Source of the DNA: an uncultured bacterium
Lineage (GTDB): Bacteria > Verrucomicrobiota > Kiritimatiellia > RFP12 > UBA1067
Length of the DNA stretch: 48,679 nucleotides
Reading direction: 5' to 3'
Assembly: GCA_902761275.1 (NCBI GenBank)
Contig: CACWJS010000026.1
Coordinates: 1-48,679, forward strand
Made by a program: the position numbers and the translations under genes. A model generated the notes under the pieces. That model saw nothing but the letters and a program-made list of their open reading frames with translations. It did no database searches and was not told the origin of the DNA. Each line of letters begins with the position of its first letter. Positions within the stretch are counted from its first letter, which is position 1. Shown in pieces: positions 1 to 48,679 of the stretch.

Positions 1-1998
1 GTGCGCGGGAAGGGGCTTCTCGTCTTCGACGATGTGCCGCGCCTCGTCGCGTCTCTTCCGGACGACGTTCGCCTCGCGCTTGAATACCGCCTCGACGCGA
101 AGATACGCGCGTGGGCTCTCGATGAATTCCAGGACACGAGCCGCGAGCAGTGGGCCGCGCTCTCGCCGCTCGTCGAAGAGGCGAAGGAGTCGGACGGCGA
201 GAAGTCGGTATTCATCGTCGGCGACAGGAAGCAGGCGATCTACGGGTGGCGCAACGGCGACGTCGGGATATTCAGCCGCGAGGCGGCGGACAGCAATGCC
301 TACGAAACGCGCAAGCTAAACGAGACCTACCGCTCGTCGCCCGCCGTCGTCGAGGCGGTGAATCGCGTCTTCGTGCGCGGGCGGCTGCGCGTCGAGTTCC
401 CCGGTTGGGATGCGGACGAGCATGTCTCGGCGAAGCCGACCATGCCAGGGTTCGTCCAGGCGGTCGTCGCAGCAAGTCCGAAGTTCGACGACTACTTGGA
501 GCCGGTGTTCAACGCGCTTGCCGCCGTCGATCCAGTGAAGCGGTCGATCGCCGCCGCAGTCCTCGTCAGGAGCAACGCGACGGGCGAGAAGATCGCCGCG
601 TACCTGAAACTCAAGGGAATGGGCGGCGTCGTGTGGGAAGGCGAAAGCGCGATTCTCGATACGCCCGCCTTGCAGGGCTTCATCGATCTCGTGAAGCTTG
701 CCGACCATCCTGGCTACCAGCAGGCATACAACCACTTCGCCACTACTCCCCTCGCGGCGGCGCTTTATCCTGACGGCGTTCCGCTCGCCGCCGAGGTGTC
801 GCAGTTCGCCGCGCAGTCGTTTACGGCGAAGGGGCTCGTGCGTACTTTCCGCGACTTGCGCGCGCGCCTTCCCGAAAATCCCGCCGAGGCGTGGAGCGAA
901 TTTACCGAAGCGCGTTTTACCGACATGCTGCGCGCGGCGGCCGAGTTCGAGCTTGGGCTCGAGCCGGGAACGCGTCTTTCCGACTTCGCGGCCTTCCTCG
1001 CGGCGAAGAAGAAGCGCAATCTCGCCGAGCCGGGCAAGATCAAGATAATGACGATTCACCGCTCCAAAGGGCTCGGCTTCGACTATGTCGTCCTTCCGCT
1101 CTACGAGCCTGACGCGCTGAACGCGTCGTCGGACGGTGCGCTTGTCGCGGACGACTGGGTTCTCCCTGATCCCGGAACGAAGGTGTCGAAGATTTTGCCG
1201 GGACTTTCGGATGCACGCGCGGCGCGGCAGGAGCGCGTCGAGGAAGAGTCGCTTTGCACCTACTATGTTGCGATGACGCGGGCGAAGAACGCGATGACGA
1301 TCGTATGCCGCCCGCCCGCGAAAAGCGGTTCGTCGATGTACATTTCCGATTTCGTGCGCGAGGCGTTGCCAGATACAGTTGGCGATCCCAAGTGGTACGA
1401 GAAGTTCGTCGCGAACCACAAGAAGATCCCTGGCGCGGCAGATGTGTCGCGTGAGTTCGCGCGCGGCAAGCGCGAGAGCGTTCGCCGCCGTCTCCCGTCG
1501 CTTGCGTTCCGCTCTGGCATGTCGGCGGGCGAGCTTTTCACCGACGGCTCCGCGCGTCAGGCGGCGCGGCAGAGGGGAACGGACGTCCATGCGCAGCTGG
1601 AGGCGATAGAGTGGATCGACCCTTCGGCGCCGAAGAGCGACCTTGAGCGGCAGATTCTCGCGAACGGCTGGACGGACGCGTTCGTGAAGGGCGACGGCGT
1701 TGCGGCGCTTTGGCGCGAGCGGAGCTACGAGCGACTTGTCGGCGCCGAGTGGGAGTCCGGCCAGTTCGACCGCGTTGTGTTCCGCGGCGAAGGTGCCGCG
1801 CGACGCGCGACCGTATACGACTTCAAGACGAACGCGATTCGCCGCGGCGAGACGAAGGAAGAGTTCGCGGCGAGAATGCGCGAGGCCTACGCAGGCCAGA
1901 TGTCGGCCTATCGCGCTGCCGTCGCCTCGCTCGCAGGTCTTCCGCTTGAGCGCGTCTCCACCGTTCTTCTCCTCGTTTCCACAGGTTCCGTGGCGTAG
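1..1998 (+). CDS. AddA-type UvrD-family helicase/nuclease (5' end outside window)
   Basis: The reading frame is open at base 1, so this is the C-terminal 665 residues of a longer protein. SF1 helicase motifs are visible: DEFQDTS (Walker B, near residue 42), GDRKQAIYGWR (motif III, near 74), IMTIHRSKGLGFDYVVLP (motif V, near 350) and YYVAMTRAK (motif VI, near 422). The last 150 residues hold a RecB-type PD-(D/E)XK nuclease: GTDVHAQLE, then YDFKTN with the catalytic Asp and Lys, then GQMSAYR. This order is that of AddA/RecB subunits that resect double-strand DNA ends for recombination. The Walker A motif is missing only because of the window edge. No AddB is visible. The helicase-nuclease call is firm; AddA versus another RecB-like family is less so. 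Confidence 0.85.
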   Translation: MRGKGLLVFDDVPRLVASLPDDVRLALEYRLDAKIRAWALDEFQDTSREQWAALSPLVEEAKESDGEKSVFIVGDRKQAIYGWRNGDVGIFSREAADSNAYETRKLNETYRSSPAVVEAVNRVFVRGRLRVEFPGWDADEHVSAKPTMPGFVQAVVAASPKFDDYLEPVFNALAAVDPVKRSIAAAVLVRSNATGEKIAAYLKLKGMGGVVWEGESAILDTPALQGFIDLVKLADHPGYQQAYNHFATTPLAAALYPDGVPLAAEVSQFAAQSFTAKGLVRTFRDLRARLPENPAEAWSEFTEARFTDMLRAAAEFELGLEPGTRLSDFAAFLAAKKKRNLAEPGKIKIMTIHRSKGLGFDYVVLPLYEPDALNASSDGALVADDWVLPDPGTKVSKILPGLSDARAARQERVEEESLCTYYVAMTRAKNAMTIVCRPPAKSGSSMYISDFVREALPDTVGDPKWYEKFVANHKKIPGAADVSREFARGKRESVRRRLPSLAFRSGMSAGELFTDGSARQAARQRGTDVHAQLEAIEWIDPSAPKSDLERQILANGWTDAFVKGDGVAALWRERSYERLVGAEWESGQFDRVVFRGEGAARRATVYDFKTNAIRRGETKEEFAARMREAYAGQMSAYRAAVASLAGLPLERVSTVLLLVSTGSVA

Positions 1999-2024
1999 CC
2001 CCCTTGCGCCAGCGGGGCGTTTTT
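1998..2024 (+). terminator. Possible weak intrinsic terminator after the AddA-type gene
   Basis: GCCCC (1998-2002) can pair with GGGGC (2014-2018) and is followed by GTTTTT. The stem is only 5 bp, and its loop contains the -35 of the next promoter, so termination and rpsB initiation signals overlap. The same bases may matter only as promoter. Confidence 0.35.
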
Positions 2025-2032
2025 GGTATACT
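2004..2032 (+). promoter_or_regulatory. rpsB-tsf promoter and 5' leader start
   Basis: TTGCGC (2004-2009), 17 bp, TATACT (2027-2032), the -10 being preceded by TGG (extended -10). Transcription would start near 2039, giving a leader of about 100 nt before rpsB. The leader has small inverted repeats (GGATG at 2059-2063 with CATCC at 2086-2090; GATTAATC at 2102-2109), which could form an S2-binding autoregulatory structure; that function is conjecture. The promoter closely resembles the one before the tRNA operon at 36738. Confidence 0.65.
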
Positions 2033-2138
2033 TACCGCCATCTTGTCCATGGTGGGCGGGATGAAGCGAATGAGTCGGGGTAGTCCATCCTCGGCCAAAG
2101 CGGATTAATCTGAACAAAGGATTCAAGGAGAAAACAAA

Positions 2139-3173
2139 ATGGAAATGCCTACGTCTGCCCTTACGGGCATCTCGCTCAAGGATATGTTTGATGCCGGTCT
2201 TCACTTCGGCCATCAGACGAAGCGTTGGAACCCGAAGATGAAAGGTTACATCTTCGACAAGCGCAACGGTATCCACATCATCGACCTCACGCAGTCCGTC
2301 GCTCTTCTCGACGAGGCCGCGCAGTTCCTCAAGGACACGGTTCTCGCCGGCAAGAAGATCCTCTTCGTCGCCACGAAGAAGCAGGTCTCCGAGCTCGTCA
2401 AGGGCGCGGCCGAGTCTGTCGAGCAGTTCTACATGACCGAGCGTTGGCTCGGCGGCACGCTCACGAACGCGAAGACTCTCCGTTCGTCCGTCCGCCGCAT
2501 GCGCCAGCTCCAGGCGACCGCGAAGGCCAACGGCGGCGAGCTCTCCGAGCACAAGCAGGAGGCCTCGATGCTCCGCCGCGAGCTCAACAAGCTCGAGAAG
2601 AACCTCACCGGCGTTGCGGAAATGGCCGAGCTCCCCGGCGCAGTCGTCGTCGTTGACGTCGTCCGCGAGGCGAACGCCGTCAAGGAAGCCGTCCGTCTCC
2701 ACATCCCCGTCGTCGCCATCGTCGACACAAACGCCGACCCCGAGCCGATCGACTACGTGATCCCGGGCAACGACGATTCCGTCAGGGGCGTCGAGCTCAT
2801 CCTCAATGGTCTCGTCAAGGTCATCAAGGGCGCCAACGACGAGTACGGCGCGAAGGCCGCCGAGGAGAACCGCAAGCGCGAGCAGGAGCGCAAGAGCCGC
2901 GACGAGGCCGAGAAGGCCGCCCGCGCCGAGCGCCGCGCCAAGGCCTCCACGCGCAAGCCCGCCGCCGGCGGTGCCGCCGCGAAGAAGTCTGGTGTCGCCG
3001 CGAGCGTCAAGGCAGCCGCCAGGGCCGCGAAGGAAGCCGCCGAGACCAAGGCGAAGGCCGATCTCGCCGCGAAGCGCAAGGCCAAGGTCGCCGAGGCCGA
3101 GGCCGCTGTCGCCGCCGCTGCCGAGGCGCCCAAGGCCGAGCCAGCCGCCGAGGAAGCTCCCAAGGCGGAGTGA
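2139..3173 (+). CDS. rpsB: 30S ribosomal protein S2
   Basis: S2 binds the 30S head-body junction and is needed for translation initiation. Hallmarks are GLHFGHQTKRWNPKMK near residue 28, IHIIDLTQS, ATKKQVSE, RWLGGTLTN and PVVAIVDTNADP near 190-202. The start is fixed by AAGGAG at 2125-2130, 8 nt upstream. The globular domain ends near residue 235. A further 110 residues, almost entirely Ala, Lys, Glu and Arg, form a basic extension that canonical bacterial S2 of about 240 residues lacks. It is followed by tsf, the classical rpsB-tsf order. Confidence 0.97.
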   Translation: MEMPTSALTGISLKDMFDAGLHFGHQTKRWNPKMKGYIFDKRNGIHIIDLTQSVALLDEAAQFLKDTVLAGKKILFVATKKQVSELVKGAAESVEQFYMTERWLGGTLTNAKTLRSSVRRMRQLQATAKANGGELSEHKQEASMLRRELNKLEKNLTGVAEMAELPGAVVVVDVVREANAVKEAVRLHIPVVAIVDTNADPEPIDYVIPGNDDSVRGVELILNGLVKVIKGANDEYGAKAAEENRKREQERKSRDEAEKAARAERRAKASTRKPAAGGAAAKKSGVAASVKAAARAAKEAAETKAKADLAAKRKAKVAEAEAAVAAAAEAPKAEPAAEEAPKAE

Positions 3174-3186
3174 CATTGCAACGGAC

Positions 3187-3206
3187 GGGGAAACCTCGGT
3201 TTCCCC
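3187..3206 (+). repeat. Perfect hairpin between rpsB and tsf
   Basis: GGGGAAACC (3187-3195) and GGTTTCCCC (3198-3206) are perfect complements with a 2-nt centre, so the physical hairpin is about 8 bp with a 4-nt loop. There is no T-run, so it is not a simple terminator. The flanks AACGGAC (before) and GAACCCC (after) match the flanks of the palindromic elements inside argS and the radical SAM gene. It may attenuate or process the rpsB-tsf message. Confidence 0.75.
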
Positions 3207-3241
3207 GAACCCCATCAACAAGGAATGAAAGGTTTTTGAAA

Positions 3242-4075
3242 ATGGCTATCACTATTCAGCAGATCAAGGAACTCCGCGAGGCGACCGCCGCCGGAATGGG
3301 CGCCTGCAAGGAAGCCCTCACCGCCACTAACGGCAATATGGAAGAGGCCGTCAAGTACCTCCGCGAGAAGGGTCTCGCCGTCGCCGCCAAGCGCGTCGAC
3401 AAGGAGTCCAAGCAGGGCATCGTCGCCCTCGCGGTTGCCGCCGACAAGAAGTCGATGGCGCTCGCCGAGGTCAACTGCGAGACTGACTTCGTCGCCAAGA
3501 CCGAGGCGTTCATCAAGTTCGTCGACGACGCGGCCAAGGTCGCGCTCGAGGGCAAGGACATCGAACAGACGCTCAACGACGACTACAAGATGCTTCTCAC
3601 CAAGACTGGCGAGAACGTCAAGATCCGTCGCAGCGAGCGCTACACGCTCGAGGGCGCCGGCTGCCTCAGCGGCTACATCCACATGGGCGGCAAGATCGGC
3701 GTTCTCGTCGAACTCGCGTGCGACAAGCCCTGCGAGAAGCTCGACGAGGCGGCGCACATGGTGTGCCTCCAGGTCGCCGCCAACGCGCCCAAGTACGTGA
3801 ATCCCGCGGACGTTCCGCAGGCCGAGATCGACGCCGAGATCGAGATCAAGCTCAACGCGCTCAAGGAGCAGAAGGGCAAGCTCCCGCCCGAGCAGGCTCT
3901 CGTCGGCATCAAGAAGGGTATGGCTTCCAAGTTCTGCACGCAGATTTGCCTCGTCAAGCAGGACTACGTCGCGGATGGTGAGCAGACCGTCGAGCAGTAC
4001 CTCGCGTCCGTCGCGAAGGAAGTCGGCGCGCCCATCACGGTGAAGCGCTTCGCGCGCCTCCAGCTCGGCGCCTAA
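3242..4075 (+). CDS. tsf: Elongation factor Ts
   Basis: EF-Ts is the guanine nucleotide exchange factor for EF-Tu. The start at 3242 gives the canonical N-terminus MAITIQQIKELREATAAGMG with an AAAGG ribosome binding site about 9 nt upstream; the frame is open further upstream to 3170, but that part is not conserved. The 277-residue protein shows the UBA-like domain (residues 1-50, with MGACKEAL), CETDFVAKTEAF in the core, and the duplicated core domain with the conserved motif HMVCLQVAA. It lies 68 nt after rpsB with a hairpin between them. Confidence 0.97.
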   Translation: MAITIQQIKELREATAAGMGACKEALTATNGNMEEAVKYLREKGLAVAAKRVDKESKQGIVALAVAADKKSMALAEVNCETDFVAKTEAFIKFVDDAAKVALEGKDIEQTLNDDYKMLLTKTGENVKIRRSERYTLEGAGCLSGYIHMGGKIGVLVELACDKPCEKLDEAAHMVCLQVAANAPKYVNPADVPQAEIDAEIEIKLNALKEQKGKLPPEQALVGIKKGMASKFCTQICLVKQDYVADGEQTVEQYLASVAKEVGAPITVKRFARLQLGA

Positions 4076-4083
4076 TTCCGCGC

Positions 4084-5343
4084 ATGGCGGTGCTTATCGC
4101 ATTGCCGGCACTGTTTCTGCTCTCGGCGTTCTTTTCCGGGGCGGAGACAGTGCTCTTCTCTTTAACGGGGGCTCAGCGCGAGCGCATCCGCGCGAAGAGT
4201 GCTGCCGCTGATGCCCTCATCACCAAGAGCCTTGCCGACAAGGCAGTTCTTTTTTCGACCCTGCTTGTCGGCAACACTCTCGTAAACTTCGCGATTTCGA
4301 CGCTCGGCTTCCTTGCCTTCCGCGCCTACGTTCCCGGTGGGAGCTGGCTCGCCGTTCCGTCGATGACGATTCTTTTGCTCGTCTTCGGCGAGATTACGCC
4401 GAAGCGCCTCGCCCTCAGGTATGCCGAGCAGCTTGCGCCGCCTTGCGTGCGGCTTCTCAGGTTCTGGCGCTTCGTCCTGCGGCCTTTCAACAACGTCCTG
4501 CGGCTTTCCTCCAAGGCGTTTGCGCCTGCGCTCGAGCGCGAGAGGCGGGCGCTCTCCGATGAAGAACTTATGACGGTTCTCGAGTCTGCGGCGGAAAAGG
4601 ACGAGTCGCTTGCCGAGGACGTAGAGATGATAGAGGGCGTCTTGCGGCTTTCCGAGATCCACGCAAACGACGAGATGACACCGCGCGTCGACATCGAAGG
4701 TCTCGACCTCGATCTTCCAGAAGACGCCCAATCTGCCGCGCTTGCGAACGCGAAGCACCATTTTCTTCCCGTCTTCCGCCGCACGCCCGACGCGATAGAG
4801 GCCGTTCTCGACGTCCGCTCCGGAAAGAGGGAAGAGCCGATTTTCGTTCCAGAGAACATCACGCTCGACGACCTATTCGTCATCTTTGCGAGGAGCGGCA
4901 AACGTCTCGCCGTAGTTCTCGACGAATACGGCGGAACGGCCGGCATCATCGCCTTCAACGACGTCCTCGAGCTTATCATGGGCCCGAAGGTCTTCGGCGG
5001 CAACGCTGGCGACGAGCCGGCGATAGTGAAGAAAGGCGAGAACGTCTGGGAGATCGACGCTCGCGCGAGTCTCGAGGAGGTGAACCGCGAACTCGATCTC
5101 GAGCTCGAGGCCGAAGATGCCGACCGACTCTCGGGCTGGGTCACTTTCCACGCCGAGAGGATTCCGCATGTCGGGCAGGAGATCGAGGCCGACGGATGCC
5201 GCGCGACCGTCCTCAAGCGTCGCGGCCGCCGCGTCACGCTCGTCAAGTTCGAGGTGCTTTCTCGCCCGACTACGACATCCGACGAGGAGCTGATAGAGGA
5301 AACCGACGCAGCGGTAGAACGGACGGAGGAGGACGACGCATGA
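4084..5343 (+). CDS. CNNM/DUF21-CBS-CorC_HlyC membrane protein (HlyC/CorC family)
   Basis: The protein has 419 residues. Residues 1-175 are a DUF21 (CNNM) membrane domain with the motif FFSGAETVLFSLT and the signature FGEITPKRLALRYAE. A CBS pair follows (about 195-310, with MTPRVDIEGLDLD and VVLDEYGGTAGIIAF near 280), then a CorC_HlyC-type C-terminal domain (about 325-400). Family members are linked to Mg2+/Co2+ efflux or homeostasis, not haemolysis. It starts 8 nt after tsf with no clear ribosome binding site, suggesting translational coupling, and overlaps the next gene by ATGA. Confidence 0.88.
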   Translation: MAVLIALPALFLLSAFFSGAETVLFSLTGAQRERIRAKSAAADALITKSLADKAVLFSTLLVGNTLVNFAISTLGFLAFRAYVPGGSWLAVPSMTILLLVFGEITPKRLALRYAEQLAPPCVRLLRFWRFVLRPFNNVLRLSSKAFAPALERERRALSDEELMTVLESAAEKDESLAEDVEMIEGVLRLSEIHANDEMTPRVDIEGLDLDLPEDAQSAALANAKHHFLPVFRRTPDAIEAVLDVRSGKREEPIFVPENITLDDLFVIFARSGKRLAVVLDEYGGTAGIIAFNDVLELIMGPKVFGGNAGDEPAIVKKGENVWEIDARASLEEVNRELDLELEAEDADRLSGWVTFHAERIPHVGQEIEADGCRATVLKRRGRRVTLVKFEVLSRPTTTSDEELIEETDAAVERTEEDDA

Positions 5344-5984
5344 CGGTGTTCCTTCTCTTCCTCGCGGCGATCGCCGCGCTCCTTCTCGCCGCGTTCTGCG
5401 CCGGCGCGGAGACTGGCTTCCTCTCCGTGAGCCGCGAGCGAATCCTTCACCTCTCCCGCGCGGGCGGGCGCAAGGCGAAGCTCGTCCATGCCGCGCTTTC
5501 CGACATGTCGCGAACCTTGACGACGCTTCTCATCGGCAACAACCTCGCCGGCGTCGTGTTCTCGTCGGCTTCCGCCGCGCTTGCGATCGAGCTTATGGGC
5601 GGCTCGCGCTTCGGCCGCGCCGCCTGGAGTTTCGTCTCGGCGCTTGTTGTCCTCTATGTCTCCGAGTTCCTTCCAAAGATGCTCTGCGCCGCGCGGCCGC
5701 TCCACTACTGCCTCGGGATGGCGCGCCAGTATCGCGTGCTCGCGGCTATCCTGAAGCCCGTCGTCATGCTGCTCCTTGCCGTCACAAACCTTTTTGTCCC
5801 GCGCAAGGACCCGAAGTACAGCGTCACGGCGAAGGACCTGATGCGGATACTCCGCGACCGCAAGGACGGAGTCTGCATCTCCGACTTCGAGAGCGCGCTT
5901 ATCGGCCGCATCCTCGTCTGCCGCGCAAAGGGCCGCTTCATCACGTCCGAGGAGCTCGTCGACGCAGTCCGCGATGTGGACTGA
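5340..5984 (+). CDS. Short DUF21 (CNNM) membrane protein without CBS domains
   Basis: The ATG at 5340 overlaps the TGA of the preceding paralogue. The frame is open upstream, but this start gives a natural hydrophobic N-terminus (MTVFLLFLAAIAALLLAAF). The 214 residues contain the DUF21 motif FCAGAETGFLSVSRERI and the counterpart of the second motif, SEFLPKMLCAARPLHY. The sequence stops about where CBS domains would begin, leaving a short tail with FITSEELVDAVRDVD. It may form a heterodimer with its larger neighbour, since CNNM domains dimerise; that is inference. Confidence 0.75.
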   Translation: MTVFLLFLAAIAALLLAAFCAGAETGFLSVSRERILHLSRAGGRKAKLVHAALSDMSRTLTTLLIGNNLAGVVFSSASAALAIELMGGSRFGRAAWSFVSALVVLYVSEFLPKMLCAARPLHYCLGMARQYRVLAAILKPVVMLLLAVTNLFVPRKDPKYSVTAKDLMRILRDRKDGVCISDFESALIGRILVCRAKGRFITSEELVDAVRDVD

Positions 5985-5998
5985 AACGCAAGCGATTA

Positions 5999-6007
5999 TG
6001 GTATAAT
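5999..6007 (+). promoter_or_regulatory. Extended -10 promoter of proB (leaderless type)
   Basis: TGGTATAAT ends 8 nt before the proB ATG with no ribosome binding site in the gap. The expected transcription start coincides with the start codon. No good -35 is visible. Confidence 0.65.
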
Positions 6008-6015
6008 ATCTGCTT

Positions 6016-6774
6016 ATGAGAATCGTAGTGAAAGTTGGCACGCATGCGATCGCGAACAAGGCCGGGAAGCCAGACCACGCGGCGCTTAAGCGTCTTGTCG
6101 CGCAGTTGAGTTCCTTAAGGAAGTCTGGGCATGAAGTGTTCTTCGTCTCGTCGGGCGCAGTCGCCGCAGGCGTCGAGGCGCTTGGGCTCAAGTCGCGACC
6201 GGCTGACGTGAACGACGTCCAGATGTGCGCGGCCGTCGGGCAGGCGCGGTTCATCTACGAGTACGAGCGGCTTTTCGCCGGCCACGGCGTGAAGATCGGC
6301 CAGGTGCTTCTCACCCATTTCGATTTCGAGGACCACCACCGCGCGCAGAACGTTAGGAAGTCTCTCGACCACCTCGTGCGCTCGGGGATCGTTCCGATCA
6401 TAAACGAGAACGACGTCGTTGCGGACGAGGAGCTCAAGGGAAAGACCTTCGGCGACAACGACTGGCTGTCGTTCCTTATCGCGCGGCTCGTCAAGGCCGA
6501 TGTGCTTGTTCTACTCACGACCGTCGACGGTCTTCTCGACGCCCAGGGCAAGAAGATCCCGCGAGTCGATAGCTTCCGCAATATCGCGCGGCTTGTGCGC
6601 GCCGGCGAGAAGGGCTCGCTTTCCAAGGGCGGCATGGACTCGAAGCTAAAGGCGGTCAAAGCCGCTGTCGCATCGGGCATAGACACCTACATCGCGAACG
6701 GGCGTAAGAGCGTACTCGCGCCGCTTCTCGCTGGGAAGCCCGTCGGGACTTTCTTCCCCGGCTCGGCTCTGTAA
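6016..6774 (+). CDS. proB: Glutamate 5-kinase (no PUA domain)
   Basis: ProB phosphorylates L-glutamate to gamma-glutamyl phosphate, the first step of proline synthesis. It is an amino acid kinase fold protein: VVKVGTHAI at the N-terminus, SSGAVAAGVEALG near residue 46, QVLLTHFDFEDHHRAQN near 95, PIINENDVVADEE near 127, FGDNDWLSFLIARLV near 145 and the GSLSKGGMDSKLKAVKAA loop near 200. At 252 residues it ends after the kinase domain, so the C-terminal PUA domain of E. coli ProB is absent, as in many short ProBs. No proA is in the window; folB and a HAD gene follow in the same orientation. Confidence 0.93.
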   Translation: MRIVVKVGTHAIANKAGKPDHAALKRLVAQLSSLRKSGHEVFFVSSGAVAAGVEALGLKSRPADVNDVQMCAAVGQARFIYEYERLFAGHGVKIGQVLLTHFDFEDHHRAQNVRKSLDHLVRSGIVPIINENDVVADEELKGKTFGDNDWLSFLIARLVKADVLVLLTTVDGLLDAQGKKIPRVDSFRNIARLVRAGEKGSLSKGGMDSKLKAVKAAVASGIDTYIANGRKSVLAPLLAGKPVGTFFPGSAL

Positions 6775-6793
6775 TCCGCTTCGAGGTGCCTAA

Positions 6794-7126
6794 ATGACGC
6801 TCAGGCTCAACGGAATAGACGTCGACTGCGTGATCGGGGATCGCCCCGACGAGCGCACACGGCTTCAGACGCTGCGCGTCGACGTAGAGCTTGATATTAC
6901 AGACGACGCGGCAGAGACCGATTCGCTCGCCGATACCGTGGACTATGCGGCGCTGACTGAGAGGATTCGCACCGCGCTTGCGTCTGCGAAGTGCCGCATG
7001 ATCGAGCGCGCGGCGAAGATTGTGAAGGACATCTGCCTTTCCGACGCGAAGGTGCGCGCGGCGAAGGTTTCTGTCACGAAGTCCGGCGCGGTGCCGCATC
7101 TCGAGTCGGCTCAGGCGGTCTTGTGA
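6794..7126 (+). CDS. folB: Dihydroneopterin aldolase
   Basis: FolB cleaves 7,8-dihydroneopterin to 6-hydroxymethyl-dihydropterin and glycolaldehyde in folate synthesis. The 110-residue length is typical. The diagnostic CVIGDRPDERTRLQTLRVDV (near residue 12) contains the conserved Glu and Gln, followed by TVDYAALTERI and the C-terminal strand VSVTKSGAVP carrying the catalytic Lys. A weak GAGG lies just upstream. It sits 19 nt after proB and 19 nt before the HAD gene, so the three are probably one transcript. Confidence 0.88.
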   Translation: MTLRLNGIDVDCVIGDRPDERTRLQTLRVDVELDITDDAAETDSLADTVDYAALTERIRTALASAKCRMIERAAKIVKDICLSDAKVRAAKVSVTKSGAVPHLESAQAVL

Positions 7127-7145
7127 ACTTGGCGGGAGGACGGCG

Positions 7146-7769
7146 ATGAAGATAAGTGCGGTGGTTTTTGACTTTGGCGGCGTGATGACGACTTCTACGA
7201 TGCCGCAGCGCGTGATCGCGCTGGCAAAGGAGAAGGGCATCGACTGGAACGTGTTTGTCGACGGGTTCAACGCGCACCGCCTCGACTACGACGCAGGGCA
7301 CATCACGCTTGGCGAGATGTATGCTCTTATCTGGGGCGATGCGGGGCTATCCGTCTCGGACGAGACGACTGCCGCGTTCATGAAGGCGGACGACGAAAGC
7401 TGGTGCTACCGCAACGAGAGGACGCTAGAGTGGATGAAGGCGCTTAAGGGCCGCGGTTTCAAGATCGGCATCCTCACGAACATGGCTCCCAAGTTCGCTC
7501 GCGAGCATTTCAGGTCGCGCTTCGCCGACTTCATCGCGCTTGCCGACGCGATGGTGATCTCGGGCGACGAGGGGATCGTGAAGCCGCAGAGGGAGATCTA
7601 CGATCTTCTTCGCTCGCGCATCAACCTTCCCGCCGAGGAGCTTTGCTTCATCGACGACGTCGAGAAGAATGTCAACGGCTCTCGCGCTGCCGGCTGGAAC
7701 GCCATCCGCTTCGTCACGAACGACCAGGTCGAGGCAGACTTCGAGAAGTTCATCCTCGAATCCAATTGA
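7146..7769 (+). CDS. HAD superfamily hydrolase (subfamily IA, YihX-like)
   Basis: The 207-residue protein has all four HAD motifs: motif I FDFGGVMTT (nucleophile Asp; the usual second Asp is Gly, as in YihX-like and epoxide-hydrolase-linked members), motif II GILTNMAP, motif III KPQREIYD (Lys) and motif IV CFIDDVEKNVNGSRAAGW. A helical cap lies between motifs I and II. It is probably a small-molecule phosphatase; the substrate cannot be inferred. The ribosome binding site GGGAGGA is at 7134-7140. It is convergent with the AraC-type gene. Confidence 0.8.
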   Translation: MKISAVVFDFGGVMTTSTMPQRVIALAKEKGIDWNVFVDGFNAHRLDYDAGHITLGEMYALIWGDAGLSVSDETTAAFMKADDESWCYRNERTLEWMKALKGRGFKIGILTNMAPKFAREHFRSRFADFIALADAMVISGDEGIVKPQREIYDLLRSRINLPAEELCFIDDVEKNVNGSRAAGWNAIRFVTNDQVEADFEKFILESN

Positions 7770-7787
7770 CCACAGCACACAAGGAGT

Positions 7788-8666
7788 TTAGAGAAGGCGG
7801 GGAGATGCCTTGCGGCATCCAGCTGGCGACAGCTTTGTCGCCGCCTTGAAGAATCGGGCGAAGTAGGCCGCCGAGGAGAAACCTGTGCGCCGTGCGATTT
7901 CCGAGATTGGCAGGTTTGTGTTGGAAACGAGGTTCTTTGCCACCCGCATGCGCTCCGCCAGCTGGAACTGAAGCGGCGAGAATCCCGTCGTGATGGCAAA
8001 ATGATGCCGGAACCTGTCGTAGGTCATGCCGACGGACTTGGCAAGTTCCACGAAGTTGATCGTTTCGCAGGCGCGGCGGATGATTTCGGACTGCGCCTCG
8101 CGGATTGCGCCAGATGTCGTGACCGCCTCGCTGTCGAAATCCTCCTCCGCAATTCGCCCCAAAAGGCTCATGAGGTCGCCTGCCGACGACAAGGGCCTCC
8201 TTTCGCCGAATTTCAGCATCTGGTTCACCAACCGCATGGCGGACGATTCGAACTCATTCGCCTTCGCCACCGGCAGGACAAAGCTCCCGTCCTGGTGAAA
8301 GACGCGGCGGACGATGGAACGCGCCATCTTCCCGCCGAACCCGATCCAGAGAGTGCCCCATCCGGTCTCGGGATCGGGACGGCACCGGTGCCATTCGCCA
8401 GGGGCAAGAAGAAGCAGCATCCCCTGGGAGAGCGCGACTGGTTTGCGCGGCGCGAATTCAACGACGCCTTCGCCAGAAAAGACAAAGCACAGCTGGTATT
8501 CCGAAAGGCGTCGCCCCGTCTCCCATGTGTAGTAATAGCCGCTCGGATGTTGCCGCATTGGATAGTCGGTGTGCGGCGAAATCCTCTGCCAGCCGACGTC
8601 GTAGACACAAAGCCCCCAGCCCATGGAGGACTTGTCCTGCGCGAAATATCTAAACTGGGTGCTCAT
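7788..8666 (-). CDS. AraC-family transcriptional regulator with a replaced C-terminus
   Basis: Residues 1-150 form a cupin-like sensor domain (HPSGYYYTWETGRR, LCFVFSGEGVVEF, LLLLAPGEWHRC). The last 90 residues form the AraC double helix-turn-helix: INFVELAKSVGMTYDRFRHH, then GFSPLQFQLAERM, then LPISEIARRTGFSSAAYFAR. The start MSTQFRYF at 8666 lies 8 nt after a TGGTATACT box; the frame is also open 12 codons upstream. After KLSP, where family members read xxYR, the sequence is AGCRKASPRLL, encoded by two palindromes at 7804-7842. It is divergent from the LamG-like/GH99-like pair and is the obvious candidate regulator of it, probably sugar-responsive. Confidence 0.9.
   Translation of the reverse strand: MSTQFRYFAQDKSSMGWGLCVYDVGWQRISPHTDYPMRQHPSGYYYTWETGRRLSEYQLCFVFSGEGVVEFAPRKPVALSQGMLLLLAPGEWHRCRPDPETGWGTLWIGFGGKMARSIVRRVFHQDGSFVLPVAKANEFESSAMRLVNQMLKFGERRPLSSAGDLMSLLGRIAEEDFDSEAVTTSGAIREAQSEIIRRACETINFVELAKSVGMTYDRFRHHFAITTGFSPLQFQLAERMRVAKNLVSNTNLPISEIARRTGFSSAAYFARFFKAATKLSPAGCRKASPRLL
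7804..7842. repeat. Two adjacent perfect hairpins inside the araC-type gene 3' end
   Basis: GATGCC-TTGC-GGCATC (7804-7819) and GGCGACA-GCTT-TGTCGCC (7825-7842). Together they encode most of the atypical last residues of the regulator. No T-run follows on either strand, so they look like inserted REP-like palindromes rather than a terminator. Confidence 0.7.
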
Positions 8667-8674
8667 TGGAGTGA

Positions 8675-8683
8675 AGTATACCA
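8675..8683 (-). promoter_or_regulatory. Extended -10 promoter of the AraC-type gene
   Basis: On the minus strand TGGTATACT ends 8 nt before the ATG at 8666, with no ribosome binding site between. This is the leaderless arrangement seen across the window. Confidence 0.6.
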
Positions 8684-8686
8684 CAA

Positions 8687-8732
8687 TCGCCAAAATATGC
8701 AAGTCGCCAATATTTCATATTGAAAAGTCGCC
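8687..8732. promoter_or_regulatory. Candidate operator: repeated TCGCC half-sites
   Basis: TCGCC occurs at 8687, 8704 and 8728 in the same orientation. The first two are embedded in similar AT-rich 15-mers (TCGCCAAAATATGCA and TCGCCAATATTTCAT). They lie between the divergent -10 boxes of the AraC-type gene and the LamG-like gene, where AraC-family proteins usually bind direct repeats. That the neighbouring regulator binds here is inference. Confidence 0.45.
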
Positions 8733-8743
8733 GCATAATGGAT

Positions 8744-8749
8744 TATAAT
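8744..8749 (+). promoter_or_regulatory. -10 box of the LamG-like/GH99-like operon
   Basis: TATAAT lies 44 nt before the ATG at 8794. Unlike most promoters here, it produces a leader with a real ribosome binding site (AAGGAAGGAG, about 9 nt before the start). The candidate operator repeats are immediately upstream. Confidence 0.55.
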
Positions 8750-8793
8750 ACCCAACCATAAAGTACAAGTTACCAAAGGAAGGAGTTGCCAGG

Positions 8794-10668
8794 ATGTACA
8801 CGCGGCCAGTCAAGCACATCATGGGCGCAATCGCGCTGTTCGCGGCCTTTGCGGCATGGGGGCGGGATATTTCGATCGAGTCGGTCAACCGCAGCGCCGG
8901 TGGAGACATCGAGTCGGTGACACTGGGCTTCACCGCCGCCGACGAGCCGTCGTTCCTGTATCTCGTGTCCGATACGGAGGACAAGGGGACGGACTGGCAC
9001 AACTGGAGCGGCGTGGAAAAGGTCGCCGTCATCCCCGGCGGCACGACGCGCCACACGCATGAGTTCTTGTCCAAGTGGAGCGGCACCGCCAGGTTTTTCC
9101 TCCTGAGCGGAGGATCCATATTCATGCCCATCGACAGATGGCTAGACTACGTCGAAGTTGACGGACGCCAGACCGTCGAGACGCCGTTCGTGGCGACAGG
9201 TCTTGCCAGGATCGAGATGGACTACGAACCGACCGCGCTCGACACGGCCTGCGTCTTTTCATGCCGCAATGCATTGGCCGGCCCTGAATCGACGTACACG
9301 CTGTTCTACATTTCGGGCAGTGGCTGGCGCTTCGACTACAGCGGTAACGGCTCCGCCAATACGCCTCTGTCCGAGCCCGGGATAGACTGCCATATCGTGA
9401 CGTCGAACGGACAGGCGACGGTGAACGGGACGACGGTGGCGAACCACACGGGGAAAAACTTCTCCAGCGGAGATCTCCTGACGCTCTTCGGGCTTCGCTA
9501 CGGCACCACCAAGTACGAGGCCAAGGGCCGTTTTCGAGGTCTCAAGGCATGGTCGCAGCACTGGGTGGACGAGACGCTGGCGCTGGATATCGTTCCGGCT
9601 TCCTCGAACGGCGTCGCTGGCCTCTACAACCGGATAGACGGCACGTTCCTCACCGACCGCGAAGGCGTTGGGCTTACGGCGTCCGCCGGCGGCACCGATG
9701 TCAATGTCGTTCAGGACCAGACCGGGGCGGTGACCGGCAACTTCGGCGCCGAGAGGAATGTGCACGTGACATCGACTATGCGCGACGAGAACAACCGCCT
9801 CACAGAAGTCAGCCTCTCAATTACCGCCGGCGCCGCCACCCGCTGGCTCTACGTGGCCCATGGGAACTGCGCAGGCGACGCTGGCAATCCGGCCAGCTGG
9901 AGCGCCTGCGACGAAGTCGCCGAGATCCCCGAGGCGACATCAACGACAAATCTGGTCTTCAATGTTCCGGCGGAGTGGAACGGGCAGATCAGGTTCTTCC
10001 TCCTTGAGCACGACGTGATTCCCTGCGACGTGAGATACGAGTACGTGACGGTCGGTGCGTCGAAATACGTCGAGACCCAATTCATTCCGACCAGGGACAC
10101 GAAAACCGAGATGAAGCTGGCGTTCACCGACGTGTCCGCGAGCCAGACTCCGTTCTGCGCGCGCGGAACGGCCACGTCGGCGAACACATACACCATGTTC
10201 TACATCGCGGACGCGGGCTGGCGGTTCGACTTTGGCTCAAGCCAGAACTCGTCCGCGGTCAAGGCGGAGGCGGACCGCGCCTACCTCATCGAGACGGATT
10301 CCTCGGGCCTGTCGGTTGACGGCAACCAGGTTATCTCGGCGACTGCGGGACAGTTTACGGCCGCCGGGCGCCTGGCGCTCTTTGCGTCGCACTACGGCAA
10401 CGGCAACACCTCGTATGGCAACAACTTCACGGGGCGGTTCTATCATTTCCGCGCCTGGGACGCGCAGTCCAACCTCGCGCTCGACCTGCTGCCGTGCAGC
10501 GTGAACGGCGAAGTCTGCCTCTACGACAGAGTCAGCAAGACATACCTGCATCCCAGCGCGGCGATTTCGCCGGATGGCGCGGCGGTTGCCGACAACGGCT
10601 ACGCGGTCACGGCCAGCACCGTGGTTCTGCCGCTGACGGCAGGCGGGTTTATCGTCATTGTGAAGTAG
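8794..10668 (+). CDS. Secreted protein with two tandem LamG-like (jelly-roll) modules
   Basis: I do not recognise a named family. A signal peptide (about residues 1-24, GAIALFAAFAAWG) is followed by two homologous modules, about 25-300 and 320-600. Each repeats the same order: VTLGFTAAD / VSLSITAGA, then KWSGTARFFLL / EWNGQIRFFLL, then YTLFYISGSGWRFDY / YTMFYIADAGWRFDF, then FRGLKAWS / FYHFRAWD, then LYNRIDGTFLT / LYDRVSKTYLH. The second half of each resembles a concanavalin/LamG-type beta-sandwich. The protein ends in a hydrophobic stretch (LPLTAGGFIVIVK). With the downstream glycosidase and divergent AraC gene, a glycan-binding surface role is plausible. Confidence 0.7.
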   Translation: MYTRPVKHIMGAIALFAAFAAWGRDISIESVNRSAGGDIESVTLGFTAADEPSFLYLVSDTEDKGTDWHNWSGVEKVAVIPGGTTRHTHEFLSKWSGTARFFLLSGGSIFMPIDRWLDYVEVDGRQTVETPFVATGLARIEMDYEPTALDTACVFSCRNALAGPESTYTLFYISGSGWRFDYSGNGSANTPLSEPGIDCHIVTSNGQATVNGTTVANHTGKNFSSGDLLTLFGLRYGTTKYEAKGRFRGLKAWSQHWVDETLALDIVPASSNGVAGLYNRIDGTFLTDREGVGLTASAGGTDVNVVQDQTGAVTGNFGAERNVHVTSTMRDENNRLTEVSLSITAGAATRWLYVAHGNCAGDAGNPASWSACDEVAEIPEATSTTNLVFNVPAEWNGQIRFFLLEHDVIPCDVRYEYVTVGASKYVETQFIPTRDTKTEMKLAFTDVSASQTPFCARGTATSANTYTMFYIADAGWRFDFGSSQNSSAVKAEADRAYLIETDSSGLSVDGNQVISATAGQFTAAGRLALFASHYGNGNTSYGNNFTGRFYHFRAWDAQSNLALDLLPCSVNGEVCLYDRVSKTYLHPSAAISPDGAAVADNGYAVTASTVVLPLTAGGFIVIVK

Positions 10669-10674
10669 AGTCCA

Positions 10675-12375
10675 ATGAAGATTAATACGGGTGCATTCCA
10701 TATGCGCACAATCAAACATGCTTTAGGCGTTCTTGCGCTGCTTGCCGGCGGTGCGTCGACGGCGTTTGCGTACGTCCCCGAGCCGCAGCCGGTGAAAAGC
10801 GACGTCGAGATAACCGCGATCTACTATCCCGGCACGGAGCAGATGTCCGAATGGGACGTGATTGCAGGGACGTGCCCTGAGCGCAAGCCGCTTTTAGGGT
10901 GGTTCGACGAGGGCAACCCCGAGGCAATCGACTGGCAGATCAAGTGGGCGGTCGAGCACGGCATCACGAGCTTCTGCGTCGACTGGTACTGGAACAAGGG
11001 CTACCGCCGCCTCGAGCACTGGCTGAAGGGATACTACCGCGCGAAGTACCGCGGGTACCTGAAGTGGTTCATGATGTACGCGAACCACAACCAGCCGGGG
11101 TCGCACTCAACCGAGGACCAGATCGCCGTCACCAAATACTGGATCGACAACTACTTCAAGACGCCCGAATACTACACCATCGACGGCAAGCCTGCGGTAT
11201 GCATCTGGGACGCCGGAAACCTCGACCGCGACTTCATCGACGAGGCGGCCGCGAAGGGCGAGACGCTTAAGCCAGGCGAAGGCATCAAGCGCGCGTTCGC
11301 AATCAGCGAGCGGATGGTTCGCGAGGCCGGGCTCCCGGGCATCTACTGGATCGACATGTGGCGGACGAAGAAGTTCGACCTGGACTACGCTTTTCGCCGC
11401 GTCGAGCAGGGCTATCGCGCCGCCATCCACTACGGCATCGAGCATTTCTCGCCGGATCTTTCGCCAGAGGCGATGAAGCCGGGCGACACGCGCAACCGAT
11501 TCGGCTACGATGCCGTCGTCGCCACCGCGCCGAAGATCTGGGACGAGCTTTCGCGGCAGAATGTCCTGCCGTTCTGGGTGATCATTCCGACCGGCTGGGA
11601 CGACCGTCCGCGCTCGTTCACCCACTCGCGCGTCATCACCGACCGCACGCCGGAGAAGTTCGCCGAGATCTGCCGTCGGGCGAAGGCGTTCTGCGACAAG
11701 TACGGCCGCAAGCACGCCATCGTCCTGCCGATCAACGAATGGCAGGAGGGGAGCTACATCGAGCCGAACGAGGAATACGGCTTCGGCATGTACGACGCCA
11801 TCCGCGACGCCTTCTGCGAGAAACCGGCCGGCGGCTGGCCGAAGAACATCCGTCCCGGCGACGTCGGCATGGGCCCGTACGACTTCCCGCCGTCCTTCCG
11901 CTCGCCGACGCCGCGCTGGGAGTTCGCGGACTCGGTCGAGGGCTGGTATCGGCAGCCTTACGGCGGCGGCGAGCTGGAGGCGAAGGACGGCTGCCTCAAT
12001 TTCTGGGTCAACTTCCCGCGGCGCAACTACAACATCCGCCAGCGCGTCGTTCCGTTCGAGGCCGCGAAGTACAAGACCTTCCGCGTGCGGATGCGCGTGA
12101 CGCCAAACGCCAAGGCGGGCTCGGGCGGTGTTAAAAACCCGGATATGCGGCTCAAGTGGGGAACGGCGGAGCATCCAATCATCGGCCCCGGGCTCGCGAT
12201 CGACGAAAGGCGCTGCGTCGCCAGCTGCCCGGTAAAAGTGGACGGCGAGTTTTACGAATATGCGATAGACCTTTCGGCGAATCCAGACTGGAAGTGCATG
12301 GTCGACGAGCTCTGGTTCGAGGCCTGCGCAATCCATCATGCTCGCGCCGCCATTGACTGGATGCGGTTTGAGTAG
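10675..12375 (+). CDS. Secreted GH99-like (WbsX-type) glycoside hydrolase
   Basis: The 566-residue protein is exported through a signal peptide (RTIKHALGVLALLAGG, cleavage near AFA-YVP). An internal ATG at 10702 would give a tighter signal peptide and is an alternative start. The catalytic-type domain spans about 40-385. It shows ITAIYYPGTEQ, WAVEHGITSFCVDWYWNKG, LKWFMMYANHN, VCIWDAG and the late motif INEWQEGSYIEPN, all characteristic of the WbsX/GH99-like family. A beta-sandwich-like tail (about 400-566) may bind carbohydrate. GH99 enzymes are endo-alpha-mannosidases, but WbsX-like members are diverse, so the substrate is open. It lies 6 nt after the LamG-like gene. Confidence 0.75.
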   Translation: MKINTGAFHMRTIKHALGVLALLAGGASTAFAYVPEPQPVKSDVEITAIYYPGTEQMSEWDVIAGTCPERKPLLGWFDEGNPEAIDWQIKWAVEHGITSFCVDWYWNKGYRRLEHWLKGYYRAKYRGYLKWFMMYANHNQPGSHSTEDQIAVTKYWIDNYFKTPEYYTIDGKPAVCIWDAGNLDRDFIDEAAAKGETLKPGEGIKRAFAISERMVREAGLPGIYWIDMWRTKKFDLDYAFRRVEQGYRAAIHYGIEHFSPDLSPEAMKPGDTRNRFGYDAVVATAPKIWDELSRQNVLPFWVIIPTGWDDRPRSFTHSRVITDRTPEKFAEICRRAKAFCDKYGRKHAIVLPINEWQEGSYIEPNEEYGFGMYDAIRDAFCEKPAGGWPKNIRPGDVGMGPYDFPPSFRSPTPRWEFADSVEGWYRQPYGGGELEAKDGCLNFWVNFPRRNYNIRQRVVPFEAAKYKTFRVRMRVTPNAKAGSGGVKNPDMRLKWGTAEHPIIGPGLAIDERRCVASCPVKVDGEFYEYAIDLSANPDWKCMVDELWFEACAIHHARAAIDWMRFE

Positions 12376-12382
12376 CGCAGTT

Positions 12383-12395
12383 GGGGACAGACCCC
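12383..12395. repeat. Short palindrome GGGGACAGACCCC
   Basis: GGGG-ACAGA-CCCC lies just after the GH99-like stop codon. The same motif recurs in many bacterial genomes near REP-associated transposases, which I recall rather than checked. There is no T-run and no transposase nearby, so it is a solitary REP-like element. Confidence 0.5.
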
Positions 12396-12474
12396 ACGGA
12401 ATCGTTGTAAAATGCCTGTTTGCGCGTTGTTGACGGATTGCGAGGGTTGCGGTTCGCCAGCGGGCGCGGCGTTT

Positions 12475-12483
12475 TGGTATAAT
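12475..12483 (+). promoter_or_regulatory. Extended -10 promoter of argS
   Basis: TGGTATAAT ends 10 nt before the argS ATG; the gap (ATCAAACCTT) has no ribosome binding site. TTCGCC at 12454-12459 is a possible weak -35 with an 18-bp spacer. Confidence 0.65.
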
Positions 12484-12493
12484 ATCAAACCTT

Positions 12494-14290
12494 ATGGAAC
12501 TCAGCGACATAGTGAAGGCGGCCTTTGAGGAGGCGTATCCCGGCGAGGACTTTGGCGGCGTCAGGGTGCTGCCCGCGACCGATCCGAAGTTTGGCGACTA
12601 CCAGTGTAACGACGCGCTCAAGTTCGCGAAGAAGGCGCACGCCAACCCGCGCGAAGTAGGTGCGAAAGTGGCCGAAGCGCTCAAGGGCAACGACGTGTTC
12701 GAGAAGGTCGAGATCGCAGGCCCCGGGTTCCTCAACCTTACTGTTTCTGGTGGCTGGCTCAACTCTCGGCTCTCGACTCTGGATTCCAAGCCATCTTGCG
12801 GCATCCCTCAGAAGGGCGCGGGCAAGAAGATCGTCATCGACTACTCTTCGCCCAACGCGGCGAAGCAGATGCACATCGGCCACATTCGCTCGACCGTCAT
12901 TGGCTGCGCGATAGACAGGATCTTCCGCTCGCTCGGCTACGACGTGATAGCCGACAACCACCTCGGCGACTGGGGCACGCAGTTCGGCATCCTCATAAAG
13001 GGCTACCGCGAGCTACTCACCGACGAGGAACGCGAGAATCTCACTGTTGCCAACCTCGAGAAGTGCTATGTCCTCTCCGCCGCGAAGGCAAAGGAAGAAG
13101 ACGGTGTCTGGAAGGACGCCTGTCGCGCCGAGCTCGTGAAGCTCCAGCAGGGCGACAAGGACAACCTCGCGCTCTGGAAGCGCTTTATCGACATCTCCAT
13201 CGGCGAGTTCGACCGCATGTACGCGAAGCTTGGCGTGAAGTTTGACACGTATCGCGGCGAGTCGTACTACAACGACACCATGCCCGGCGTTGTCGCAAAG
13301 CTCCAGGAGATGGGGCTCGCCGTCGAGTCGGAGGGAGCTCTCGTCGTCAACCTAGAAGCCGAGAAGCTTGGCGTCGCGATCGTCCGCAAGTCTGACGGCG
13401 GTTACAACTACACGACGAGCGACCTTGCCTGCGTCAAGACGCGTGTCGAGGAATACGATCCCGAGCGCATCATCTACGTGACCGACGCCCGCCAGCAGCT
13501 CCACTTCAAGCAGTGGTTCTCGATCGCTGCGAAGATGGGCTACACGACGAAGCTCGTCCATGTTCCATTTGGACTAATGTCCTATCAGGGCAAGGCGATT
13601 TCCACGCGCGAGGGCAACCTCATCAAGCTCGACGAACTGCTTGCAGAGGCGAAGCGCCGCGCCTTGGCCATAGTGCAAGATAGAGCCGCGTCCATGGGTA
13701 AGGGTGCGGGGATGCCGTATCCCCCTCGCGCCAGCGAGCCCGAAGGGGCCACTAGGCGGGGTGAATCCCCGTCCGTTCCAGCCGACGAGACTCTCGCCGA
13801 GCAGATCGGCTATGGCGCGGTCAAGTATTCCGACCTTTCCCACGACCCGATCACCGACATCGACTTCAGCTGGGACAAGGCGCTGGCGCTCGAGGGCAAT
13901 TCTGGCCCCTATCTCCAGTATGCCTACGCCCGCGTCTGCTCGCTGCTTGAAAAGGCGAGTGGTGGAACGGACGGGGGCTCTGGCGCCCCCGAACCCCTAC
14001 CCGTGGATGGGAGTTTCCTGGTCGCGACTCCCGCCGAGAAGCGGCTTGCGCTTCAGCTCCTCGAGTTCCCTGGTGCAGTCGTCCGTGCGGCGGAGGCCTA
14101 CAAGCCGAGCGTTCTCGCAGACTATCTCTTCCAGACGGCGCAGCTCTACTCAAGCTTCTACCAGAGTTCCCCGATACTCAAGAGCGAGCCGACCGTCCGC
14201 GCGGCGCGTCTTAAGCTCTGCTCGCTGTTCGGAAAGGTGCTCTCGACTGGGCTTGGGCTCCTGGGCATTGACACGCCACGTCACATTTGA
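12494..14290 (+). CDS. argS: Arginyl-tRNA synthetase carrying repeat-encoded insertions
   Basis: ArgRS charges tRNA-Arg. The 598-residue protein has the N-terminal Add-1 domain (FGDYQCNDALKFAK), the HIGH motif in SSPNAAKQMHIGHIRST near residue 118, NHLGDWGTQFGILI, the GLMSYQGKAISTREGN region near 361, and the DALR-type anticodon domain at the end (GPYLQYAYARVCSLL onward). Three stretches look inserted: residues about 88-99 from a 7-bp-period repeat, about 400-432 from a cluster of palindromes, and about 490-506 (GGTDGGSGAPEPLP) from a 42-bp palindromic element. The last residues, GIDTPRHI, overlap the promoter of tRNA-Ser. Confidence 0.95.
   Translation: MELSDIVKAAFEEAYPGEDFGGVRVLPATDPKFGDYQCNDALKFAKKAHANPREVGAKVAEALKGNDVFEKVEIAGPGFLNLTVSGGWLNSRLSTLDSKPSCGIPQKGAGKKIVIDYSSPNAAKQMHIGHIRSTVIGCAIDRIFRSLGYDVIADNHLGDWGTQFGILIKGYRELLTDEERENLTVANLEKCYVLSAAKAKEEDGVWKDACRAELVKLQQGDKDNLALWKRFIDISIGEFDRMYAKLGVKFDTYRGESYYNDTMPGVVAKLQEMGLAVESEGALVVNLEAEKLGVAIVRKSDGGYNYTTSDLACVKTRVEEYDPERIIYVTDARQQLHFKQWFSIAAKMGYTTKLVHVPFGLMSYQGKAISTREGNLIKLDELLAEAKRRALAIVQDRAASMGKGAGMPYPPRASEPEGATRRGESPSVPADETLAEQIGYGAVKYSDLSHDPITDIDFSWDKALALEGNSGPYLQYAYARVCSLLEKASGGTDGGSGAPEPLPVDGSFLVATPAEKRLALQLLEFPGAVVRAAEAYKPSVLADYLFQTAQLYSSFYQSSPILKSEPTVRAARLKLCSLFGKVLSTGLGLLGIDTPRHI
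12758..12785. repeat. Heptamer tandem repeat inside argS
   Basis: Four consecutive 7-mers of the form CTCnnCT: CTCAACT, CTCGGCT, CTCGACT, CTGGATT. They lie in frame between the Add-1 domain and the catalytic domain, encoding part of WLNSRLSTLDSK. Confidence 0.65.
13708..13779. repeat. Cluster of palindromes inside argS
   Basis: Three hairpins in 72 bp: GGGGAT-GCCGT-ATCCCC (13708-13724), CTCGC-GCCA-GCGAG (13725-13738) and GGGG-TGAAT-CCCC (around 13758-13770). The last is followed by GTCCGTTCC, so on the minus strand it begins GGAACGGAC, the conserved flank of the element at 13961. The whole is in frame and encodes a Gly/Pro/Arg-rich loop. Confidence 0.7.
13961..14002 (+). repeat. 42-bp palindromic element (copy in argS)
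   Basis: Flank GGTGGAACGGAC, stem GGGGGC (13973-13978), loop TCTGGC, stem GCCCCC (13985-13990), flank GAACCCC. It is in frame and encodes GGTDGGSGAPEPLP. It aligns base for base over 42 nt, without gaps, with the copy at 33204, with paired changes in the stem. Confidence 0.75.
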
Positions 14291-14296
14291 TACCAT
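14268..14296 (+). promoter_or_regulatory. tRNA-Ser promoter embedded in the argS 3' end
   Basis: TTGACA (14268-14273), 17 bp, TACCAT (14291-14296) with TGA before the -10. The start would be near 14303, 9 nt before the tRNA. The -35 and most of the spacer are argS codons. Confidence 0.55.
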
Positions 14297-14311
14297 ATCC
14301 ACCCACTTGCA

Positions 14312-14403
14312 GGAGAGATGGCAGAGCCTGGTTGAATGCACATGACTCGAAATCATGCATACCCGCAAGGGTATCGGGGGTTCGAATCCCTCTCTCTCCG
14401 CCA
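14312..14403 (+). tRNA. tRNA-Ser(CGA)
   Basis: The acceptor arms GGAGAGA (14312-14318) and TCTCTCC (14393-14399) pair. The anticodon loop CTCGAAA in stem CATGA/TCATG gives anticodon CGA (codon UCG). The long variable arm ATACCC-GCAA-GGGTAT is typical of tRNA-Ser, and GGTTCGAATCC forms the T arm. Discriminator G and an encoded CCA end the gene. Confidence 0.95.
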
Positions 14404-14443
14404 ACCACATTCCCCCAACCAACAATAAGGCAACACCATCGTC

Positions 14444-14977
14444 ATGGAACTTAAAGGAAGCAAAACGGAAAAGAACCTGATGACGGCCTTTGCGGGCGAG
14501 TCTCAGGCGCGCAACAAGTACGACTACTTCGCCTCCCGCGCGAAGAAGGACGGCTACGAGCAGATCGCGGCAATCTTCCAGGAAACCGCGCTCAACGAGA
14601 AGGAGCACGCCAAGATGTGGTTCAAGGAGCTCGGTGGCATCGGCGATACGCCCGCCAATCTCCTTGCGGCCGCCGCCGGCGAGCACGAGGAATGGACCGA
14701 CATGTACAAGCGCTTCTCCGAGGAGGCGAAGGCCGAGGGCTTTGACCGCCTCGCCTTCCTCTTCGCCAAGGTCGCGGAAATCGAGAAGCACCACGAAGAG
14801 CGCTACCGCAAGCTCGCCAAGAACATCGAGACTGGCGAAGTTTGGGTTCGCATCGGGCCGAACCGCTGGCAGTGCCGCAACTGCGGTGCGATCGTCGAGG
14901 GCGAGAAGGCCCCGGAGATCTGCCCCGTCTGCGCTCATCCGAAGGCCTACTTCCAGATAGAGCCGCAGAACTACTGA
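14444..14977 (+). CDS. rbr: Rubrerythrin
   Basis: Rubrerythrin reduces hydrogen peroxide in anaerobes using a diiron site and a rubredoxin-type iron. The 177-residue protein has a ferritin-like domain with iron ligands in [37 protein letters not shown] and [10 protein letters not shown]. The C-terminal rubredoxin domain carries CRNCG (near 146) and [11 protein letters not shown] (near 162). It lies 40 nt after tRNA-Ser with no separate promoter visible. Its presence fits an anaerobic organism. Confidence 0.95.
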
Positions 14978-14983
14978 GCCGCT

Positions 14984-16564
14984 ATGCCGTCCGGCAAGGA
15001 CGAGATTCGGCGCGAGATGCGCGCTCGGCGAAAGGCATTGTCCGCTGCCGAGCGCGCCGAGGCGTCTGCCATCATTTGCGCGAAGCTCGCGCAGAGCGTG
15101 GAACTTGGTGAAGTGATGGACCCGTTCGAAATCGGCTCCCCCATCGCAGTCTATCTCGCCTCTCCAGACGAAATCGACATTCGCGCCTACATTGAGAGGC
15201 TGCTGTGGTTCGGCTGCAAGGTCGTCGCCCCGCGCTGGAACGGCGAGACCTACGAACTTGCCGTCTTGAAAGGGCTCGATGCGCGGCACTTGCGCCGCGG
15301 CCCGATGGGGATTATGGAGCCCGTCGACGCTGAGATCGTGCCGGCGAAGGAAGTCTACGGCTGGATTGTGCCAGGGCTTGCCTTTACGCGAGATGGGCGA
15401 CGGCTTGGCTATGGCGGCGGATGGTATGACCGGCTCCTTGCCGACGCGCCGAAGGACGCCGTGAAGCTCGGCGTCGCCCATTCGTTCCAGATTGTCGAAG
15501 ATCTTCCCACTGAACCGCATGACATCCGGCTCGCCGCCGTTGTTGACGATTCACTTGTTGACAATGCGCTTGAATTCCACCGAACAGAAGACGGCTTCTC
15601 TGCTCGCGTCGCTGTGCCTGATTTGTCTTTTCGTCGCAAGTGTTTCGCCGCGCTGCTCTCGGCGGCAGTGCTTTTGCCTGTCGCTTTCTGCCTTTGCTTT
15701 GGATGGCTTCAGCCGTTGTTGGCGGAATATTCTGGCATATTTTTGCTTGTTGCTCTTGTTATAGCCGAATTTGCTTTCCTTGCCTTTATCGCGATGATTC
15801 TCGACGGACCTGTCGAGGCGGAAATTACGGCTAAGGGCAGAGAAGTCGTCTGCAAAAGACGGCTCCTTGGCATTTTGCCGCTTCCGACGCGACGCATTGT
15901 GCGGACTCCTTGGACGTGGTTTGAAGGTGGGTTTTGCGATTTCGTGAAAAATAGTTTGCGCGCGAAGAATATCAAAGTCTGTCCATTTGGCGAGTTCCAT
16001 GATTCGTCGCGGTCGTTCGTCAAGACTTATGAGTCTACAGCGCTTGTCCTCGCAATCGCAATGAACCGCGCAAATCGCTGGGATGCCGCCGAGTATGCGG
16101 CTGCGCGCGAGGCCCAGTTGCGCCGATTGCCTATTGGGATGAAAATCGCGCCGACGGCGGATGGAACGGGCATGGCGGTGACAGTGCGTCCGTTCTCGCT
16201 AGACGGCGCGCCGACGGGAGCGCTTATTGCAGTGATAGTGTCGATGCTCGTGACTATAATCTTGCTGCTGATACCGGTTGTCGGTCCTCCTTTGACTCTT
16301 GTCGCACTGTCGGCGGTGTGGCTATACTGGCTGTTCCTGGTGTTTCGCGGGCTTTTTGGCTTCGCACGGCTCTTGATATGGAAGGATCGAGCCGAATATG
16401 TCGGCGGGCTTTGGCCGTTCATCAACAAGAGGGTTATTCCTATTGCCGAATTTAAAGTCGAGAAACTGCCGATCGGCTGGCTCCCCCCGAAGCACATTTT
16501 CCACCTGGAGCTCTTCGCAGATTGTAAAAATGAAAGGAGATTGCGAAATGGCGACAGAAAATGA
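14984..16564 (+). CDS. 5-formyltetrahydrofolate cyclo-ligase fused to a membrane domain
   Basis: Residues 1-195 are a complete 5-formyl-THF cyclo-ligase (MTHFS/YgfA): KDEIRREMRARRKAL at the start, AVYLASPDEIDIR, and the ATP/folate motif LAFTRDGRRLGYGGGWYDRLL near 130. Residues about 215-526 are unrelated: two N-terminal membrane helices (CFAALLSAAVLLPVAFCLCF and IFLLVALVIAEFAFLAFIAM), a soluble stretch, and two more helices (ALIAVIVSMLVTIILLLIPV onward). Base composition drops in GC near 15,590, where the membrane part begins. MTHFS is normally a free cytosolic protein of about 190 residues. Either a real fusion or loss of an intergenic stop explains it. It starts 7 nt after rubrerythrin. Confidence 0.8.
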   Translation: MPSGKDEIRREMRARRKALSAAERAEASAIICAKLAQSVELGEVMDPFEIGSPIAVYLASPDEIDIRAYIERLLWFGCKVVAPRWNGETYELAVLKGLDARHLRRGPMGIMEPVDAEIVPAKEVYGWIVPGLAFTRDGRRLGYGGGWYDRLLADAPKDAVKLGVAHSFQIVEDLPTEPHDIRLAAVVDDSLVDNALEFHRTEDGFSARVAVPDLSFRRKCFAALLSAAVLLPVAFCLCFGWLQPLLAEYSGIFLLVALVIAEFAFLAFIAMILDGPVEAEITAKGREVVCKRRLLGILPLPTRRIVRTPWTWFEGGFCDFVKNSLRAKNIKVCPFGEFHDSSRSFVKTYESTALVLAIAMNRANRWDAAEYAAAREAQLRRLPIGMKIAPTADGTGMAVTVRPFSLDGAPTGALIAVIVSMLVTIILLLIPVVGPPLTLVALSAVWLYWLFLVFRGLFGFARLLIWKDRAEYVGGLWPFINKRVIPIAEFKVEKLPIGWLPPKHIFHLELFADCKNERRLRNGDRK

Positions 16565-17306
16565 CAGCGAGAAAGGGGTGTCTCCCCTGCGGAGCGTTAA
16601 TACTGGGTTTTGGATGGTTGTGATGGCGCTTGCGCTTTTGCGGCCTTGCGCCACGATTTACCATTTCTTCGGAGGCCTTGCATGGGGAACACCTGTTCGC
16701 TGCGTCTTCGATGTTTGGCAGGACTTGGTGTGGGGGGTGTTTATGCACCAGTGCCCTTCGTGGGTGCTTCAATATGTTTGTCCATTCCCTGTATGGGCGC
16801 TTTGTGTTGCCTGTGCCTATTGGTATATCAAGCATCGGTTGTATCAGCGCAGGGCACTTACAATCGCCTTGCTTGTGATTGTCGCCTTGATGAATGTGTT
16901 TATGATTCGGGTTGAAGTTAGATTCGTCGAACCGGGGAGTCCGGAGGATCTTGCCTTGAGACAGCAACGGGTGGAGGAGTTGGCGCGGAAATGCATAAGC
17001 GAAGATCCGGCCACCGAAGCCTGGGCGATGGCGATGGCTCAGGGAAAGGCGAAGTGCCTTGACTGTCAGTCGGCGAACTCCATCACGTGCGGAGAACGAG
17101 AAGAGAGAACGGATAGCCAGCTCATTGGCGTCATTCAGGAAGACGGCTCGATTGTGACCAACAACTATGTCAGTCTGTATGAGGTCAAAGAAAAAGGTGT
17201 CGTCGTCACCAACTTCACGAGTCGCGCCGAAGATACCGTAACTGAACTCATTTTCTTGACTGACAGCGAGCGAGAGATCAATAACCAGTTTCCAGACGAC
17301 AAATAA
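16548..17306 (+). CDS. Membrane protein of unknown function
   Basis: I do not recognise this 252-residue protein. The start at 16548 is set by AAGGAG about 8 nt upstream, inside the 3' end of the preceding gene. It has about three to four membrane segments in the first 125 residues (GFWMVVMALALLRPCATIYH, a region around WVLQYVCPFPVWALCVACAY, and ALTIALLVIVALMNVFMI). A soluble tail follows, with CLDCQSANSITCG. It lies between two other membrane proteins of similarly reduced GC, suggesting a co-transferred set. Confidence 0.6.
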   Translation: MATENDSEKGVSPLRSVNTGFWMVVMALALLRPCATIYHFFGGLAWGTPVRCVFDVWQDLVWGVFMHQCPSWVLQYVCPFPVWALCVACAYWYIKHRLYQRRALTIALLVIVALMNVFMIRVEVRFVEPGSPEDLALRQQRVEELARKCISEDPATEAWAMAMAQGKAKCLDCQSANSITCGEREERTDSQLIGVIQEDGSIVTNNYVSLYEVKEKGVVVTNFTSRAEDTVTELIFLTDSEREINNQFPDDK

Positions 17307-17326
17307 GTTTGAGGACAGTCACTACC

Positions 17327-18973
17327 ATGAATATTGAATTTACAGGCAAATACGACGCGGTGGCGACAAAGTGCTTCGCGGGCAAGGTCTACGACAGAAT
17401 CGCACGTGGGATGTGGGTTTTCGGCTGTGTGTATTTTGCCGTATGCGCAGTAGTTGAAGTGCTTCAACTCGTCAGCGGGCGTGGGTTCAGCTACTCTCTT
17501 CTTGCAATTGCCGTTGTGCTCTTTTGGTCGATAAGGTTCAGTAGGGCTCGCTATCAGAAGAACATCGACATTCTCAGCCGTCGCTATTTCTCCGACTCCG
17601 AAGAGGCGACCGTGGTGATGACCGACGATTATTACGAATGTCGCTGCGGCACAAATCAAATGCGAGTCGCCTGGCGAAACCTGGGGGCGTACTATCTCTT
17701 TGTAGACGACGGCGTCGTGCTGCTGATGGATGGAAAGGTGACTACGCTGCTATTGCCTTCTCTTTCCGAGATGGTCGTCCAGGCAGACGAACTCAAGGAC
17801 GCCCTTGCGCGGGCGGGATTGAAGGACTACAGCAAGTGCCGCAGCTGCGGATGGCTTGTCTTGTTTCTTGTGTTTGTCGTAGGCGGAGTTGTTGTATTCT
17901 CTAATCTTGCACGCATCCGCCCGCAAAATCCCCAAAACGCATCTTGCATCGATGAAGAAGATGAGGACGATGACGAGGATGAAGACGAGGACGAATGGGG
18001 TGATGATTTCGGGTCGAGCGGGCAGAAGTCGTTTTCTCTGGGTGACATCGACTTTGACAGCAGAAGGATTGACGTGGATTACAGTCTTGCCGATGTGCGA
18101 TCCCAGACAAACAAACATCAGATATCCTATCAGGACTTTGCGAACATAGTCGCTGTTTTGCGCGAGCAGAAGTCTCAGAAGACAGTCTCGATGTTGCTTT
18201 CAATTGACGACGTCGCAAGCCCGGCTCGACCGCTCGACACACTGGCGACGCTGACTAATTCACATCTCTCTGTTGATCTCGTCTTAAATGACTGTACGAA
18301 TCTGATGGATGTCGCCATGTTGGGGCGAGTCCCGTTGAAAAAGCTAACCTTGATCCGGTGTCCAATCCGTGAGATACGCGGACTGGAGAGCTGTCCGATT
18401 GAATCGTTGACCGTTTGGGACTGTCCGCTATCATCCCTCGCGGACATCTGTCCGCTGCCTCGCCTCAAGAAGATGACTCTGGAATTGAAGGATAAGAAGG
18501 TTCCGACGAAAGAAGATCTTCTTTCTCGCTGGGAGAAGTTGGACCTTTTCAGCTACTATGAACCGGATTCGGCAAGTCCTTATCCAGTAGTGATTCCACT
18601 GTTCTCCGAGACGGAGCGATTCCAGTCGGCGATTGCAGACGCGGACCGGGTCGTGATCCGCGACGGCGGGTTTGGATGCTGTGGGAAGCCGGAGCGCGAC
18701 CCAGTTCTTCTCGTCCTGACAGACCCGAAGGAGATCGCCGATTTCAACGCGATGTTCAAGTTCGAGGACAAAGGCCAAAACGGCAGTTGCATGTGCTGCG
18801 GCCATCCGGGCGTCGACTGGTGGAAGGGCGACGTGCTTGTTGCACGCACGGCGGTCCAGCATCTCCAGGGCTTGCGCTGGAAGGGGTTCTACGGCGACGC
18901 TAGTCTTGTGCCTGAATCGAGAAAGTCGCTTGGCGAGTGGTTCGCCGCCCGCAATATCAAGGTCTGTAAATGA
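17327..18973 (+). CDS. YcxB-like membrane protein with acidic linker and leucine-rich-like tail
   Basis: The 548-residue protein starts at the ATG at 17327 (GAGG upstream; a TTG at 17309 is an alternative). Residues 1-175 resemble the YcxB-like domain: two adjacent membrane helices near 30-75, then AWRNLGAYYLFVDDGVVLLM. A third helix (WLVLFLVFVVGGVVVF) is near 185. An extremely acidic linker (DEEDEDDDEDEDEDEW) follows, then a region with irregular leucine-rich repeats (LGRVPLKKLTLIRCPIREI, ESCPIESLTVWDCPLSSL). The C-terminal 130 residues contain a Cys pair cluster (FGCCGKPE, CMCCGHPG) that could bind a metal. Function unknown. Confidence 0.6.
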   Translation: MNIEFTGKYDAVATKCFAGKVYDRIARGMWVFGCVYFAVCAVVEVLQLVSGRGFSYSLLAIAVVLFWSIRFSRARYQKNIDILSRRYFSDSEEATVVMTDDYYECRCGTNQMRVAWRNLGAYYLFVDDGVVLLMDGKVTTLLLPSLSEMVVQADELKDALARAGLKDYSKCRSCGWLVLFLVFVVGGVVVFSNLARIRPQNPQNASCIDEEDEDDDEDEDEDEWGDDFGSSGQKSFSLGDIDFDSRRIDVDYSLADVRSQTNKHQISYQDFANIVAVLREQKSQKTVSMLLSIDDVASPARPLDTLATLTNSHLSVDLVLNDCTNLMDVAMLGRVPLKKLTLIRCPIREIRGLESCPIESLTVWDCPLSSLADICPLPRLKKMTLELKDKKVPTKEDLLSRWEKLDLFSYYEPDSASPYPVVIPLFSETERFQSAIADADRVVIRDGGFGCCGKPERDPVLLVLTDPKEIADFNAMFKFEDKGQNGSCMCCGHPGVDWWKGDVLVARTAVQHLQGLRWKGFYGDASLVPESRKSLGEWFAARNIKVCK

Positions 18974-19016
18974 TCTGTTGCTGTGGCAGCGGCGATGCGC
19001 TGTGATAGATGTGCTG

Positions 19017-19025
19017 TGATATAAT
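19017..19025 (+). promoter_or_regulatory. Extended -10 promoter of the giant beta-helix gene
   Basis: TGATATAAT ends 6 nt before the ATG at 19032. The block running through -10 and start (TATAATATCGGCATGGGAAT onward) is repeated almost exactly before queH at 22578. Confidence 0.6.
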
Positions 19026-19031
19026 ATCGGC

Positions 19032-22000
19032 ATGGGAATGTTGCGAGAGGAGACAGGAGGACTTGTGAAAGCGAAGAATGCAAAAGACCGCTTGTTGGCT
19101 GCCGTCGCCTTGCTTGCGGCGATTGCGACTGCAGGGATGGATGCGTTAGGAATCACCGTGAGTGTGCAAAACAAGGCGCAGCTCCTTGACGCAATCGCGG
19201 AGGCGTCGGATGGACGCGGACGGCTCAACCAGGATCTTGTCGTCACATTTGCCGCGGATTGCGCTCCAATGGTTGTCGGCGAGACCGACCTTTGGAATGC
19301 GTCCGAAAAGTGCCTCCTCGATTGCGGGGGGCACAAGATTCGCCTTGATGCGCGGAGCTGCCCGAGCGGCACCGTGGTCTTCGGCGATCCCGACGGTGAA
19401 CGGAGAGGCGACCGTCCGGTTGCGATCAAGGGATGCGGCAAGGGGTCTGTTTTCAAGAACCTGACCCTGATCAACCACGGGCGGGTGGAATTCGACAGCG
19501 TAGAGGACACGCTGGCAAAGGACTGCGATTTCATAAATTGCGGCACCATCGCAGGGTTGGAAGCGGGCGGCGCGATAAAAGGATGCGGAACCGTCGAGGG
19601 TTGTGGTTTCGACGGCTGCCGGGCGCGTTCAGGCGGCGCGCTGAGCGGCTGTGGATATGTCAGCGAATGTGTGTTCCTGAATTGCACTGCGTCCTACGGC
19701 GGCGCGATTGCTGGGGCGACCGATGTTTTCCGCTGCGAGTTCCACGGATGCAACGGCGGTTCTGTGGCTGCGAACAACGGCTTTGGCGGCGCGATCTACG
19801 GCGGGCGAGACATCGTCTCCTGTTTGTTCGTCGATTGCTTGGCAAGGCAGGGCGGCGCGATCATGGCTGACGGAAACGGGGACGGCTTCCACACTAAGGT
19901 CGTGCATTGCACATTCATACGCTGCCGTGGCGAATTGAACGAAGAGGCGGTGTGGGAGAGCGACGAGGGGTCGCCGGTCTTTATGCTTAATTGCCTCAGT
20001 TATGGATGTGGTCTCTGGCTTTGGCAGGACGGCGAGGAAGCGGACGAGAAATACAGCTGCTATAGGCTGGTTGGCACCGACTTCTTCCGTGACTACGCTA
20101 AGGGAGACTTCCATCCGAATCCCGCGTTGACGGAGGACTGGGAGGATCCGTGCGGGCTTATATTCGGCGATTGCGGCGAGGCGTTTTTCGCCTGCCGCGA
20201 TCTCGATGGATACGGCTACCAGCTGTCCTCGCCCTGGCCGGTCTGCCCGGGCTGCTATCGGTTTCGCGTGGATGAAGACTTGGGGGAGACGGTTCCGGCC
20301 GAAGCCACCCGTCCGTCCAAGTATGTCGTCGCAAAGCACAGGAAGAACGCCAATCCCGGACATTGGCGGACTCCGCCGAAAAAGTCGCGTGCGCCGATTT
20401 TGGATTTTGGCAATTCGGTGCGAAATCGTCCGCCCCAGGTTGCCAGCCACAAGATCGGGTCTGCGCTAATAGACCTGTCGAAGCTGCCCTGCACAATCAC
20501 GCAGAACGAAATATTGCACGAAGGCGATAATTTGCTGTCGTTCGTCTCGTCCTGGTATGAGAAGAACGAGAACCACACCCGGTTCTTCGAACTGTACGGA
20601 CCGCTCAAGATGCCGGAAGTCGGCGTCGACGCGGGGTATGGCTGTCCGGGAGAAATACTGCCTTACGACGAAGACGAAGAATTAAAGGCGCTTGACGGCA
20701 AGTATGGTTTCCGCCCGGGTTGGTTTCGGCGCAAATACGTGCGGAGCGAAGACAAACTCCCTCCCAGTATCAGCAACATGGAGAGGTGGAAGTGCATTGC
20801 AGACAATTTGCCGAATGCAAGGCCTGCCGACCCTACAAATGTTGTCGAGAAGATTCCATTCCTGTTTTCGCCTGCTCCGGGCAATGGGAGATGCCCGCTC
20901 GTAGTCTATATTGCCGGCTGCGGCGAACAGGGAACCGACCTCAAGAAGATGTTCCGGCAGACAGGTGTCTTTGATGCGGTGTGCGAACCGTCCTTCGCCG
21001 AGGGGCACCCTTGCCATATACTGGCGATTATGCCGCCTGCATTCGTGCGCGGGTGTTTTATCTCCTATCCCCACAGCTATAGTTTCTGCAGAGGCTGCTA
21101 CGACGGCATTCCTTTCTATTACAATTATAAAATCGGCACATTGTTTCTTGTCCAGCTGTATGCGGACCTGATTCTTGCCATACAGCGCGAACTGGAGTCA
21201 AAGGGGATGTCAACGGTCGATCCGAACGCCATTGTCCTTGTCGGACTTGGGACTGGTTCTTCCGCAGCCGTCACGATGATGCGTGAATACCCTGGTCGCT
21301 ATGCTGGCATCTGCGTTGTCGAGCCGTCGACAGCCTTCCAGCCCACGGTCAACAGATACCGCCCGGGACGCTGGTGGTATGCAATGAGCGAGGCATATCA
21401 TGAAATCGACGACAAGGTCAACAAGATGGCGGAAGTCTACAGGAAGGCCGGCGCCGACTTGCGCCTGAGCTACTACCCGAACGGCGCAAATTGGTGGAAC
21501 CGCCTGTACTCGTCGCCGGAATTCCACGGCTGGCTTGCGGAGTGCTTTGCCAAGGGGCCTCTCCACGGGGAGGAGCTGGTCGTTGCCCGCCCCAAGCCGT
21601 GTTCCAAGCTGCTGATGGCGAAGACGGGCCCCGACGAAGTTACCTACTATGGCACCGCCGATGAACGACCTGAGGGCTTGCCTGAGGAAGTGGCGACCAA
21701 TCGTGTCACGAATATCAACGGGATTCGCTATTTGTATATCACTGGCAATGTCGGCGCGATTCCGCCCGAGGCGTTTGCGCATTCGGAGGACCTCGAGACT
21801 GTCCACTTCAAGTCATGCCCCGTCACCAACATCGCGGCAAGGGCCTTTGCGGATTCGCCAAAACTCAATCTCGTGGTCTTCGAGACGGCTGCTCCCCTGA
21901 TCGCGTCAGACGCCTTTGACGGATGTGCGCCATCGCTCTGCGGCGCAACTGTTGGCATCCCCGTTACCGTCTCATACGGCATCACCAAGGGGTCGAACAC

Positions 22001-22529
22001 GACTGTCTATGCTACGAAGAAAATTTCTCTCGATGCCCGTGCCCTGCCTGTCGACGGACTCTTCGACACCCATATATTCCTCTGCGAGAACGAAGTCAAC
22101 CGTCGTCTGCATGTCGAGGGCGATTTTCTCTGGTCAGAAGAGGAGGAAGGGTCGAATGCCCTTATGTATCTTGGCGAAAGCCGCGATGTGTTTGTTCCCG
22201 CGACATTGGGCGGCCGTCCAGTCGTGGCGCTTGGGCGATGGCTTTTACATCATCGTGGTGGATTCGAATACGGAATCCTGGCGACACCCGCATCGGTGCG
22301 GAAGGTGAGCTTGTCTCCAGTCGTCCCGCATGTTCGGAAGCTTTTCGCAACCGGTGCGCTTCCATACGAAATTAGGTTTGCGCTCGCTCCGGACACGATT
22401 GTCTACGGAACGACTCCAGATGAGAAGACTGGACGCTTGGTCCCGTCGCCGTGCTGGAATGGCAAGGAAGTCGTCGTTCCGAAGGGCACGGATCCGCGGA
22501 GCTTTTTTGCCGCAATGGGCAACGAATGA
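19032..22529 (+). CDS. Secreted beta-helix / alpha-beta hydrolase-like / leucine-rich-repeat protein
   Basis: The 1165-residue exported protein has a signal peptide (KAKNAKDRLLAAVALLAAIA). Residues about 60-320 form a Cys-rich parallel beta-helix with repeats such as SGGALSGCGYVSECVFLNC and GGAI/GGAL plus FxxC pairs, resembling polymorphic outer-membrane protein repeats. About 620-850 is alpha/beta hydrolase-like: PLVVYIAGCGEQG, AIVLVGLGTGSSAAVTMM. Esterases of this type read GLSMGG at that point; here Gly replaces the Ser nucleophile. About 880-960 is a BspA-type leucine-rich repeat (AIPPEAFAHSEDLETVHF, IAARAFADSPKLNLVVF). A GTG at 19065, preceded by AGGAGG with a 4-nt gap, would begin exactly at the signal peptide and is a strong alternative start. 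Confidence 0.7.
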   Translation: MGMLREETGGLVKAKNAKDRLLAAVALLAAIATAGMDALGITVSVQNKAQLLDAIAEASDGRGRLNQDLVVTFAADCAPMVVGETDLWNASEKCLLDCGGHKIRLDARSCPSGTVVFGDPDGERRGDRPVAIKGCGKGSVFKNLTLINHGRVEFDSVEDTLAKDCDFINCGTIAGLEAGGAIKGCGTVEGCGFDGCRARSGGALSGCGYVSECVFLNCTASYGGAIAGATDVFRCEFHGCNGGSVAANNGFGGAIYGGRDIVSCLFVDCLARQGGAIMADGNGDGFHTKVVHCTFIRCRGELNEEAVWESDEGSPVFMLNCLSYGCGLWLWQDGEEADEKYSCYRLVGTDFFRDYAKGDFHPNPALTEDWEDPCGLIFGDCGEAFFACRDLDGYGYQLSSPWPVCPGCYRFRVDEDLGETVPAEATRPSKYVVAKHRKNANPGHWRTPPKKSRAPILDFGNSVRNRPPQVASHKIGSALIDLSKLPCTITQNEILHEGDNLLSFVSSWYEKNENHTRFFELYGPLKMPEVGVDAGYGCPGEILPYDEDEELKALDGKYGFRPGWFRRKYVRSEDKLPPSISNMERWKCIADNLPNARPADPTNVVEKIPFLFSPAPGNGRCPLVVYIAGCGEQGTDLKKMFRQTGVFDAVCEPSFAEGHPCHILAIMPPAFVRGCFISYPHSYSFCRGCYDGIPFYYNYKIGTLFLVQLYADLILAIQRELESKGMSTVDPNAIVLVGLGTGSSAAVTMMREYPGRYAGICVVEPSTAFQPTVNRYRPGRWWYAMSEAYHEIDDKVNKMAEVYRKAGADLRLSYYPNGANWWNRLYSSPEFHGWLAECFAKGPLHGEELVVARPKPCSKLLMAKTGPDEVTYYGTADERPEGLPEEVATNRVTNINGIRYLYITGNVGAIPPEAFAHSEDLETVHFKSCPVTNIAARAFADSPKLNLVVFETAAPLIASDAFDGCAPSLCGATVGIPVTVSYGITKGSNTTVYATKKISLDARALPVDGLFDTHIFLCENEVNRRLHVEGDFLWSEEEEGSNALMYLGESRDVFVPATLGGRPVVALGRWLLHHRGGFEYGILATPASVRKVSLSPVVPHVRKLFATGALPYEIRFALAPDTIVYGTTPDEKTGRLVPSPCWNGKEVVVPKGTDPRSFFAAMGNE

Positions 22530-22557
22530 CCATTGCTGTCGTGACGGAAGCAAGAGT

Positions 22558-22574
22558 CCAATCGGGCAGATTGG
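22558..22574. promoter_or_regulatory. Inverted repeat next to the queH promoter
   Basis: CCAATC-GGGCA-GATTGG ends 3 nt before the extended -10 box and covers the -35 position. It could be an operator; there is no T-run to suggest a terminator. Confidence 0.4.
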
Positions 22575-22577
22575 TTG

Positions 22578-22586
22578 TGATATAAT
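22578..22586 (+). promoter_or_regulatory. Extended -10 promoter of queH
   Basis: TGATATAAT ends 6 nt before the ATG at 22593, without a ribosome binding site. Confidence 0.6.
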
Positions 22587-22592
22587 ATCGGC

Positions 22593-23162
22593 ATGGGAAT
22601 GGTGCGAGAGGAAAATAAGGCGAGTGGAAAGCAGACGGTGCTCCATGTCTGCTGCGGGCCGTGCGCGAGCGCGTGCGTGCCGCGGCTGAAGGACGCGGGG
22701 CGGGAAGTGACTATGCTTTTCGCCAACTCCAACATCGACACCGCCGAGGAATTCGAGCACAGGCGCGCGGAGGCCGAACGTCTCGCAGCCCACGACGGCG
22801 TTGCGTTCGCGTCGCTCCCCTACGACCACGCCGACTGGCTCGAAAAGGTCGCAAAGGGCTTCGAGGACGCGCCGGAGAAGGGCGAGAGGTGCGCGAGGTG
22901 CTTCCGCTACAATCTCGGCAAGGCGGCGGAATGGGCGGCCGCGCACGGGTTCGACTCGTTCACCACCTCGCTCACCGTCTCGCCGCACAAGCCAAGCGAG
23001 ATGGTGTTTGCCGCAGGGCGCGAGGTTGCGGAGAAGGGCGGCGCCGGCTTTCTTCCCGAGGACTTCAAGAAGCGCGAGGGCTTCAAGCTCTCCGTTGCGC
23101 GCGCGAAGGAACTCGGGCTCTACCGCCAGTCCTATTGCGGTTGCGAGTTTTCGCGCCATTGA
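22593..23162 (+). CDS. queH: Epoxyqueuosine reductase QueH (DUF208)
   Basis: QueH performs the last step of queuosine synthesis in tRNA, reducing epoxyqueuosine; it is the non-homologous alternative to QueG. The 189-residue protein has the family signature: VLHVCCGPCASAC near residue 16 (Cys-Cys), CARCFRYNL near 98 and QSYCGCEFS near the end, cysteines that bind the iron-sulfur cluster and a second iron. MLFANSNI and the conserved TTSLTVSPHK are also present. The first 13 residues (MGMVREENKASG) are not conserved; a GTG at 22638 is an alternative start. queF follows, so two queuosine genes are adjacent. Confidence 0.92.
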   Translation: MGMVREENKASGKQTVLHVCCGPCASACVPRLKDAGREVTMLFANSNIDTAEEFEHRRAEAERLAAHDGVAFASLPYDHADWLEKVAKGFEDAPEKGERCARCFRYNLGKAAEWAAAHGFDSFTTSLTVSPHKPSEMVFAAGREVAEKGGAGFLPEDFKKREGFKLSVARAKELGLYRQSYCGCEFSRH

Positions 23163-23173
23163 TGCCTTTGCTG

Positions 23174-23182
23174 TGGTATAAT
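23174..23182 (+). promoter_or_regulatory. Extended -10 promoter of queF
   Basis: TGGTATAAT ends 7 nt before the ATG at 23190, with no ribosome binding site. Confidence 0.65.
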
Positions 23183-23189
23183 ATCGGGC

Positions 23190-23654
23190 ATGAGAAAAGA
23201 CCTTGAGAAGCTCAACGCCCTCGGCCGCTCTGTCGCCGCGCCGAAGGACTACGATCCCTCCGTTCTCGACGCGTTCGAAAATCGCCACCCCGAGCGCGAC
23301 TACTGGGTGACGTTCACCGCGCCCGAGTTCACGACTCTCTGCCCGAAGACCGGCCAGCCCGACTTCGCCACTCTCACGATCCGCTACATCCCTGCGAAGA
23401 AGCTCGTTGAGTCGAAGTCGCTGAAACTATACCTCTTTGGCTTCCGCAACCACGGCGACTTCCACGAGGATGTCGTGAATGTCATTTACGACGATCTCGC
23501 AAAGCTCCTGAAGCCGAAGTACATGGAAGTCTACGGCAAGTTTGCCGCGCGCGGCGGCATCACGATAGATCCGTTCGTGAACGGCGGCGCGGGCGCGAAA
23601 TACAAGGCGCTCGCCGCAAAGCGCTTCGAGAACTGGTCTGGCGTGCGCGACTGA
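23190..23654 (+). CDS. queF: NADPH-dependent 7-cyano-7-deazaguanine reductase
   Basis: QueF reduces preQ0 to preQ1 on the route to queuosine. This 154-residue, unimodular form has the catalytic Cys in [17 protein letters not shown] (near residue 49) and the signature [20 protein letters not shown] (near 78), where the Glu binds substrate and the tail of the motif is the NADPH region. TIDPFVNGG follows. It lies 27 nt after queH but has its own extended -10 box. Together with queH it implies import or synthesis of preQ0, whose other genes are not in the window. Confidence 0.95.
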
Positions 23655-23664
23655 TCGCGGCGAA

Positions 23665-24763
23665 ATGAAGTTCTGGGGCATAACCGGCACCAACGGCAAG
23701 ACGACGACGACTTGGATCTTCGCCGAGTTCGTCAAGGCATTTCTACACCGGCTACACGACGCCGCCGCTCGCGCAGCTGAAGGAGATATACGCCGCGATG
23801 GAGCAAAACGGCTGCACCGACTGCGTTATGGAAGTCTCGAGCCACGCGATCCACCAGAACCGCGTGGGCTTTGGCGAAGTCACGTCTTTTTCTGGCGGCG
23901 CGTTCACGAACATTTCGGAAGACCACCTCGACTACCACAAGACGATGGAGGAATACTTCCGCGTCAAACTCTCGTTCGCCGAGCGGATTGCACGGGAAAA
24001 TTCGTCCGGCAAGGCACCTCCTTTCGCCGTCTGCATCGATGGCGAGGGAGGCGAGAGAATGTACGAGGCATGCCGCAAAATCCCCGGACTGGACGTCTTC
24101 CCCGTGTCGGCAAAGCCCGCTGTGTTTGACTTATCGAAGCTCCAGCTTGTCGGCGACTACAACAAGTCCAACGTCGCCCTTGCAGCCGCGCTTGCCCTTG
24201 TTGCCGGGGTTCCGTATGATGCCATACAGCGCACGATTCCGACGCTTGCGCCGCGCTGGGGTCGGCTTGAGCGCGTTACTAATCCTGCCGTCAAGGCGGC
24301 GGTCTATGTTGACTTTGCGCACACGCCCGACGGCCTCGAAAAAGTCCTTTCCGCCGCGCGCAGCTTTACGCCGCAGGGCGGCCGTCTCTGGGTTGTGTTC
24401 GGCGCAGGCGGCGATCGCGATCCGATGAAGCGCCCGCTTATGGGCGAGGCCTGCGCCAAGCTTGCTGACTCACTTGTTGTCACGAGCGACAATCCGCGAA
24501 GCGAAGATCCTGCAAAGATCATTGACGCGATAATTGAGGGCGTCAAACGGGTGTCGGCAAAGCCGTCGCTCGTCCGAGTTGAGCCAGATCGCCGCGAGGC
24601 GATTTCGTTTGCGCTCGCGAACGCCGGTCCCAGCGATGTCGTGATCATTGCGGGCAAGGGGCATGAGACGACGCAGGAGATTGCCGGCGTGAAGCATCCG
24701 TTCGACGACCGCGAAGTCGTCCGCGCTTTTGCCAAAAGGCCCGACGCCCCGGCGTCTTTATAA
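23665..24763 (+). pseudogene. murE: murE-like Mur ligase, N-terminally short and frameshifted
   Basis: MurE adds the third residue of the peptidoglycan stem peptide. The start MKFWGITGTNGKTTTT (P-loop) begins directly at the ATP domain, so the usual substrate-binding domain of about 100 residues is absent. After FAEFVKA (ending 23739) the frame shifts by one base, and homology resumes at FYTGYTTPPLAQLKE (23741). Compared with E. coli MurE about 19 residues are missing there. The rest is intact to 24763: VMEVSSHAIHQNRVG, GAFTNISEDHLDYH, YFRVKLSF (carbamylated Lys), SDNPRSEDP (meso-DAP-type DNPR motif) and GKGHET. It could be a true pseudogene or an assembly error of about 56 or 59 bp. Confidence 0.8.
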
Positions 24764-24773
24764 CGCAAAGAAA

Positions 24774-24782
24774 TGGTATAAT
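24774..24782 (+). promoter_or_regulatory. Extended -10 promoter of the fumarase-type gene
   Basis: TGGTATAAT ends 7 nt before the ATG at 24790, with no ribosome binding site. Confidence 0.65.
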
Positions 24783-24789
24783 CTACAGT

Positions 24790-25635
24790 ATGAACATCGT
24801 CGAGAAACTTGCAGGGCTCATACGCGACACCAGTTCGTCGCTTCCGTCGGACGTGGAAGCGGCAATAAAAAAGGCCTTTCGTGGCGAGCCGCGCGGGTCA
24901 TCTGCATCCGTCGTCCTCGGGACGATACTCGACAACGTGCGTCTCGCGCGGAAGATCGGCTCGCCGCTTTGCCAGGACACCGGGACTCTTGCGTTCTACA
25001 TCGACGCCTCGCTTCGCCGCAAGGTCTCGCCCGCAGTCATCAAGAAGGCAGTCGCGCTTGCGACTGCACGCGGGTATCTGAGAAAGAACTGCATCGACTC
25101 CGTGACAGGCAAGTCCTACGACGACAACTGCGCGGACGGGGCTCCCGTTATTCACTACGTCGACTGGCAGAAGCCGGGGTGTGTGACGCTTGTCATGAAG
25201 GGCGGTGGTAGCGAGAACATGTCGCGCCAGTATTCGCTGCCCGACGCGTCGCTCGCGGCGGGGCGCGATCTTGCGGGCGTGAGGAAATGCATCCTTGACG
25301 CGGTCCGTAAGGCGCAGGGCTTTGGCTGCGCGCCCGGAATACTCGGCGTGTGCATTGGCGGCGACCGCGCGACTGCGTATGAAGTGGCGAAAGAGCAGCT
25401 TCTCCGTCCGCTTGGCGCTGCCGGCGCGTCGAAGGACGCGACGCTCAAGCGGCTTGAGAAGGAAATCCTGAAAGACGCCAACTCTCTCGGCATAGGCCCG
25501 ATGGGACTTGGCGGCAAGACGACGCTTCTCGGCGTCAGGATTGCGGCGCGTCCGCGCGTTCCCGCGAGCTTCTTCGTGACCATCGCCTATATGTGCTGGG
25601 CGTGTCGCCGCAGAGAGATTTGCGTGTTGGCGTAA
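24790..25635 (+). CDS. Class I fumarate hydratase / L(+)-tartrate dehydratase, alpha-type subunit
   Basis: The 281-residue protein matches the N-terminal half of class I fumarases, which carries the [4Fe-4S] cluster. Cluster cysteines lie in PLCQDTG (near residue 59), GFGCAPGILGVCIGG (near 178) and probably the Cys of YDDNCADGAPV. GIGPMGLGGKTTLLGV and ASFFVTIAYMCWA near the C-terminus are conserved. Two-subunit enzymes need a beta chain with the second half; none follows, since the next gene is the SWIM protein. The beta gene may lie elsewhere or be lost. Fumarase and tartrate dehydratase cannot be told apart here. Confidence 0.85.
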   Translation: MNIVEKLAGLIRDTSSSLPSDVEAAIKKAFRGEPRGSSASVVLGTILDNVRLARKIGSPLCQDTGTLAFYIDASLRRKVSPAVIKKAVALATARGYLRKNCIDSVTGKSYDDNCADGAPVIHYVDWQKPGCVTLVMKGGGSENMSRQYSLPDASLAAGRDLAGVRKCILDAVRKAQGFGCAPGILGVCIGGDRATAYEVAKEQLLRPLGAAGASKDATLKRLEKEILKDANSLGIGPMGLGGKTTLLGVRIAARPRVPASFFVTIAYMCWACRRREICVLA

Positions 25636-25680
25636 GTGTGAGAGAGCGGCCTCGCGTTGGAAGGCAAAGGCGCGTATTTT

Positions 25681-25689
25681 TGATATAAT
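25681..25689 (+). promoter_or_regulatory. Extended -10 promoter of the SWIM gene
   Basis: TGATATAAT ends 6 nt before the GTG start at 25696; no ribosome binding site lies between. Confidence 0.6.
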
Positions 25690-25695
25690 TGCGGG

Positions 25696-26280
25696 GTGTC
25701 TAAAAAGAACTATCCGATCAGGATTCCGCGTTTTGCCGCGGGCATTCGCGCGCAGGAACCGCGTGCGGGCGGCGGTCGCACATGGTGGGGCCGCCGCTGG
25801 ATAGAGACACTTGAACGCATGGGGCTCGGCGCGCGGCTCGGTCGCGGCAAGAATTACGCAGTCTCCGGCCAGGTGACGGAAATGCGCCTTGCGGGTCCGC
25901 ATGTCGAAGCATCCGTAGTCGGTGTGCGCGAAGATCCATACGGCGTCACGGTCGACTTTCGCGTTCCTGAGGGCGAGGCGCACGCGGCGATAGTCGCGGC
26001 GATCAGAAAAGAGCCAATGCTTGCGGCGCGGCTTCTCGACGACGACATGCCGACGGAAATTGAGTCGATTTTCCGCGCCGCTGGCTTCGATCTCTTCCCG
26101 GGTGGCAAGCTTGCGCCAGGGAAATACGACATGACGACTGCCTGCAGCTGCCCGGACTACGCGAATCCGTGCAAGCACGTCGCGGCGGTGCTGCTTGTGC
26201 TTGGCGAGGAAATCGCTCGCCGTCCGCTAACGCTTTTGGAATTGCGCGGCATCGAGGAGGAGGAGCTTTATGAGGTCTGA
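25696..26280 (+). CDS. SWIM zinc-finger protein
   Basis: The GTG start gives MSKKNYPIRIPRFAAGIRAQ. The 194-residue protein has the conserved N-terminal TWWGRRWIETLE and, near residue 148, a SWIM finger CSCPDYANPCKHVAAVLLVLG (CxCx6CxH). In other bacteria such proteins sit beside SNF2-family helicases and are thought to bind DNA or protein. No helicase is adjacent here. A 58-residue reading frame overlaps the 3' end and looks like the continuation found within longer SWIM proteins. Confidence 0.85.
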   Translation: MSKKNYPIRIPRFAAGIRAQEPRAGGGRTWWGRRWIETLERMGLGARLGRGKNYAVSGQVTEMRLAGPHVEASVVGVREDPYGVTVDFRVPEGEAHAAIVAAIRKEPMLAARLLDDDMPTEIESIFRAAGFDLFPGGKLAPGKYDMTTACSCPDYANPCKHVAAVLLVLGEEIARRPLTLLELRGIEEEELYEV

Positions 26281-26446
26281 TCCGCCTGTCCTGCGACGCC
26301 TCGGTCCCGTCCCGTTCTGGCGCGGCGAGCAAAAGTGCCTATCCGTCCTCGAGCCGATCTATCGCAGGGCGATGGAGAATGCGCGTAGCGCACTCGGGCG
26401 AGCGCCTTCCGAGGACAAGGAAGCTAAAAAGCGGGAGGAGAAATGA
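26270..26446 (+). CDS. 58-residue protein coupled to the SWIM gene
   Basis: The ATG at 26270 lies inside the 3' end of the SWIM gene behind a strong AGGAGGAGG, and the stop TGA overlaps the ATG of the transporter gene (ATGA). The product begins MRSDPPVLRRLGPVPFWRGE and continues with SVLEPIYRRAMENARSAL, ending in a Lys/Glu tail. The LGPVPFWRG and LEPIYRxA parts resemble the C-terminal segment of longer SWIM proteins, so this may be a split-off domain. The tight overlaps on both sides support translation. Confidence 0.65.
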   Translation: MRSDPPVLRRLGPVPFWRGEQKCLSVLEPIYRRAMENARSALGRAPSEDKEAKKREEK

Positions 26447-27660
26447 GGGAAAAGCTCGCAAGCCGCCTTGGCTTCATATTCCTGTCCGCCGGGTGCGCGA
26501 TAGGGCTCGGGAATGTATGGCGCTTTCCGTATGTCGCGGGCAAGTCTGGTGGCGGGCTTTTCGTCCTCGCGTATCTCGCCTGCCTCGCGCTTCTCGGGAT
26601 CCCTGTCCTCGTCATGGAGTTCGCGGCCGGTCGCGCTGCCGGGCGGTCGATTGCTAAGATGCACGAATCCCTCGTTCCCGAGAAGAAGGCATGGCAGCTC
26701 CACGGCATTGGCGGTTTTATCGCCAACCTTGTCTTGATGATGTTCTACACGGTCATCACGGGCTGGATGCTGATTTACTTCTGCCGAATGACGGCGGGTA
26801 GATTCACTGGACTCGACGCAGCTGGCGTTGGTGCTGCGTTTTCATCGATGCTCGGGGAGCCGCTGACGATGCATGTGGCGGCGGTCGTAGTCATAGCCGT
26901 TGCCGCCATTGTATGTGCCGCAGGGCTGCAACGTGGGCTTGAGCGCGTGACAAAGATTCTTATGGTGTGTCTTCTGGCCCTCATCTTTGTACTCGCGGCG
27001 CGAAGTTTGATCATAGGCCGTCACCATGCGCTTCTTGGGGAGGCGGTAAATGTCGCTGTTCTCGACACAGGCGTGGCGATCGCGGCAGGGCTAATAATAA
27101 TCCCCGCTTGCTTCGCGTTTGGCATTGAACCAGGGCAGGGCCCTGGGCTTGTCTTCGTGACTCTGCCCAATGTCTTCAACTCAATGCCGCTCGGTCGGCT
27201 CTGGGGGGCGCTTTTCTTCCTCTTTATGAGTTTCGCCGCGCTTACGACGGTCCTCGCCGTCTTCGAGAATGTCGTTGCCTGCGTTATGGACTACACGGGG
27301 TTCAGTCGTCGCCGCGCCTGCCGTGTCTGCGGTGTCGCCCTCGTGTTCCTCTCGCTCCCGTGCGTCCTCGGATTCAATGTCTGGTCGGCGTTCAAGCCGT
27401 TTGGCGAGGGCTCGTGCGTTCTTGATCTTGAGGACTTCATAGTCAGCGACATCTTCCTTCCCCTCGGCGCCCTCGCGTTCGCGTTCTTCTGCTGCCATCG
27501 CTACGGCTGGGGCTGGGAGAGGTTTCTCGCCGAGGCCAACGCCGGTGAGGGTAGGCGTTTCCCCTCATGGCTTCGGCTCTACTGCGCCTATGCGGTGCCG
27601 CTTGTCGTCTTCGCCATATTCGTTCTCGGGCTACTTCGCCGCTTCCACGTCGTCCAGTAG
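26443..27660 (+). CDS. Sodium-dependent transporter of the NSS/SNF family
   Basis: The 405-residue, 10-11 helix membrane protein begins with the family signature SRLGFIFLSAGCAIGLGNVW and RFPYVAGKSGGGLFVLAY, which forms the Na+ and substrate site in helix 1 of LeuT. Later features are PVLVMEFAAGR, YTVITGWMLIYF, FGIEPGQGPGLVFVTLPNVF (helix 6 region) and FLFMSFAALTTVLAVFENVV. Members import amino acids or amines with sodium. It is shorter than LeuT, in keeping with 11-helix bacterial members. It is coupled to the small upstream gene. Confidence 0.93.
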   Translation: MREKLASRLGFIFLSAGCAIGLGNVWRFPYVAGKSGGGLFVLAYLACLALLGIPVLVMEFAAGRAAGRSIAKMHESLVPEKKAWQLHGIGGFIANLVLMMFYTVITGWMLIYFCRMTAGRFTGLDAAGVGAAFSSMLGEPLTMHVAAVVVIAVAAIVCAAGLQRGLERVTKILMVCLLALIFVLAARSLIIGRHHALLGEAVNVAVLDTGVAIAAGLIIIPACFAFGIEPGQGPGLVFVTLPNVFNSMPLGRLWGALFFLFMSFAALTTVLAVFENVVACVMDYTGFSRRRACRVCGVALVFLSLPCVLGFNVWSAFKPFGEGSCVLDLEDFIVSDIFLPLGALAFAFFCCHRYGWGWERFLAEANAGEGRRFPSWLRLYCAYAVPLVVFAIFVLGLLRRFHVVQ

Positions 27661-27910
27661 CCGTTTGCGACTGCGGGAGAGGGGCGCAACGAGTTATTTA
27701 GGCAAAGTCAATGGGATGGGGGCGCTGGCGCGCGACCACGAAACGCGGCGCATCCGACGCGCGGTTTCGCCGCTTTAGAATGTGCATAGCCGCATTGTCT
27801 TGAAGGTCGAATTGCCGATACATTTGCAAAGATAAAGCAGACTGATGGCAACGACCTTCGCCATGCGTCTCTGCGCCTTCCAGACCTTCGGTCCGCGTCG
27901 GATGCCCGCG

Positions 27911-27963
27911 ACACGAATGCCGCCTACGCGGCACACGAATACGCCCTTTGGGGCTACACGAAT
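27911..27963. repeat. ACACGAAT-hairpin repeat block (left)
   Basis: ACACGAAT occurs at 27911, 27933 and 27956, spaced 22 and 23 bp. The first interval is the hairpin GCCGC-CTAC-GCGGC; the second contains GCCC-TTTG-GGGC. It is mirrored in opposite orientation at 28109. Confidence 0.7.
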
Positions 27964-28004
27964 TTTGGACAACTATTTGCTATAATTGTCGCCTTGCGAA
28001 CAAG

Positions 28005-28093
28005 GGATTGATATACCCAGACGAATGCTACGCAATTCGCGGAGCGATCTATGATGTCCACAACGAGATGGGCAGCGGATTCAAGGAAGCAAC
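28005..28093 (+). pseudogene. Remnant of a GxxExxY-type protein gene
   Basis: The frame reads LIYPDECYAIRGAIYDVHNE then MGSGFKEA, which matches the first 28 residues of GxxExxY proteins (PD-(D/E)XK-like, typically LIYxEESYxIIGAxxEVHxx then LGPGFLEAVY). It then runs into the right repeat block instead of continuing VYxEAL. Only about a quarter of the gene remains. A TATAAT at 27981-27986 precedes it. Confidence 0.6.
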
Positions 28094-28108
28094 GGGCTTT
28101 GTGATTCC

Positions 28109-28148
28109 ATTCGTGAAAATTCGTGTGCGGCGAAGGCCGCATTCGTGA
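28109..28148. repeat. ATTCGTG-hairpin repeat block (right)
   Basis: ATTCGTG occurs at 28109, 28119 and 28141; between the last two lies the hairpin GCGGC-GAAG-GCCGC. This is the inverted counterpart of the block at 27911, so the GxxExxY remnant is bracketed by inverted repeats. Confidence 0.7.
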
Positions 28149-28346
28149 CCGGCGAGGCGATGAAACCCGCAGGGTTGGCGGTGTCGCGGACGCGACGCCC
28201 GGCGAAGCCGAGGCGCGGCGCGGCCACGGCAGCGCCCAGTCGCCATCGGGCGACTAATCGCGGCGACGTTGACATATCGCGTCTTCGTGCATAAAAGTCT
28301 CGCTGCACCCGCGGGAGAGGATTCGCGCACACGAATTTCCGATTTA

Positions 28347-28355
28347 TGGTATAAT
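28347..28355 (+). promoter_or_regulatory. Extended -10 promoter of the GH109-like gene
   Basis: TGGTATAAT ends 25 nt before the ATG at 28381, and GGAGG lies at 28371-28375. This is one of the few promoters here with a conventional leader. Confidence 0.6.
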
Positions 28356-28380
28356 GTCGTTAGTCAAAACGGAGGACAAC

Positions 28381-29790
28381 ATGAAAACAGATCGCAGGGA
28401 GTTTCTTAAGGGTGCGGCGTGGATGGGTGCGGCGGCGGCTGTCGTCGGCTGCTCCACGACAAAGGGCTTCGGCTTCGGCGACGGAGGGTCGATGGCGACT
28501 TTCGCCGACAAGCCGTTCAAGAAGCTCAGGGTCGGCATCGTGGGCCTTGGCCGCGGTGGTGCCGGCGTCAACGGCTTCAACGCAATCCCCGGCTGCGAGA
28601 TTACCGCAATCTGCGACCTTAACGCCGTGCGCATCAAGCGTACGCTCGACGCGACCGCAAAGGCTGGCCGCCCCGCCCCCAAGGTCTACACCGGCGGCCC
28701 CGAAGAGTGGAAGAAGCTCTGCGACGACGAGAACGTCGATCTCGTCTACAATGCAACGCCGTGGGAGCTCCACGTGCCAATTGCCCTCTACGCGATGAAC
28801 GCCGGCAAGCACGTCGCTACCGAGGTTCCCTCGGCGTTTACCGTCGACGAGTGCTGGGAGCTTGTCGAGACTTCCGAGCGGCTCAAGCGTCACTGCATGC
28901 AGCTCGAGAACTGCTGCTACGGCGAAATCGAGATGCTCGCCCTGAACCTCTGCCGTCTTGGCAAGCTTGGTGATCTCGTCCATGCCGAGGGCGCGTACAT
29001 CCACGATTTGAGGGGCTACAACTACGCCGACTGGATCGACGACAAAGGCGGTGACGGTGCATACTGGGAATTCTGGCGCCTCCGTCACAACGCAGTCCAC
29101 AAGGGCAACCAGTACACGACCCACGGTCTCGGCCCGATCTGCTGGTATATGGACGTCAACCGCGGCGACTGCTTCGACTACCTCGTGTCGCTTGAGTCCA
29201 ACCAGTTCAACTTCGAGGCATACGCCAAGGCGGCTTTCCCCAAGGACAACTGGAAGGCGAAACTCAAGGTCGAGATGGGCGACATGAACACGATGCTCAT
29301 CAAGACGAAGAAGGGCCGCTCGATCATGATCCAGCACGACGTGAGCTCGCCCCGTCCCTACAGCCGCATCAATACGATCACCGGCACGAAGGGGCTTCTC
29401 TGCGACTATCCCTACCGTGTCGCCTGGGAGGACAAGCCCGGCGCAGGCGCCCACTCGTTCTTTGCGGACGAAAAGGCCGAGGAGATCCGCAAGGAGTTCA
29501 TGCATCCGCTCTGGAAACAGTCGGGCGACATGGCGAAGAAGATGGGCGGCCATGGCGGTATGGACTTCCTGATGGTTCTCCGTCTCGCCTACTGCCTGCA
29601 GAACGGCCTTCCGCTCGACCAGAACGTCTACGACCTCGCGAGCTGGTGCTGCCTGTGCGAGCTCAGCGAGAAGTCGGTCAGGAACCGCAGTGCAACGATG
29701 GACATTCCCGATTTCACGCGCGGCGCGTGGAAGACCACGGCGCCTCTCGGCGACCTCTCGGTCGATCTCGGGAAGATGGGGCTTGCGTGA
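28381..29790 (+). CDS. Tat-exported Gfo/Idh/MocA protein of the GH109 type
   Basis: The 469-residue protein starts with a twin-arginine signal (MKTDRREFLKGAAW) followed by a lipobox-like VVGC, so it may be a Tat-exported lipoprotein. An NAD-binding Rossmann fold follows: LRVGIVGLGRGGAGV near 48 and ITAICDLN. Later THGLGPICWYMDVNRGDCFD and GGHGGMDFLM match GH109 enzymes, which hydrolyse alpha-N-acetylgalactosamine through an NAD-dependent redox mechanism. Other secreted Gfo/Idh enzymes are possible. A mucin-sugar role would suit a gut organism. The stop overlaps the GTG of the GtrA gene. Confidence 0.82.
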   Translation: MKTDRREFLKGAAWMGAAAAVVGCSTTKGFGFGDGGSMATFADKPFKKLRVGIVGLGRGGAGVNGFNAIPGCEITAICDLNAVRIKRTLDATAKAGRPAPKVYTGGPEEWKKLCDDENVDLVYNATPWELHVPIALYAMNAGKHVATEVPSAFTVDECWELVETSERLKRHCMQLENCCYGEIEMLALNLCRLGKLGDLVHAEGAYIHDLRGYNYADWIDDKGGDGAYWEFWRLRHNAVHKGNQYTTHGLGPICWYMDVNRGDCFDYLVSLESNQFNFEAYAKAAFPKDNWKAKLKVEMGDMNTMLIKTKKGRSIMIQHDVSSPRPYSRINTITGTKGLLCDYPYRVAWEDKPGAGAHSFFADEKAEEIRKEFMHPLWKQSGDMAKKMGGHGGMDFLMVLRLAYCLQNGLPLDQNVYDLASWCCLCELSEKSVRNRSATMDIPDFTRGAWKTTAPLGDLSVDLGKMGLA

Positions 29791-30296
29791 GGGACTTCAT
29801 CCGTCGTTTTCTCTCGCACGACTGCGGGCCGTTCGCACAGTTCGTCAAGTACGGCGCGATTGGCGTCGCGGCGACGGCTGTGCAGTTCGCCGTCTTCTAT
29901 GTCTTGGCGTCGACATGCCTGAAGTGCCTGACGCCAAGCGACAAGGCGGTTGAGCTGCTGGGGTTGCCGAGTGCCGTCTTCACCGGCGACGAGCCGTGGC
30001 ATCATGCGCGCTGGTTTCTCGCCGGTGTTGCGACTGCCGTCGGGTTTACCGTGGCGAACGTCTTCTGCTGGCTGATGAACCGCGCCTTTGTGTTTCGCCC
30101 TGGCAAGTTCCGCTGGTATGTCGAGTTCGGTATGTTCTTCGGCGTCGCTGCGATTGCTACGGCTATAGCGCTTACGGTTCAGAGCGTTCTTATCGAGTTT
30201 GTCGGCTTGACGACATCTGCCGCGGTCGTAATCGAGGTCGTCGTGTCGTTTATGCTTAACTTTTTCGCCCGCAAATTCTTTATCTTCAAGGGCTGA
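29787..30296 (+). CDS. GtrA-family membrane protein
   Basis: The GTG start overlaps the preceding stop (GTGA). The 169-residue protein has four membrane helices with the family pattern FVKYGAIGVAATAVQFAVFY at the start, GFTVANVFCWLMNRAFVF in the second half and VVSFMLNFFARKFFIFKG at the end. GtrA proteins are thought to flip polyprenyl-linked sugars or act in cell-surface polysaccharide synthesis. A hydrophilic insertion (about residues 45-75) between helices 1 and 2 is longer than usual. Confidence 0.85.
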   Translation: MRDFIRRFLSHDCGPFAQFVKYGAIGVAATAVQFAVFYVLASTCLKCLTPSDKAVELLGLPSAVFTGDEPWHHARWFLAGVATAVGFTVANVFCWLMNRAFVFRPGKFRWYVEFGMFFGVAAIATAIALTVQSVLIEFVGLTTSAAVVIEVVVSFMLNFFARKFFIFKG

Positions 30297-30299
30297 TTA

Positions 30300-30308
30300 T
30301 GGTATAAT
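30300..30308 (+). promoter_or_regulatory. Extended -10 promoter of the secretin gene
   Basis: TGGTATAAT ends 13 nt before the ATG at 30322; no ribosome binding site is present, so the transcript would have at most a few leader bases. Confidence 0.6.
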
Positions 30309-30321
30309 TTGTCCCCAAACA

Positions 30322-31962
30322 ATGAAGAGTTGTGTGCTTTTAATGGCTTTTGTGCCGCTTTTGTTCGTCTCGGCCGTCTTGCGCGGCGACGAGGCGGCGC
30401 AGCCTGCTGCCCCCGCGGCGGCTTCTGCTGAGCCGGTGGATCCAGTGGCGGCCGACTTTGTCGCTTCTCCCGACGTTGACGAGCTTTCGCTTTCAAACGC
30501 CGTTGTCATTGCGGCTGCGGCGGCCAGGGCGTCAGAGGAGGTGCGCGTCGCGGCTGCGGCTGAGGAGCGTGCCGAGCTCATGAAGGAGAAGGCGGCTGCC
30601 GAGGCGAAGGCAGAGGCCTCGCTTGCGCGCCGCCGCATATCTACGCGCACGTTCCGGCTCTCGCACGCCTCTGCTGAGGATGTTGCGGCGAAGCTTAACT
30701 CCACTTGGTCCGGAGATTTCGGCGTCACCTGGAAAATAAACAAGATGGCTATTGCGTTCCCGGAGTCGAACTCCGTGATGATTACCGCGCCCGCCTTGAT
30801 TCTCGAGGCGTGCGAGCAGGTGATTCGCGAGATAGACGTCGAGCCGAAACAGGTCTACATCGAGGCGCGCTTTGTTGAACTTTCCAACAACGTCTTCCAC
30901 GACATCGGCATCGACTGGTCGATGCTCGACGGCATGAGGGGTACGGTCTCGCTTGGCGGCGGCATCCAGAAGAACCGGCTTGGGAAGGGTGTCCAGGACT
31001 ACACGCGCACGGTTAAGGACGGCACTGCGTCGTATACGCTCTCCGGGTCGACCCTGACTGGCGGCGCTGATGGCGACATAACGTATTTCAACGGTACGCT
31101 CGACTTTTCCCAGATGTACGTGATACTTTCTGCTCTTGAGGGCAGCCAGGACGCTAGAATCTTCTCAAACCCCAAGATCATCGTCTCTTCCGGGCGCAAG
31201 GCGACTGTCGACATGACGACGAAGTACCCGAATGTCAAGATTGCTGCGAAGCGCACGACGACTTCGGGGAGCGACTCCCTCGACCTCGACATGCAAATGG
31301 CTGCGATTCCAGGCGAGGACAAGTTCATGTTCGCGAAGGAGGCGTTCTTCAGCTGGGGCATATCGCTTGACGTTACGCCGAGGATCGGCACCAACGGTCT
31401 CATCAACGTCTCTATCGTCCCGACGATCTCTTCGCAGAACGGGTGGGTTGAGTCTGGCACTGAGTCCTCTGCCGACAGCGGCACGATTTCCGCTCGCTTC
31501 CCCGTTATCGAGGTTCAGCGTCTCGTCACCGAGTTCGCCATGGCGAGCGGCACTACGGCGGTGATCGGCGGGCTTTCACGCACCGTCGAGGAGCAGGTCG
31601 ACAACGGAATTCCGCTTCTCCGCGACATTCCGTGGATAGGACCGCGGCTCTTTGGCTCCTCCGCCCGCAAGAAGCAGCAGAAGGAAATCATCGTCTTCGT
31701 AACCGTCGGCCTCGTCGACCCGAACAATACGCACAAGGACGCGGGACTTCCCAAAAACGCCGTCCTCGGCCGCCAGTACACGAAGGGACAGAAGCTCGAG
31801 CCTGGCGACCGTCCGGAGAAGAATCTTGAGGGAATTGGCTCGCTCGACCTGCGCTCGCTTGAAGAGCAGGCGGAAGATCCGCTTCCGCCGCCGCGCCCTG
31901 ACACGTCTTCGTGGATTCCATTTGTAAAGGATCCAAACTACAAAAAGGAGAACAATCAATGA
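30322..31962 (+). CDS. Secretin (GspD/PilQ family outer-membrane channel)
   Basis: The 546-residue protein has a signal peptide (LLMAFVPLLFVSAVLRG), an Ala/Glu-rich coiled region (about 20-105) and one N1-like domain (STRTFRLSHASAEDVAAKLN to VIREIDVEPKQVYIEARFVE). The secretin domain follows, with ILSALEGSQDARIFSNPKII, MASGTTAVIGGLSRTVEEQ and IPLLRDIPWIGPRLFGSSA before KEIIVFVTVGLV. Secretins form multimeric pores for type II secretion or type IV pili. It has fewer N-domains than GspD, and no other secretion genes are adjacent, so the partner system is unknown. The stop overlaps the next start. Confidence 0.88.
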   Translation: MKSCVLLMAFVPLLFVSAVLRGDEAAQPAAPAAASAEPVDPVAADFVASPDVDELSLSNAVVIAAAAARASEEVRVAAAAEERAELMKEKAAAEAKAEASLARRRISTRTFRLSHASAEDVAAKLNSTWSGDFGVTWKINKMAIAFPESNSVMITAPALILEACEQVIREIDVEPKQVYIEARFVELSNNVFHDIGIDWSMLDGMRGTVSLGGGIQKNRLGKGVQDYTRTVKDGTASYTLSGSTLTGGADGDITYFNGTLDFSQMYVILSALEGSQDARIFSNPKIIVSSGRKATVDMTTKYPNVKIAAKRTTTSGSDSLDLDMQMAAIPGEDKFMFAKEAFFSWGISLDVTPRIGTNGLINVSIVPTISSQNGWVESGTESSADSGTISARFPVIEVQRLVTEFAMASGTTAVIGGLSRTVEEQVDNGIPLLRDIPWIGPRLFGSSARKKQQKEIIVFVTVGLVDPNNTHKDAGLPKNAVLGRQYTKGQKLEPGDRPEKNLEGIGSLDLRSLEEQAEDPLPPPRPDTSSWIPFVKDPNYKKENNQ

Positions 31963-32897
31963 AAAGACTGATGCTTGTGGTGGCGGCGATGACCGTTGCT
32001 TCCGCATTCGCCGACAGGATGATACTCAAGTCCGGGTCGGTGCTGACTGGTACCGGTGCAGTCGTCGCCGGCGACAAGGTTAAGTTCACCTCCGACGATC
32101 TCGGTGCGGTTGAGATTCCCGCCGACAAGGTCGCGTTTGTCGAGACGGCAGGCGAGAACAAGGTCGAGGTGGCTGCGCTTCCTCCTGAGCAGAAACCGCC
32201 GGAAACATGGCACGGATCGATTAACGTCGCCTACGAGAGTGCTCGCGGCAACACCTATAAGAACAACGCCTCTGTCATAGCGAACCTCAACCGTCGCTGG
32301 GACGACGATCGCGTCAACATCGACTTCGGCTACTACTACAGCGAGACGGGCACGTCCAAGCACGACCGCAAGAAATCGACCGACCGCTGGGAGATCGAGG
32401 GTCAGCACGACCACTTCTGGAGCAAGTCGTTCTACACCTACGAGAACGGCCGCTACGAGCAGGATGACATCGCCGGTCTCGACTTCCGCCTGAGGCTTGG
32501 CGGCGGTCTTGGCTACCAGTGGTTCGAAAAGGAATCGCTTTGGTCTATCGGCACGGTTAGCTTCAACCAGGAACTCGGCGCCGCATGGATTCGCGTGGAC
32601 TACAAGGAGAAGGATCCCGATGCCGAGAAGAGCTATGCGACGCTCCGCTATGCGCATCACTTTAAGTACTTCCCGAAGTGGAATCCCGAGGTCGAGGCCT
32701 TCCACAACCTCGAGTTTCTCCCGCAGGTCGACGACTTCGACAACCACCTCATCAAGGCGGATGTCGGCTTCACGACGAAGATCATCATGGACTTCGACCT
32801 TCTCGCGAAGATCGAGTGGGACTACAACTCCATGCCCTCCGTCGGCCGCAAGTCGAGCGACTTCCGCTACATCGTCGGCCTTGGCTACAAGTGGTAA
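31959..32897 (+). CDS. DUF481-family outer-membrane beta-barrel protein
   Basis: The start at 31959 follows AAAGGAG by 8 nt and overlaps the secretin stop (ATGA). Residues 1-18 are a signal peptide ending in ASAFA. A short domain (DRMILKSGSVLTGTGAVVAG to DKVAFVET) is followed by a YdiY-like DUF481 barrel of alternating strands (WHGSINVAYESARGNTYKNN, LNRRWDDDRVNIDFGYYYSE). The sequence ends in VGLGYKW with a terminal aromatic residue, the usual outer-membrane insertion signal. The function of DUF481 proteins is unclear; co-transcription with the secretin suggests an envelope role. Confidence 0.85.
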   Translation: MKRLMLVVAAMTVASAFADRMILKSGSVLTGTGAVVAGDKVKFTSDDLGAVEIPADKVAFVETAGENKVEVAALPPEQKPPETWHGSINVAYESARGNTYKNNASVIANLNRRWDDDRVNIDFGYYYSETGTSKHDRKKSTDRWEIEGQHDHFWSKSFYTYENGRYEQDDIAGLDFRLRLGGGLGYQWFEKESLWSIGTVSFNQELGAAWIRVDYKEKDPDAEKSYATLRYAHHFKYFPKWNPEVEAFHNLEFLPQVDDFDNHLIKADVGFTTKIIMDFDLLAKIEWDYNSMPSVGRKSSDFRYIVGLGYKW

Positions 32898-32900
32898 TTC

Positions 32901-34340
32901 ATGAGGATCGCGATTGCCTATCCACCGCTGAAGAGCGAGAAGGGCGTCGCGCTCCTCACTCAGAACCGCCAATTCCAGTGGTTCTCCCGGCCGACCTACA
33001 TCTTCCCCGTCGTCCCCGCGACGGCGGCGACGATGCTGAAGAAGGCCGGGCACGAGGTTCTCTTCCTCGACGGAATCGCCTCGGAGCTTTCGCCCGAGGC
33101 GTTTGACGCTCGGCTTTCGGAGTTCCGTCCCGATCTCGTTGTCCTTGAGACAAAGACACCTGTCGTCAAGCGGCATTGGAAGTGGATAGAGGAACATTTG
33201 CCGGGTGGAACGGACGGGACCTCGGGCGGTCCCGCACCCTTGCCCAAGGATGTTAAATTCCTTTTAGTTGGCGACCATGTCACGGCGCTTCCAGAGGAGT
33301 CGATCGAGAAGCCGGGCGTCTGGGCGGTGATCCCTGGCGGCGACTGGGATTTCGGGCTTCTCGATTTTCTCGCCGCCGGCTGCCCCAAGGGCGTCCAGCC
33401 GTTTGCCCTGAAGGACTCCATCGCTGACGCCCCTTGGATCGACCGCGACCTCGTTCATTGGGAGCTTTACGCTGAGAAGAACGGCAACTTCCGCCGCAAG
33501 CCCGGCACCTACATCATGTCGGGCCGCGACTGCTGGCACGGCAAGTGCACTTTCTGCAGTTGGACAACGCTCTATCCTCGCTACCGCGTCCGCAAGGTAA
33601 AGGACGTCGTCGACGAAATCGAGTTTCTCGTCTCGAAGTACGGCGTGAAGGAGATCATGGACGACTCGGGATCCTTCCCTGTCGGACAGTGGCTCACCGA
33701 CTTCTGCAACGAGATGATCTCGCGCGGGCTCAACAAGAAGGTCCGCATCGACTGCAACATGCGCTTCGGGCGGCTCACCTTGGACGACTACAAGCTCATG
33801 CGGAAGGCCGGCTTCCAGTTTGTCCTCTTCGGCGTCGAGTCCGCGAACCAGGAGACGCTCGACCGCTTCTGCAAGGCGCTCAAGGTCGAGGATGTCGAGA
33901 AGGGCGCGAAATGGGCGACCGAGGCAGGGCTTGATGTCCATGTGACATTCATGTTCGGTCACGCCTGGGAGGGCCCGAAGGAAATCGCGAAGTCTGTCGC
34001 TCTCGCGCGGCGGCTTCTCGCGAAGGGCTGGGCGAAGACCTTGCAGTGCACGCTTACGATTCCCTATCCCGGCACACCGCTTTTCAAGGAACTAAAGGCG
34101 AATGACGGGCTCGCGACGCTCGACTGGGACGAATACGACATGCGCCGCGCGATAACGAAGACGCCGCTTGTCTCTGAGGACGAGATCAAGTGCGCGATCC
34201 GCAAGGTCTACCGCGGCTTCCTCCAGCCTGCCGCGCTTTGGCACCTCTTCCGCCGCAACCTGTTCAACTTCGCTTTCTACTACCGCGGCCTCCGCTATCT
34301 CATCGGGCATCTTCTCGACTTCAGAAGTGGGAATGCGTGA
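32901..34340 (+). CDS. B12-binding-type radical SAM protein
   Basis: The 479-residue protein has an N-terminal cobalamin-binding-like Rossmann domain (MRIAIAYPPLKSEKG, PVVPATAATMLKKAGHEVLF) and a radical SAM core whose cluster motif is CWHGKCTFC (Cx4CxxC rather than Cx3CxxC) near residue 212, with GVKEIMDDSGSFP, FVLFGVESANQETLDRF and HVTFMFGHAWEG following. The spacing resembles HpnJ-like or related B12-radical SAM enzymes. Residues about 102-115 (GGTDGTSGGPAPLP) come from an inserted 42-bp palindrome. Substrate unknown; neighbouring envelope and mannose genes hint at surface polymer or lipid modification. Confidence 0.82.
   Translation: MRIAIAYPPLKSEKGVALLTQNRQFQWFSRPTYIFPVVPATAATMLKKAGHEVLFLDGIASELSPEAFDARLSEFRPDLVVLETKTPVVKRHWKWIEEHLPGGTDGTSGGPAPLPKDVKFLLVGDHVTALPEESIEKPGVWAVIPGGDWDFGLLDFLAAGCPKGVQPFALKDSIADAPWIDRDLVHWELYAEKNGNFRRKPGTYIMSGRDCWHGKCTFCSWTTLYPRYRVRKVKDVVDEIEFLVSKYGVKEIMDDSGSFPVGQWLTDFCNEMISRGLNKKVRIDCNMRFGRLTLDDYKLMRKAGFQFVLFGVESANQETLDRFCKALKVEDVEKGAKWATEAGLDVHVTFMFGHAWEGPKEIAKSVALARRLLAKGWAKTLQCTLTIPYPGTPLFKELKANDGLATLDWDEYDMRRAITKTPLVSEDEIKCAIRKVYRGFLQPAALWHLFRRNLFNFAFYYRGLRYLIGHLLDFRSGNA
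33204..33245 (+). repeat. 42-bp palindromic element (copy in the radical SAM gene)
   Basis: Flank GGTGGAACGGAC, stem GGGACC (33216-33221), loop TCGGGC, stem GGTCCC (33228-33233), flank GCACCC. By eye, 34 of 42 bases match the argS copy at 13961, and the stem differences are paired. It is in frame. Confidence 0.75.
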
Positions 34341-34882
34341 GAATGATGCTTGGATCAGTATACAGAGGTGTCGCTGTGTGCGTGTATGTCGCAGGATCTG
34401 CCATCTTGGTCGGATGCTCCACAACGATATCCGACTCATATATGTATTATCAGAGATTTGGAGCCTTTTTTGTCTCCCCTGCGCAGGCAGAACAAAAGTT
34501 TACGGAAGTGACCATTGACTGCCGTCGAAACGTGAACTGGCGCTTCTGGCTTATTGTCGACGACGCGGTCGTAGCCCGTATCTCTCCGGTTGTCCGCGAT
34601 GAACTGCGTCTTGAGCAGTGCGGATTCGAGAAGGAAGGGGACTTGTACCGTCTTGTTTTCGAGGGCGGTTTTGCCGAGGTTCGCATGTCTGGACAGCAAG
34701 TCGTCTCCATGGCACTCCGCAAGACTTTTGCCGACAAAGGGCCTCGAATCTGTGTAGAAATCACCAGAAGCATGTCGCATGGCGGACTCCCAATGAAGAT
34801 TTCTGTGCCTGCGGATGCGGACGGTATTCTATCTGCTCTTGGCGAACCTGACGCCGAAGGCAATGTAATGGACTCCAAGTGA
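34337..34882 (+). CDS. Small lipoprotein of unknown function
   Basis: The GTG at 34337 overlaps the TGA of the radical SAM gene; ATGs at 34343 and 34346 are alternatives. A lipoprotein signal is clear: a hydrophobic stretch then AGSAILVGC with the lipidated Cys near residue 27. The remaining 150 residues (FTEVTIDCRRNVNWRFWLIV, SGQQVVSMALRK, GPRICVEITRS) match no family I know. Base composition is somewhat lower in GC than the neighbours. Confidence 0.6.
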   Translation: MRMMLGSVYRGVAVCVYVAGSAILVGCSTTISDSYMYYQRFGAFFVSPAQAEQKFTEVTIDCRRNVNWRFWLIVDDAVVARISPVVRDELRLEQCGFEKEGDLYRLVFEGGFAEVRMSGQQVVSMALRKTFADKGPRICVEITRSMSHGGLPMKISVPADADGILSALGEPDAEGNVMDSK

Positions 34883-34909
34883 AATTCCTCGTAATCGTGA
34901 GGCAATACA

Positions 34910-35959
34910 ATGAATAGTGGTAAGTCATCTATGTCGTTCAAGGCAGTCATTCTTGCAGGCGGGTCGGGAGAGCGGTTTTGGCCGCTCTCCACTCCCGAAC
35001 GCCCGAAACAGTTTTTGCGCGTCTTCGGCGGCGCGAGCTTGATCCGCCAGGCGGTGAGCCGGCTTGACAGCTTCGTCTCGCCCAAGGACGTCTTCGTCGT
35101 GACGGCGAAGAATCTCGTCGCGGCGACGAGAAAGGAGCTCCCCGAGATTCCTAAGTGCAATATCTTGGGTGAGCCGATGCGCCGCGATACTGGCGCCGCG
35201 GTCGCGCTTGGCGTCGGCCTTGCGGCAGGTGGTGCTGACCCTGTTGTCGGCTTCTTCTCGAGTGACCAGATGGTGGCGAACCCCAAGGCGTTTCGCAAGG
35301 TCGTCTCGAAAGCCGTTGCCCTCGCCCGCCGCAAGCCGGTCATCGTCACTCTCGGCATCAAGCCCGACTACCCGGCGACGTGCTTCGGATACATCTCGCC
35401 CAAGACGCGCACCTTCGTCGAGAAGCCCGACGCGAAGACGGCGAAGAAGTACGTCAAGGCCGGCTATCTTTGGAACGCCGGAATGTTCATCGCCCGCGCC
35501 TCGACCTTCCGCGGCGCATTTGCCGCGCACGCGCCTGAACTCGAGCGCTTGACCCGACTTGGGACGGGTGGGACGGACAGGACGGGTGGGACTCGCTCGC
35601 GCTCTGTGGTGATTACAAGCGGCAGCCTGGTCAAGTTTTATTCCGCTCTTCCAAAGATCAGCTTCGACTATGCCGTGATGGAGAAGTCGAAGAACGTCGA
35701 GGTCGTTCCCGGCGACTTTGGCTGGGACGACGTCGGCAGTTTCGCCGCGTTTGACAAGTACTTCCCGCATGACTCGCGCGGCAACGTCCGCGAAGGGCCG
35801 TGCACGGTCGTTGAGGCAGACGGCAACATCTGCGTCGCCCGCAGCGCGCGCATCTCGCTTCTCGGCGTCAAGAACCTCGTCGTCGTCACGACGCCCGATT
35901 CCGTCCTTGTCGCTGACAAATCTCGCCTCACCGACATGAAGAAGCTGTTCAAGAGGTAG
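34910..35959 (+). CDS. manC: Mannose-1-phosphate guanylyltransferase
   Basis: ManC makes GDP-mannose for surface polysaccharides. The nucleotidyltransferase signature FKAVILAGGSGERFWPLS is followed by PERPKQFLRVFG, EPMRRDTGAAVALG, FFSSDQMVAN, FVEKPDAKTAKKYV, YLWNAGMFIARAS and FDYAVMEKSKNVEVVPG. At 349 residues it is the short, GMP-only form without the isomerase domain of bifunctional ManC. An ATG at 34931 is an alternative start. Residues about 216-228 (RLGTGGTDRTGGTRSRS region) come from a 9-bp-period repeat inserted in frame. Confidence 0.93.
   Translation: MNSGKSSMSFKAVILAGGSGERFWPLSTPERPKQFLRVFGGASLIRQAVSRLDSFVSPKDVFVVTAKNLVAATRKELPEIPKCNILGEPMRRDTGAAVALGVGLAAGGADPVVGFFSSDQMVANPKAFRKVVSKAVALARRKPVIVTLGIKPDYPATCFGYISPKTRTFVEKPDAKTAKKYVKAGYLWNAGMFIARASTFRGAFAAHAPELERLTRLGTGGTDRTGGTRSRSVVITSGSLVKFYSALPKISFDYAVMEKSKNVEVVPGDFGWDDVGSFAAFDKYFPHDSRGNVREGPCTVVEADGNICVARSARISLLGVKNLVVVTTPDSVLVADKSRLTDMKKLFKR
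35559..35594. repeat. Nonamer tandem repeat inside manC
   Basis: GGAC recurs every 9 bp at 35562, 35571, 35580 and 35589 in units such as TTGGGACGG, GTGGGACGG, ACAGGACGG. It is in frame and adds a Gly/Thr/Arg loop to ManC. The same 9-bp period and GGAC core flank the gene at 44846. Confidence 0.7.
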
Positions 35960-36723
35960 TGGGCGAGTGGGGAGTTGGTGAGTTGAGGAAGTACAAGGTA
36001 GTAATCGCCTACGACGGCACGGCGTATTCCGGCTGGCAGTATCAGGAAAATGCCGTCGGCATCCAGCAGGTCGTTGAAGACGCCCTTGCGTATCTCGATG
36101 GCGCGCCCGTTCGCGTCTACGGCTCGTCGCGCACAGACGCCGGCGTCCATGCGAAGGGCTTTGTCGCCCACTTTCACCTGACGAAGCCGATTCCAGCGAA
36201 GAACCTCGTGCGGGCGATGAACGCGCGTCTTCCCGACGCGATCCGCGTCCTCAAGGCATCGTATGCGAAGGAGGACTTCGACGCGCGTCTTTCCGCGAAG
36301 GGCAAGGAGTACCGCTACCAGCTCTACCAGGCGGACATCCTTCCGCCGCACCTCGCGCCCTACTGGACCTTCTGCCACCGTCCGCTCGACCTCGCCGCGA
36401 TGAAGAAGGCCGCGTCCTACTTCGTCGGAAAGCACGATTTCGTCTCCTTTGCCGCAAACCCCGACCGCGTCCTCGAGACGACGGTCCGCAGCGTCTTTTC
36501 CTTCGAGGTGAAGAAGGCGGGGCCTCGCTACACTTTCATCGTGCGCGGCGACGGCTTTCTCTACAAGCAGGTCCGCTCCATGGTGGGCTTTCTCCTCTCG
36601 GTCGGCAAGGGAAACGAGCGCCCAGAGGCGGTAAAAGAGCTCCTCGAGGCCGCTTCCCCGCGCACCGCGCGCGTTGAAACGGCCCCCGCCCGCGGCCTCT
36701 TCCTCTGGAAGGTGTTTTACTAA
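35959..36723 (+). CDS. truA: tRNA pseudouridine(38-40) synthase
   Basis: TruA modifies U38-U40 in the anticodon arm. The family signature YGSSRTDAGVHAKGFVAHF near residue 54 contains the catalytic Asp; KVVIAYDGTAYSGWQYQ, GKEYRYQLY and FLYKQVRSMVG are also conserved. The GTG at 35959 overlaps the manC stop, but the conserved protein begins at KYKVVIAYDG, so the TTG at 35983 (MRKYKVV) may be the true start. The intervening MGEWGVGE is encoded by GAGT-rich 7-8 bp repeats. Confidence 0.93.
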   Translation: MGEWGVGELRKYKVVIAYDGTAYSGWQYQENAVGIQQVVEDALAYLDGAPVRVYGSSRTDAGVHAKGFVAHFHLTKPIPAKNLVRAMNARLPDAIRVLKASYAKEDFDARLSAKGKEYRYQLYQADILPPHLAPYWTFCHRPLDLAAMKKAASYFVGKHDFVSFAANPDRVLETTVRSVFSFEVKKAGPRYTFIVRGDGFLYKQVRSMVGFLLSVGKGNERPEAVKELLEAASPRTARVETAPARGLFLWKVFY

Positions 36724-36737
36724 AGCGCCCGACCCCC

Positions 36738-36766
36738 TTGCATTCCGGCGGGGGAAATGGTATACT
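36738..36766 (+). promoter_or_regulatory. Promoter of the tRNA operon
   Basis: TTGCAT (36738-36743), 17 bp, TATACT (36761-36766) preceded by TGG. The start would be about 36773, 13 nt before tRNA-Arg. It shares CCCCCTTGC and GGTATACT with the rpsB promoter. Confidence 0.75.
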
Positions 36767-36785
36767 ACCCCCCGTTTTCCGATTT

Positions 36786-36862
36786 GGGGCTGTAGCTCAA
36801 CTGGATAGAGCATCAGACTACGAATCTGAGGGTTGTGGGTTCAACTCCCGCCAGCCCCGCCA
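36786..36862 (+). tRNA. tRNA-Arg(ACG)
   Basis: GGGGCTG (36786-36792) pairs with CAGCCCC (36852-36858); discriminator G and encoded CCA follow. The anticodon loop CTACGAA in stem CAGA/TCTG gives ACG, which after A34-to-I editing reads CGU, CGC and CGA. Confidence 0.95.
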
Positions 36863-36878
36863 GTCGGAGAAGCCAGAT

Positions 36879-36955
<77 letters not shown>

Positions 36956-36956
36956 A

Positions 36957-37017
<61 letters not shown>

Positions 37018-37035
37018 AGAAATCTGGCATGTCGT

Positions 37036-37112
37036 CGGACCGTAGCGCAGCCTGGTAGCGCGTTTGCTTGGGGTGCAAAAGGTCACGAGTTCAAATCTCG
37101 TCGGTCCGACCA
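37036..37112 (+). tRNA. tRNA-Pro(GGG)
   Basis: CGGACCG (37036-37042) pairs with CGGTCCG (37102-37108); A73 and encoded CCA end the gene. The anticodon loop TTGGGGT in stem TTTGC/GCAAA gives GGG, reading CCC and CCU. The T arm is ACGAG-TTCAAAT-CTCGT. Confidence 0.94.
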
Positions 37113-37141
37113 TCTTCCCGTTTCCCGATTCCCGCCTGTTT

Positions 37142-37150
37142 TGGTATAAT
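37142..37150 (+). promoter_or_regulatory. Extended -10 promoter of dnaX
   Basis: TGGTATAAT ends 7 nt before the ATG at 37158. Read-through from the tRNA operon is also possible. Confidence 0.65.
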
Positions 37151-37157
37151 ATCGGAG

Positions 37158-38585
37158 ATGGCAGAACAACAGCACATACCCCTGCCGCTCAAGTACCGCC
37201 CGATGACGTTCGACGATGTCGTCGGCCAGGAGCATGTGGTCAGGACCCTTCGTCACGCGATCGAGGCGAACCGCATCGCGAACGCATACCTTTTCATCGG
37301 CCCTCGCGGCATCGGCAAGACGACTACGAGCCGCATCTTCGCAAAGGCGCTCAACTGTACTTCGCCAAACGGCGTCGAGCCGTGCGGGAAGTGCGTCAAC
37401 TGCGAGGAAATCGCGGCTGGCCGCTCGCTGGATGTCGTGGAGCTTGACGCCGCGTCGCACAACAAGGTCGAGGACGTGAGGCCGATAATCGAGTCGGTAC
37501 AGTTCAAGCCGGTCTCGTCCAAGTTCAAGATTTTCATCATCGACGAATGCCACATGCTTTCGACAGCGGCCTGGAACGCGCTTTTGAAGACGCTCGAGGA
37601 ACCGCCGCCGCATGTCCGCTTCATCTTCGCCACGACCGAGGGCGACAAGGTTCTCGCGACAATCGTTTCGCGCTGCCAGCGCTTCGACCTGCGTCGCATC
37701 CAGACGAACGACATCGTCTCGCGTCTTCGCCACGTCTGCGAACTCGAGAAGATCGACGCTGAGGATGACGCGCTTCTCGCAATCGCGCGAGGCGCAGAGG
37801 GCGGCATGCGCGACGCGCTCTCGTCGCTCGACCAGCTCGTCTCGTTCAAGGGCGAGAAGGTGACCGAGGAAGACGCGCTCGGCGTCTTCGGTCTCGTCAG
37901 CCGCTCGGCGCTCGAAGGGCTCGCTGGCGCAATATTGAGGGGCGATGTCGGCGCGATACTCTCTTCAATCGAGGCGTTCGATTCCGCGGGCAAGAACATG
38001 CGCCGTCTCACGGGCGAGCTTCTCAGGCATTTCCGCAACCTTGTCGTAGTTCAGGCACTTGGGCCCAACGCTAAGTCTCTCGAGGCGACGCCCGACCAGA
38101 TCAAGGTTCTCGCAGCACAGGCGCAGGCCGTCGACCCCGGGCGTCTTTTCCGCATTTGCGACCAGCTTGCGGACGCAGAGGACAAGCTGCGCTATGTGCT
38201 CAGCGTGAGGACGCTTATCGAGATGACGCTTATCCGCGCGTCGCGCATCGCGACGACGGCGACTGTCGAGGAATTGATGAAGGCGGTGCGCGAGCTAAAG
38301 GCCACGGGGGATGTTGGCTCGTTGCGGTCGGCACGGAGTGCCGCCCCTACCGAGGTTGCCGTTGCGCCCGCTGCCGCATCTGCTGCCGCGCCAGCGAAGA
38401 TGCCGCGCGAGGATCCACCCGCGCCGGCAGCCACCGCGCCTGCGGCTCCGGCGCCCGCGCCCGCGGCACCTCCGCCGCGTCCCGCAAAGCGTGTTTCTCG
38501 AAGTGACATTCTTAACGACAAGAAGCTGAACGATGTCCTTGCGTCTCTTCCGGGCGCAGTCGTCAGCGACATAAGGGAGGCATAA
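37158..38585 (+). CDS. dnaX: DNA polymerase III subunit gamma/tau
   Basis: DnaX is the clamp-loader ATPase. The start at 37158 gives the conserved MAEQQHIPLPLKYRPMTFDD; the frame stays open through the upstream tRNA-Pro but that is not coding. Visible motifs: Walker A GPRGIGKTTTSRIF near 44, zinc-binding CGKCVNC, Walker B FIIDECHMLS, the LLKTLEEPPPHVRFIFATTE box, and VSRCQRFDLRRI (arginine finger). At 475 residues the tau tail is short: an Ala/Pro linker with a palindrome-encoded piece (SLRSARSAAPTE near 385) and a C-terminal helix. I see no slippery A-run for programmed frameshifting to gamma. Confidence 0.95.
   Translation: MAEQQHIPLPLKYRPMTFDDVVGQEHVVRTLRHAIEANRIANAYLFIGPRGIGKTTTSRIFAKALNCTSPNGVEPCGKCVNCEEIAAGRSLDVVELDAASHNKVEDVRPIIESVQFKPVSSKFKIFIIDECHMLSTAAWNALLKTLEEPPPHVRFIFATTEGDKVLATIVSRCQRFDLRRIQTNDIVSRLRHVCELEKIDAEDDALLAIARGAEGGMRDALSSLDQLVSFKGEKVTEEDALGVFGLVSRSALEGLAGAILRGDVGAILSSIEAFDSAGKNMRRLTGELLRHFRNLVVVQALGPNAKSLEATPDQIKVLAAQAQAVDPGRLFRICDQLADAEDKLRYVLSVRTLIEMTLIRASRIATTATVEELMKAVRELKATGDVGSLRSARSAAPTEVAVAPAAASAAAPAKMPREDPPAPAATAPAAPAPAPAAPPPRPAKRVSRSDILNDKKLNDVLASLPGAVVSDIREA
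38329..38343. repeat. Palindrome inside dnaX
   Basis: CGGCAC-GGA-GTGCCG within GTTGCGGT...CCCCTACCG; the outer CGGT and ACCG can also pair. It is in frame in the poorly conserved linker between the clamp-loader core and the tail. Confidence 0.6.
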
Positions 38586-38586
38586 A

Positions 38587-39027
38587 ATGACAAGTTGTGC
38601 ATGGCTTTGGCTCTATGTCGGCGCGTTCCTGATGCTTGCGGAGCTTTTGCTCCCGGGGTTCGTCATCTTCTTCTTCGGGCTTTCCGCCGCGACGGTCGGG
38701 CTTATCAGGTTCGCGCTTGGCGACGCGTTCACGCTGACGTGGCAGCTCGCCGCGTTCTCCGCTTTCACGATCCTTTATCTCGCCGTCCTTCGCCGCGTCC
38801 TCACGAAGATATTCTCCGGCTCGGTCGAGCGGTCTTCCATTGATCTCGACAAGTCGGCCGTTGGACGCACTGGCCAGGTGACTGCGGAAATCGCGCCGCC
38901 GAAGACCGGCCGCGTGATGATCGGCGATGCGGAGTGGACGGCGATCGCCTCCGCGCCAATCGCCGCTGGCGTCGATGTGAAGGTCGTCGGGCAGGACAAC
39001 CTCACGATGACCGTGGAGCCGCTCTGA
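38587..39027 (+). CDS. NfeD-like membrane protein
   Basis: The 146-residue protein has membrane helices in the first 70 residues (WLYVGAFLMLAELLLPGFVI, FTLTWQLAAFSAFTILYLAV) and a C-terminal OB-fold typical of NfeD (VGRTGQVTAEIAPPKTGRVM, IAAGVDVKVVGQDNLTMTVE). NfeD proteins usually partner with SPFH/stomatin proteins or a ClpP-class protease; neither is adjacent. The GGGAGG ribosome binding site is at 38573-38578, within the dnaX end. Confidence 0.85.
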   Translation: MTSCAWLWLYVGAFLMLAELLLPGFVIFFFGLSAATVGLIRFALGDAFTLTWQLAAFSAFTILYLAVLRRVLTKIFSGSVERSSIDLDKSAVGRTGQVTAEIAPPKTGRVMIGDAEWTAIASAPIAAGVDVKVVGQDNLTMTVEPL

Positions 39028-39035
39028 CGAGCCGT

Positions 39036-39953
39036 ATGCCTCTTGGCGTTTGCGAGCTTTGCCCGAGGCGGTGCGCCGTCGGACGGTTCTCGCCGGGCGG
39101 CGTTCGCGGCTGGTGCGGCGCGGCAGATGTGCCGCGCGTCTTTCGCTGGGGGCCGCACTTCGGCGAGGAGCCGCCGCTTGTGGCGGGCGGTGGTTCCGGC
39201 TGTGTCTTTTTCTCGCGTTGCACGATGAAATGCCTCTACTGCCAGAACTCTCCGTGGAGCTGGAAGGGCGGCGGAGAGGACAAGACGATTCCAGAGCTTA
39301 CCGCGATTTTCCGCGAGCTTGCGGTAAAGGACAAATGCGCCAACTGGAACCTCGTATCGCCTACGCCTTACTTGCCCTTTATCCGCGAGGCGGTAGCGCC
39401 TTTGATTGCAGAGGGAATACGGCTTCCGTTCGTCTGGAACTCTTCCGGCTACGAGCGCGTCGAGACGCTTGAGGAATACAGCAATCTTTGCGACTGGGCG
39501 CTTTTCGACCTTCGCTATTCTCGCAACGAGACGGCGATCGCGGCGAGTGCGGCACCTAACTATGTCGAGGCGTCGCGCGCGGCGGTCAAATGGGCGTGGG
39601 ATAAGTGCAAAGTTGAAAGTGCAAAGTGCAAAGCGGGTAGTGGCGGACTCATTGTCAGGGTTCTTGTCCTGCCGGGGCATGCTGACGAGGCGATTGAGAA
39701 TCTCGCGTGGCTTGCAACCGAAGTATCGAACGAAGTCGCTGTTTCCGTTATGGCGCAGTACACGCCTGCTTACAAAGGTCTTGAGACGCCGCCTTTCGAC
39801 CGTCCTGTCACGAAGGAAGAATATGAGTCCGTCGTCGAGGCGGCTTCCGATTTCGGCTTTGAGAACGGCTGGATTCAGGGCTACGAGGCGAGCGACCCCA
39901 AGCTCGCGCTCCTCGGCGAGAACATGCCCCGCGGCCACGGTTCCGTTCAGTAA
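39036..39953 (+). CDS. Radical SAM protein, PflX-like (COG1313)
   Basis: The start at 39036 gives MPLGVCELCPRRCAVGRFSP, the conserved Cys-rich N-terminus of the PflX-like family. RWGPHFGEEPPLVAGGGSG follows, then the radical SAM motif FFSRCTMKCLYCQN (Cx3CxxC, near residue 61). The 305-residue protein is related to pyruvate formate-lyase activases but its target is unknown. Residues about 189-201 (WDKCKVESAKCKAGSGG) are encoded by a 7-bp tandem repeat. Transcription probably ends at the terminator directly downstream. Confidence 0.85.
   Translation: MPLGVCELCPRRCAVGRFSPGGVRGWCGAADVPRVFRWGPHFGEEPPLVAGGGSGCVFFSRCTMKCLYCQNSPWSWKGGGEDKTIPELTAIFRELAVKDKCANWNLVSPTPYLPFIREAVAPLIAEGIRLPFVWNSSGYERVETLEEYSNLCDWALFDLRYSRNETAIAASAAPNYVEASRAAVKWAWDKCKVESAKCKAGSGGLIVRVLVLPGHADEAIENLAWLATEVSNEVAVSVMAQYTPAYKGLETPPFDRPVTKEEYESVVEAASDFGFENGWIQGYEASDPKLALLGENMPRGHGSVQ
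39603..39637. repeat. Heptamer tandem repeat inside the PflX-like gene
   Basis: Five 7-mers: AAGTGCA, AAGTTGA, AAGTGCA, AAGTGCA, AAGCGGG. 35 bp plus neighbours keep the frame and add a Lys/Cys/Ser loop. Confidence 0.75.
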
Positions 39954-39959
39954 CGAGGT

Positions 39960-39986
39960 GCGCGGGCTAACTCGCCTGCGCTTTTT
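39960..39986 (+). terminator. Intrinsic terminator after the PflX-like gene
   Basis: GCGCGGGC (39960-39967) pairs with GCCTGCGC (39974-39981) with one G-T pair and a 6-nt loop, followed by TTTTT. It marks the boundary between the housekeeping block and the accessory region. Confidence 0.8.
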
Positions 39987-40037
39987 CCTCCCAAGGATTT
40001 CACAGACGCGGAGGCAAGGGTGAAGTTTGCTTGGAAA

Positions 40038-40046
40038 TGATATAAT
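40038..40046 (+). promoter_or_regulatory. Extended -10 promoter of the AlbA_2 gene
   Basis: TGATATAAT ends 6 nt before the ATG at 40053, no ribosome binding site. Confidence 0.6.
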
Positions 40047-40052
40047 ATAGGC

Positions 40053-41498
40053 ATGATGAAACTGAAAGACTACATTGGCGAGACGACTTCGTATGATAAG
40101 AAGTTGATGCTTGAGCGCAAAGACCCGACGAGCTGGCTCAAGAGCGTAAGCGCATTTGCGAACACGCAGGGCGGCAAATTGCTGTTCGGCGTAGCAAACG
40201 ATGGTTCGTTTCAAGGGCTTGCCGATGCGCAGGGCGACTCCGAGTTCATCAGCGAGACTATCAAGATGCAGATGGATCCCGTGCCGGAAATCGACCTCAC
40301 GATCCATGAAGAGGATGACAAGCGGTTTGTGGTTGTCGACATCAAGCCCGGTTCGGAGACGCCTTACTATGTCTTTGTCAAGGGTCATCGCGACGCCTAT
40401 GTCCGCATTGGCAATGAGAGCGTGAGGGCGTCGGCAATCGAGCTGAAGCGACTTGTGCTTAAGGGATCGCATCGTTCATGGGACAGCTTGCCGTCTCAAT
40501 ACAAGTTGACCGACTTTTCGTTCGAGCTTCTGCGGGCGACATATTTTGCGAAGCGGCACAAATCGTTTGAGGATGCAAACTTCCAGTCATTCGAACTTGT
40601 GGGCGATGATGGACTGCTTTCGTATGCTGGCGCACTTCTTGCTGACGGCTCGCCTATTCGCCATTCTCGAGTCTTTTGCACGCGGTGGAAGGGATTGACC
40701 AAGGCCAACGGATTGATGGAGGCATTGGATGACCATGAATATTCCGGCGGCCTCATTTCCCTGCTGAATGCGGCTAGGTCATTTATCGTCGCTAATACAA
40801 AGATGATGTGGCGAAAGACGAACGACGGGAGGATGGAATACCCTGAGTATCCAGAACGCGCATACGAAGAGGGGCTTGTCAACGCTCTCATTCACCGCGA
40901 CTACCTTGAAATCGGGAGCGAGGTTCATATTGACATCTATGACGATCGCATGGAAATCGTGTCGCCTGGCGGCATGCCAAGTGGCAAGTGCGTACAGGAG
41001 CTTGACTTGCGCCAGGTGGCGTCAATGCGTCGCAATCCCGTGATTGCAGACCTCTTTCAGCGGCTTGACCTGATGGAACGTCGAGGTAGCGGTTTCAAGA
41101 AGATACTTGACGCATACGCCTTTGAGTCGGAGAAACGCGGCGAAACTATTATGCCACGTTTCGAATCGACTAGCACGGATTTCTTCTTGATCCTTCCAAA
41201 CTTGAACTATGGCAAGGTCATCAATGGCGTGGTGTCCTCGTCCAATGGGCAGGGCGAGGATGTCAGCACAGATGCGGGTGGGGAGAAAAGTAGGAAGAAA
41301 GGTAGGGAGAAAAGTAGGGAGAAAATAATTGCTGCACTAAAGCAGGCCCCTTATATCACCATGTCTGATCTGGCGGAATTGATAGGGATTTCAGCGAAGG
41401 GAGTTGAGAAAAACATCAAGATATTACGAGATCAGGGTTTCATTCGCCGCATCGGCCCCGACAAAGGCGGGCATTGGGAAGTAATTGAAAGGGCGTGA
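40053..41498 (+). CDS. AlbA_2 (Schlafen AAA_4-like) putative DNA-binding/ATP-binding protein
   Basis: The 481-residue protein has an N-terminal AlbA_2 domain (LERKDPTSWLKSVSAFANTQ then GGKLLFGVANDGSFQGL, near 20-55), a middle HATPase_c_4-type region (ERAYEEGLVNALIHRDYLEI, DIYDDRMEIVSPGGMPSG, MERRGSGFKKILDAY) and a C-terminal winged helix (ITMSDLAELIGISAKGVEKN). The basic linker EKSRKKGREKSREK comes from 12-bp repeats. Such proteins are common in mobile and defence regions, where they are taken for transcriptional regulators; the precise role is unknown. It could regulate the downstream helicase-DarT operon, which is conjecture. Confidence 0.85.
   Translation: MMKLKDYIGETTSYDKKLMLERKDPTSWLKSVSAFANTQGGKLLFGVANDGSFQGLADAQGDSEFISETIKMQMDPVPEIDLTIHEEDDKRFVVVDIKPGSETPYYVFVKGHRDAYVRIGNESVRASAIELKRLVLKGSHRSWDSLPSQYKLTDFSFELLRATYFAKRHKSFEDANFQSFELVGDDGLLSYAGALLADGSPIRHSRVFCTRWKGLTKANGLMEALDDHEYSGGLISLLNAARSFIVANTKMMWRKTNDGRMEYPEYPERAYEEGLVNALIHRDYLEIGSEVHIDIYDDRMEIVSPGGMPSGKCVQELDLRQVASMRRNPVIADLFQRLDLMERRGSGFKKILDAYAFESEKRGETIMPRFESTSTDFFLILPNLNYGKVINGVVSSSNGQGEDVSTDAGGEKSRKKGREKSREKIIAALKQAPYITMSDLAELIGISAKGVEKNIKILRDQGFIRRIGPDKGGHWEVIERA
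41282..41329. repeat. 12-bp tandem repeat in the AlbA_2 gene linker
   Basis: About four units of GGAGAAAAGTAG, degenerate in the second and fourth. Being a multiple of three, copy changes only alter linker length. Similar EK-rich linkers are typical of this family. Confidence 0.6.
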
Positions 41499-41670
41499 GG
41501 TTATGATCGACAGCACCATCAACGACGATAAGACGATTGACGGCGGCGGAGAGAACATGATTCTTGCTGGGCGCTATTATTGTTCTCTGTCGGTTTGGGT
41601 GGTGCCGCATTGGATCGGTATGGTTGGCAGAAAATCGACAGTTGGACTTTAGCAATTCATTTTTGTTCCA

Positions 41671-41690
41671 TAGAATAGTGTGTGAACACA
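41671..41690 (+). promoter_or_regulatory. Possible promoter and operator of the helicase-DarT1-NADAR operon
   Basis: TAGAAT (41671-41676) with a weak TTTAGC 17 bp upstream is a candidate promoter. It is followed at once by the palindrome TGTG-AA-CACA (41681-41690), placed over the expected start site, suiting a repressor site. The helicase start follows a strong AGGAAGGAAG at 41721-41730. The 41499-41670 stretch holds no other supported feature. Confidence 0.35.
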
Positions 41691-41732
41691 TGAAGGATAC
41701 TTGAGCGGTCTGCAAGTAAAAGGAAGGAAGAA

Positions 41733-43172
41733 ATGGAACGTTATGACATATTGAGAGAACCGGAATTACATTTGAAGGGAGAGCAGAAGAAAGTGTATTG
41801 CCTTCCTTCAAACGGCCCAGTGCTCGTAAAAGGAAGTGCGGGTTCCGGCAAGACTCTTGTGGCTATTGCGCGGGCAAGATACTTACGAAACCTTGCCCAG
41901 CAAGATATGTTCACAACGAATTTGCGTATAGCATTTTTTACTTATGATAAAAGTTTGCGCGATGAAATTGCAACTTATTTCAATGACTCGAGTATATATG
42001 TCAATAACATTGATAGCTGGGTTGCAAGATTCTTGTCTAAACGATATGGCCGCAGATTGCAGGAGCCGCTAACAGATTATCAAGTCAGGAGAGAATGTAT
42101 CAGAGCGGCAAAATCTCGGACCTTTGCTAATGTGCCTCTGAGGGCAATCTCTGGTAAAGGGAATGATTTTTATTTTGATGAAATTGAATGGATCAAAAGT
42201 CGACTGATCGAATCAGAATCTGAATATGTCGAGATGCCACGAACAGGACGAGGCACCGCTGACCGCGTGACGAAAGAGGATAGGCATTTTCTTTGGAATC
42301 TAAAAGAGGCGTTTGATGCGGAACTCAAGAAGCGCAATTTGAGTTTATTTGCCGACAGAATATCATTGGCAATTAAAGAGATAGAGCGTCATCCATTAGA
42401 TGAGTCGGAATCTTTTACTCATGTCATTGTGGATGAAGCCCAAGATTTCACCTTGGCGCAGTTGCGATTGATAAGTCTCATCGCAAAAGGAGAAACATTG
42501 ACGTCAAAGAGCATTTCTCTATTTGCAGATGTTGCGCAAACGATATACGAAAGTGGATTTTCATGGAAGGATGCCAACATAACAGTTGCTGGAAGTAGAA
42601 GTTATATTTTCAATCGTAATTATAGGAATACCAGGCAGATAGCAGAAGCCGCGGCGTCATTATTGTCACATGAAGAAGACAAAGATGAGATTGTGGACAT
42701 GGCAATTCCAGAGCGAGAGGGCACGAAGCCGGTTTTGATTATTGGTGCCGCAAAGGAAGTTGCTAGAGAATTAAGCCGCCTCTTGGAGTCCGTGCCGATA
42801 AAAGAGACATGTGCCTTTGGCGTATGCACAAATGCGGAGAAGAAGGAACTTGTAAGCGCATTAGGCAAACGGTTCTTTGCGACAGACAGTCGAACAACTA
42901 CTCTGTCGGAACAAGATGGCCGTAGAGTTATACATGTCCGCACCATGCAAAAGATGAAGGGTCTTCAGTTTGACAATGTAATTCTCTGGAACATGACAGA
43001 GGGGCATTTCCCTTCGCAGTGGGATTCGGATAAGGATTTATCAAAATTGCGAAAGCTTTTATATGTTGCAATGACGAGAGCCTGTAAGAAACTTGTCATT
43101 TGTGTTTTTGGGAAACCCTCTGCATTAGTAAATGAAATCTCTTCAACCTTGCTGGAGGTTAGAAATGTGTGA
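41733..43172 (+). CDS. Compact UvrD/Rep-like SF1 helicase associated with DarT1-NADAR
   Basis: The 479-residue protein has all SF1A motifs: Walker A LVKGSAGSGKT (Lys40), DEAQDF (234-239), SLFADVAQTIYES (motif III), RNYRNTRQIAE (motif IV), VRTMQKMKGLQFDNVILWN (motif V) and LLYVAMTRACKKLVI (motif VI). It is shorter than UvrD (about 720) and lacks most accessory domain insertions. AT content is much higher than in the housekeeping genes. Its stop overlaps the darT start, with the darT ribosome binding site inside it, so the two are translated together. It may expose or remodel single-stranded DNA, the DarT substrate; that link is inference. Confidence 0.85.
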   Translation: MERYDILREPELHLKGEQKKVYCLPSNGPVLVKGSAGSGKTLVAIARARYLRNLAQQDMFTTNLRIAFFTYDKSLRDEIATYFNDSSIYVNNIDSWVARFLSKRYGRRLQEPLTDYQVRRECIRAAKSRTFANVPLRAISGKGNDFYFDEIEWIKSRLIESESEYVEMPRTGRGTADRVTKEDRHFLWNLKEAFDAELKKRNLSLFADRISLAIKEIERHPLDESESFTHVIVDEAQDFTLAQLRLISLIAKGETLTSKSISLFADVAQTIYESGFSWKDANITVAGSRSYIFNRNYRNTRQIAEAAASLLSHEEDKDEIVDMAIPEREGTKPVLIIGAAKEVARELSRLLESVPIKETCAFGVCTNAEKKELVSALGKRFFATDSRTTTLSEQDGRRVIHVRTMQKMKGLQFDNVILWNMTEGHFPSQWDSDKDLSKLRKLLYVAMTRACKKLVICVFGKPSALVNEISSTLLEVRNV

Positions 43173-43836
43173 ATCGTCACCTGACGCAAATGCAATAATG
43201 GATTTTGTCAAATGTCGAGGCATTACTCGCCTCGTGCATTTTACGCCATTTCTGAATTTATGCGGGATGTTCAATCGCGGTGGAATATGGCCAAGAGCTA
43301 AACTTGAGGACTATAACAAGGAGAATCCTGATGAAGATATGATGGCTTATATCAATTGGAATGACAAATTGCGATTAGACGGCAGGAATGATTGTATCAA
43401 TCTTTCAATACAACGAATCAACTCTTTTTTGTTTGCACGATTCAAGGACTTTCCATATGGCAAGCCGTGGTGTATATTGGAAATAAACCCTGTATGCTTG
43501 GTGCATAATGGTGTTGTCTTCACAACGGCTAATGCTGCGTCGACTTGGGTAAGACATAATGGAACACAACCAGGAATTGCAGGGTTACAGAAACTGTACG
43601 GAGATAAAATATCAGATGGAAAACGTATGCATATAAGGACAAGTGACACGCCTATTAATTGTCCGACATCAAGACAGGCAGAGGTGTTGTATCCAATGGA
43701 AATTGGGATTGAATTAATAAACGGACTGGTGTTTGAAACAAATGAGGACGCTGCGCAGGCAAGGGCAATGTTGATTACAGATTGCCCAAGCATAAAACTA
43801 CCAGAGATTAAGGTTGTTCCAAACGATTTTATTTAA
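43165..43836 (+). CDS. darT: DarT1-like DNA ADP-ribosyltransferase toxin (DUF4433)
   Basis: DarT enzymes use NAD+ to ADP-ribosylate bases in single-stranded DNA; DarT1 types modify guanosine. The 223-residue protein matches the DUF4433 pattern: RGITRLVHFTPFLNLCGMF (His25), RLDGRNDCINLSIQRINSFL, PWCILEINPVCL and FTTANAAS, then SRQAEVLYPMEI with the presumed catalytic Glu173. GGAGG lies 6 nt before the ATG at 43165, inside the helicase gene. The DarT1 rather than DarT2 assignment rests on the downstream NADAR antitoxin, since DarT2 is paired with a DarG macrodomain. The region is AT-rich, suggesting horizontal acquisition. Confidence 0.85.
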   Translation: MCESSPDANAIMDFVKCRGITRLVHFTPFLNLCGMFNRGGIWPRAKLEDYNKENPDEDMMAYINWNDKLRLDGRNDCINLSIQRINSFLFARFKDFPYGKPWCILEINPVCLVHNGVVFTTANAASTWVRHNGTQPGIAGLQKLYGDKISDGKRMHIRTSDTPINCPTSRQAEVLYPMEIGIELINGLVFETNEDAAQARAMLITDCPSIKLPEIKVVPNDFI

Positions 43837-43851
43837 AGGAAATGTGACATT

Positions 43852-44592
43852 ATGGTAACGAGACCAATTTTCATTCCTGAAATTGAACATGTTGGCGTTA
43901 GGGTTGTACAATCTCTGCCTTTTACTTGGCACCCTGGTTTTTCCATGGTGCAAAAGAAGAAAAACGTAGCAGCCTTGCATGCTTCGATAACGCAGATGGA
44001 TGCCAATCTAATACCTTTAGAGATTTCCAGTCGGTCAAATGAGCAACTCGGAATAAAATTGAGTGCGTTTAATCTTGGAGTGGAATCGAATGGAAGATTT
44101 TTTAGTGTAGAATCTGTTTATCAAGCCAGTAAAGTTTTTGAAAATGGGGTGGGTCCGTTCCCTGAATTATATGCATCAAACCCGGCAGAAGTGCGCAATT
44201 ATATAAAAACGCATGAGACCGCCGCATTGAAAATGTACCAATATGGGAACGAGATTTGGTCTTTGAATCCTACTCGGGCATTCTATGATTGGATTTACTG
44301 CCGTGCGTTGAGTAAAAATCCAAGTCTGGTTGATGGCTTGAGAGGTTACAATTGTTTTTCGGATATAGCATTTAATCCAGTAAGAGCTGTCAATTGTCAG
44401 GCATATGCTGTCGCGCTTTATTTGTCGCTTGCGAAGAATGGAGTGATAGAAGAGGCAATGTCTGGAAAAGATTTGTTTATCAAATATCATCCCAAGGATG
44501 TTGTTGAGCTGTCGGAGACCAACAATCCGCGACAGGCTACTTCTTGCAAGAAGAATCGTGTCGCACGAAATCAGCTAATGTTGAAATTGTAG
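43852..44592 (+). CDS. NADAR-type antitoxin (DarT1-associated, DNA ADP-ribosyl hydrolase)
   Basis: NADAR antitoxins remove ADP-ribose from guanosine placed there by DarT1. The 246-residue protein has an N-terminal segment typical of DarT1-linked members (TRPIFIPEIEHVGVRVVQSL), then the NADAR core: KLSAFNLGVESNGRFFSVES and VYQASKVFENGVG (Glu87, Tyr90), EIWSLNPTRAFYDWIYCRAL, and LRGYNCFSDIAFNP. AAAGGAAA lies 9 nt before the start. It follows darT by 15 nt in the same AT-rich composition. Its length and N-terminal extension fit the antitoxin subfamily better than riboflavin-pathway NADAR enzymes. Confidence 0.85.
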   Translation: MVTRPIFIPEIEHVGVRVVQSLPFTWHPGFSMVQKKKNVAALHASITQMDANLIPLEISSRSNEQLGIKLSAFNLGVESNGRFFSVESVYQASKVFENGVGPFPELYASNPAEVRNYIKTHETAALKMYQYGNEIWSLNPTRAFYDWIYCRALSKNPSLVDGLRGYNCFSDIAFNPVRAVNCQAYAVALYLSLAKNGVIEEAMSGKDLFIKYHPKDVVELSETNNPRQATSCKKNRVARNQLMLKL

Positions 44593-44685
44593 TGGGAAGC
44601 CGAGGATTAGATTCTTTTGCTTGCGGTCGGGGAGTGGAGTATTAGTTGCTGCTGCCCTTGATTTGGCGGCGCGAGGCGAAAGGAA

Positions 44686-44694
44686 TGGTATAAT
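44686..44694 (+). promoter_or_regulatory. Extended -10 promoter before the four-helix-bundle gene
   Basis: TGGTATAAT ends 6 nt before a GTG at 44701 that opens a 50-codon, Arg/Gly-rich frame (44701-44853) made of 9-bp repeats and overlapping the next start. Whether that frame is translated or is simply the leader is unclear. Confidence 0.55.
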
Positions 44695-44718
44695 ACGGCT
44701 GTGATCATGAAAGAACAA

Positions 44719-44799
44719 ACAGGACATCGGGGACAACCGAGACGGACGGGACCGCTTGAGTGGCGAAAGCTGCCGGGACGACCGGGACTTGGGCGACGG
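44719..44799. repeat. Nonamer tandem repeat, left of the four-helix-bundle gene
   Basis: GGAC or a one-base variant recurs in strict 9-bp phase at 44722, 44731, 44740, 44749, 44776, 44785 and 44794, with degenerate units between. CCGAGACGGACGGGAC here recurs inverted at the right-hand repeat. Confidence 0.75.
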
Positions 44800-44845
44800 G
44801 GTTTTGTCGGGCAACGGGAACTGCCGTGGGAAGGAACGCGGGTCC

Positions 44846-45535
44846 ATGGCTGATATTCCAAAGATTGTTTTGCCGCATGGCGGCTATAAGAAGCTCATTG
44901 TCTATCGCAAGAGCGAAGTGATTTACCAGGGCACTGTCGTGTTTTGCCGCCGATTCCTTTCCGCTCACGGTGATCGCACCGTTGACCAGATGACGCAGGC
45001 CGCTCGTAGTTGCAAGCAGAACATCGCCGAAGGCAGCGCGGCGAGCGGCACGAGCAAGGAAACGGAAATCAAGCTCACCAATGTCGCCCGCGCCACGCTT
45101 GACGAGCTGATTGAGGACTACCTTGACTGGCTCAAGTCGCATGGTTTCGCAGAGTGGCCGTCAGACGACGAGCGGCGCATTGCCGCGCGCGACTATTCCA
45201 AGGCGCATTCTGACTGGCCTGATTGGCAGAAGTTCTTCGAGACGCGTCCGGCGGAAACGGTGGCGAATCTAATGCTCACTATCTGCCATCAGACGCGCTA
45301 TATGCTCGACAAGATGATCGCCGCGCAGGAGGAAGACTTCAAGAGGCATGGCGGGGTCCGCGAGCGGATGCACGCCGCTCGCACCGCCGCTCGTGGCGAA
45401 GAATGGGACAAGGGCGTGTATTCTCGGCTCGACGCCGCCACAGATGTGATGGAGCTTGAGGCCAGAGCTGCCGAGATCAAGCGCAAGGTCGATCAGGCGG
45501 TCTGGAGCATCAAGAAGCGAAAGGGCTGGAAATGA
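44846..45535 (+). CDS. Four-helix-bundle protein of the S23 rRNA-IVS type
   Basis: The 229-residue protein starts at ATG 44846 behind GGAAGGA. The first 110 residues carry the four-helix bundle pattern of the 23S rRNA intervening-sequence (S23/avd-like) family: GGYKKLIVYRKSEVIYQGTV, RTVDQMTQAARSCKQNIAEG, then SAASGTSKETEIKLTNVARA and LDELIEDYLDWL. The C-terminal half is helical, with LTICHQTRYMLDKMIAAQEE. Related Avd proteins are nucleic-acid-binding pentamers that partner reverse transcriptases in diversity-generating retroelements; no reverse transcriptase is in this window. The gene is bracketed by inverted 9-bp-period repeats. Confidence 0.85.
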   Translation: MADIPKIVLPHGGYKKLIVYRKSEVIYQGTVVFCRRFLSAHGDRTVDQMTQAARSCKQNIAEGSAASGTSKETEIKLTNVARATLDELIEDYLDWLKSHGFAEWPSDDERRIAARDYSKAHSDWPDWQKFFETRPAETVANLMLTICHQTRYMLDKMIAAQEEDFKRHGGVRERMHAARTAARGEEWDKGVYSRLDAATDVMELEARAAEIKRKVDQAVWSIKKRKGWK

Positions 45536-45563
45536 CAGGGGAGGGGGGCCAACCATGGCAACC

Positions 45564-45617
45564 AAGTCCCGGAGGTCCTGGTTGTCTCGGATGTCCCGTC
45601 CGTCTCGGATGTCCCGT
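45564..45617. repeat. Nonamer tandem repeat, right of the four-helix-bundle gene
   Basis: GTCC or GTCT recurs at 45566, 45575, 45584, 45593, 45602 and 45611, exactly every 9 bp. It is the reverse-complement orientation of the repeat at 44719. Confidence 0.8.
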
Positions 45618-45642
45618 TAGTGGTAAGAAAAAGGAGGAATAA

Positions 45643-45891
45643 ATGACTACATTCAAGACTACTGGAACATGTTCGAGGGCGATAAACTATGAGGTTGAGA
45701 ACGGTGTGGTGACGAAGTGCGAGTTTGTGGGCGGGTGCCCTGGCAACACGCAGGGCGTCGCAAAACTCGTCGTCGGCCGCAAGGTCGAGGAAGTGATCTC
45801 GCTCTTGAAGGGCATCCAGTGGCGCAATGGAACTTCCTGCCCCGACCAGCTGGCACAGGCGCTTGAGCAGTCGGGAAAAGTCGTCGTCTGA
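45643..45891 (+). CDS. TSCPD-domain protein (TIGR03905-like)
   Basis: The 82-residue protein has a strong AAGGAGG ribosome binding site. It contains TTGTCSRAINYEVENGVVTK, FVGGCPGNTQGVAKLVVGRK and the eponymous NGTSCPDQLAQAL near residue 62. Free-standing TSCPD proteins are widespread in anaerobes; the domain also occurs at the end of class II ribonucleotide reductases. The four conserved Cys could bind metal. Function unknown. Confidence 0.85.
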   Translation: MTTFKTTGTCSRAINYEVENGVVTKCEFVGGCPGNTQGVAKLVVGRKVEEVISLLKGIQWRNGTSCPDQLAQALEQSGKVVV

Positions 45892-45910
45892 TTGGCGGAT
45901 TGATGTCCTT

Positions 45911-46384
45911 ATGACGACTCAGGCGGGAAGGGAGAATGCATTTAGGCGGCTCGCAAAGTCGAAGTTCCGCTCGCGCTTTCATCTCTCCTCCGACGACCGG
46001 CAGTACATCGCCGAGAAGGGCATGGAGACGATTCGCCGTCATTGCGAGGACTTCATCCGCACTCGTCTCGCGCTTGCGACACCGCCAAACGACGGCAGGC
46101 AAACGCCGATGCGAGGCCACCCCGTATTCCTCGCCCAACACGCGTGTGCCTGCTGCTGCCGCGGCTGCATGGAGAAGTGGTGGAAGGTCCCGAAGGGAAC
46201 GCCCATCCCGCCCGCGCGACAAGCGCGAATTGTTGACTTTCTGATGGCGTGGATTGAGAAAGAGTGTGGGAGGGGTCAGGAGTCAGTAGTCAGGGGTCAG
46301 GGGTCAGTACGCAGTAGTTGGAGTTTAGAGTTGGAGTTGGAGAGTGGAGTCAGTAGTCAGGGGTCAGTACGCAGGAGTCAGTAG
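45911..46384 (+). CDS. DUF4186 family protein with a repeat-encoded tail
   Basis: The start at 45911 (MTTQAGRENAFRRLAKSKFR) precedes a complete DUF4186 domain: SRFHLSSDDRQYIAEKGMET, RHCEDFIRTRLA, PPNDGRQTPMRGHPVFLAQH and ACACCCRGCMEKWW. The function of the family is unknown. From about residue 118 (GRGQESVVRGQGSVRSS and on) the frame enters the 7-bp repeat array and ends in it, so the last 40 residues are repeat-derived and would vary with copy number. No good ribosome binding site is visible; it lies 19 nt after the TSCPD gene. Confidence 0.8.
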   Translation: MTTQAGRENAFRRLAKSKFRSRFHLSSDDRQYIAEKGMETIRRHCEDFIRTRLALATPPNDGRQTPMRGHPVFLAQHACACCCRGCMEKWWKVPKGTPIPPARQARIVDFLMAWIEKECGRGQESVVRGQGSVRSSWSLELELESGVSSQGSVRRSQ

Positions 46385-46475
46385 TTGGAGTTTAGAGTTG
46401 GAGTTGGAGAGTGGAGTCAGTAGTCAGGGGTCAGTACGCAGGAGTCAGTAGTTGGAGTTTAGAGTTGGAGAGTGG
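46264..46475. repeat. Heptamer array with a 67-bp higher-order repeat
   Basis: The array is built from 7-mers such as GGAGTCA, GTAGTCA, GGGGTCA, GTACGCA, GTAGTTG, GAGTTTA and GAGTTGG. A 67-bp unit starts at 46279, 46346 and 46413 (third copy shorter). Because 67 is not a multiple of three, each copy is read in a different frame. There are no unique spacers, so it is not a CRISPR array. Confidence 0.9.
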
Positions 46476-46529
46476 TGGAAAGATGTGGAAAAGTTCATGG
46501 TGGCGTCCCTTTAGGGGTTGGAGGTACCG

Positions 46530-47354
46530 ATGAACGATAACACTTTGACGCCCGACCGCTACGCCGGAGACGAGGCGTGGCAGGACTGGTTCGACATCTG
46601 CTCGGTGGGCGGATGCCCCGCCGAGCATTCCGCCGCGCTGCGCCGCCAGATTGAGTCCGCGATGTTCTCCACCCTCTCGAAGCGCGGCATTTCGCGCGAA
46701 GAGGCGGGGGCTGACGACCCAGTCGCCGTTTTCGACGCCTACTTCAAGCTAAAGGGCTCGCGCGACAAAAAGAAGCCGCTCAAGTCCTACTTCGCCTACC
46801 GCATCAAGGCCGAGGGGCTGAAACTCTCTAACTTCGTCTGCGGCACTCTCTTCGGCTCAGGCGCAGGACGCGTCCACGATATCGTCCTTGACTGGATTAC
46901 CTCTATCAAGGGTTGGCGTCCGCGCAAGGTGAAGGGCCCGGACGGCTACCGCCACATCGAATGGGAAAGCGCAGGCCCAGCCGAAATCGCCGCGCTCGAA
47001 CCATATTCACAGAAAGACCCCGCCGCGCTTCTCGACCTCGAACCGATGCGCCGCGAGATCGACGCGCTCCTCGAAAGAATCTCCCTCAAGATAAAAGTGG
47101 AAAAGTCGCACGTCGCGGCCCTTTTGTATGCGACGGCCCAGGATATACCGCTGACGGATGCGGCGCTCCTCGAGGGCCTAGGCGTAGGAAAGTCGCGGGC
47201 GTACGCGATGAGGGAGAAGACGATGGACGAATTCAGGAAAGAAGCGAGGACGATGGAGGGCGCGGATAGCCCGCTCTTCGGCCGTCTGCTTCTCAAGGCC
47301 TGTGAGTCGTCGGCACCAAAATCGCTGCGCGAGCGGACAGGAGGTGCACGATGA
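46530..47354 (+). CDS. Putative diverged sigma-factor-like protein
   Basis: The start at 46530 follows GGAGG by 5 nt. The 274-residue protein has a helical N-terminal part that could be a region-2 remnant (VFDAYFKLKGSRDKKKPLKS then YFAYRIKAEGLKL). The C-terminal part looks like a region-4 helix-turn-helix (ISLKIKVEKSHVAALLYATA, LLEGLGVGKSRAYAMREKTM). Its stop overlaps the start of a membrane protein with a vWFA-type domain, as in sigma/anti-sigma pairs. Similarity is only by pattern and the assignment is tentative; a simple DNA-binding protein is possible. Confidence 0.45.
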   Translation: MNDNTLTPDRYAGDEAWQDWFDICSVGGCPAEHSAALRRQIESAMFSTLSKRGISREEAGADDPVAVFDAYFKLKGSRDKKKPLKSYFAYRIKAEGLKLSNFVCGTLFGSGAGRVHDIVLDWITSIKGWRPRKVKGPDGYRHIEWESAGPAEIAALEPYSQKDPAALLDLEPMRREIDALLERISLKIKVEKSHVAALLYATAQDIPLTDAALLEGLGVGKSRAYAMREKTMDEFRKEARTMEGADSPLFGRLLLKACESSAPKSLRERTGGAR

Positions 47355-48679
47355 ACAAGACATTCGAACAGGAGTGGAATCTCTACAAGGCGGGCGGGAA
47401 GCGTCCGTCATTCGCGGGCGAAGCGCCGCGCGGCAACGCGGAATTCGATTCTCCGGTCAAGGTTGGCGAAATAAGAATCTTCGCGGATATGGCGCGTCCG
47501 TTCGTCGCGCTCGTCGCGGAGGATCGCGGAACTGCCGGGTTCTTCATCGTTCCCGTTTCTCCGTTCACAGTTCCCGCGTCGTCACGCGAATTGCTTGAAG
47601 GCGAGCGCGTCTACCAGCTCTGGAACGCTTGCACCGCCGCGCGGAGTTTTGTAGAGCGCAGCTGGCTCGTCGAGGAAATTGACGCAGACGCACTCGCGAC
47701 GGTTCGCGGCAAATGCGCCGCTAATGTCGAATTCGCTGCGGAAGGCGCTGTCGCGGAATACGAGCGCGAGTTTCTTGTCTCTGGCGGAGATTTTATCCCG
47801 CTTGTCAACAAGAACATTCCTCGCATCGTGCATGTCTCGTGGCGCAGGGTCCTCGGCGTAGCCGCATGCTTTGTCATCTTGCTTGGACTTGGTGTCGTCA
47901 CGCTAATGCACGATCAGCAAGAGCAGGAGTGGGTGATTCGCATGTCGGGGCCGGTGGATGAACCCATTGTCAAAAATGATACGCCTTCAACGCCGCCTGC
48001 TACGCCACCTTCCGTCGTCAACGAAGAAACGAGAATGGGTCTGAAACGCGCACGCCAGCTTCTTGCCCAGCGCGAACTCGATGGCGCGCTCAAAGAATGC
48101 GAGAATGTCCTTGTTGCAGATCCTGCCAATGAGGAGGCGCGTCGCATTAGATCTTCGGTTGAGCGTAAGCGTGAAGTTGTGATGCGGCAGGAGCGCGAGG
48201 TTGCTCGCGAGAAGTGGATCGCAGATGTCGACGCGGCATGGCGCCCAGCAGGTGCCGTTGCGGGGACGGTCAGCGACACGCGTCCGTGGAACGACACCGG
48301 CTGGACCGCTTCGCGTTCCGCTGGCTCCATTGGGGCGATGGCGGTCGGTGGGGAAATGGGATACACGAGTAGTGCGATGGAGAGGCGACGTTACCTCGAG
48401 TCGAATACCCCGTGGCATGATCACGCTGGAGGCAAGATGGCCTCAATATCAATAAAAGACCAATTCTTGGAAGTGGAGCGCCAGCCTGCCGGCACAGAGC
48501 GCTATGCCGAAATTCAGGAGAACGAATATCGCGATCCCACGAGCGAGCCGCTCTCGACGTTCGGACTCGACGTCGACACGTCGAGCTACACTACGATGCG
48601 TCGTTATCTGACCGAGTGGAAGAGGCAACCTCCGAAGGGCTCCGTGCGGCTTGAGGAGTTCGTCAACTACTTCAAGTAC
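47351..48679 (+). CDS. YfbK-like von Willebrand factor A protein (3' end outside window)
   Basis: The ATG at 47351 overlaps the preceding stop (ATGA) and the frame is open to the last base, giving 443 residues. Residues 1-155 are cytoplasmic and unrecognised. A single membrane helix follows (VLGVAACFVILLGLGVVTLM), then a Pro/Thr linker and a TPR-like segment (ARQLLAQRELDGALKECENV). The end shows NEYRDPTSEPLSTFGLDVDT, SSYTTMRRYL and SVRLEEFVNYFKY, the lead-in to the vWFA domain of YfbK-type proteins; the vWFA domain itself is cut off. With the sigma-like gene upstream this may be a membrane-bound signalling pair. Confidence 0.75.
   Translation, partial: MNKTFEQEWNLYKAGGKRPSFAGEAPRGNAEFDSPVKVGEIRIFADMARPFVALVAEDRGTAGFFIVPVSPFTVPASSRELLEGERVYQLWNACTAARSFVERSWLVEEIDADALATVRGKCAANVEFAAEGAVAEYEREFLVSGGDFIPLVNKNIPRIVHVSWRRVLGVAACFVILLGLGVVTLMHDQQEQEWVIRMSGPVDEPIVKNDTPSTPPATPPSVVNEETRMGLKRARQLLAQRELDGALKECENVLVADPANEEARRIRSSVERKREVVMRQEREVAREKWIADVDAAWRPAGAVAGTVSDTRPWNDTGWTASRSAGSIGAMAVGGEMGYTSSAMERRRYLESNTPWHDHAGGKMASISIKDQFLEVERQPAGTERYAEIQENEYRDPTSEPLSTFGLDVDTSSYTTMRRYLTEWKRQPPKGSVRLEEFVNYFKY

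Follow-up and report, generated by a model that had tools for sequence, protein, structure and literature searches.

RAYT proteins are HUH (Y1) transposases that form cognate protein-repeat pairs with REPs, which are short palindromes, and autonomous insertion sequences (IS) form comparable pairs with MITEs, which are characterized by inverted ends, non-autonomous copies and insertion into both intergenic DNA and genes. The intervening sequence (IVS) of the Coxiella burnetii 23S rRNA carries an open reading frame (ORF) of the S23 family and complementary ends (a 28-bp stem), has tandem heptamers (GACAGAT) of variable copy number just before the start codon, and is regarded as a selfish element of unclear origin (PMC4990558). 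Tandem, intergenic heptamers have also been described in Beggiatoaceae, Cyanobacteria and Bacteroidetes (TAACTGA; PMC4679880), and a second heptamer, GGGAATC, in Xanthomonas and Nostoc (PMC4692102). These two papers do not mention S23 genes and leave the mechanism of spreading open (PMC4679880, PMC4692102). In the open literature, exclusive of preprints and most subscription journals, we found no link between S23 genes and repeats beyond the heptamers of the Coxiella IVS.

Here we describe an S23-type gene that lies between two arrays of a short repeat in a contig of 48,679 nucleotides from an uncultured bacterium of the Kiritimatiellia (the whole contig is hereafter called the window; Table 1). 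The gene and its arrays sit between protein-coding genes (NADAR and TSCPD), not in 23S rRNA. Directly upstream, at 43132-44592, are a DarT-type toxin gene and then the NADAR (DarT1-associated) antitoxin gene, and a UvrD-like helicase gene precedes this pair; the region is likely a defence island. Elsewhere in the window, the 3' part of an AlbA_2 / RecG-like regulator gene contains 3.8 copies of a 12-nt tandem repeat, GGGAGAAAAGTA (41281-41325), and a perfect 62-bp tandem duplication at 36895-37018 resembles tRNA-Met, including a CAT anticodon loop, and is possibly a duplicated partial tRNA gene.

Table 1. Features of the S23-type locus and of the gene-less arrays in the window.
Feature	Position	Strand	Basis
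Solo array in frame inside manC, 9-mer units	35560..35592	+	Congener comparison
Left arm, degenerate array, period about 9 nt, unit (G)GGAC-N5	44717..44793	+	GGAC phase; regular version in congener G078
S23-type gene with suffix domain, 229 aa	44846..45535	+	Profile search and AF2 model
S23 / four-helix-bundle domain, residues 15-89	44888..45112	+	Pfam and NCBIfam profiles
TIGR04258 suffix domain, C-terminal, residues 136-183	45251..45394	+	NCBIfam profile
Right arm, inverted array, period 9 nt	45566..45616	-	GTCC phase; complementarity to left arm
Solo array, period 7 nt, AGTCAGG / AGTTGGA units	46271..46470	+	Family flanking plain S23 genes on contig 125

A first-pass annotation, made from the sequence alone, had called the gene S23/Avd-like, and this identity holds. 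The protein belongs to TIGR04258 (71.2 bits, cut-off 40) and to TIGR02436, four helix bundle protein (31.5 bits, cut-off 24), and scores just under the cut-off of Pfam PF05635 (31.3 bits, cut-off 33.8). Pfam and NCBIfam scans found no recombinase (DDE, HUH, serine or tyrosine), nuclease or reverse transcriptase (RT) domain in it. Its AlphaFold (AF2) model, with a pLDDT of 93, consists of eight helices and ranks 2gsc first among solved structures with a probability of 1.00 but a weak E value of 0.05. The Avd-like fold was confirmed at the family level, where the model of a plain S23 protein matches 2gsc (TM 0.89) and Avd 4dwl (TM 0.77), and clearly matches the S23 structure 2rld and Avd 8ub7 as well. 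Both solved S23 entries contain five chains. Among suffix-type proteins 27-91% identical to the window protein, residues Q48, R54, S55, N59, E62, E87, D91, N141, E173, R179 and R183 are invariant, and these polar positions point to a conserved site of binding or catalysis.

The first-pass annotation had also reported GGAC in 9-bp phase from 44722 to 44794 on the left of the gene, and its complement GTCC every 9 bp from 45566 to 45611 on the right. On the left, five of the six copies share one phase (44722, 44731, 44749, 44776 and 44785), but the copy at 44744 is out of phase and there is no GGAC at 44794; on the right, four of the five copies are in phase (45566, 45575, 45593 and 45611) and the one at 45598 is not. 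Neither the left nor the right phase count was ever reached in 2000 dinucleotide shuffles. The annotation's sequence common to both arms in opposite orientation is present too, as the 16-mer CCGAGACGGACGGGAC at 44737 with its complement at 45593, and the inverted match grows to 23 nt with 96% complementarity (44730-44752 / 45593-45615). The inverted left/right score is 24, against a maximum of 17 in the same number of dinucleotide shuffles. The window repeats are real and above chance. Overall lag-9 regularity of the arms is modest (left p ~0.04, right p ~0.001), and the window copy falls below the array score used for the locus surveys described below. The locus has a close counterpart in a congener, G078, where identity across the gene and its right flank is 96% and the left arm is a far more regular 9-mer array, AGGACGGACGGGACAAACGGGACGGACGGGAC. 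The window copy is a typical, if slightly degraded, example of a general pattern. Coincidence arising from chance or low sequence complexity in a GC-rich genome would fit arms that, by themselves, are only modestly regular, but every control runs against it (the shuffles, and the control pieces, flanks of other ORFs, swapped loci and tree-label shuffles given below), and we assign it a negligible probability.

Periodic arrays are associated with S23-type genes far beyond this locus. The first-pass annotation had proposed testing for periodic repeats near such genes, and they occur within 300 bp in 49-64% of flanks, compared with 4-8% in controls. In 104 S23-type loci from 58 genomes, almost all of which share a genus or order with the window genome, 300-bp flanks were periodic in 59% of cases for the suffix type (mostly 9 nt, with some periods of 7, 8 and 10) and in 64% for plain S23 (mostly 7 nt, some 8), versus 5.8% of control pieces. 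A second, cross-phylum set comprised 80 plain-S23 loci, obtained when plain S23 proteins were used to scan a collection of 84,980 species genomes, and its hosts include Bacteroidota, Bacillota, Pseudomonadota, Planctomycetota, Acidobacteriota, Chloroflexota, Nitrospirota, Cyanobacteriota and Methanophagales archaea, among others. Here 49% of flanks were periodic, with periods of 7 and 8 only, versus 4.4% of control pieces. Many of the genomes surveyed are fragmentary MAGs, and by the score used strong arrays are missing at about a third of loci. The repeats are not equally common near unrelated genes, since flanks of other ORFs were periodic in only 8% of cases, and they are oriented: plain S23 arrays typically have AG in each unit upstream and the complement CT downstream, fixed relative to the gene. 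The two sides are inverted copies of each other, with an inverted left/right arm match in 58% of cross-phylum loci compared to 2.7% for swapped loci. Suffix-type genes often have hairpin arrays on both sides, frequently as direct copies. The cross-phylum set, the shuffles and two of the controls refute a chance origin of the arrays. Within the window genome, all four other S23 matches are accompanied by short-period arrays, of 7 nt on contig 3 and contig 125 (two copies) and of 8 nt on contig 16; one of the 7-nt copies ends on the right at the contig end.

Upstream arrays are purine-rich and located a few to tens of nucleotides before the start codon, and the median array has about five units, a figure that depends on the score threshold. 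These features could point to autoregulation, in which the protein ring would bind AG-type units before its own start codon, as DNA or mRNA, the inverted downstream array would pair with them, slippage would expand the repeats and ordinary recombination would move the gene. The TRAP ring, which binds GAG/UAG repeats, offers a parallel. The median of five units sits beside the five chains of the solved S23 proteins, and heptamers upstream of start codons have been proposed as translational regulators in Beggiatoaceae (PMC4679880). However, autoregulation leaves unexplained the matched inverted arrays downstream, the precise empty sites, and the dozens of solo arrays of the same unit at unrelated genes and in coding sequence, and we consider it unlikely.

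Array period tracks the protein tree, not the host. The tree of suffix-type proteins (70 sequences) requires 10 changes of period, compared with at least 15 changes (mean 18) in 500 label shuffles, and in the plain S23 tree 7 and 8 interchange 11 times, compared with at least 12 (mean 16.4) in 500 shuffles, an association that is inflated because some tree rows are related by descent. The window genome holds 7-, 8- and 9-nt copies that differ with protein type, and because copies of different protein type within one genome differ in period, the host does not set it.

Gene and arrays are present or absent as a whole unit. The S23 element on contig 3 of the window genome, ~520 bp long, is absent from G002, G068 and G012, in which its flanks lie 12 bp apart. 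The gap that holds the contig-16 element measures only about 15-45 bp in G073, G068, G012, G063, G011 and others, and in G014, G016, G009 and G065 it is occupied by S23 elements whose proteins and arrays are different (that of G065 read by eye from its likeness to G009's). This gap, with its several S23 protein types among congeners, is an insertion hot spot. By eye, the gap in these four genomes lies between spermidine synthase and arginine/lysine decarboxylase genes. Similar differences are seen in Cyanobacteria. The interval between cas6 and cas4 of Anabaena sp. 90 contains an S23 element that has no counterpart in the 98.6% identical Dolichospermum UHCC 0315A, where a different 245-bp intergenic filler occupies the site. 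In Nostoc edaphicum an S23 element separates nrd genes that lie side by side in Calothrix NIES-4105. At the filled and empty sites examined we found no target-site duplication and no conserved terminus, and the short filler between the flanks differs between alleles. S23 copies on two Calothrix plasmids share several kb and give no exact common duplication unit, and phage records yielded no S23 with a plain-S23 query.

The empty sites that the first-pass annotation had suggested seeking in close relatives thus exist at other S23 loci (contigs 3 and 16, cas6/cas4 and nrd), but no clean one for the window copy was found among congeners, G078 having the same element. In G002 its place upstream of TSCPD is taken by a gene that by eye is PD-(D/E)XK/DUF1016-like (G002:C9 9957-11115) and whose promoter region is similar. 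In G078, the TSCPD gene that follows the orthologous element (G078:C16 16148-16358) lacks ~160 bp mid-gene, near short GGAAC direct repeats.

Arrays also occur without a gene, both within and between genes and on many contigs. Matches to the solo 7-nt array of the window number 70 in its genome, spread over about 25 contigs, and an S23 gene is found alongside them on contig 125 alone. The repeat that the annotation had noticed inside manC is likewise an array; it adds 33 bp in frame and, among close congeners, is found only in the window genome and G002. A Snf2 helicase contains an in-frame solo array of 117 bp in the window genome and of 102 bp in G034, where relatives mostly have a linker of 21-45 bp, and a TPR-like protein (G000:C9 ~34900-35800, in the window genome) has three in-frame arrays, a 9-mer, a 7-mer-like one and a palindromic 8-mer. 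By altering proteins in frame, as in manC and the Snf2 helicase, S23 elements would also be a source of coding variation. Solo arrays could spread partly through slippage and recombination.

The arrays might instead pre-exist and spread by slippage or a separate system, with S23 genes only homing into them. Suffix-type genes often lie between direct copies of a hairpin array, as though inserted between two, and solo arrays of various families fill the same gap that holds an S23 element in relatives. This order of events fits poorly with the tie between period and protein clade, with arm matching that is far higher within loci than between them, and with the best empty sites (G002, G068, G012 and G073), which have no array at all; we regard it as improbable, more so than autoregulation.

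We judge it reasonably probable that the window gene, together with its left and right arrays, belongs to a very widespread class of mobile elements, here called S23 elements, whose arrays are read by the protein and which move without an RT. At the family level, the periodic flanks, empty sites and solo arrays bear out the first-pass suggestion that gene and repeats form a small mobile or repeat-spreading unit. An S23 element would consist of a single S23-type gene (Avd fold) between arrays of a short degenerate unit, with 7- or 8-nt units inverted across the two sides in plain S23 elements, and mostly 9-nt units (some 7, 8 or 10), often in hairpin arrays on both sides, in TIGR04258 elements. 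We hypothesize that the arms, as DNA or RNA in single-stranded or folded-back form, are contacted by the protein ring at one unit per subunit, which would make each protein specific for its own arrays. Through the protein-arm complex the unit, and solo arrays in trans, could then be copied or transferred to short gaps between genes and to tolerant loops. Cutting and joining would be the work of the protein itself, perhaps through its invariant polar residues, or of the host's repair or replication machinery, and not of an RT. Solo arrays would be the non-autonomous partners of the autonomous S23 element.

The first-pass annotation had pointed to the partnership of Avd with RTs, and a retro-mobile S23 element, in which an RT in trans copies folded-back RNA into new sites, would agree with the shared Avd fold of diversity-generating retroelements, with arms that would pair in RNA, and with the 23S rRNA IVS being an RNA-level element (PMC4990558). 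The survey does not support this partnership. RVT_1 was detected in only 18 of the 58 genomes, and no RT was found in G050, which is 96% complete and has many S23-type genes, or in G012, G008, G027, G037 and G046. An RT therefore seems unnecessary, as several S23-rich, fairly complete genomes have none, and retro-mobility appears highly improbable. As an obligate partner, RT was ruled out by its absence from most genomes, though draft genomes could hide some.

More tentatively, and with less confidence than for the window locus, S23 proteins may mediate the movement of a so far undescribed class of mobile elements, with each lineage reading its own period (7, 8, 9 or 10 nt), and this class may be the source of both the 23S rRNA intervening sequences and the heptamer arrays of Cyanobacteria, Bacteroidota, Beggiatoaceae and others. 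If this is true, one of the larger uncharacterised bacterial protein families would gain a function, the origin of the 23S rRNA intervening sequence, a question that has stood for more than 25 years (PMC4990558), would be explained, and so would the spread of heptamer arrays among distant phyla, where so far "no mechanism is evident" (PMC4679880). The proposal also predicts a preferred repeat period for each protein clade.

S23 elements resemble several known systems in part. Like MITE/IS pairs, they have inverted ends, non-autonomous copies, and intergenic as well as genic insertions, but they have no transposase or visible target-site duplication, and their ends are arrays instead of a fixed sequence. 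They share the Avd fold (4dwl, 8ub7) with diversity-generating retroelements, although no RT domain was found in the genes scanned around the window locus. The orphan heptamers have the same 7-nt, tandem, intergenic form as S23 arrays; in a Balneolaceae genome TAACTGA occurs as solo copies and also as an array immediately before an S23 gene, and the S23 protein of solved structure 2gsc is from X. campestris, a species of one of the genera with GGGAATC heptamers. As with REP/RAYT systems, a single-copy gene has on its flanks repeats of a family that also occurs, gene-less, at dispersed sites, but the S23 protein has an Avd-like fold and no Y1 HUH domain, and the repeats are short-period arrays. 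The window element shares with the 23S IVS an S23-family ORF and complementary ends (23 nt, 96%). The IVS, however, resides within 23S rRNA and is excised by RNase III, whereas S23 elements occupy intergenic gaps (a motif scan of the fetched S23 loci gave no convincing 23S rRNA context) and have long arrays on both sides, periods of 7-10 nt tied to clade, and dispersed solo arrays. The class is set apart by combining REP/RAYT-like logic with 23S IVS-like anatomy while missing a defining feature of each. Against the open literature surveyed we rate it as new; taking the 23S IVS as the type specimen would make it a variant of that element.
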